Positions 1 through 46,097 of a DNA stretch of 46,097 bases are shown here, piece after piece. The notes beneath the pieces were generated by a model. That model made no database searches. It saw only the letters and a program-made list of their open reading frames with translations, and was not told the origin of the DNA. This DNA comes from Fragilaria crotonensis (taxonomy: Eukaryota; Bacillariophyta; Fragilariophyceae; Fragilariales; Fragilariaceae), in the NCBI GenBank assembly GCA_022925895.1, contig JAKSYS010000510.1, forward strand, positions 1-46,097, written 5' to 3'. Every line of letters starts with the position of its first letter. The first letter of the stretch is position 1. The translations under genes were made by a program, and so were the position numbers.

Positions 1-77
1 TATGGCTGGATTCACGAAACTGATACGTGAGGTAGAATTGTACGTGCTTAGTACGCTATTTATTTAGTGCGCCTACT

Positions 78-3000
78 TTGGAAATAGATGAACACGCAGC
101 ATCACTTGCTTTGCAATCGATCGACCATGACAGCCCACAGCTTAACCAATTCTTGTTATTCTGTGGAGCAGCTGCTGAATATACCTCCTCCATTCTGATG
201 ATGAGCGAAAACACGCTGAAGCTCCGCGGAAAACGCATGCGTCATCAATTTGTGGGAAGCAGCTTTAATGCACTATTTCAAGATGCACGACTTCATCACA
301 TATGGTGGCAAGCCGACACCTTGGTGGATGAAATCAACACAAGATACCAACTTGCAGATGACATGAAGATAGAAAAGGCAGAACTTCTTCGCGTTGTTGG
401 AAAGGAGTATCATGAAAAGTCTATGGAAGGCAACCTCTTCACGGGTTCAAGTGATCAGGAGCAACTCAAGCTCTTTCGACATGACTTTAAAACGCGAGAA
501 AAAAGTGGAAAGCAAGTGAAGTATGACTTTTTCCAGGTAACAGGAAAGGGCGTCCCTGAGTCTTATCCATCAGTGTCAAATGCAGCGGCTTGGAAAGAGC
601 AAAACGCATCAAAGCTCTTGCCTCCTAGAACACGTCAACATGTCGACTACACTTTTCCGTATGCTATTGCAGCAGCGCCATCAAATAAGAAACGGAAACT
701 TGGTGCTGACACCACCACCTCTAGTCACGATGATGGTACGGAAAGTCAAAGGGAAGTGGAGGAGATCTTGTCAGTTCCGTCTTTTCCGTCACCGTCGTCA
801 TCGTATTGGGAATCGGGCGATGCGAGGAAGCTCTTTGCTCCAAAGTTGGTGTTTGGTACCGACTGCGATGTTCGGAAAGTTGTTCTTGATCGGATTGACA
901 AATTGGAGCGAGTCAATAGCGTTGCAAGTGAGTGGAGGGAATTTGTTGATGGCGGTGACCAAGACGATTTGTGTTCAGAGCATGACGTATTTCTCATTCG
1001 ACATCGAAGCATGTATCTTGCCTGTGCTTTGCGTAAGTTTTTGGATGAAGCAGCGACAGCTGCAAGGTGGACTTGGCAGCTTTGTATTGAGCACGCAATA
1101 AAGTTAATGAACGATATTGGAATAGAGACCTATTCACATTGGCGACCATTGGCACGATGGCACCGACGATTGGCATACAGCCCAAACGAAACATTCATGA
1201 AGTCACCAGCACCAAAGTGCGGGTTGCCTCCATTCTTTGTTGAGAATCCTGATGCCATGAATGCATTTAAGGCGTATGGAGTCAGTATCCTAAAAGAACT
1301 GTCAGTGGAGAAGATGCACTCCTATGTTCTCGATACATTGATTCCGATCATGATGTCAAAGGTAGAGCAAGGTGTTCAGGATATTCGGGAATGTGATGAT
1401 GAAGATCCCGCACTCGTGATTGAGGCTTCTTCTGCTCACGAGGATAAGCTTTCTCAAGATACAAAGGAGTACCTTCGGAGTTACGGATTGTCGAAGGTTT
1501 CAATTGCGACAGTTGTGCGGTGGATGCATGCCACAGGTTTCCGGTATAAGAACCGTTGCAAACATTATTTTGTGGATGGGCACGAGAAGCCGGAAACGTT
1601 GGCCTATCGACCTATCTTCACACGTCGGTACCTTTCTTATGAAGTTCAGGCATATCGCTGGATTCAAGTCACTCTCGCTGCTTCTAGGGAACTAGAGGCA
1701 CAAGATCTAGTAGCAAAAAATTGTGGTTATCAATACGTTTGTCCCGTCAATCAAACTGAGATGGTTGAGTATCACGTTGATGCAATTCCAAGCGATGAAA
1801 AACTTGCATTAGGGTCATACGGAGGAAACGTAAGCGTTAGACGAGACTGCAATAAGCCGATAGTGATGTTCATCGGGCAAGACGAGGCAATCTTCAAGCA
1901 ATTTTCGTTTCACTCAAAAATGTGGACTGGTCCCAAAGGCGAGCGACCTCTCCTTCCAAAAGATGAAGGAGCGGGCGTGATGATTTCGTCGTTCATAAGC
2001 AGGGAGCACGGCTTGATTCAGGAATTGAATGATGACACTATACACCGAATCAACGAGATTCGACAAGGAGCTCGGTATGCAGATGAAGAGGCGGCCATGG
2101 AGGTGTACGGTTCTTCACTCAAGCCATTACTTTCTACAGGCAAGTCGCCTTTTCTGACCTTCTTTGATTATGGCGAAAACAAAGACGGATACTGGGATTA
2201 TAATCACATGGTCCTACAATTTGAAGATGTCGTTGACTGCCTAAAGATTTTGCACCCTAACGTACATTTTGTCTTTCTGTTTGACCATTCATCTGGGCAT
2301 GCAAAACAACGCCCTGATGGCTTGAACGCATCAAGAATGAATAAGTCATTCGGTGGCAAGGGCCCCGCTATGCACCCGACGTTGATCGAGAGGGAATTTT
2401 TTCTTGGCCCATTCCAACGTATCCTTGCACCAGGCCAAACTCAGCAATTGGTATTCACCGACACCGATGAGGGACCATTCTGGATGACCCCAGATGATCG
2501 TATTCAGAATCGCTTTGACCAAAATGATGGTGCTGATCCATTGATTGTACAGCGGAACAAATCAGAGCTGATTTCAGCTCTGCACAGCAAAGGAATTACC
2601 AATACAAAAGGAAAGAACAAAAAGGAACTAGTTGCTATGTGTAACAGCAGCAGCATTCCCATTGCTCGGGAAGAGCCTAAAGTAAAGGAAGGCTGGGTTG
2701 GTAAGTCGAAGGGTTTGCTTCAGGTTTTGTGGGAGCGAGGCTTCATCGATGCAAACAATTTATCAAGGTATACACTTACTGGGCGAAAAATGAGCTTGGG
2801 AATGTGGACACGAGCGTGAGTCTTCGCCACATTATGGCCATGTGTCCGGACTACTTGAATGAACAAGGCATGATGGAACACATCGGAACAAAACTTGGTG
2901 TCGAAGTCATGTTGACTCCAAAATGCCACGCCGAACTTGCCGGTGAAGGTGTGGAGTACATGTGGGCATGTAGCAAAGGTGCATATCGCAATCTTGCCTT

Positions 3001-3229
3001 AAAAGAGAAGAAAGGGAAAGAAAATTTCATGACCGGTGTAAGATACAGTTTGTCAGCGCAAGTCCTTTCAATCGAACGCATTCGGAAATTCGCGAAACGA
3101 GCTCGGCAATATCTTCTGGCTTACCATGCAATTGACAGCGGTCAAGCAGGTGCGGAGATTCAACAAGACTGCTCAAAGTATGGACCTGTTGGACTGGAGA
3201 AGCTACTTGGGGAGTTCAAAACACATTGA
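78..3229 (+). CDS. DDE transposase-like protein with SAP/HeH-like segment, interrupted by a -1 frame change
   Basis: Two overlapping frames make one protein of about 1050 residues: the first runs to 2819 and the second takes over near 2789 and ends at 3229. Residues 602 (Asp in GQDEAIF) and 736 (Asp in FDHSSGHAKQRPDG), plus Glu in GEGVEYMW (codon 2953-2955, second frame), fit a DDE triad resembling IS630/Tc1-like endonucleases. Residues about 823-860 (KSELISALHSKG...KNKKELVAM) look like a SAP/HeH DNA-binding helix pair. The break falls in the A run at 2786-2790. One missing A, or -1 slippage on Lys AAA, joins GRK to NELGNV. The first frame is open from position 36, but the codon at 78 is TTG, so the true start is unknown and may lie in an upstream exon or outside the window. 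The family assignment rests on motif memory. Whether it is active is unclear. Confidence 0.6.
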
Positions 3230-3300
3230 TGTGTAATGGACTTCGATTTCAAGTTTGTGATGAATCCAGATTTGACAATCCTTGATCGAGTGGTTGTTGC

Positions 3301-3326
3301 GGCGCCGTAGACTTAGTACGATGTCT
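3301..3326. repeat. Short hairpin downstream of the transposase-like gene
   Basis: GTAGAC and GTCTAC flank a ten-base loop just after the transposase stop. It may be part of the element's end or mere local symmetry. Confidence 0.35.
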
Positions 3327-3404
3327 ACGAGAGAACAAAAAACATTGAATACTAAGACCTACGTGGAGCTACCTCGTGTACCCAGAATTTGCATCCAGCC
3401 ATAG

Positions 3405-3835
3405 AGATTCTGCAGATTCCGTCATGACCACGGACGAGTTTCCACGATTCCAACTTAACCAGGTTTCAGTACAAAGTGACCATGGTGCGGTAATTCTCTC
3501 TAAACATAAATTTCGTCTCGTGGCTTCTACATACAATCAATACTACGAAGAGATGCCTAGACAGAGATTACCGCACCTTCCACGGTCATTTCGTGCTAAC
3601 TTGGTTAAGTTAACATCGTGGAAACTTGTCCGTGGTCATGACGGAATCTCTCTAAACTCTTAAGTGAAACCTCTAAAGTTTTGTCTAATGTCTAAAGTGT
3701 TCCACGGAATCTCTCTCTAATGTCTAAAGTCTTTAGAGAGAATGAGACTTTAGACAAAACTTTAGAGGTTTCAAGAAATGTTTAGAGATTCCGAAGATTC
3801 CGTCATGACCATGGACGAGTTTTCCACGATTTCAA
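3405..3835. repeat. Cluster of nested inverted and direct repeats
   Basis: A block containing ATTCCGTCATGACCA..GGAC..GTTTCCACGAT occurs three times: 3414-3466 (+), inverted at 3601-3657, and + again at 3793-3833. A second inverted pair lies inside: GAAACCTCTAAAGTTTTG near 3666-3684 against its complement near 3753-3775. A smaller hairpin, TGTCTAAAGTC / GACTTTAGACA, joins 3721-3731 to about 3746-3756. The tract could fold into a large cruciform. It may be the 3' end of the adjacent transposon, a MITE, or a foldback element. No protein is encoded there. Confidence 0.75.
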
Positions 3836-3840
3836 AAAGA

Positions 3841-6651
3841 CCAATGCCTGTCGTACTTAGGTTTCCCAACAGCTTCCACGGAAGTTTTAGGTGTCATCCC
3901 TTGTAAACCGAAATAGACTTTTAATCATTCGTTGTATGAACAACCCGTAGAAATTGTTCCTTTGTCTCATAATGATAGTAGTTGTGACATTGCAGACATG
4001 AAATTTAATTTCTTTTCTCTGTTATGACAGATCGTCCTTTCAGAACAAATGTCGATTTCTTTTCGGATGTCGCTTCCATCTGCGAACAAGTTTTGTGTTT
4101 AAAAGAGAATGACCGCAACTTGCAGGTGTATTGTATCATACTTGATGATGTGAGTCATGTATCAAATTACCGTTATACGGTACTACGTCTGCACAGTACG
4201 ACTCGGGATTGAAGGATGACTCCAAACAAGGTAATGCTCACATTTCTATGTTTTAGATAATTCTTAACTGAATCAAGACATGCATTTCTACAAGGATGAT
4301 TTACTTGTAGGATAAACAGTTTATCAGACCCAACGGCTCAATGATATGAATGGCGCCATCCGATTGGTTGAATGGAGATCACCGGTTGATCATTTCATCA
4401 TGGTTAAGAACGGCCACATGTGATGAAATGATGTTGAGCAGATTACGTCGGGACTTGATGAGAAATTGCGTTGGGAGTGTTCTCACGCCTGAATGACCGC
4501 AATACTAAGATGGACGTGTCGTACGGATAAGTAAATGACCGTGGCACGGAACGAGTCAGTCTACCAAAGACAGATTCGTAACAAATCTCCTAAATATTAT
4601 TTCGGCAAGTCATTATTCGATCGGCATAAATGCTGCCACTCTTGTGGATTCGGTATTCCCGGTTTTTCACCCTCGTATACTCTTGCTTGATTCTTTAGGA
4701 GCTTCTAGTAGACTTAACGGAGACAGACATACCTTTTGAACTAAGTGGTATTGAAGCAAACAAGGCTCCTATTTTGAAAGGTACCAACAGGAGGAGCATT
4801 TGTGATTTGGTATTGTTCTTGTTGATGGAATTATTCTGCTGGTTTATGAATTCCTTGACAATGATGCTTGCTGCCTTGGGATAATTAGCCCTGTTGCTTG
4901 CATTGATTACTCCTGACACTCTCTCCGGAATTTGTCAAAGTTTTGCAGCCTTCTACTCAAAAGTGGTGTTGACCATGGCAGTCTACACAAATGTCTACAG
5001 ATTGAGTTTTTGATGTGAGGCTTTCAACACATCAGCATGGTGTGCACAATGATATGATACTCCTTAGGAGGAACCATGTTGTCCTTGTCAAACCAAAGGC
5101 ATGTCATCACCTAATCCTAATTGTTACACCATTTATGATTTCTGAACAATGTATCTCAAAGAGGAATTGGAATTGTCTAGTATGGATAGAGACAAGCAAG
5201 AGAATTGGTGCACGCCGAACAAGGAGGAACCAATTGTCAAGTTCAAGCAATCAGCCAGTTTTTGTGCAACAAGCCTATCATGTGCTCATACAAGCAAAGA
5301 AGCACTCAACAGTCAACTACAGGACAAGTTGTGCAGATTTGCAGTGGATGTCTCTGATTGCTTGTGCAGTACTCCTGGTGACAACAAGGGTCAACAACAG
5401 CAGATGGTAAGGTATCACAATTCATACAAAGCAGCGTGCCCTCCTTTCCACTTTCTCCAGCACAGCTGCACAATAAAAAAAGCATCATGATAATGCATTG
5501 TGTTCAGCATCATCAATATGAAGTAGTATGGATCATGTTTGCTTGTCTACCTGAACAGTATCAATGTATCCTCTGGTGGAGTATGACCCTATCCTGCAGG
5601 CGTAATCTTTATTTCATTGCTCCTGCCAGTGACGCTGTTATTCGAAACAACAAAGGTCCTTTTTTGGCTGCCTTCTTGGATCCACTTTTGCTAACAAAGC
5701 AACAAGTTGAGCATCATTTCCACTTCATCTCGACTCAATTGGCATTTACCTCAATGAGCTGCTTTGACCAATGTGATACTGTTATGGTCAAGAATTCCCA
5801 GAAATGAAACAAATCACATGCAAAGGTTCATTTCCATAAGCATTTTAATATACTCAATTAAAAACATCATTGAGCAATCTCTTTTCAAATCATGCCCCCC
5901 CACTACATTCTGGAGGATGTTGGCTAATTTTGGAGTCCAATGGACATGATGGTCATCCAAATTAAAATGGGAAGCATTTCCAAGGTTCTTGACAAAAGTT
6001 GCGCTAATTTACTGTTCGGTGGCTAGCTCCTTGCAGTACTGCTGAAAATACTTATGGAACTCATGGTACCAATGGTACAAATACTAATAATTGTACTAAT
6101 AAGATATTATAAGTAGAAGTACCTTTTCATTTTTAGTAGTGGAGTATTGGAGTTCTAATTGTACTACCGGTAGCTAATTGTCCTAAATCCTAAACACTTC
6201 ATCATTTCATATATAGATAGTACTGGAATATTGACGTATTGGAATACTGTATTTTGATGTTTTGCAACACGTACGATGTACTGGATTACTCTACTCTCTA
6301 CTAGCTAGTGTATTTGATACTGTACCAGGTACAGCGGTATGTACAGTACCAGGTAGAATGGTTTCGAATGTCGAGTATCGGTACTCGGTGGTACCAGTAC
6401 ACTCGCAGCGCGAGACAGCGACTACAAGTACCGGTAGATCCATATAGCGAAGCGCAAAACAACCAACCAACTGCGCCTCACGCATCGTCCCGACCGACCT
6501 GCTAACAGCAACAGCAACACTGCACGTGACCCACCTTCACAAACATTCCGCTTGCATTATCAGGAAGACGCTAGACTACTCGCTGTACAATTTGGAGCAC
6601 TACATCGGATTCCAATTCTTGATTTGTTGGAGACTCGAGACTTATTCAAGC
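3841..6651. other. Gene-poor AT-rich stretch with possible degraded mobile DNA
   Basis: No convincing gene was found. A 14-15 bp hairpin on ATCATTTCATC / GATGAAATGAT lies at 4388-4433. Between about 4700 and 5950 the sequence is AT-rich with only short open frames on both strands (up to 131 codons), none matching a family I recognise. A cysteine-rich minus-strand frame at 5306-5488 could be a leftover zinc-knuckle-like piece. From about 6050 to 6440 the DNA is rich in GTAC and GGTACC words and leads into the upstream region of the phosducin-like gene. Confidence 0.4.
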
Positions 6652-7452
6652 ATGGAAGGTCAAGGCGTTATCAATTACAATGTGAGCCGTCCATCGTTTG
6701 CCATTTCGACCGAAACGACCGAATTTGACGATGAATTGATACGACGTAGGATTATTTCCTTTGAGGAGTCCATGATGCGCAAGGGTGCATCGCATCAGGA
6801 AGCCATGCGGCTCAAGGAAATGAAGGAAGGGAGGACAAGTCTGAATTGTCCTGACACGGAAGAGACACAAACGGAGGATGCGTTTTTGGAGCAGTATCGT
6901 CAGAAACGATTACAAGAATTGAAAGAACATGCCAGTAGCGGCGGTGGAGGTAGTAATCCACACGGAAAATTCGGCCAGGTCATGCTCATTTCTCGGCAGG
7001 ACTGGGAAGGAGAAGTAAACGAGGCCAGTCAAAGCGCATGGGTTGTGATATCGTTGACGTCGTCCGATGTAGAACGAACTGGATGTATGGAAACAGCTGT
7101 GACGAATCTGGCGAGTAAATTTGTAGATGTCAAGTTTGTTGCCATTCCCCATCAACAAGCCATTGCCAATTGGCCCGAAGACCACCTTCCAACCGTCTTT
7201 CTGTATCGACATGGAAGATTACAACATCAGCTTGTTACCCTTCCCACCACTATATCTGAGGAGCAATTGGAATGGAAACTTGCGCAGTTGGGCGTTTTGG
7301 AAACGGACATGGAGGAAGAGCCGAGTGATCAAAATCGTTCTAGCAGGTTTAAAACGGGCTCGTATCGAGGGACTGTCTTTGGTGGGACGGCGTCCGAGTT
7401 GATGACGAGGGAGTCGCTTGATGCAACGAATGCGTACGATGATGTGGATTGA
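6652..7452 (+). CDS. Phosducin-like protein (thioredoxin-fold CCT cochaperone)
   Basis: This is an intronless 266-residue protein. An acidic, helical N-terminal half (DDELIRRRIISFEESM; DAFLEQYRQKRLQELKE) leads into a thioredoxin-like domain from about residue 105 to 220. The domain includes a segment ending in LPTVFLYRHGRL, which is typical of phosducin-like proteins, and the tail is acidic with a DDVD end. Length and layout fit the PDCL2/PDCL3 group, which in other eukaryotes works in the cytosol with the CCT/TRiC chaperonin on actin, tubulin and cell-cycle clients. There is no CxxC redox site, as expected for this group. ATG 6652 was chosen because the upstream open frame begins only with GTG and adds a segment unlike the family. 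Function is inferred from the fold and motif. Confidence 0.8.
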   Translation: MEGQGVINYNVSRPSFAISTETTEFDDELIRRRIISFEESMMRKGASHQEAMRLKEMKEGRTSLNCPDTEETQTEDAFLEQYRQKRLQELKEHASSGGGGSNPHGKFGQVMLISRQDWEGEVNEASQSAWVVISLTSSDVERTGCMETAVTNLASKFVDVKFVAIPHQQAIANWPEDHLPTVFLYRHGRLQHQLVTLPTTISEEQLEWKLAQLGVLETDMEEEPSDQNRSSRFKTGSYRGTVFGGTASELMTRESLDATNAYDDVD

Positions 7453-7893
7453 TATCGACTGCATATCCCATACTCCCGGAGATGCACCATTGCTTCACGA
7501 CCTTCACGCCCTTCACACAAGAACGAGCACGACATAATTCTCGTGCGATCCAACTGTTGTAGTTCCAATCTTAGGAACACGTCGACCGTCCATCGTTCAT
7601 ACACTTTGAAAATGCACCTTGTGCGAACCAATGTAAACCTATACACGAGTGCTCGGAGCACAAGTAAAAATGAGCATACTTCACTACGCCAATAGAAAAG
7701 ACTAATAGCACCTAGATTCAGAACTACAGCTCAGAAAAAGTCATCAAGAGAGGCACTTGCAAACACCGTGTATTACACAACAATCCAACTACTTCCAACA
7801 AACCATGCTTCAAAAGCTTGAATCCGGATCACACACGTGACGCATAATGTGTGATGCACCGCTGGATGAGGAATCCATGTTCCTAAAACAGGC
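7453..7893. other. Convergent intergenic spacer
   Basis: It lies between the ends of the phosducin-like gene (+) and a glycine-zipper gene (-), so it should hold both 3' ends. I see no RNA gene or repeat. Confidence 0.4.
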
Positions 7894-8313
7894 TCATGCC
7901 ACAACTTGATCGCCCTTGCCTGCACATGCCTTCATTTTCTCCGAGACAACTGTGCATCCCTGCACAATCCCATCGCGACTCTTTTGTAACACTTGATGTT
8001 TCGATTCGTATTCTTGAATTTGTTGCTTCGTCTGAACAATGGATGAACCAGCCTGGCGTGTGACTTTTCCAGGTGGAGTATCGGTCATGGCAACACACGC
8101 CGCACCGACGGCAACACCAAGGCCCACCAATGGACCCAACAAGAGACCACCAACAAGACCTGTCAGGACCGCCACGGAACCCAATTCGGCAAGGGAGGGA
8201 CCATCCTCGTCACTGTTGGTATTGGTGGCGGTGGTGTTCTTGTCATTGTTGTTGTTCTTATCATCCCCTACTGCTCCATTACGATTCGTTACGCGGATTT
8301 TGTAAAGCTTCAT
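7894..8313 (-). CDS. Small glycine-zipper membrane protein, paralog A
   Basis: This 139-residue protein starts at ATG 8313. A polar N-terminal part rich in Asn, Asp and Thr (about residues 10-38) is followed by one hydrophobic Gly/Ala-rich segment (about 42-78; TGLVGGLLLGPLVGLGVAVG) with the small-residue spacing of a glycine zipper. A charged helical tail follows with KHQV and IVQGCTVVSEKMK. The order and the motifs KHQV...IV.GC..VS match the gene at 9774-10280, so the two are paralogs. No signal peptide is evident. Glycine zippers pack membrane helices, but the function here is unknown. Confidence 0.65.
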   Translation of the reverse strand: MKLYKIRVTNRNGAVGDDKNNNNDKNTTATNTNSDEDGPSLAELGSVAVLTGLVGGLLLGPLVGLGVAVGAACVAMTDTPPGKVTRQAGSSIVQTKQQIQEYESKHQVLQKSRDGIVQGCTVVSEKMKACAGKGDQVVA

Positions 8314-8959
8314 GGTTGGTATTTACATCAAACACACACTGGGCCCAAAGTTTCGTCAATGAATGGATGATGAATGGAGGGTGTGTATGGTTGTACAAAA
8401 GCAAAACCGCGACGACTCGATTGTAGTTTTGTGGGGAACCACATGTCCATCAGACGACTCAACGGCTTGACATTGGTTGCCGCCATTTGATTTTTGGCAT
8501 GTCCAGCAACACCGTCTACACGACTTAATAATGTGACCACGGCACCCTTGCAGCCAGAGCAAGGGAATCTCGACTGGATCTGGAGCGTGCGGGGCCAACC
8601 GTCATTCGCATGTACCGTACCTAGCGTAGTGGCACACGTCTAAAGACTCGAATATTTCAGTGGATTCGTATCATTTTTCGATTCCGGGAGTGGACTGCCG
8701 CCAGCAATATCATATGTTTATCATTATGGATATGATACATGCACTTGTATGAAGATGTACAGTGATGGATGCCTACCAGAATTATATTCTCTGTGGCAGT
8801 ACATACCCGGACTAAGTTTACGATACTGTACTACTTGGTACTGGAGTAGGATCACAGCACTCGTTGTCACACGTCACTCCCCTTCATCAAACATGACAAC
8901 ACGACAGTTCGATCTTGTCATGAAGATATGAAAGGATATTGCCGATACTGCGTTTGACC
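8314..8959. promoter_or_regulatory. Divergent intergenic region between glycine-zipper gene A and the cupin gene
   Basis: The two flanking genes diverge from here, so both promoters should lie in this 650 bp. The 80-codon and shorter frames inside look like chance. No specific promoter element can be named with confidence. Confidence 0.4.
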
Positions 8960-9522
8960 ATGTTCCACTTGCAACGATTTGTTTGGACCGTTCTTCCTGC
9001 TGTACTACTGCTGATCTCCGCAGTGGTAGTCCATGGATTTTCTTCTCCAAAACAGCAACAGCGTGACTCTGTTTCTTTTGGAAGATCGCCATTCTTGACA
9101 TCATCGACAGCGCTCTTGGACAAACCCAACATTGAAGTTATTTCGCAGCCAGATGAGGATTTTCTAGAAAAGGAGGGGTGAGTTTCCATTTCATGTTGGA
9201 GTTGCTGGTTTTGGAATGCATTCGAAATGCGACAACTAATTTTGATTTGGATTCTTCTGGTTTTTTGTTGCCAACATTATATCCTTTTGGCGAAATAAGT
9301 GTCTTTAAATGGGGAACTTGGGGTTGCCTTCCCGGAAAGTTTCCCTTGAGCTATGGTGAAAATGAATCTTGCTATCTCCTCAGTGGAAAAGTAACAGTCA
9401 CTCCCGTGGATGGTCGTCCCGCTGCCACGTTTGGAAAGGGCGATTTCGTCACGTTCCCGGCAGGGTTGAGCTGCGAGTGGGATGTCACCGAAGCGGTTCA
9501 GAAGCACTACAAGTTCTTTTGA
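8960..9522 (+). CDS. Cupin domain protein, probably plastid-targeted
   Basis: There are two exons, 8960-9177 and 9300-9522, with a 122 bp GTGAGT...AAG intron. Splicing gives 146 residues and joins EKEG directly to VFKWGTWGC. Residues 1-23 form a hydrophobic signal peptide ending VVVHG. The next residue is Phe, followed by SSPKQQQRDS and further Ser/Arg-rich sequence, which resembles the diatom bipartite plastid signal with Phe after the cleavage site. The cupin domain follows (CYLLSGKVTVTP, then FGKGDFVTFPAGLSCEWDV), ending in KHYKFF. It resembles the single-domain Cupin_3 (DUF861) family, whose enzymatic role is mostly unknown. The start is ATG 8960 because the upstream frame opens only with TTG. 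Confidence 0.75.
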
Positions 9523-9773
9523 AATGTATGGTCTTGAAAGTATACTCCACACTTAATGAAAGGCGGGCGAAACGTTTGTCGCAAATCATGAATATGCACA
9601 TCCTCGCTGACTACACGCTCATTCACATACTCCCAAATAAAGCTATACATTAGTGTTTTATAGTGCATGCCCATTGGTATAATCGGCACCCCACCCATTC
9701 CAAATAATGTCGAACTCACTGAAGCTCAAGCCTCGGTACTAGTACCTGGTATACTCCAGAACTGGTACAACGA

Positions 9774-10280
9774 TTACGCCTTGGCACCACCTGTCTGAGT
9801 GCTGCTCGTAGGAGCATCCTTTGGTTTCAATGTCTTCGAAACAGTCTTACACCCCTTGACAATCACCTTGGAGGTTGTCTCCGAAACTTGATGTTTCTTA
9901 TCCAACTGCTTCAATCGTTCTCCCGCCGAGGCCACGACATCTCCCGATGCCCGAGCAACATCGCCAACCTTACCCTTGGTCGTTGCCGCGACTGCAACTC
10001 CAATCCCAGCTGCAATGGCAATCACAGGCCCAGCCACAATCAATCCGACAATCCCCCCAACTGCCGCAGCACCACCCACTTGACGCTTTGTAAATGTCTT
10101 GGTTGCCGCAGTGGTCGGCTTTTTTCCATCATCGTGTTCCATCTTGTCGTCGTCGTCAATGTCATTGTCCTTCTTGTTCTTGTTGTCCACATGATCTCCG
10201 TTGGTGTCATGAGGCATGCCGTCGACACAGACATGTCCATGGAAGGAATTGCTGGTTTCCGTGGCGTTGTTCTTGGTCAT
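9774..10280 (-). CDS. Small glycine-zipper membrane protein, paralog B
   Basis: This 168-residue protein starts at ATG 10280. A long hydrophilic Asp/Asn/Lys-rich head (residues 1-60, with DNDIDDDDKMEHDDG) precedes a Gly/Ala/Val-rich hydrophobic segment (about 67-97; AAAVGGIVGLIVAGPVIAIA) and a Lys-rich tail with KHQV and VIVKGCKTVSKTLK. The tail motifs and the order match the gene at 7894-8313. Both genes lie on the minus strand on either side of the cupin gene. There is no signal peptide or known domain, so the function is unknown. The hydrophobic stretch is long enough for one membrane pass or a hairpin. Confidence 0.65.
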   Translation of the reverse strand: MTKNNATETSNSFHGHVCVDGMPHDTNGDHVDNKNKKDNDIDDDDKMEHDDGKKPTTAATKTFTKRQVGGAAAVGGIVGLIVAGPVIAIAAGIGVAVAATTKGKVGDVARASGDVVASAGERLKQLDKKHQVSETTSKVIVKGCKTVSKTLKPKDAPTSSTQTGGAKA

Positions 10281-11310
10281 GGTGGAATTTGCTGTTTTGA
10301 AAAACGTTGGCGCTGTCCTTTTATAATCTTTGTGAGACGGCCTCTTTCGAGGCTATTTTTTCAAAACTGAGTATTCTTAAATCGTGGAGAGTTGGAACGT
10401 GAAGGAACGATGGATACATTGGCACGTTGGGATGTAACAGGGATACAACAAGAAAAGTGAGAAACCAGTTTCGTGCCAATCATTGTGTCAATCCCGGACC
10501 TGAATCCCACAAGCACGTTCTGTGACGGAACTAACCGGTACAGTAAGATGTGATACTAAAAACGTACAAGACTGTACACAGTGTATTGGTACTGTATTGT
10601 ATGAAGATGAACTGTACTCCCGTACTGTTCAACCAGTAACGAGTACGAGTACTACAGTGCAGGACACTTATAAACGACACAAATTTGTTAAGAAACATCT
10701 CCCCTACCCTGGATGAAGATAAAAATATTAATCCGACAATGTGCTTCTTGATCAGATTGTTGATTGTTTCCTCGGAATACTTTTTTTTATTTTTGAGTAT
10801 TGAAAGTTTTATTAAGCTCCGAAGGTGCAACATTTTTTCGCAATGGTCACTTTTTATTACATTTCTGGACGATTCAGAGAAATCTAAAATTTGGATCAAG
10901 AATTTGAAACACATTTTTTTCGAAAATACTGAAGCCTACAAATCAACCAAACTCGATCATTGTGTAGGTTCTACAGAGGTCTCAGTATAATACTACTGGA
11001 AGACCTACTGTATCGTACAGTACTAGTACGCACTGTAACCACTTTCTAGATCACTACCGTAGTATAGTCGTACTGGAATGGTGAAGACGGGCTGACAGGT
11101 TATGAGCTCAAACGTGAGTGTAGTACAACAATTGCTGTACAGTACTACAGTGCACACTAGTTGAGAATTTGAAACAAAAATAATAATTGTCGTTTATAAG
11201 TGTCCTGCACTGTATCTCGTGACACCATGACAGATCGCTGTTACTCAAAATGACGATGATGATCGTTTAACTTCACGCATTCTACTCACTCATGCCATTA
11301 TTATAACACC
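10281..11310. other. Intergenic region with GTAC-rich palindromic words
   Basis: It separates glycine-zipper gene B (-) from the SSADH gene (+), so it should hold both promoters. It contains two dense patches of GTAC, AGTACT and GTACAGTAC words (about 10530-10670 and 10990-11160) around an AT-rich core. No gene or RNA is recognised. Confidence 0.4.
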
Positions 11311-13050
11311 ATGAAGGTGCTACAGTCCCGTGCGATACGTCTCTCCTATCCAACTGCGCTGACTGCCGTTTTGTCGTTGTCGCCAACCTCCTTGGTGCGA
11401 CGTGTACGAGTGAGTGCCCTTTCCTCTCAAACCAAGTCAACAACGACTAGTCTCAAGACAATTCGTCATCTTGACGATCTTTCTTGGTTTCAAACTCCCG
11501 ATACGAATGCAGCACTCTTTCCTGTTTACAACCCTGCCGAACCGGCGCACATTATAGCCCACGCTCCGATTCATACCAGAGCCGATGTTACTTTAGCCAT
11601 TGAGAGGTCACACGCTGCTTTGGAACGATGGAGAGATGGAACAACTCCTGCCTATCGAGCTTCCTTGCTCATCAAGTGGTCACAACTCATCCAGCAACAT
11701 AAGCACGATATTGCTACCATTATGACACTCGAATCTGGAAAGCCATTGGCCGAGAGTATAGGAGAAGTCACATACGGAACCTCATTTTTGGATTACTACG
11801 CCGCAGAGGCTGTGCGATTCGCTGGGACTCTCCTACCGTCTGCCTTTTCATATCCTGATGGTTCTCCTCGAGGTCAATCCATGGCGATGCACAGAGCTGT
11901 CGGAGTCACGGCATTGATCACACCCTGGAACTTTCCAATTGCCATGATTACACGCAAAGTAGCTCCAGCATTAGCCACGGGATGTACGGCATTGGTAAAG
12001 CCGTCCGAACTCACACCACTCACGGCCCTGTTGCTTCAAGAGTTGGCTCATCAAGCAGGTATACCCGAGAATGTACTGCAAACCATGTAAGTGTGTGGCT
12101 CTTGTGAAGTACCTCATGTCATTACGTCGTGAGTATAAGTGCTTTGAATTAAACATCAAACTTAACCAACCATCGCAAACGACCCCAACAACAACAGAAC
12201 GACGGATCGAGAACACACCCCTCAAGTCGGTCACGAACTATGTACCAATCCTCTTGTACAGAAGATATCCTTCACCGGATCTACAGCAGTCGGAAAGCTG
12301 TTGATGGAGCAATCGGCAAGCACCGTCAAACGCCTTTCTCTAGAGCTCGGTGGGAATGCTCCATTCCTCGTCTTTGAGGATGCCGATCTGGACCAAGCTG
12401 TGACAGCTGCCGTGGCTTCTAAATTTCGTAATGCAGGTCAGACATGTGTCTGTTCCGATCGCTTTCTGGTCCAATCGACGGTTTATGACGAATTCATTTC
12501 CAAATTCGCAGCAGCCATCAACAACAACAGCGAAAGCGGATTAGTCGTTGGGAATGGCATGCACGCCGGAGTTACCATGGGACCCCTCATATCCAAACAG
12601 GCATGTGACAATGTACATCAAAAGGTGCAGGATGCCATTTCCGCAGGTGCCAAATGTGTGACGGGAGGACATGTATTGGAATCTTTGGGGAGTCCCAACT
12701 TTTATGCTCCCACAATACTAAAAGATGTTCCTTTACACTCTGAGATTTGGAAATCCGAAACCTTTGGACCCGTGGCAGCTGCCGTTCCATTTGATTCGGA
12801 ACAGGAAGCAGTGGCACTGGCAAATGATTCGTCGACTGGACTCGCATCCTATTTCATGACTCGTGATCTGTCCCGCACCTTTCGTGTTGCCAAGGCACTG
12901 GAAGCGGGAATCGTGGGTGTCAATGATGGAATTATTTCCACCTGCACGGCTCCATTTGGTGGTATCAAGGAGAGTGGATTGGGACGAGAAGGTGGGGCTG
13001 CAGGATTGCAAGAATATCTCGAGAGCAAGTATGTTTTCATCAACTACTAG
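11311..13050 (+). CDS. SSADH: Succinate-semialdehyde dehydrogenase, mitochondrial
   Basis: Exons are 11311-12086 and 12198-13050, with a 111 bp intron (GTAAGT...CAACAG). The spliced protein has 542 residues, close to animal ALDH5A1. The N-terminus is rich in Arg, Ser and Thr without acidic residues for about 50 positions, as in a mitochondrial presequence. Aldehyde dehydrogenase signatures include PWNFPIAMITRK (cofactor site), FTGSTAVGK, the catalytic Glu in LELGGNAPF and the nucleophile in NAGQTCVCSDRF. The CVC pair matches the redox-switch loop of human SSADH. The enzyme oxidises succinic semialdehyde to succinate in the GABA shunt. The C-terminal PFGGIKESGLGREGG is also typical. No frame damage was seen. 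Confidence 0.9.
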
Positions 13051-13264
13051 TTATATCGTAGTTTGACACTGCATCTGTGTCGACTGTCGGCGGTAGTTTT
13101 CGTTTGCCCAGCAACAACATCAAAAGAGTCCTTCAACAAGAGATGTCATGGACATCCCACTGCAGCGTCTCCGCAGATAGTATCAGGAAGGCGCAGACAT
13201 CGGAGTCGAACACAATCTGTAAACAATAGTTACCATTAAAATGTATATTAATACTGGACTCATA

Positions 13265-15358
13265 TCACACCTTAAAAGATACATGATGTGGGGACTCGGG
13301 TGCATCTTGAAGGCTTGCGGCGGCAGCAGCCGCCGCGGCAGCTGCTGATGCATTCATTCCATTGATGCTTCGTCGCATGCTTAACCTGCCTCGCCCACCA
13401 ATATTTATCCCCGGCGGAATGTCTGAACCATTGTTGATGTGCGCCGAATGATCGACATTCACATCAAAGTCCTCCATGTTCTCCCAGTCAATTGACAGCG
13501 CAGAAAGTCCAGACATGGCACGCCCATAGGTAGCCTCCGAAGTCATAGACATGTGTCGCATGTTGCCCCCAAATGAAATTATTGAGAGATTTCTGGTTAC
13601 ATTTTCCTTTGGATTGTCTTGTGCAGGCTGAATGTACGCCCCAAAATCACTCATGGTCGATGCATCAGTGGGAAATATGGCTGATGAGTTGCAGCAGTTT
13701 TCCAATGCGTCGGCCTTCGATGATCTACAGTGTTCTGAGCAATTCGCGCAGCGACAATTGGGGCCGCACGTACACGGCATACCATATTGCTGTCCACATC
13801 CAGCCATGTATTCGCTCACTTGCTTTTCTCTGGTAATGAAGGCGTCGAATATGCGAGTATTCATTTGCGAGTGCCTGCGAAAGTGGAAAAGTGTGAGATG
13901 AGAGGGAACGCAATACGAGTGGAGAGGAAAGGGTCGAAGATGAACGTACCGGGAGCAGTCATGTCGCATAATACCACTATCCGGACAAGTACAAGGAATA
14001 CTCCAATCGAACATATCAAGCGGATCTGTACTGGCGACAACCTCAAAGGCAGTACTAAGGGCACCCAGGTCAACGGTCGCTTTTCTATCCCCGCCCTCAT
14101 TAACGATGCTCATTTCATGAGCCTTTGCGGTGTATCCCACCATTGCCAGGTTTCGTGCCGCTTCAAAAGCGACTCTCTTCGCATTACTGCTTAGATCAAT
14201 CCTAATCAGGACCTTGCACAACACCTGATCGGCCGCTGCGTCAAGAAGACCATCGATCGGAGACTTGTTTCCATTGCACCCCTTGAGGACAGTCTCAACA
14301 ATCTTGACGCAATGAGCACACGTTATGCCCTCCACTGACATTGCAATTTGTATGTCACCATTGTTACTGACGAAAACAACAGGCGTTAAGTTGGGGTCAC
14401 CGTACTCACGATTGCTCGGCACGATGGAAGGCGTATTATATCCTCCATTGATTCCACGATGGGCGAGCTGCGAGGCGTTGTGATTGACAGCGTTGACAAC
14501 AGCTGGGAGATCAATCTTCCCCGGAATGCACTTGCCACGAAGGGGAATCATCTGGTTGTTCATGTTTAGACCCATCCCCGAGAAGAAAACTGAGTGAATG
14601 CCTCCGGTCTCCAGCAGTTGACGACGCTGCGCTGCGTGCAATCGTTCAAGCGGAGTCATGTCCGAATCATGGGAAAGGTCAGCATTGATAGAGGCAGCAG
14701 CAATAGAGGCGGGATTCATGGGATTGATTCCGTGGGCGATGCCCGCATTCAGTGCCAAGGTCGCAAGTTTACCAGCTTGTTCCTCTCTCGCTCGTTTTTT
14801 ATTGAGTTTGCTTCGAAGCTTCTCAAGCTCCTTCATTTTGACAAACAGCGAACGAGGAGGCTGTTCCTTGTCGCTGACAACAAGGCAGTGTGCTAGGTTG
14901 AAGAAATGCCTAGTATACCCTTCCACAACTCCTCGCATCTTCTCCGTCCCAAGAGCGGCAATCGCAGAGCCGCTTTCTCCTTTGCGCCGATGCTGCCACC
15001 AAGTACGCAGGGTAGTTAACCCCAATTGAATGGCATCATTATCAGCGTCTGGTCCCAACCACGGACTGAGAACTGCCTGTACATATGGATGAGCCAATCC
15101 AGACCGGGGGAGGGGTTCGTATGGGAAAATGCGACGTCGAGTACCGTCAGCGTTCATGGTCTCACTTGCATTTTTGGATTCCTTCGTTTCGTTTGCATCT
15201 CTGGGGTCGTTCTGTATCGGATGGGATAACGGATCAAGGTCCGCTGCTGGCCTTGTCTCCAGAAGTTCCGGATCCAATCCTCCGAGATGAGACCAGGCAC
15301 GAAAGGCTCCTTCAAAGATGGAAGTTCGATGTTCGAATTCACCCCGACGTCGAGACAT
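13265..15358 (-). CDS. HMA-domain protein with metallothionein-like Cys cluster
   Basis: Exons are 13950-15358 and 13265-13874, with a 75 bp intron (GTACGT...CGCAG). The intron length is a multiple of three and it has no stop, so an unspliced form would add 25 residues. The spliced protein has 672 residues. A heavy-metal-associated motif GITCAHC sits at residues 345-350 (Cys347 and Cys350), preceded by IQIAMSVE as in the first HMA strand. A dense cysteine block, CTCGPNCRCANCSEHC, lies near residues 504-518, and a run of about ten Ala near the C-terminus comes from GCN repeats. There are no transmembrane segments or ATPase motifs, so it is not a P1B pump. A soluble metal-binding or metal-sensing role is inferred. 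The N-terminal third (residues 80-170) is unrecognised. Confidence 0.75.
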   Translation of the reverse strand: MSRRRGEFEHRTSIFEGAFRAWSHLGGLDPELLETRPAADLDPLSHPIQNDPRDANETKESKNASETMNADGTRRRIFPYEPLPRSGLAHPYVQAVLSPWLGPDADNDAIQLGLTTLRTWWQHRRKGESGSAIAALGTEKMRGVVEGYTRHFFNLAHCLVVSDKEQPPRSLFVKMKELEKLRSKLNKKRAREEQAGKLATLALNAGIAHGINPMNPASIAAASINADLSHDSDMTPLERLHAAQRRQLLETGGIHSVFFSGMGLNMNNQMIPLRGKCIPGKIDLPAVVNAVNHNASQLAHRGINGGYNTPSIVPSNREYGDPNLTPVVFVSNNGDIQIAMSVEGITCAHCVKIVETVLKGCNGNKSPIDGLLDAAADQVLCKVLIRIDLSSNAKRVAFEAARNLAMVGYTAKAHEMSIVNEGGDRKATVDLGALSTAFEVVASTDPLDMFDWSIPCTCPDSGIMRHDCSRYVHLRPFPLHSYCVPSHLTLFHFRRHSQMNTRIFDAFITREKQVSEYMAGCGQQYGMPCTCGPNCRCANCSEHCRSSKADALENCCNSSAIFPTDASTMSDFGAYIQPAQDNPKENVTRNLSIISFGGNMRHMSMTSEATYGRAMSGLSALSIDWENMEDFDVNVDHSAHINNGSDIPPGINIGGRGRLSMRRSINGMNASAAAAAAAAAASLQDAPESPHHVSFKV

Positions 15359-16680
15359 GATCCTTCGTGTTCTTGCGAATGTGTATGCTGTATGGTGTAG
15401 ATGAGGTTGTGTGGAACCAAGTCAAAGCTTTGTCCACAGTAACGACCCTGTACGGTACAACTGGGGCTGTACGACCACTTAGTACTGAACTAGCGTAGGC
15501 AACGCACAGGTATCAGATCTTACGATTCAATCGATGATCTCCTGTCTTTGATTACCTCTTCTTCGACAACCTTGGTTAATTGCAATTGTAATACAGGCAG
15601 TTGTGTTGCGATGCTGTTGCGAATTTCAGAACGATCAAGGTCCCACGTTCCCTGGGGTACAGTAGGTGTAAGCGATGGTGCTGAGCTGTCTCTCAATCTT
15701 AATTCCGCTGTCACCTCAAACCGCAGCGCCGAGAAAGGGCGTTTACATTGCTGCGAGTCAAACAACCAGCGAACTACGACAGTGTATATAGGACATCCTG
15801 CAACGCACATCTACAGTACATGGTACATCGCACACACTCCGTAGATGCTTCGTATGACAGATAACGAGTCCCCGAATTTCCTTGTGACCGCGTACACCAA
15901 GTTCAAGTGTCCGAGTACAAGTGTATACTGGGAAGAGTGGGAAGGTCTGGCAATTGAGAAATTTAGCTTTTCCGCTCATCATTTTAACCGCAATTTGCCG
16001 GACATTTCCTGTAGTCTTACTCCGAACTCCGAGCGCCGAAACTCCGAGCGCCGAAACTCCGAGGCCCGAAACTCCTAGTAGCGCCGAGTTCCGAGTATTC
16101 CAGTCGTACTGTTTCTCGGTACAAGTACAGGTACTTGTACTACGATACAAGCTACACCATTCGCAGTACTGTGTACTCTGAGTACGTGGAATTCGTAAAA
16201 CATTAGTGGTACATATAATCTGTCGGACACTATCTCAAAAACCAGTGTGCGTGCTACCCATTGTCTACTGGTGAAGTTGATACTACAGTACTCCAGACTA
16301 CACAGTATCCAACCAGAATACACTGTACTCGAAGTCGATGTGAGACTCCATAGCCTTCATAATGCTCCTCGCACCTGTACAGAATTATCAAGGAAGCTGC
16401 ACGTCATGGGCACTCTATTCAACGATAAGACAATTGTAGCGTAGTATGCATAGAGACTGGAGACTCTCTAGCTAATAGTAGCAATAACATCACAAAGGCG
16501 TAATCCTGTTGGACACGAGCTCAAGTCTGTAGAAGCACCGTTACAACGAGCCTTCGATCGCTACTGCGTGATCTGGGGGACTGGATAGCCAAAAAGTCAG
16601 TGACGCTGAATACCTTCGGTCGTGCTGCAATGATTTGAGACCATGCTAGCTGAAAGTCGAATTCTTCACGCATAGTCGGC
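15359..16680. other. Intergenic region with tandem repeat and GTAC-rich DNA
   Basis: It contains the HMA gene promoter and the 3' side of the TPR gene. Open frames of 96-98 codons overlap at 15520-15844 on both strands; the minus one is partly protein-like but unsupported. From about 15780 to 16340 the DNA is rich in GTAC words. Confidence 0.35.
16022..16075. repeat. 15-bp tandem repeat, about 3.6 copies
   Basis: The unit CCGAAACTCCGAGCG repeats with small changes (a missing A in the first copy, GGC for GCG in the third). It lies in an intergenic region. Confidence 0.8.
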
Positions 16681-16683
16681 AGC

Positions 16684-18930
16684 TTATGCGGCCGACGCTG
16701 CATTGGGGTGAACCACGTCAAATCGATACAGTTTACACCCGTAGATCACCAAATGGCTGTCATCCATGCCTGCATTCCGATAGATCCGCAATGCTTCAGT
16801 AAAGCAATCCATCATGACTGCGAGGTTACCCCTTTGAAGTTCAATGTTGCCGATCTCATTCAGTGTTCTCGCACACGTAGGGTTGTCTTCGCCTAGGCAT
16901 TCTCGTTCAATCTGCAACGCCCTCGAAAAACTTTCCAGAGCAAGCTCCATGTCACCACGCTGGTAGTGAATCTGCCCAATGTTATAAAAAGTGATTCCCA
17001 AATCTCGGTGTGCAGGGCCCAGGATTGACATTTCCACACGTGCAGTCTCGCGGTAAAAGATGAGTGCATGCTCGTAGGAACCGCGGTGGTGATAAATCAT
17101 GGCAATGTTGTAGAGTGTAAAGGCAATTTCCGCGTTTCTTGCGACTGAAGGACCTACGGATGCGGTAGGATTCCATAAGTACCTCGAGAGCAATCTCATG
17201 TCCGTTCATTTTTAATAGCACAAGTGCAATGTGCGTCAAGGTGATGGCAACGTCTTCGTCCATATCGCCCTTGATACTTCGTCGAATGCGAAGGCACTCT
17301 TGATCGCTCTCTAGAGCTCCAGGGTAATCTCCCATCTGATGCTGAACGAACGCGATGCAGCTTAAAGTGTTGGCGATCTCTTGTAGACTAGCTGGGATGT
17401 GCTTCTCTGCAGTGCGAGCAACTTGTGGTAGTACTGCAAGGCGTTGTCGAATTCAGCGCGTTGTTTGTGAATTTCCGCAATGTTGGTGAGGGTAACTAGG
17501 ATATTTGCATTGCCAGCATCCAATACTGTCTCTTCGACCGTCAAACCCTGTCGGTAAACTTGAAGGGCCGCATCCAAATTCCCTAATTCGTAGTACAGAT
17601 TACCGACCTTGTTCAACGTAATGGCAATCTCAGGATGGAGCGGTCCCAGGGCCGTGCGACCGACCCGCAGTGCTTCCTGAAACGATTCCATTGCACCCTG
17701 AAAGTTTCTGTCTTCATGATGGACTTGACCAATACACGTCATGACGATGGCAATATCTCGATGACATCCTCCAAAATGAGCCTTGGCCAGTGTCAAGAAT
17801 TCGTGGTAAAGGCGCATGGCCTGTACTCGATCTCCGAGTTGATGATGGGATTGTCCCATGTTGAAGATGGTTGCGGCCACATCAATCGACTCCCCCAGGA
17901 CGGCTCTTCGAATCCGTAACGCATTCTCGTACGCTTCCATGGCTAGGACGTAATCACCACGTTGGAAATGAACTCGACCGATATTGTTGTACGTCGTGCC
18001 AGTTTCCAAATGTGTCTCCCCGAGAAGACATTGTCGGTAGTTGAGTGATGTAAGTAGTGCTTCAAGGGCTTGATCAGAATCACCCAGGGGCATAATGTAC
18101 TTGACGACCCCGATGCAATTCCAGCAGGCAGCCACTTCTACTGATTTGGTACCGAAGCAATCTGTGGCCAGAGAAAGTGCAACATCGTAGGTCTTTAGGG
18201 AGTCGTTGTGTTCGTTGCGATGGTACTGTATCTGTGCCACAGCAAAGAGAATTGCCAACATGACTGTCGCATCACAAACTTGCCATTGTTCCAAGGAAAT
18301 TAAGGCCCTCCTGTAGAGCTCCATGGCTCGTGCGTACTTGGATCGCAACTGATAGGTCCGAGCAAGGTTGTAGAGAACCATGGCATCCACGTTTCGTGAT
18401 GTAGCAAAGAGTCTGAGTCCGTCGCCGAAGAAATCCATACCTTCATCGTACTCGATCGGGGTCGGTACAGTTTCTTCTCCTCAGCAGTTCCTCGCGAGGT
18501 TCCAGGAGATCATGGACGAGATGGGACCAGTGGCACCAGTTGCAGCAACGGGAGCTGAGGATGCAACGGATGCCGTAACTGGCATAACTGGTCCCATCTC
18601 CCATGCTATTTGGCGATGGTGTTCCTCCACGAAGCGCAGCACGATTCTGAGCGCTTTTTTTGCAGCTGAATACTGCTTGTGTTGAATCAAAAGGACAGCC
18701 TCGTTGTTCAGAAAAGCTGCGATACCAGGTGCATCTTCCTTCGCTGCGACAGTAACAGTAGCGTCCGGGCCTGGCTGCCAGTGCAACATTCCGTGACAGC
18801 GTTCAACTTTACCACACTCTGGCGCGTTGAACGAAGGCGTCGTCGACGACAATGATGAGGGACGTCTGATATCGTCTCCTTCGGTTCTGTCGCCCTTCCG
18901 TTTTGTTGACGAAGGGAGGGACATACTCAT
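16684..18930 (-). CDS. Tetratricopeptide-repeat protein, kinesin-light-chain-like, with frame breaks
   Basis: The start is ATG 18930 (MSMSLPSSTKRKGDRTEGDD) and the last frame stops at 16684. After a low-complexity head come about ten or more TPR units of roughly 42 residues, with repeated forms such as TTYNNIGRVHFQRGDYVLAMEAY and TLNKVGNLYYELGNLDAALQVY. These resemble kinesin light chain repeats, which are scaffolds for protein binding and are abundant in diatoms. The coding sequence is broken three times. There is an in-frame TGA near 18481-18483 (or a short unrecognised intron). A -1 frame shift near 17381 is consistent with a lost T on the + strand. A further shift lies near 17150-17160. 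Each break lies within otherwise continuous TPR-type sequence, so a single original gene is inferred. Partners are unknown. Confidence 0.65.
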
Positions 18931-21900
18931 GATATAGTATCTTTGTATCAGTGATTCAGTTCTATGACTTACGACCAGATGAATACAAATGCAGAACCAA
19001 AATGAGAGATCTCAGACTCGATTCAATTGTCAAGAGTCAAAGAGGTAAGAGTCTAGCGTCTTAGGTCGAAGGAATCGCCACAGCAAACTAAAGTACACAC
19101 AAACAGAACCAAATACAAATGTTGTGGTGAGAGAGTGCCTGATCGCTGGTCGTAGAAGTATTCTGAACCAAAAACTACTACTGGTAGTAGCACCCGATAG
19201 TTCAATTTTCAATTCGAAGAAGCAAGAAACAGAGTGTACGTGTTGTAGACTATCATTACGTATGTACCATGTCTATTTGGCAAGTGACTATCTGTCGTAC
19301 ACGAACATTTAAGTCACCGGTGATCCTACTTGGCGTAGACTGTGACATAATAATTGGAAGGGCATCAATGGCGCCCCGAGATCTGTCAACTGTCGCGGAG
19401 CAAAGAATACTCCTTCGAACCGATCTGGCATAAATGACAACATTTAACTGAAATTTCGATGGGCATATCCGGCTTTCCTTATCAATCTTCTACTCCGTCA
19501 TTTGTTGCTTCTGATGGTCTTTGTCATGGATGACTCCACAAATATCACTTACAAGTTACAAACACGAGCAACGCAGGCATATAGCGAACTCCCAATTGAA
19601 TTTGGTCGAAAGGGTGTTTACACATACCTGATGCTCGAAGTATCAACCAGTCAATCTCTTTTGTTCACGAATACGAATGGTCCATTCTGCACATCAATTA
19701 CTTAACCCGTAAGAAAATGACGAATTAGCCATGGGCGTATCCGACGAGAGACGCAGCGAATGTATTCCTCCGAAGTATACTTACTGGTATTTGGAGTACT
19801 GATGTCCAAGGAGCGTATAAAGTCCTTCGAAACACCTAGAAGACCTTGAAGGTCCGCTAAATGAGAAATTGGGTTGCTCCAGTTTGAGCCGCTGTTTGCC
19901 CTTCTCGGAACACAATCGAACAAACAAGAAGACATTTCGTTCAATGGAAAAGAGATTCAAGGAAAGGATAAATCTTTGGGAGCATATCTGACTTGTCGAA
20001 AATACATATGAATATTTGGTATTTGTTCGTTAATCCTACGAGGTAGTCTACTATGTACTCAGAGCACGAGAATTGAACACTTGGCAAGTTGTCAGTCGTA
20101 ATGGCGTCATGGAGGGAACATCCAATTAACTCTTTGTTTTCAACATCTACTCAACTATTCGACTGTGTATTGCGACATTCCGACTACTCGGAGTATACAC
20201 TTGAACCAGACGGTGACGCCCACGAGGTCATGCAACCCCGTTGCCACACAGCAATGCCATTGTGAGGGAATCGCGTCACATGGAATCGGATACACGAATG
20301 ATGTATGATCCGAATTGAGACTTGAAGTGCGTCATAACTTTACTATTCACGGATTAGAAATATGCGCATAATGACTAATACGATTCGTACATAATAAACT
20401 ACGATTACCGAATTGCTGATTTTTGCGGAAGTCTGGTCGGATGCCATCATCGAGCTGGCGCAGCTCATGAAAGCAATGTACTAGCTATAGATGATGATAT
20501 GTCAAGTACTGTAGTACCTCATCATTGCAGGCAATAGAACTGACTATGGCAGGGCCATGGTGCATTGTCCATTTCACAAATGATTCCATTAATCATTTTC
20601 TTAACCACCATGGGCATCACCACAAGAAAGGATTATAAGCATACTGCAACCAAGGGCAGTACTCACCATGGGATGACACAGCGATCAATTGATTGCACAC
20701 ACTTTGAAGGGAAAGAAGCATTCTCCATCATAAATGGGATGTTTTTTCGTTTCTCTCCTCTCTCAAAAACTGGGTTGGATCAAACAACCAGTGAGGGATC
20801 CTTGCTAAATCAGGTGGTGGCAAATGGTACTTGATCACAGCTTATGTATTGAGGGATTTGATGGTATTGATCAGCCAATCATGCAATTATGAGCTTTGCA
20901 AAGAAGAAGGAACTGATGAATCAATTGCCTTGTTAAGAATAGCTATGGTATGAAATGACTTCCTCCCATTTTACGTCATTACTAATAAACATCACAGAGT
21001 TTCCAACAGTCATTTGGTGCAAGGCCGATTACAAGTGGTGTATTTGGGGGTCCATAGGTGTCAAGCTACTCTGCTTTACCGCTGACGCGATGTTGAGTAC
21101 TTCTGTTCTATCTGATTGTCATCACACGCAACAGTACCAGTATCATAGCTGGTTGTTCTGTTGATCATGAATTGCAGCATGGTAATGGTGTTGATTGGAC
21201 TACAGTCCTAACCAAGCTCAAATAAGGTCAACAATGGAAAAGAAGATTAAAGATTCTTTTGTTGACGCAAGTGTCCTGAACCAGCCAGTGGGATTGAATG
21301 GTTGTTCCTGGAAATGGTGGGATTAAGTATGTGGTGGAAGGGATTAAACTGTTACCAGACTCACAAGGATTGCATGATTGAAGGCTACAAGTGAGAACTT
21401 ACCTTTGAATTGATGTTTATGGAGCAATGAATCAGCAAGCTCACAATGATGAAAACAACAAATATTTAGTACTGTACCAAACACTACTGAACATTGGTTG
21501 TACGGTATTTGAATCCGATAATTAGATCGGACTTCGGACTTCGGACCCCGGAATTCGTAACACGCAGGTTGGATTATCCCAGCCTCTTGGATTGTACCCG
21601 AGTCTACTCCAGTGCACTTGAAGTCGGAGTCCACGGGGTAGCAAATGCCCAACCTGCAACCTGCAACCTGCAACCTGCAACCTGCAACCTGCAACCGGTA
21701 CCAGTACCGGTACCGGTAGTCGTAGGTGACATACAATGACCTCACAAGCGTCGCCGGTATCATGGCGTATCATATGGCCGACGTGAATAATTGATGGTTT
21801 CACGAGGTGATTGCGTCGTGGTGTGGTACGCACCATGCTGTCAGCATTGAGCTTAAAGATTATTTGTTAAGGCATCAAAGGAATGTCAATTAACGATGGA

Positions 21901-22233
21901 TGCTGCCGTTCTTAAGTACTTTCTGGAGTTCAAGCATGTGGAATGGTGTGGTGTTAGGCGTCTCTATGAGGAAGCATCGGATTGTTGTCGTACGTCGCTC
22001 GAAAGATTAAATCAGATAACTGAAAGATAGTGGGTCTTGGATTACTACTGAACAGAATTAAACTGGAGAAAACGGTAACCCAAACCCACAGAATGCCAGC
22101 ACTAGGCACTAAGTGCCAACAAAGACGCCCTCCTTGTACTGCAAGGACATATTACGATGAACAGCCTCTGATACAGATATCTCGGAACTACATAGTCCCA
22201 AATACTTGTACAACGGTAGTATTTGTTTGCAGT
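18931..22233. other. Long gene-poor region
   Basis: No recognisable gene was found in 3.3 kb. Short open frames (up to 139 codons at 21344-21763) include one whose sequence comes from a tandem repeat. The part from about 20540 to 21350 is AT-rich with many stops and may be decayed mobile DNA, but I could not assign it. Short CGGACTT repeats occur near 21529-21545. Confidence 0.35.
21651..21696. repeat. AACCTGC heptamer repeat, 6.6 copies, followed by GGTACC words
   Basis: Six perfect AACCTGC units plus AACC are followed at once by GGTACC AGTACC GGTACC GGTAG. It is a microsatellite-like tract in intergenic DNA. Confidence 0.9.
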
Positions 22234-22792
22234 TCAACTAGAACTTGCCCCTTTCTTCCCTTTTGTTTGCTTATTGATGAGCGACTTGTGAATATGTGGA
22301 ATCACACCCCACCAGCAATCGTGGCCTTGATTAAAGCATCCAACTCCTCATCACCTCGAATAGCCAACTGCAAGTGACGTGGCGTAATGCGCTTGACCTT
22401 GAGATCCTTACAGGCGTTCCCGCAAGTTCGAGTACTTCTGCGGTCAGGTATTCCAAAATGGCCGATGTGTAGACGGCCGCAGTCGTCTGACGCGTTGGGA
22501 ATGTTGAACCGATTGCTTCAAGAAACGGTGAATACGACCCACAGGGAATTGCAGACCGGCTTTGCTCGATCGGGACTGCGGAGCCTTTTTGGAGGTAGGT
22601 GCCTTTCCACCCTTTCCTCCCTTGCCGCCTTTACCTCCTTTGCCAGACTGGGATGTTTGTGAGTGAGAGATTGGATTTTAGAGTTTGTACGAATTGGTAA
22701 CAAAGGAGCGAGAAAAACTTGGCGCGCACAGCGAAAACCTGATAACTATTTTTTTCAATGGCAACGAGCAGCCAACCAAAGGGGTTCACCAT
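22234..22792 (-). CDS. H2AZ: Histone H2A.Z, possibly with an ATG-only first exon; frame lesions present
   Basis: Minus-strand codons from 22647 to the TGA at 22234-22236 encode a Gly/Lys-rich tail, then [57 protein letters not shown] and [12 protein letters not shown]. These are H2A.Z rather than canonical H2A features. Three single-base lesions break the frame: near 22490-22496, at the GGAAC before GCCTGTAAG (one A short), and in the GGGG run before the VIPHIHK codons (one G short). CCCAG just before TCTGGC is a good splice acceptor. An ATG at 22790-22792 followed by GTGAAC could supply a one-codon first exon, giving an MSGKGGKGG start. It is either a real gene with consensus errors or a recent pseudogene. 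Confidence 0.7.
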
Positions 22793-23772
22793 GACGGTGC
22801 GTATTCCATCAAATTTCGCTTGCCTCGGCTTGAAATCGCTGGAGCGTATCAAGCACAACGATACAGTTCGAACCATGTAACTATTATTACAAATGATGCA
22901 CGGGCTGACGAGAAAACGGAGTTTGCCTACCATTGTCAATGTCAGGAGTTTTGATCCGAACTAATTCTGGAAAATGTTGACGCTCCCGAAGGGAATCGGT
23001 TCGAAAACCCTCCAGTACATTTCTACGAGATGCTACAGCCGTGTGTCATTTTGAATATCACGCCACTGTCCAACGGAAGGCGACAGATTTGAATCAAGTC
23101 GAGGAAGTCGACTGCGGCGTCTCGACCGACGTCCAGCATTCGTGCGTTGCCATTTGCCATACAGTACGGATTACAGTATGCAGTTCTCCGAGTACGAGTA
23201 CATCTACTCGGGACTCGGGAGGATGCACACCAATGACGTCACAGATCTACCGGTACAACGTACTTGTACTGTATACTATACCTCGAAAAACATGTTGCCA
23301 TCATGCCCGACGGTGAACATGCACAATCCACCCATTGTGATACAGTTCTAATGGTGCCGCTCACATATTTTCGTAATTCATTTCCATTACTTTGGTTTGA
23401 TCGTCGATTCCTTCCCGCTGACGAGTCTACCAAGCAGGTCGTGTTGCAACGCAGGGCCGGCGCTTCCATCATCGTTCAAGGTCTGTCGAGCTTTGTGGTT
23501 GGTGCTGGTCTTTTGGCGCTCAGTACTCAATATTACATTTTTGAAGAACTTATACAAGGCAACCAAATCATGCTGACAAAACAAAATGACAATGAGAGTT
23601 ACCGCCACGACCACGAGACCTAAAACCCTCAAACGCAGTAGGCAGTGCGGACTCATACAGTTCCAGTTCCTCATCCCTCAGCGCCTGCAGAAGCCATCGA
23701 CTTTGAGTGCGTTCGTTCCAACTTCGCACGCGTTCACCAAGATCCACCCCACCGGAGGGCAGTATGACTCAC
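22793..23772. other. Spacer with unassigned open frames
   Basis: Frames of 95-142 codons overlap on both strands. The + frame 23264-23623 and the - frame 23387-23674 each contain a hydrophobic stretch, but they overlap each other and match no family I know. GTAC-rich words occur at about 23160-23280. Confidence 0.3.
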
Positions 23773-25092
23773 CTAAATGGCATCTTCACGATTGTCTCCC
23801 GCACAAACGGCAATGTTTGGCTGAAGATCAGCAAGACTCTCGGATGCAACCATGGCTTGTTCATGACATCCCAGAATTTGCGACTCTCTGCTACGTGCCC
23901 TTCTCGCTTCAGATGGCGGAATCTTATTTGTCAGGCACTGCTTTATTGCCCACAACCTTGATCTCATGGGTAATAGTCGCCGCCATTGCATATACCTGGG
24001 GCGAAGATAGATAAGGACGTTCAGGAATCCCTGCAAAGGGAAAATGAAGCCGATCAAGACTGTGAGCCAATAAAAATCAGATTCGTGCTCGCGCTGGATT
24101 CCAGCAGTCTGCTGAATCGCAATAGCCACGAGCACCATCAAACTTGTAAGACACGCCAATACGTATAGAGTTGCTTGTATTGCCACAGCTCTGGCTTGTT
24201 CATGTTCTCGACTCGCACACCGCAGAGCAGTATCAGATGCACTGCTGGTGTTGTTTCGAAAAGTTAGTAGCGTCCTGAGGAATTCCCTGGATCGTCGAGC
24301 GTAACCGGATGAGTTCCCACTTTCTGCATCACTTGGTTGCACGCCGCCATGGCTATTGGGGCTGCTGATGCTGCTTCTGTTGGTGACACCTGTGCGTTTT
24401 GCCGAATCGTTAACAATGGTTTCAAACTTGGTACGTCGGTATTGCTCTGATCTTCGTCCCGTGGATCGAACCTTCCAATAGATCATTCGGTTAGAAACGA
24501 GGAGAAATATAATTGATGCCCCAAGGGGTATGCCCCCGAAGATCAAAGCGAAAATAGGATCCAAACATGGTACCGAGGGATCCTCGCCGCATCCCTCTGG
24601 ATAGTGTCCAATCCAACAAACCAGACCCAATTCTTTCTCAGAGTAGAGGGAAATACCAGCTCCAACAGATGCCGTTATAAGAGGAAAGAGAATGGACATG
24701 ACATGCAGGTACGGCTCGAAATTCTTTTGGAATTTGAGCTCGCTGACTCTGTACACGACTGTGGCAAGGAAGAAGGCGTTCAATGAAATATTGTAGAGTG
24801 GGACAGAAGTGCCGAGTTGCGTGAAGAATTCCATCATCGTGCAAGTCTGATCGTTCCCATGTGCTGATATTCGCCCCCCTTCCGCCGGCAAAAGGAACGG
24901 ATGAATAAACATAAAAATGGCACTGATCATGTCAAACACAGACATGCCATGCATCATTCGATTGTAGACCGACAACTTTTTTGTCCTTAAAACCAAGCAA
25001 ACAATGGTGCTGGATCCCGCAAGGGATAACGAAGATGAGATGGAGTTTACAACAACCAACGCGATAACTTGCCCATCCGTCAAGGGCGCCAT
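23773..25092 (-). CDS. Seven-transmembrane receptor-like protein (GPCR, cAMP-receptor-like layout)
   Basis: An intronless 439-residue protein from ATG 25092; a longer reading from 25116 would begin with TTG. Seven hydrophobic segments are visible: TM1 VIALVVVNSISSSLSLAG, TM2 MMHGMSVFDMISAIFMFIH, TM3 VPLYNISLNAFFLATVVYRV, TM4 YLHVMSILFPLITASVGAG, TM5 IFALIFGGIPLGASIIFLLV, TM6 ATLYVLACLTSLMVLVAIAI and TM7 LIGFIFPLQGFLNVLIYLRP. The third intracellular loop is long and Ser/Arg-rich. PLQGFLNVLIYLRPRY at the end of TM7 recalls Dictyostelium cAMP-receptor-like and related orphan receptors. Cysteines before TM3 and in the second extracellular loop could form a disulfide. It probably signals at the plasma membrane; ligand and G protein are unknown. 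Confidence 0.75.
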   Translation of the reverse strand: MAPLTDGQVIALVVVNSISSSLSLAGSSTIVCLVLRTKKLSVYNRMMHGMSVFDMISAIFMFIHPFLLPAEGGRISAHGNDQTCTMMEFFTQLGTSVPLYNISLNAFFLATVVYRVSELKFQKNFEPYLHVMSILFPLITASVGAGISLYSEKELGLVCWIGHYPEGCGEDPSVPCLDPIFALIFGGIPLGASIIFLLVSNRMIYWKVRSTGRRSEQYRRTKFETIVNDSAKRTGVTNRSSISSPNSHGGVQPSDAESGNSSGYARRSREFLRTLLTFRNNTSSASDTALRCASREHEQARAVAIQATLYVLACLTSLMVLVAIAIQQTAGIQREHESDFYWLTVLIGFIFPLQGFLNVLIYLRPRYMQWRRLLPMRSRLWAIKQCLTNKIPPSEARRARSRESQILGCHEQAMVASESLADLQPNIAVCAGDNREDAI

Positions 25093-26300
25093 TGTGTTAC
25101 TGTCATCAATGCTCAAGGAGAAATATATGGATAAGTTCAGAGCGCAAACGGAACTTCAGCTTACAAAAAGTCCGGATGTCAGGATCCTCGCAAAGGCTGC
25201 TGCTTAAAACAGTGACGACACCATCTCGACACTATCAAGATAAATTCTCCCAAAAAGATGTAATAAATAACTTTTGGTGCGTCCTTAGCAAGACACAAGT
25301 TTGACACAAACCGAGAAATAATCGAGTGTGTCAAGCGCTCGACCCACTCGTTTGGCACTTCGACACGCGACAAAAGCGATCTCGCGTATTGAACTTGCAT
25401 ACAGTTGTAACCTCGCGACACATTCAGACTTTTTCAACCAATTAGATTTGCGCGTGAGTGCCAGCTTTTTAAGCTTTCATCAAAGAATACGTCGCATGAC
25501 CGTATCGATGTTGGCAAAACCGATCTGAACAGAAACTCCTGTATCTGGTGCCGTAATTCTCGGTCTAAATCTATGCATGTGAACATACATAACCATTTAT
25601 CTTCTCTTCAGCATTCTACAGCTGTTGTTGTACTGCTGAGCAATTGTGTTCACGACGACATCATGACGAACAAATTGAAATAGCATATTAAGTGTTAACA
25701 GGGGGTGTCTCTCCGTCCACGAACAATATAATTGGTCAATGTACATGATTCTATTGAAATAAATCAAACAAAGGGCACTCATTGCTTCGCCATGTCTGCA
25801 ACAACCCGAAACCGACGTTAAGTAGATCATTGTCAATATGCTTTAAGAAGTAAGATAAAATTACAGAGCAAGAAGTGTCGGTGATGAACCAAACAATGTT
25901 TTGTCATTCTTTACTCGATGTCAGTGGTGCATTGAATTCACAATGAATTCTCTTGATACTATGACATAATGCAGTGCACTTCTTGGAGTACAATGCACAA
26001 GCAATGACCGTCCTCATGCTTTCTATTGCTGCCTTTTCAAGCATGTTCAAAGATGGGGAAGGTCTCACAGGGTGAGGACATGGTGAGAACGTTCTCCAAA
26101 ACAATATAGATTTTTGCTTCATGAGGATGAATACAAAAAAGAGCAAATGTATACTGAATTAGTATGTCCACTCCGATGTGCCAAATCCTCCAAGTCCTGT
26201 CTCCACTCACCATTATTTGTGCATTTGGTGCTGACAGGACACTGAGAAATATGAGAGAAATTCATGATTGTGGGGCAGCGTGACATTGGCGGTTATGATA
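25093..26300. other. Region upstream of the 7TM receptor, no gene seen
   Basis: The part next to 25093 should contain the receptor promoter. Farther on, AT-rich sequence with only short frames may include the 3' non-coding end or LTR of the Copia remnant that follows. No terminal repeat pair was found by eye. Confidence 0.3.
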
Positions 26301-26308
26301 GAGCAAAA

Positions 26309-26740
26309 TCATAAGCTACTAAGTCCAGAGAAATCCAATATAGCCTGGCCGTAGCCCAACATGATGCAGACATAGTAGAATTCGTTCAGTCCCTGCAAGC
26401 AAAATACTGATCCATTGGCAATTGGCTCATTCCCAGATTCATGCTCCTCACAAAAAAACTGATCCCACATGACACCAGAGGCCATCTTGATGTCCATTTC
26501 CAGCCCATCCACATCGTCTACCACACTCATAGGCCAAGGCCAGCCTCCTGGCTGTTTTGTAGGCCCAATGCCATCCCATTTCTACCAAAGGATGCATTGC
26601 AATAAATCCGCAAGCTTTGTTCCAGCTAAGGGCTTAGTAAAGATGTCCACCAGATTAGTCTCACCATCTGGTAATTGATAAAGAGTGCGTTATATAGCTC
26701 CGAGTTCAGTTGTACCAGAAGTACATTTCTTGACATCACC
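26309..26740 (-). mobile_element. Ty1/Copia retrotransposon remnant, pol C-terminal end
   Basis: Read on the minus strand, codons before the TAG at 26582-26584 give DGETNLVDIFTKPLAGTKL, which is the hallmark end of Copia RNase H (ADIFTKPL type). A stop occurs upstream at about 26690, so the pol frame is dead. The same frame stays open after the TAG down to 26309 with an acidic, protein-like 73-residue stretch of unknown meaning. Integrase and RT are not visible. Confidence 0.75.
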
Positions 26741-26749
26741 AACGATGTA

Positions 26750-27318
26750 ATAGGCGAGCGGCGTACCTGGGAGTAGTGGTACTGTAGTACTACAAAAAGC
26801 GAAAACCTAGTTTAGCGTGCTGTCGCTGTAACCGAGAGATTTAGGGACTCGACTCGCATGGATGACCAACACCCGGGATTGGGTGGCAGCCACTATAGAT
26901 TTAGAACACTAGCATGTTCAGCTTGCTTCCGGTGTCGATGCCGAGTTGTGAACGGGGCTAAAATAGGTGCAAATTGATCGAACTCCATTCACTGCCATTC
27001 TCCAAACCTTCCTGATGTTTTCCTTAAAAATGGCCGCGTTTGTTCTTTACCAATTCACTGAACGTGTAACGACTGCGTAGTATGCTGGGCGTCCGGATCT
27101 TGTAGCAACAGGCAGAGATCTGATTTTCGGATGCATGAACGGTTGCATCGCGTAGATTTCTCCCAACTGTCTTTGGACGTCCTGACGTAAAGAAGATTGT
27201 CGTTTCTGTTAGTCCCGACCGTGTAGATCCTGATTCCTATCCTACCAGAGTACATACCACTGATCCTACAGTACAGATATAAGACCTGTTAAGTGACCAG
27301 CAGTGTTCCGGGGTGCGC
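26750..27318. other. Junction between Copia and LINE remnants
   Basis: No gene seen. A GTAC-rich patch lies at 26760-26800. The part near 27250-27318 may be the 3' untranslated tail of the LINE remnant. Confidence 0.3.
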
Positions 27319-27720
27319 CTATGCTGGAACACACTGTCTGTTGCACTCGTGGTTTGAATAATTTTTTCTGAGTAAAAGGCTTTGGATCCGTCGCCATTCT
27401 TTTACGAAGCGGCCTAACATTATATGCTTCCATCCGACTTTGTTTTGTTGTCGTATAATGGCATGCAAATCTGATGGATGGCTGTCGGAGCGAATATCAG
27501 GTATATCATTTCCAGCAAGCCAACTTTCAAGACTTTCGACTAGCAGCCTGGGTATGTGCGGAAACGTCTTTGTCATTGACAATACTTCTTCACCTTGGTG
27601 ATGCATCCTTGCCGCCATGTCCCTCGTGAAGGGTGGCGACATCGCATGATATGGTCCCTATCTTAGTCTGTGCAATCGCACAGTGGACACGTGCTCCGAC
27701 CCCCATCGAAACGATTTAAC
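27319..27720 (-). pseudogene. LINE C-terminal region with Cys/His knuckle
   Basis: The minus strand reads CPLCDCTD, a stop, then DRDHIMRC, a broken CxxC...HxxxC knuckle. After that the open frame 27642-27319 continues with a helical segment containing GWKHIMLGRFVKEWRRIQ. This pattern follows RNase H in stramenopile LINEs that I recall. Confidence 0.6.
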
Positions 27721-28090
27721 CTACCGGTTGTGGGGAGGACGATGTCGTGGACAAACTTGATGAAGTGGCTCCGCCGCTTTTTCATTCGCTTCAAGATGGT
27801 GCCGTGAACTTTCCAATCCATTTTTCTTTCAGAGGGGGTCCCGTCGCCTCCATCTCAATAGCCTCAGCGTATTGCAATGTAACCGTTCCATCTCGAAAAG
27901 CGAGTTGCGCTTTGACATTCGGGGACATAATTGCGAATGGGGAACAAATGGAAAATGTGTCATTCTTGTACTCACTTGCGAGTCTATCGGCATCGACATT
28001 GAGCTGCGCCAGTAGGGATAAATTCTCGTAGGAAGCGTCGCGATCTTGATGTCCTTCTACGTACTCTCATCTCATACCTGGAAGTTGTTG

Positions 28091-28549
28091 CTACGATTGT
28101 TGGATTTTGATCAGGATATTCCATTCTGGTGATAAGACGTCAAGAACCACACAGTTGAAGTCTAAGAAGTTGACTGGAACATTTCTGTTGTCATCTAGCG
28201 AGGTATCACCGGCCAGTGTATCAAGTAAACTTTGGCTGTCGGTTGCTATAATACCTGTCCATCGTTCGTGCATCTGACTAAATTCTCTTAGACGGAAGAG
28301 GAACCGAAGTGCGAAAAACATCCCTGTTGCTTCCGCTTTGTTAGAGTGAAGGGATCTTTCCCAAACCGGCCCCATTCCCTGTGCTGCTTGCTCCCGCCCT
28401 TCCCGAACACTCATCATCCATCCGAAAGAGGCTTTTGATGGTGGGTGCTGCGCTGATCCATCGCTGACCACTCGGAGATTTACTTGCGCTGTCCAGCATA
28501 TAGTGAAGGCATCAGCAAAGTGTGATGTTGAAGTAAGTCTTTTTCCCAA
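28091..28549 (-). pseudogene. LINE RNase H domain fragment
   Basis: A 152-codon frame shows the RNase H acidic residues in order: Asp in VVSDGSA, Glu in NKAEATGM and Asp in IIATDSQSLLDTL. The antisense of 27747-28031 continues it with AQLNVDADRLASEY, a segment usual just after this domain. The frame is broken on both sides. Confidence 0.75.
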
Positions 28550-29459
28550 GGCTCTTAGTATGTGTCAACATACATGTCAAATGTTGCAACCGATGACGGA
28601 GGCGTTGGAAGTGGGGTACGATATGCTGGCGCTACATATCTTGATACCACCCAGACACCTGAGTTTTTATGCTTAATCTCCACTGGGGTTGCCTTGCTTG
28701 GTAGTTGTTTAATGGACATTTCCCTCAATGGCTGGGACTTGCTGGTGATGGGTGTTCGAATCCAATATTCCAGTTACCACTCACTCAATGCTTGACGAAT
28801 CCATACTCTGGAATGGAATCGATCTGCAGCTTATCGATTTCTAAGAAGCGGAGTCGGGTGAAGCCATTCTTGTAATGGGACTTTGAGTCGTCCGTCAGGA
28901 TAGCTCCAAGAGAGATTTGCTCTGCACCAGCAGCATGTTCTCCAGCCAGACTTTTTCAGATGGTTTCTCCTGATAAACTTTGAGCCATGTTGTTCGACTA
29001 CTTGTTTGTAGGGAAGTACAACCGTGAAGTTTGCTGTTGTCCAGATGCATTTCCTCTGTAGTTACCAAATCAGAAACAGTAATGGCTTGCAGATACAGAC
29101 GGCATTAATTGATACTATGTCGTATATCCATCGGAGTGAATTTCTTGAATCCAGGACGTGATCCATGATATATGAGTCTCCTTGACGCTGTGTCTGTAGA
29201 ATACATGCTGGTGGGACATCCAATTCTCTACTCGCTTGAATTCTGGCAAGATATGTTCATCTGGACTTAAGCCATTTGGATTCAGAATGAGGAAATGCGG
29301 AAAATGTATGTGTCAAAAGTGAATACGAAACCCCAACATTCAATTGTGCCCATGCGATTGTACATTTCAGCAGCATTTTTCCTACTTCCGTCTGCGCCCT
29401 CCAGTGTCGAATGAATTATAATACTTGCTGGATACCTTGTCTGTCGTACAGATGGTGAA

Positions 29460-29886
29460 ACCTGGCGCCGCCGAATTCAAAGGGTCCGTAGATAGTAGGT
29501 GAGTTTCCACTGCCCTGTCCTGTTCCATAAACTGGGAAGGAGTCCGAATGAGAGTAGCGTGGTTTGCTGGATAATCACATTTCCGTGCGGATGAAATAAC
29601 GTGCTTGTTCGAGTGTCCTTGCGTTCATCAACGCTACTTGTTTGTCAACTCCAAAACGATGACTGGCAGAGGTTGCAAGATTTGGTATAATCCGATCATA
29701 GCACACCGTTGATTCGTAATTTGTTTGTATGAGGGACAACTTTCTGGACATCCGAGAGATTTCAAATTGTAGTTCCTCCAGCATTACCGGGTTGATTGCA
29801 TTCCGTCTTGATCTTGAGCCGTATTGTCCAGCATTGAGTTGTTGCAAAGAACCTTCTGATTGATACAACTCCATTTGCCATTTCAA
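29460..29886 (-). pseudogene. LINE reverse transcriptase fragment
   Basis: The frame contains AGQYGSRSRRNAINPVMLEE and then VCYDRIIPNLA (palm motif A region, CYDRI). After a stop near 29575 comes VYGTGQGSGNSPTIYG, which matches RT motif B. The YxDD box expected next was not found, consistent with decay. Confidence 0.7.
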
Positions 29887-31126
29887 TCATAGCATCAGGT
29901 TGTAGTCTACCTCATAGATGTGTCTTACACAAGTCCGGTGTATCCTGATATTGTACTTTTTTTCAAGAACAATGCAATGTTTTGCCAGTGCTGATAGCTA
30001 AAGCCTCTCTCCAGTGCGTAATTTATCACTTGTAGATGCATATTTCGCGTATCGCCATTTGCATACGATTTAATTCATCTCGTACAAACTCGGTACGTTT
30101 GATCCCATGCTCCGTACAATCGTTGTCGTCGCTAATTTGAGTTGTGAGTGTACTCATGAGGTGTGATAAGTGCTTTGTAGTGACCGAGGTGAACTCCTGA
30201 CGGCGATGTGGTCGTTGTTTCTTTCCAAACTTTCAGCTTTCCAATGAAATCCTCTTCCGTGATTGTTTGGTATCATTCTTGCTGGTCTGCCATTTCCTCC
30301 TCTGATAACCTTAATTGATCCAACAGTACCTTGACGTTGCCCTCAAGGTTTGGATAATCTCTGCTTCCGAACATGAGTATATAATCCGCATGTCCTCCTT
30401 TGCCCAAAAAACTCAACAAGGCCTTTAATGGGGACACACTGTGAAGGCGGATGTTCCGTGTGCTTGGCCGAAACGTGATCGATTTTTGTTCTGCAAATGA
30501 GTAACAATCTTGCTAGGGACGTCAATAATTTGCCAGTTGGTGCAGGATTTTGGATCGTCGAGGGGGTGAGTTGGGATTTCGATTCGTGTAATACTTTGCC
30601 GTATATCTGTGATCGAAGTTTCTGAAAATTCTCAGCCAGTTTCTTTAATGCCTCTGCACGCATGATTCTTTTGAGAATAACAGCATTTTCTTGTCTGATT
30701 CATGCATTGATTGTTCGTATTGGACCAATTTTTGTTGAATTTCTTCCTCCCTCCTTGTGAAGGTATCCGCTTCTATTGTTTTGACTTCGCGCGTCGCCTT
30801 TCTGAGTCGTTGGGAACATTGTTGTCGTGTCATGGACTCAAGTTCGGGCGGGAAAAGTCTAAATTTTGTGCCAATTTGAGGGTGTTGGCATAATCCGGCA
30901 TATGATGACGCAGCTGAAACAATCCCTTCAAGATTCGAACCTTTTCTCTGCTGGCTTTGATGAGGAAAGCTGACCATGCTGGCGCTTGGAATGCTTTCAC
31001 TCTCTTTTCTGCTGTGAGGCTTGCTTTCAAAGCGTCATGATCGAGTCTTCCTGGGAAGGAATGTTGGTTTCCGGGCATCATTAGTTGGAATCCTCTCCCG
31101 AAGGCATTGCACTGCTCTAACTGATT

Positions 31127-32041
31127 TTATTTCTCCCGTAGGTACTTTGTCACTTGTTTTACATTTGTTGATTGCGTCATTCTGAGGGATGGCGTCGCCA
31201 GAGCTTGAGTGTGCGATCCAAACAACAGTTGCGTATTGAGATCAAAGTAATACGGAGGATGATCTGTTGGGTAGCGTTCGTAGAAGGATTCATACCCCAC
31301 GGCCACTAATGCGTCTGCGACTCGTCTCGTAGCTAAGCCGTAATCCAATCGCAACTGCCCTCCTCGGGAAGATGTTGCTGGAGGTTGTTCATTTGATCTG
31401 GTCTTCATCAAATCCACTAAGAAAATGTCAGTGATGATCCTGCTCATTCCATTGAAGTTGCCATCAATACTCTTGTTGAAGTCGCCTACCATTAGTCACC
31501 TCTGGCTGTACACTCATCCTGTAGGTAGATTCGGAGATCCTGTTTAAAAGCTCTGCGCGCGTTACAATCGGTAGCTTTCATTTGTGTCAACTGACTTATC
31601 TGTTGAGAAGCAACTGTTCTTGTACCCGGTTGCGATCCGCTGTCGACAACCTGATACGCCGATGTGACTGCTGCTAGTTGGAAGCCATCTCGTGCGCGAA
31701 ATGTTTGGCGAACCCATCGTCCTAACGGATCCTGATATGTTGAGGTGATTTGTCCAGTAATATGACCATCTGAAAGATCGAGGTTCCACCTGGTTTATAC
31801 CAATTTGCGAATGTAGTAGATGTTGAACAGCTAACTGATCTTGACCTGGTGGGCCAGTGCTGACAAGCGGTGGTCTACAGGATGTTTCAAACTTCGGCTG
31901 GTGTCGTGTCCACGTTATGTTCTTGTCCGCACAGGATATCAGCATGTATCTCTGTTGCGATCAGGCACAAGGTATCAAACTGTCCTCCTCTCCTGTCCGA
32001 TGCAATGCCATTTAAGTTACAAGAGTAAATTCTTGCAGTAA
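31127..32041 (-). pseudogene. LINE APE-type endonuclease fragments
   Basis: In successive frames the minus strand reads IYSCNLNGIASDRRGGQFD and LCGQEHN (catalytic Asn and Glu), then KPGGTS, then AAVTSAYQVV, then VGDFN at 31478-31492, RLDYGLAT, and TDHPPYYF near 31259. This is the order of an exonuclease-endonuclease-phosphatase fold. At least three frame changes break it. Confidence 0.75.
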
Positions 32042-33014
32042 TGCTTGCATGTTTCTCACTTAAGAGATCGCCCCAGCAGGGTGCATTTAGCTGCTGATTG
32101 TTATTGGTTAATATTGGTCTTCGAGCTTCTCTGCTTTGGAGCCGCTGTCTTTGTTGTCAAAACATTGCTGTCCATCTTTCTTTGGCATGCTTTAATTGCA
32201 GCGCAGGTGTGAGGTCGCTAGATTCTTCTTCTGTTCTTCTTTCGAAAGGATTTTGTTGTGCTACAGTACTATTTGACGCTTGTTGGATGTGAGATCAATC
32301 AGCTACTAGCGGATGATTGACCCTACTAGCTATATTCGGTGATACTTGAAGTTCTTCAATCATTGTTGATTTTGGGTGAATAATCGTCCCATGCAGTGAG
32401 GCGATCGTCGTCCATGGGCGCCGACTCTGTCTGAGTGCCTTCTTTGGCAATAGAGGGAGCAGAATATTGTTTGTGCCTTTTAATGTTTCTTTGGTGACAC
32501 TTTCCTATCAGTGCATTTTCCTACTGGTTGAGGAGAATCATTGTTGTGGAGAAGAGACTGATTAGTCAGAGATTGACTTGCTGACACAATTGAGCTTTAA
32601 TTGCTTTGAGACGAGATGTGCAGTTTTATTGCTCAATTCTTTGTGCTGTTGATCTCTAGATGGTTCCGTGTCCGTCATACCTGAAGCTTGATCTGAGACC
32701 ATTGCTGCGGCATAAGATGCATGTGTTGTTCCGGTGTTGCGATGGATAGAAGATGGCGTGGTCGATTGAGATGTCTCAAATGTTCTGTGTTCCCACGCAC
32801 TACTAGTATTTAAGTATTGAACCTCCTCACTCGTGGACTGTTCCATACTTGCAACACTATGCATCATAAAGCTTTTGCGGATGCAGTCATACATGAATTG
32901 TCTCCCGCTTGAGTATCCATCAGACCAAGGAAATCCCACTTCTGGTGGGCCATCAAATTGTCCAGCCTTCGGTTTGCGCCTTCTCGGACGACTTCGTACC
33001 ATCCATCGTAGCAT

Positions 33015-33861
33015 TTTTGCAACGATGAGCGGACGGCACTCTCGGCCTTTTTATCAACGAGTGCATAGAACTATCATTTTGAGCTACTTTCTTTGTTGGG
33101 ATGACGTCTTTCACCCAGAGATGGCTTGAATGTGATCAGTAGGTACTACATGTAGTACTGTACATGGCCTCCGTGCCTGGTACTGTAGTACTACAGTAGT
33201 GAGTAGCTAGTAAACCAGTACCTTGGACACATTCTACCGTACTCCAGTACTTGTAGGCTGTATCAAAATGACAGAATATCGAATATCGTCGTCCAAGGAC
33301 AAACGTACTCGTACAACGTACAGTACTGAGATTCCATGTCGGCAGGTTCACCGACGTAATGGTGACGACAGGATCGAACTCGAATCTGCAACACAGTCGG
33401 AGTTCAAAGGTCAAAGGTTCGAAGGAGGTGTTTCGAGGATTCCAGCATTTTCATTGGAGCTCACCCCTGCTTCGTCCGGCTGGTTTTCAAGTGCGACCGA
33501 TACAATGTATCTACGTATACGAAGTATTGGATATGTTTAGTGGATACGATGCCACCGGCAAAGACACCCACTGGTTTCCAGCTTAGAGAGCAATCGGAGT
33601 ATACAGTGTACGGTGTTTTGGTATATAGTGAAAATACATTCCTACGGTACTTGTACTGAAACCAGGCATCTGTAGATTCAATCTTTCCTTTCTTGCCCTT
33701 TCTCAGCGACCCGACTTCTTCTGCAGCTGGCCACTGGCCACACAAATCTTTACAAAGACAATTGCAATCGAGTGCAAGTCGTTTGCAAGATACTGGTAAC
33801 ATACAAGTACTGTAATTGCTAGACAATTGCAAACCCAGAGACCCTTCTCTCACATCAAAAC
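33015..33861. promoter_or_regulatory. Upstream region of the first phosphorylase-like gene
   Basis: It contains GTAC/AGTACT palindromic words at about 33135-33330. Minus-strand frames here match nothing known. It should carry the promoter of the gene starting at 33862. Confidence 0.3.
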
Positions 33862-36800
33862 ATGAGTGGGAACGGTAGTTACCAAAAGAACGGAGGATAC
33901 GGCATTGTTCCGAATGGCGAAGGTACGATATCTTTTCAAATCAGTCATCGGATATACCACAATATGCGTTTGGTTCGAGTGATGGCTTGTCAATTGGCTC
34001 GTTTATCAAATCGAATAGAAATGATGTTATCTAACAATTCAATGTTTTCCCACCTCTGCTTATTTCAGATGACGATATCCCCAACTCCAAGCCTCCTAGC
34101 AAGTGGTTCATTGTCGCCGTCGTTACGGCTGTGATTGCGGCTGCCGGCTACGGTGGATACGCCTTGATCGGAAAGGATACCAGCGGCGAAAACATGGCGG
34201 TGGAATCCGGTACTGTTGCCGTCACCGCAGATGGAAAGATCAAGCTCTTTGACAAGTTCAATCGATACGTTTTGGAGGACTTTGATGCCAAACCAACCTT
34301 TTCAGATTTCCTTCCCGGTGTCGCTGGATACTTTGGAAAACCAGTCTGGTCCTTCTACGTCAATCGCGGTCAGGGCATGGCGTCCTTCGGAACAGAAAGC
34401 AAGGAGTTTCCAATTTTGGAATTCAATGCCGCCAACAAGGCATATCAAGTCACACCGTACGTTGGATTCCGTTCGTTTGTGCGAGGAACTCGTAGCATGA
34501 GTTCCTTCGAAACGGAACCCTTCAGTCCAGCAAACACTCGCAATCTTGCCCTCGATGACAAGGATGCCTCCAAACCGAAGCGCATCATGTATGTTGGTGC
34601 CAACGAATTTGAAGTGCAAGAATTCGATCAAGTGAACAATCTCGCAGTATCGGCCACGTACTTTGTCTTGCCCGAAGAAGACTTTGGTACGCTGGTTCGT
34701 CGTGCAACCTACACGAATACAGGAGACTCGGATCTCACGTTGAGTGTCTTGGATGGTCTCGCCAAAATGGAGCCATCGGGTGGTATGTTGGACTGGTCGC
34801 TCAAGCAGATGGGCCGAACTTTGGAGGGATGGATGGGTGTCTACCACGTGGACGATACTCTCACCATGCCGTTTTACAAGATGTCCACCGAGCCTGGTGA
34901 CTCTGCCAGTGTCAAGATCGAAGAGGCCGGTCATTATTGCTTGGCCTTTGTGGAGACAATGAACACTACTGCCGAGCTCTTGCCAATTGTCTACGATACG
35001 ACCAAGGTCTTTGGTCAATCCACGTCTCTTCAGTCTGCTGCTGGACTTGCCGCCTCGTCGGTCGGAGAGATCCTTGCCAATCCTCAATACGGTGATGCCA
35101 CTACCTCATCAGCCTTTGCGGCCATTGACAGGGTGACACTTAAGCCAGGGGAAAACATCACCATCGCTACCTTCTATGGAAAGGCTGGGCATATTACTGA
35201 TGTCCCCAAGATTGTTGACATTATTACCGCTCCTGGTTACGTCCAGGCCAAGTTTGAGCGTGCTCGCCAACTCATTGATGAATTGACTGCCGGTGTCGAA
35301 ACAAATACCGCCAATCCATTGTTCAATGGTGCTGTCCAACAGATGTTCTTGGACAATGCCCTTCGTGGAGGTATGCCAACTGTCATGGGAAAGGTCGAGG
35401 GTGATGCAACCTACGACGAGGACGAGGGTGTCAAGATCTTCCATGCCTTTTCTCGCATTCATGGTGATTTGGAGCGTGACTATAATGCATTTGATATTCA
35501 GCCAGCATACTACTCTCAAGGTCCTGGAAACTACCGTGATGTTGCTCAGAATCGTCGTGATGATGTCACCTTCTTGCCGCGTATGGGTTCGTACGATGTC
35601 AAAATGTTCCTCTCGTACATTCAAGCAGATGGATATGAGCCTTTGACAGTTGAAGCTGTTGCTTACATGTTTGAGGATAGGGGTGTTACCGATGCCTTAG
35701 CTGCAGAGCTGACTGCGGAGTCTGGCAGTGCCAAGAGTGAGTCGCATGTTGTCTTTAGAACTGTATGTGTTTTCTCGCGAATTCCTGTGTGCTCATGCTT
35801 GCCTTCTTTCCATCTTCATAGCCCTTTCCAATGTCCTCATGGGAGGTCCGTTCCGCCCTGGACAGCTCTTCCAGCTTGTTGATGACTTGCACATCAATGT
35901 GACTGTTTCCAACGAAGTTTTCATCAATACCATTCTCGCCAAGTCCATCGATCGTCCCATGGCTGTCTACGGCTCCGGATACTGGGCTGACCATTGGGAC
36001 TACTACCTTGACCTTATTGAAGCGTACACTTCCATCTATCCTGATGGTGTCGAATCACTCATGTACGACACCAAGCTCCGCTACTTCTTCTCCACCGCGA
36101 CAGTGAAGCCTCGCAGTGAGAAGTATGTGTTGACGTACACTTTTGACGGCCTTTCCAAGCACGTTCTTCAGCTTGATTCAACAGTCTTTGACCTTGAGAA
36201 GGTTGCCGAGCAGAAGGCATTCGTTGACCAATCAACTGGTCTGCTTGGGATCGATGCGAACTGGCAACGTGTTGTTGGTGGCCAGGCATTTGAGTCGCCG
36301 ACTATCGCAAAGCTGTTCCTGCTTGGTGCGATCAAGTTCGCCATGCGTGATGCGTACGGTATGGGCGTTGAGTATGAAGGCGGCCGTCCAGGTTGGAACG
36401 ATGCCATGAACGGTCTCCCAGGTATGGTCGGCTCTGGCATGCCCGAAACCTATGAGATGTACCTGATGTTGAAGTACGTTCGTAAGGTTGTCAAGACATA
36501 CAAGCGAGGCGTCATCGTGCCAGATGAACTTCACGTCATGGTTTCCACTATCAACAATGCGCTGGATGAGTTGGAAGCCACCGGATTTACGGACCCCGAA
36601 GAGCTTCCCCTTGATGTCCCCGATGAACTTTTCCACTACTGGGATATCGTTGCTGCTGCCCGCGAGTCGTACCGCAATGATGTGCAGTACTACTTTTCCG
36701 GAAACACCACAGAGATCCCTGCCCACAAGGTCGTTACCATGTTGGACCGTTGGATCGATCAGGTGGAGCTCGGTATGAAGCGCGCCATGAAGATCGCCTC

Positions 36801-37734
36801 CAGAGGCGACGGCGATGACGGAACATCTGGCATTGCTCCTTGCTACTTCTCCTATGATGTTACGGCATGGAAGCTCAATGGTGGCAGCAACGCCGTCGGT
36901 CTTCCTTTGGTTAACGCCTTGTCCATGCGTGTTGGAACGTTTCCTCTCTTCCTTGAGGACCTGTCCGATACCTGAAGACGGTCCAGGATGATCAGCATGC
37001 CGTGAAGGATATGTATGCTCGGGTGTTGCAATCTGGCCTTCGCGACGAGAAGCTGAAGATGTACTTCCTCTCTGCCAGTTTGAAGGGACAGAGCTATGAC
37101 ATGGGAAGAATGATGGCCTTCTCCAGGATGGCTCGAGAATCAGTCTATCTGGACGCACATGTCTTTCAAGTATTACCTCCAACTCCTGAGAGGCAAGCTG
37201 TATGAGGAGTTCTTCGCTGAGATCAAGGGCGGAGGAATGATGACATTTATGGATCCTGACGTTTACGGTCGTTCCTTGATGGAGTGCTCCTCCTTCATGG
37301 CGTCGTCTGCATTCCCTGATCCTTCGATGCATGGACGAGGTTTCCTTGCTCGTCTCAGTGGAAGTACTGCAGAGTTCATGTCGATGTGGAAGCTCATGTT
37401 CTTGGGACCTGAATTGTTCTTTTTGAATGATGTCGGTGAGGTTGAGATGAAGTTTGTCGTTGCCATTCCTTCGTGGTTGTTTGAGGATGACGAAAACCCG
37501 GGAACTCGCGACGAAAATGGTGATTTGACCATCAACTTCAAGCTCTTCGGGACGATTCCAGTGACCTACCACAACTCGGAGGGAGGCGACCTGTTTGGAG
37601 TGAACGCCAAGGGATATTTGATCAAGATGAAGGATGGAAGTGCTTTCCATGTCGACGGTCCATCCGTACCATCGGCAACAGCGCTTGCCATTCGCCGCGT
37701 CAAGGGCGTCCAGTCTATTGATGCGTACTTTTAA
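33862..37734 (+). CDS. Membrane-anchored GH94/cellobiose-phosphorylase-like protein, tandem copy 1
   Basis: Exons are 33862-33922, 34069-35736 and 35822-37734, with introns of 146 and 85 bp. A polar head of about 30 residues precedes one hydrophobic segment (WFIVAVVTAVIAAAGYGGYA) and no cleavable signal, so it is a type II membrane protein with a large lumenal or extracellular part. FLPGVAGYFGKPVWSFYVNR, GPGNYRDVAQNRRDD, GYWADHWDYYLDLIEAY and GGRPGWNDAMNGLPG resemble cellobiose-phosphorylase-like bacterial proteins. The WND Asp would be the GH94 general acid. Compared with copy 2, a G is missing at 36957-36958 and a C is extra near 37176. Total exon length is 3642 nt, or 1213 residues once both are counted. 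The substrate is unknown. Confidence 0.65.
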
Positions 37735-39500
37735 ATAATATGACATGAATGAGATAAGGCATTGCAAGGGTGTGAAGCATGATTACATTTTCATTTTTAA
37801 CATAATGTTTCATCTTACGTCTTACTATTTTGTAGCCTTCTATCTCGCGACACTCATGGCGTTGTAGTCCAGGTTTGTATTTTGCTCCAACTCCCCGAAA
37901 TGTTTGTGCAGTCCTTTCCGCCCGGTGGTATTTTTAAGTTTGTAACTACGATGGAGCGATAAATTCTAGGGCACAATTTCACTCTTGTTATATTGTGAGT
38001 GGCCTATTTCACCAGCAATTGTGAGTAGCACCATCACAAGGCTCTTGTGGCTGGTCATCTGGACTTTTTTGAACACACAGAATCCACAAATGATTCATGT
38101 CTCGATTCCTTCGGTCTCCTGTTTGTCAAGAAAGCTTCGTATGGAAGTAACTTGTAGCATTGATATGCTGTTCAACCATCAATCTCTCCCAAGCTTGCAG
38201 TGTGTCTCACCTGGATTTAACAAATGTCGAGTCAACTCATGTGCTGGCGGGTTTGACAAAGCCAGTGCCAAGACGAGGCTGGTCATCCGTACTTTCCACA
38301 ACTCAGGTTTCCCATGGGATATCCTGGTGTCGCAGTCTGCTTGGTGATGTTCTTCCACCAATGACTTGTTTTAAATAATGCCACAAATTGACCAACAATT
38401 TCATCATGCTGCTGGCCACAATGTACCTAGGTCTCATCATTGTCAGCTATTTTCCAACAGCACCCAAGGCTTGACAACACTCCTTCTCCAGAAGTACTCA
38501 TTTCTTCAATTCGTGTCGTGGTAAGCATCTCAGCCTTCATGAAAAACTTGTGTGATTTCACTCCTTCTTTGTGGTGTCAATCCTCGAGAAGCGGATCAGC
38601 CAGCCATCTTCTTTGTAATCAATTCAAGATTGTTCCAGCCTTTTTTGGTTCAGTGTCATCCTGAATTTGTTGTTGCTCCTTGGGCCTTACCTCCAGCAAC
38701 AAGGTCCAGATCTCCATTGCTTCATCAGTACTTATGGTGTGGACGGTGCCCAATACCAGAAGCCCACTAGCCAGTAGTCGGACGACTCACCCATCTAGTA
38801 ATCTCTTGTTAGATTCACCCCATTTCATGTGATAGTTCAGATTACTTTTCCCAATCCTTGTTGCTTGACAGGTCTTCACCTTAACCCTTCCTTCCTCATT
38901 GATCACCTATGCACAACTGTGGATTCCATTTGTTATATTTGATTGATGTAATCTGGACTCCGTCCTAGTATGCCTATTCTTGATATGAATCCTCAATAAA
39001 GCTAGGCATACTGAAGTCTACTCTCTTGGGTGTGCACGTCCGTAGTCCGCATCGGTACCGTACAGTCATCTCAGTACCGCTTGTGGTGCTACTGACATTG
39101 AGGCATACTAATCTCTTCATTACATGTTTGCAACCGATCTATTTCTAGGTCAATTCGTTCCATGTTGCTGGCCACGAGGGCGGACGAATTGGTTACGGGC
39201 AGATAGGGTCAAAAAGCGATAGCGGTACAAGGTACAAGTAGCGATGCATCACGGACGGGGACTAACTTTACTGACATTGAGGTTCAGTAATACTGTATTC
39301 CTGTAATACTGTAATGCGCTGAGTTCGAGAAAACAAAACGGTACTCAAAATATTGCGAAATCTGTTGATTCAAAATGATATAATAAGAGTGAAAAATATG
39401 TTTTAGATCAAACTCAACTACTACAGTACACAGTAGCTGTTCGAATGGCCTATTCAGAAATTGATATTTTAGCCTACGGAAATATCAACGGTTGGAGACG
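37735..39500. other. AT-rich insertion-like tract between the tandem copies
   Basis: No intact gene. A minus-strand stretch (about 38770-38470) reads as broken protein-like sequence that I cannot classify. An exact 9-bp inverted repeat, AGTATGCCT / AGGCATACT, brackets an AATAAA signal at 38967-39012. ACTGACATTGAGG occurs twice, near 39087 and 39270. GTAC words are frequent after 39050. Confidence 0.4.
38967..39012. repeat. Inverted repeat around an AATAAA signal
   Basis: AGTATGCCT (38967-38975) and AGGCATACT (39004-39012) pair perfectly across a 28-base loop that contains CAATAAAG. It could be the 3' end or terminal repeat of an inserted element. Confidence 0.6.
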
Positions 39501-39539
39501 ATAGAGAATCCACCAGACTTCAATCGATCGTCGAATGAT

Positions 39540-39942
39540 GATAGGGTGCCTACTCGAACCCTGAAGACTCTGGCTCCGCCAAGGAGGATTACCTGATGAC
39601 GCGGTCGTAACGATGATGTCCTCTTTCTTAGAATAGAAAGATATTCGGAGCAGCTCATCGTTAGCAGCCCGTGTTACGGTTGCTATCGTGAATCCTTATG
39701 ATTTCGTCGCTATCTCTGCTCGCTTCAACAGTTTTCATGCTGTGCTCATTTACTTCCACAACGCTGGACGCCAGTCAACTGCGGACATTGTTAACAATTC
39801 ATTCACGAGGCATTGCTTGCTTGTCACCGACCGTGGGTCAGATTCCCAGTCTCCTTACCAGACTTCCTACGTGGAGGTCTCCATCATCGCTGTTAGATTC
39901 ACAGTGGGATCCCCTGTGCAGTGCATACAAAGCATCGTCTGA
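39540..39942 (+). pseudogene. Decayed ribosomal protein uS2 (RPSA) pseudogene
   Basis: From 39661 to 39942 the + strand reads LAARVTVAIVNPYDFVAISA, then HAVLIYFHNAGRQSTADI, then LLVTDRGSDSQSPYQTSYVE and GSPVQ. These align in order with the uS2 gene at 44711-45537 ([51 protein letters not shown]). Just upstream, in other frames, come RNDDVLFLRIE (matching [11 protein letters not shown]) and a GTR-like start with stops. Divergence is high and lesions are many, so it is an old copy. Its orientation is opposite to the intact gene. Confidence 0.75.
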
Positions 39943-40437
39943 TGCAGGATCTAGGCCAAGATGAAAAGTGGATGCGAATTCAGTCTGACGTGATGGTTGG
40001 GAGTTACATTTGCTTGCTTTTCTCTCAAGTCTGAAAGAGGCAATGTGCGAGGTGACTGGCTCGATTCAGGCATTCACATGAGAGCGGTCGCTGTTCGTTT
40101 AGCTGGTGAAATACCAGTCAAGATTCAAAAGCACTGAACTTTATGTAGAAGAGTTTGATTCATGTCCCAATTATATTTGTGAACGAACCTTGATAACATG
40201 ACTCACGACTCACATCTAAAATGTCCACCTTATGGATGCAAACGAGATTCGCCATTTTTTCAGTGCACAAGAGCCTGGCGTCCTTTTGCCTTGTCAAAGA
40301 ATCGACGAGTACAATAATCGACACGTCGGAGAAAATGTTGGACTGCCATTCCGAGTGTTCGGGTTGTTGTGAGTTTTCGGATGTTGTGAAACCCACATGA
40401 ATTCAGAAAAACTGTTGCATCATAATTTGCAACCATC
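39943..40437. promoter_or_regulatory. Upstream region of tandem copy 2
   Basis: No gene is recognised. It should hold the copy 2 promoter. No obvious match to the copy 1 upstream region was seen by eye. Confidence 0.3.
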
Positions 40438-43400
40438 ATGAACGTAAAGGACAGCAGTTACCAAAAGAATGGGGGGTACAACTCTGTTCCAAATGGCGAA
40501 GGTATGATATCTGCAATCGGCGGTTGCGTTTGTATCAATACCTGTTACTGGTTATATCGTGTGATGCTGTCATGATTGCCACACCCATACCTCACCTTAA
40601 GACATTTCTGGCATTGCAGGTGTTGAAATCTCAAACTCCAAGCCTCCTAGCAAATGGTTCATTGCGACTGTCATCACAGCGCTGATCTTTGCTGCCGGGT
40701 ACGTTGGATTAACATTTATGCGAAAGGCCAAAAGCGGTAAAGGCATGGCCGTAAAATCCGGTGATGTCGACGTTTCGGATGACGGAGCGATAAAGCTCTT
40801 TGACAAGTTCAATCGATACGTTCTGGAGGATTTGATGCCAAACCAGCCTTTTCAAATTTCCTTCCTGGTGTCGCTGGATACTTTGAAAACCAGTCTGGTC
40901 CTTCTACGTCAATCGCGGTCAGGGCATGGCGTCCTTCGGAACAGAAAGCAAGGAGTATCCCATTTTGGAATTTAATGCTGCCAACAAAGCATATCAAGTC
41001 ACACCGTACGTTGGATTTCGTTCGTTTGTGCGAGGAACTCGCAGCATGAGTTCCTTCGAGACGGAACCCTTCAGTCCTGCGAACACTCGCAACCTTGCCC
41101 TCGATGACAAGGATGCCTCCAAACCGAAGCGCATCATGTATGCTGGTGCGAACGAATTTGAAGTGGAAGAATTCGACCAGGTGAACAATCTCGCAGTATC
41201 GGCGACATACTTTGTCTTGCCCGAAGAAGATTTTGGTACGCTGGTTCGTCGAGCTACCTACACGAATACAGGAGACTCGGATCTCACGTTGAGTGTCTTG
41301 GATGGTCTCGCCAAAATGGAGCCATCGGGTGGTGCATTGGACTGGTCACTCAAGCAGATGGGCCGAACTTTGGAGGGATGGATGGGTGTCTACCACGCGG
41401 ACGATACTCTCACCATGCCATATTTCAAGATGTCCACCGAGCCTGGTGACTCGGACAGCGTCACGATCGAAGAGGCCGGCCACTATTGCTTGGCCTTTGT
41501 GGAGACAACAGACGATACTGCCGAGCTCCTGCCTATTGTGTTCGATACGACAAAGGTCTTTGGTCAATCCACGTCTCTTCAATCTCCTGCTGGACTTGCC
41601 GCCGCTTCGGTCGGGGAAATTCTTGCCAATCCTCAACATGGCGATGCCACTACCTCATCAGCCTTTGCGGCCATTGACAGGGTGACTCTTAAGCCAGGAG
41701 AAAACATCACTATCGCTACCTTCTATGGAAAGGCTGGGCATATTACGGACGTGCCCAAGATTGGTTACATCATTACCGCCCCTGGTTATGTCCAGGCCAA
41801 GTTTGAGCGCGCTCGCCAACTCATTGATGAATTGACTGCCGGTGTCGAAACAAATACCGCCAATCCAATGTTCAATGGTGCTGTCCAACAGATATTCTTG
41901 GACAATGCCCTTCGAGGAGGTATGCCAACCGTAGTGGGAAAGGTCGAAGGTGATGCAACCTACGACGAGGACGAGGGTGTCAAGATCTTCCATGCCTTTT
42001 CTCGCATTCATGGTGATTTGGAGCGTGACTACAACGCATTTTCTATCAAACCATCATTCTTCTCTCAAGGTCCTGGAAACTACCGTGATGTTGCGCAGAA
42101 TCGTCGTGATGATGTCACCTTCTTGCCGCGTATGGGTTCGTACGATGTCAAAATGTTCCTCTCGTACATACAAGCAGATGGGTATGAGCTTTGATGGTTG
42201 AAGCTGTTGCTTACATGTTTGAGGATAGGGATGTTACCGAAGCATTAGCTGCGAAGCTGACAGCAGATCGTGGCAGTGCCAAAGGTGAGACAAATATACG
42301 TGATGTTTTGTTGTTGAGCAACCTGGTCCTTTCTCCTTTGTTCTATATTTGCTCACACTTGCCCTCGCTCGCCGTAATAGCCCTTTCCAACGTCCTCATA
42401 GGAGGTCCGTTCCGCCCTGGACAGCTCTTCCAGCTCGTTGATGACTTGAACATCAATGTGACCGTTTCCAACGAAGTTTTCATCAATACCATTCTCGCCA
42501 AGTCCATCGATCGTCCCATGGCTGTTTACAGCTCTGGATACTGGGCTGACCATTGGGACTACTACCTTGATCTAATTGAAGCGTACACTGCCATCTATCC
42601 TGATGGTGTCGAATCACTCATGTACGACACCAAGCTTCGGTACTTCTTCTCCACCGCGACGGTCAAGCCTCGAAGTGAGAAGTATGTGTTGAATGATGCT
42701 TTCGATGGCCTTTCAAGCACGTTCTGCAGCTCGATTCGACAACGTTTGATCTGGAGAAGGTTGCCGAACAGAAGGCATTTGTTGACCAATCAACTGGCCT
42801 GCTTGGGATCGATGCGAATTGGCAACGTGTTGTTGGTGGCCAGGCATTTGAGTCGCCGCCTATCGTGAAGCTGTTCCTGCTTGGTGCAATCAAGTTCGCC
42901 ATGCGTGATGCGTACGGTATGGGCGTTGAGTATGAAGGCGGCCGTCCTGGTTGGAACGATGCCATGAACGGTCTCCCAGGTATGGTCGGCTCTGGCATGC
43001 CCGAAACCTATGAGATGTACCTGATGTTGAAGTATGTTCGCAAGGTTGTCAAGACTTACAAGCGGGGTCTGATCGTACCGGACGAGCTACACGTCATGGT
43101 TTCCACTATCAACACGGCACTTGACGAGTTTAGTCGCACTGGGTTTACGGACCCCGAAGAGCTCCCCCTTGACGTCCCAGATGAACTTTTCCACTACTGG
43201 GATATCGTCTCTGCTGCCCGTGAATCGTACCGCAATGATGTGCAGTACTACTTTTCCGGAAACACCACGGAGATTCCTGGCCACCAGGTCGTTGCCATGC
43301 TAGACCGTTGGATCGATCAGGTGGAGCTCGGTATGAAGCGCGCCATGCAGATCGCTTCCAGAGGCGACGGCGACGACGGAACATCTGGCATTGCTCCTTG

Positions 43401-44292
43401 CTACTTCTCTTTTGATATTACGGCATGGAAGCTTAATAAGGGACACAACGCCGTGGGTCTTCCCTTGGTAAATGCCTTGTCCATGCGTGTTGGAACGTTT
43501 CCCCTCTTCCTTGAGGGACCTGTCCGATACCTGAAGACAATTCAGGATGATCAGCACGCCGTGAAGGATATGTATGCTCGGGTGTTGAAATCTGGCCTTC
43601 GCGACGAGAAGCTGAAGATGTATTTCCTCTCTGCCAGTTTGAAGGGACAGAGCTATGACATGGGAAGAATGATGGCCTCTCTCCAGGATGGCTCGAGAAT
43701 CAGTCTATCTGGACGCACATGTCTTTCAAGTATTACTCCAACTCCTGAGAGGCAAGCTGTATGAGGAGTTCTTCGCTGAGATCAAGGGCGGAGGAATGAT
43801 GACTTTTATGGATCCTGATGTGTACGGTCGTTCGTTGATGGAGTGTTCCTCCTTCATGGCGTCGTCTGCATTCCTGATCCTTCGATGCATGGACGAGGTT
43901 TCCTTGCTCGTCTCAGTGGAAGTACCGCAGAGTTCATGTCGATGTGGAAGCTCATGTTCTTGGGACCTGAATTGTTCTTTTTGAATGATGTCGGTGAGGT
44001 TGAGATGAAGTTTGTTGTTGCCATTCCTTCGTGGTTGTTTGAGGATGACGAAAACCCGGGAACTCGCGACGACAACGGCGACTTGACCATCAACTTCAAG
44101 CTGTTCGGGACGATTCCAGTGACCTACCACAACTCGGAGGGAGGCGACCTGTTTGGAGTGAACGCCAAGGGATATTTGATCAAGATGAAGGATGGAAGTG
44201 CTGCCCAAGTCGACGGCCCATCTGTGCCATCGGCAACAGCGCTTGCCATTCGCCGCGTCAAGGGCATCCATTCTATTGATGCGTACTTTTAA
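40438..44292 (+). CDS. Membrane-anchored GH94/cellobiose-phosphorylase-like protein, tandem copy 2
   Basis: Exons are 40438-40501, 40620-42284 and 42381-44292, with introns of 118 and 96 bp; the second is a multiple of three without stops. The head (MNVKDSSYQKNGGY), anchor (WFIATVITALIFAAGYVGL) and catalytic-like GGRPGWNDAMNG match copy 1, and much of the body is nearly identical. Against copy 1, single bases are missing at about 40831 (T), 40885 (G), 42189 (C), 42714 (C) and 43873 (C), and one is extra near 43678. Exons total 3641 nt, and these six lesions net to 3645, exactly 1214 residues, one codon longer than copy 1 as its head predicts. This is either consensus error or a young pseudogene. 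Confidence 0.6.
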
Positions 44293-44710
44293 GCAATTGA
44301 ACTGGATGAGATAGATCATTAACAAATGTGAAGTATGAATACAGTTTTTGTGATTATATGAGACATTATACAATCGCTCTGTTGTACTCCCGTAGGCGCT
44401 GCGATTTGGGTGTACTTGCAAAGATACTTGGTTCAGTGAAAACTTAATGTGGGTACCAAGCAAATTATCCGCGATGAATCTGGTTACTTCATGTAGTCTA
44501 TGAGTGGCGTCCCCAATCGGCGATGTCAGTGCTTAATCTAATGAAACGTATCAGGTCGATGTCATGACTTCAGACTATCGAAATATGTGCCATCATCGGA
44601 GTCCAAATGTCATCGCCAAGAAAAAGACTAGATTATTCTGTACTACGTACATTGAGTCACCAAATTAGCTATTCGTCACTTAAGAGTTAACCCAAAATCA
44701 GCAGTACTAA
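44293..44710. other. Tail-to-tail spacer
   Basis: It lies between the ends of copy 2 (+) and uS2 (-), so it should carry both 3' ends. Nothing else was seen. Confidence 0.4.
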
Positions 44711-45537
44711 TTACCAGTTGTCGGCTCCAGCAGCAGCGTCACCGCCTTCCCAAGACGCACCATAGGCATCAGGGTGGCAGCGGCAGTGAATCCACCAGGA
44801 ACCATTTCAGGAATATCGGTATCAGGTGGCAACTCATCAAAGACGGGAGCAACCGCAGCGACAGGCTCATCGAGCTTGGCAGCTTGTTCTTCTTCATTCT
44901 TCTTGAGCTCCTCAACATCACGATGGAAGAAGAGATCCACCGGCACGTCCCAGTCCGTGGCACGGCTGACGGATCCACGGAGGCGAAGGACTTCACGGGC
45001 CAAGAGCCAGTAGATGAGACCGATACTGTACTTACCCTTGTTGTTGGCAGGGATGGCAATATCAACGAATTGAAGTGGAGAGTCGGAATCACAGAGAGCA
45101 ATAACAGGGACATTCACGTAAGATGCCTCGCGAACAGCCTGGGAATCCGTACGAGGATCGGTGACAATCAAGAGACGTGGTTCTTTGAACTGCTTTGTGA
45201 TTTGATTGGTAAAAGTACCTGGAGTGAAACGGCCGGCAATTGACTGGCATCCAGTGTAATGGAGTACTTGAGGACAGCACGCATACCGTATGGACGAGCA
45301 GAGATAGCAATGACATCCTCGGATTCTCAATAGCGACAATGACACGGGCAGCGAGGATAAGCTTCTCCCAAGTCTTTCCAATGTTAAGAATGTGGACTCC
45401 ATCGTTACGACGACGCCAGATGTATTCCTCCATGGAGGAGTCAGGACGGGTTCCAGTGTGAACACCGCTGACAACAACATTTGGATGTCCTCCTCCTTGG
45501 GTTGGAGGATGGCAGGGAGGGAAGCAAAGGCGGCCAT
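44711..45537 (-). CDS. RPSA: Cytosolic 40S ribosomal protein uS2 (RPSA/S0), with four single-base lesions
   Basis: The start is ATG 45537 ([18 protein letters not shown]) and the stop is TAA 44711-44713. Segments in order are [87 protein letters not shown] and [15 protein letters not shown], with a C-terminus ending in GADNW. This is the small-subunit protein at the head-platform junction, needed for 40S maturation. The frame breaks at four sites, each one G short in a + strand G run: 45483-45484, 45321-45322, 45261-45262 and 44772-44774. The 827 nt plus four gives 831 nt, exactly 276 residues and a stop. The conserved sequence on both sides of each site suggests consensus error rather than true loss. 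Confidence 0.85.
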
Positions 45538-46097
45538 GGTCACTTAGTTATCAAATGTAGACTGTTCGGTCAATGAGATGAAGTGGGACGCGTAGAGTTC
45601 CGGTAGATGTTTGCCACACAATCCTAAATTTGTTCACAGCCGAGTAAGCGGTAAAGGGAGTTGGTGAGGCGTACAGACGATTTGTGTTTGATCTTGGCCG
45701 TTGAGTTGTCCGTCCTCCGTCCAGCTTTCCAGTGTTCGTGTATTCTCAGTATTGGCAGCATGGCGTAAACAAGTATGGCGCATACAAGTGGACCACCTGG
45801 TACTGTACTACATACTACATACTACACCGGTGTACTTGTCTACCCTACGGTACTGGTAGTAGTGTTCATATATGTATTGCGCTTTTTTTTACTGATACCA
45901 GCATGCAAGTCCTCTCCATACGCACGATATATAAAAACAAACGAGAACAAGTTCCCGGCGTACACCATACTGAGTCGAGTACCAGTACATTGTACATGTA
46001 CCACCGTACATTATATTTTGTGCTCTCCGCTACTTTGAGATTGTGCCACTCGGCACACGGAAACATCTCGGACACACAGAAATATCCTGTGTCCATA
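45538..46097. promoter_or_regulatory. Upstream region of uS2
   Basis: It should hold the uS2 promoter. GTAC-rich words appear at about 45790-46010. No further gene is recognised up to the window end. Confidence 0.3.

Follow-up and report, generated by a model that had tools for sequence, protein, structure and literature searches.

A tandem pair of putative GH161 phosphorylase genes with an N-terminal hydrophobic helix in the diatom Fragilaria crotonensis

Introduction

Chrysolaminarin is the carbon store of diatoms and is kept in the vacuole (PMC2173943), while the route by which it is broken down is still unsettled. A proposal by Kroth et al. (2008), as reported in the available text of PMC7965971, holds that glucokinase compensates for absent phosphorolysis; the same text considers that GH161 may change this glucokinase picture and was unable to place the enzyme within the cell. 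Eukaryotic members of GH161 are reported from Bacillariophyta, Ochrophyta, Haptophyta, and Miozoa (PMC6484121, available text), and among the stramenopile genomes treated in the accessible part of PMC7965971 the family occurs only in Ochrophyta. By itself, this distribution would point to a diatom or a related alga as the likely bearer of such genes.

Here we analyse a window of 46,097 nucleotides, that is, the whole stretch of DNA under study (Fragilaria crotonensis, assembly GCA_022925895.1, contig JAKSYS010000510.1, forward strand), in which two related genes each encode a large body behind an N-terminal hydrophobic helix. We were curious to know to which family these bodies belong, on which side of which membrane they would sit, and on which glucan they might act. 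A GH161 pair carrying a clear N-terminal helix allows the membrane side of the body to be tested directly.

Gene structure and frame breaks of the tandem pair

The direct tandem pair claimed in a preliminary description of this DNA is indeed present, and both of its outer limits, the ATG at 33862 and the TAA ending at 44292, are exact (Table 1). Neither copy is a single open frame. Each is built from an exon 1 of about 20 codons, an intron (146 bases in copy 1, 118 in copy 2), exon 2, a further intron (85 and 96 bases, respectively) and exon 3, and the exons are additionally interrupted by frame breaks. With its GT-AG introns the window has a eukaryotic look, and introns are likewise present in heterokont GH161 genes (PMC6484121, available text). 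In neither copy does an upstream ATG lie between the start codon and the nearest in-frame upstream stop. With an X put at each intron and frame break, the translated copies span 1214 and 1213 positions, each including a body of about 1130 residues, and they are 92.1% identical to one another (1107 of 1202 compared residues). No further copy turned up when the window was searched by tblastn with copy 1, and the window gave no Rfam match at the gathering threshold.

Table 1. Coordinates of the two gene copies and of their features within the window
Feature	Positions	Strand	Remarks
Putative GH161 copy 1, start to stop codon	33862-37734	+	frame broken twice, near 36957 and 37118
Copy 1 exons	33862-33922, 34069-35736, 35822-37734	+	
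Copy 1 intron 1	33923-34068	+	GT-AG
Copy 1 intron 2	35737-35821	+	GT-AG
Copy 1 hydrophobic helix, WFIVAVVTAVIAAAGYGGYALIG	34104-34172	+	counted from the frame at 34071
Copy 1 motif GWNDAMNG, with the catalytic Asp	36391-36414	+	bacterial GH161 equivalent GWYDALNG
C-terminal piece of copy 1, containing the motifs SIWTHM (His) and ARLSGST (Ser-Gly)	37120-37731	+	
Putative GH161 copy 2, start to stop codon	40438-44292	+	7 frame breaks
Copy 2 exons	40438-40501, 40620-42284, 42381-44292	+	
Copy 2 intron 1	40502-40619	+	GT-AG
Copy 2 intron 2	42285-42380	+	GT-AG
Copy 2 hydrophobic helix, WFIATVITALIFAAGYVGLTFM	40655-40720	+	counted from the frame at 40622
Copy 2 frame breaks	near 40831, 40885, 42189, 42714, 43679, 43736, 43873	+	

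If the breaks were real mutations, the pair would be decaying. That both copies are decaying pseudogenes is suggested by the number of breaks, two in copy 1 and seven in copy 2, and by an aldehyde dehydrogenase gene elsewhere in the window (11311-13050) in which no break was recognised, its two parts sharing a frame and being likely separated by an intron. Against decay stands the divergence between the copies, with dN 0.043, dS 0.258, and a dN/dS of 0.168 (0.134 for the catalytic body), which reveals that purifying selection acts between them. Moreover, the uS2 ribosomal protein gene beside copy 2, on the minus strand, is itself split into four pieces in three frames (45498-44884). Its frame is broken three times between 45460 and 45228, which points to base-level assembly errors. 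Pfam names only the C-terminal piece of this gene (E 6e-14), while the other pieces were identified by eye from their likeness to eukaryotic uS2 and are presumably parts of the same gene. Given the low dN/dS and the broken uS2 gene nearby, base-level assembly error is likelier than decay, and we regard a pair of pseudogenes as very unlikely.

Family assignment

The bodies had been described as GH94-like. This assignment has to be replaced, as they very probably belong to GH161, a family of beta-1,3-glucan phosphorylases. Chains of solved GH161 structures align in all four pieces of copy 1 tested, namely exon 2 (E 7e-75), the first part of exon 3 (E 1e-41), a short middle piece (E 0.0016), and the C-terminal piece (E 6e-37), whereas GH94 profiles stay below their cut-off. 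Among the matched PDB chains, 9qqk and 9gy9 carry the depositor name GH161, and 9h8v was deposited as a cellobiose phosphorylase. The closest known enzymes are thus the GH161 beta-1,3-glucan phosphorylases, which include OcP1 and OdBGP of Ochromonas and PapP of Paenibacillus polymyxa; the body of the copies can be aligned over nearly its full length with the solved GH161 chains and has the catalytic motifs of the family. The broader claim of a phosphorylase-type protein is thus supported, as a predicted activity.

A search of bacterial genomes with the C-terminal alignment yielded 64 loci from 143 candidates, 60 of them with full-length open reading frames, whose titles name Butyrivibrio, Pseudobutyrivibrio, Roseburia, Agathobacter, and Lachnospiraceae, two titles being less exact (Clostridia-type or unnamed). 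The corresponding search with exon 2 alone returned none from 57 candidates, and no relatives were found in viral contigs by exon 2 (21 candidate stretches) or by the C-terminal alignment (23). The body shares about 36% identity with bacterial GH161 (35.7-36.7% in five of the 60), and at the 282 columns that are at least 98% conserved among the 60 bacterial proteins, the bacterial residue is kept at 199 in copy 1 and at 194 in copy 2. Beside the bacterial GH161 genes, GH94 was recognised in none of 120 other long open reading frames by a scan motif that was too narrow to bear on the question, as the GH94 proteins compared here carry either WNDC or WNDA.

GH161 is placed in clan GH-Q together with GH94 and GH149 (PMC6484121, available text). 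GH94, which comprises cellobiose and laminaribiose phosphorylases, and GH149 are related in fold to the copies by Foldseek, and the WND motif of the copies is the form present in seven GH94 proteins; these two families differ from the copies, however, in that their Pfam and NCBIfam models stay below cut-off. Pfam gave sub-threshold matches only, in two of the four pieces, with the GH36 N-terminal domain in both and the GH94 sandwich domain in the copy-2 piece. Membership in GH94 was rejected, the sandwich domain (PF06165) being matched in one of the four pieces with 11.9 bits against a cut-off of 23. GH149 was rejected as well, with NCBIfam scores of 23-30 bits in three of the four pieces against a cut-off of 1150, a whole-protein score that was here applied to pieces. 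When the GH161 alignment was compared by profile with the seven GH94 proteins, no meaningful alignment resulted in three runs.

Partial structure models, built with 32 bacterial rows each, were obtained for exon 2 (555 residues, mean pLDDT 61.8) and for the first part of exon 3 (378 residues, mean pLDDT 71.2). GH161 structures ranked first in Foldseek for both (E 1.9e-25 and 3.8e-14, respectively), the best of them reaching TM values of 0.58-0.62 of the query in models that do not fold the barrel whole, the architecture of the family being a beta-supersandwich combined with an (alpha/alpha)6 barrel. They were followed, for exon 2, by GH94 (1.6e-12) and GH149 (1.8e-12), then GH116 and others, and for exon 3 by GH149 (4e-4) and a GH94 laminaribiose phosphorylase (0.016). 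Values of pLDDT below 50 belong to the anchor region and residues 433-555 (the last 123) of the exon 2 model and the catalytic loop 186-200 of the exon 3 model. The structural comparison proposed in the preliminary description therefore comes out in part as expected, since the nearest folds are those of phosphorylases, but with GH161 rather than GH94 in first place and from partial, weak models; the predicted fold leans mainly on similarity to the solved GH161 chains.

Active-site motifs

The acidic WND motif that had been noticed is present in both copies, as GWNDAMNG from position 767, where it aligns with GWYDALNG of GH161 and the catalytic Asp is kept. In addition, SIWTHM lies opposite SIWLHM of GH161, the Ser-Gly of ARLSGST is aligned with its GH161 counterpart, and RDVAQNRR with RDVNQNRR. 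By motif, we take the His, Ser-Gly, and Arg of the copies to be the conserved phosphate- and donor-site residues; the order Asp, His, Thr/Ser-Gly was compared with that of GH94 by eye only. The retention of the His and Ser-Gly motifs, with residues matched by motif, favours a phosphorylase. Across GH94, GH149, and GH161, conservation is stated for the catalytic Asp, for residues of the donor site, and for a His that recognises phosphate (PMC6484121, available text).

An enzyme of the endomembranes or the cell surface with a GH161 fold might nonetheless have given up phosphorolysis and hydrolyse or transfer beta-1,3-glucan. Such a course is known from GH130, some members of which are hydrolases whose residues for phosphate binding have been lost (PMC4599007, available text), and copy 1 lacks the bacterial residue at 83 of the 282 bacterial-conserved columns, at two of them only through an X at a break. 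Nevertheless, the copies retain the motifs with His, Ser-Gly, and Arg-Asp, and the conserved phosphate His is named as such in PMC6484121; we consider this loss unlikely.

N-terminal helix and orientation of the body

Both copies contain the single N-terminal hydrophobic helix that had been reported for them. The Kyte-Doolittle maximum over 19 residues is 1.89 in copy 1 and 2.01 in copy 2, in windows starting at residues 34-36 and above the usual threshold of 1.6, and past residue 90 the highest value in either copy is 1.24. In contrast to bacterial GH161, the copies carry an N-terminal extension of about 80 residues that contains the helix and is absent in the 60 bacterial members; more than half of these have begun by copy-1 residue 80, and none of the 60 reaches 1.6 within its first 80 residues (best 1.43). 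The helix is hydrophobic in both copies despite a divergence of this stretch far exceeding that of the body (dS 0.98, from few sites). In the available text of PMC7965971, most stramenopile GH161 proteins are described as being without clear targeting signals, and transmembrane domains are few among the enzymes other than GT48, from which that text draws no conclusion. We did not find an anchored GH161 described in the accessible part of the open literature on GH161 phosphorylases, and the supplementary table of PMC7965971 may list some. GH161 itself has been known in diatoms since 2019, so that the N-terminal anchor is the less usual feature here and the novelty is modest.

Plastid targeting was set aside, because 32-33 residues precede the helix and inspection by eye revealed no ASAF-type motif. 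Each tail contains one YxxV (YGIV and YNSV), a possible sorting signal, which as a short motif could easily occur by chance.

The helix would tie each protein to an endomembrane, with the short tail in the cytosol. Each copy has three cysteines. The 60 bacterial relatives have 5-20 (median 12), and there are 59 in the 3231 residues of seven other open reading frames of the window, one of which has no Pfam match and two of which have sub-threshold Pfam matches only. Proteins of oxidising lumens are usually low in cysteine, and the depletion fits a lumenal body, as an indirect indication. The charges around the helix are divided: copy 1 has two positive residues in the 15 before it and one in the 15 after, which barely favours a type II arrangement, whereas copy 2 has two before and five after, which opposes it. 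N-glycosylation sequons are not enriched, with six and four in the copies against a bacterial mean of 8.0. Both the charges of copy 2 and the sequons would agree with a GH161 phosphorylase whose body lies at the cytosolic side of a membrane, e.g. the tonoplast, and uses cytosolic phosphate on oligosaccharides leaving the vacuole; absent signal peptides are, moreover, named as a marker of glycoside phosphorylases in the available text of a review (PMC8950772). However, the tail of 32-33 residues would then need to cross the membrane, the cysteine depletion is strong, and the charges of copy 1 lean the opposite way. We therefore see a cytosolic body as possible but doubtful.

Proposed role in chrysolaminarin breakdown

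Through the GH161 assignment, the link to storage glucan moves from a guess to the leading reading. GH161 enzymes phosphorolyse beta-1,3-gluco-oligosaccharides, and PapP takes acceptors of DP 2 or more (PMC6484121, available text). Phaeodactylum tricornutum possesses a phosphate-transporter homologue of the vacuolar membrane, where the authors could not confirm storage of Pi (PMC7283521, available text). In view of this homologue and of the vacuolar location of chrysolaminarin, we favour a body in the vacuole lumen, and we assign a probability of about one half to the statement as a whole, namely that the anchored GH161 pair acts with a lumenal body on vacuolar chrysolaminarin. The catalytic body would face the lumen of the chrysolaminarin-storing vacuole, where inorganic phosphate would be used to cut terminal beta-1,3-linked glucose from the chains, giving alpha-glucose-1-phosphate; we infer this activity and its direction, as well as the orientation and the compartment. 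The diatom GH16 1,6-beta-transglycosylases TGS1 and TGS2 also belong to the metabolism of this storage glucan and are membrane enzymes located in the vacuole (PMC10543733, available text), with a fold that differs from that of the GH161 copies.

We found no sequence features in the copies that decide between cell surface and vacuole. A type II protein facing the lumen can end at the cell surface, and a plasma-membrane or secreted phosphorylase could in this way work on glucan of the cell wall or the outside. Phosphate is scarce in the sea, though, the product would escape into it, and the glucan known to be connected with this family is the one stored in the vacuole, which makes this location highly unlikely in our view.

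Extending the vacuolar reading from this locus to diatoms in general, we propose, tentatively and at somewhat less than even odds, that diatoms phosphorolyse chrysolaminarin in the vacuole lumen by means of anchored GH161, with vacuolar phosphate and with glucose-1-phosphate released there. If true, this would overturn the model of diatoms without phosphorolysis that rely on free glucose and glucokinase. A lumenal body would mean energy-saving phosphorolysis in the vacuole, and the lumenal release of glucose-1-phosphate would call for a sugar-phosphate exporter in the vacuole membrane.

History of the two copies

Identity between the introns of the two copies is 51% and 54%, compared with shuffled means of 43% and 45%; the highest values in 20 shuffles were 50% and 52%, so the real ones lie little above. 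The flanks, 200 bases upstream of the start and 200 downstream of the stop, show identity within the shuffled range, and similarity between the copies fades about 55 bases past the stop. At four-fold sites, 11 of 23 differ up to codon 77 against 88 of 528 beyond it (Fisher P 0.0008, for a boundary chosen after inspection of the data), and the differences within the body are clustered, with 12 differing among the 20 sites of codons 797-838 (P 0.0016 by permutation). An old duplication followed by later exchange (gene conversion) between the bodies would account for this pattern, for which the evidence is suggestive only. Such an exchange leaves unaccounted for the strong difference between the introns that lie inside the exchanged body. 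Third-position GC amounts to 57-58% in the copies, and codon bias thus looks weak.

GH161 introns and the adjoining uS2 gene

The introns of the two GH161 copies (tandem beta-1,3-glucan phosphorylase genes) are nearly unrelated in sequence between copy 1 (33923-34068, 35737-35821) and copy 2 (40502-40619, 42285-42380), in contrast to the exons flanking intron 2, which on either side are more than 90% alike. Beside copy 2, the gene for ribosomal protein uS2 is split over frames, and this was taken as a sign of base-level errors in the assembly. A stretch between the copies aligns in inverted orientation with 45444-45236 inside this gene, and, judged from its sequence, is a uS2 gene fragment.

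Other features of the window

Features other than the GH161 copies
Feature	Position	Strand	Remarks
uS2 gene	44884-45498	-	four pieces, three frames
uS2-like stretch	39570-39782		between the GH161 copies; 74% identity to uS2 gene interior
913-codon open frame	78-2819	+	no Pfam match at E 0.01
447-codon ORF	23773-25116	-	Git3 match, sub-threshold
TPR-repeat protein	16684-18930	-	TPR_12

By eye, the product of the 913-codon frame could be a mobile-element protein. Overlapping inverted repeats (~70-75%) and a direct repeat of ~52 bases (91%) lie at 3402-3835. The Git3 (glucose-receptor family) match (E 0.00058) scored 20.3 bits, below the cut-off of 24.2. TPR_12 was matched at E 1e-40 in the ORF 17362-18438, and the adjoining same-strand ORFs read like more repeats of the same protein.
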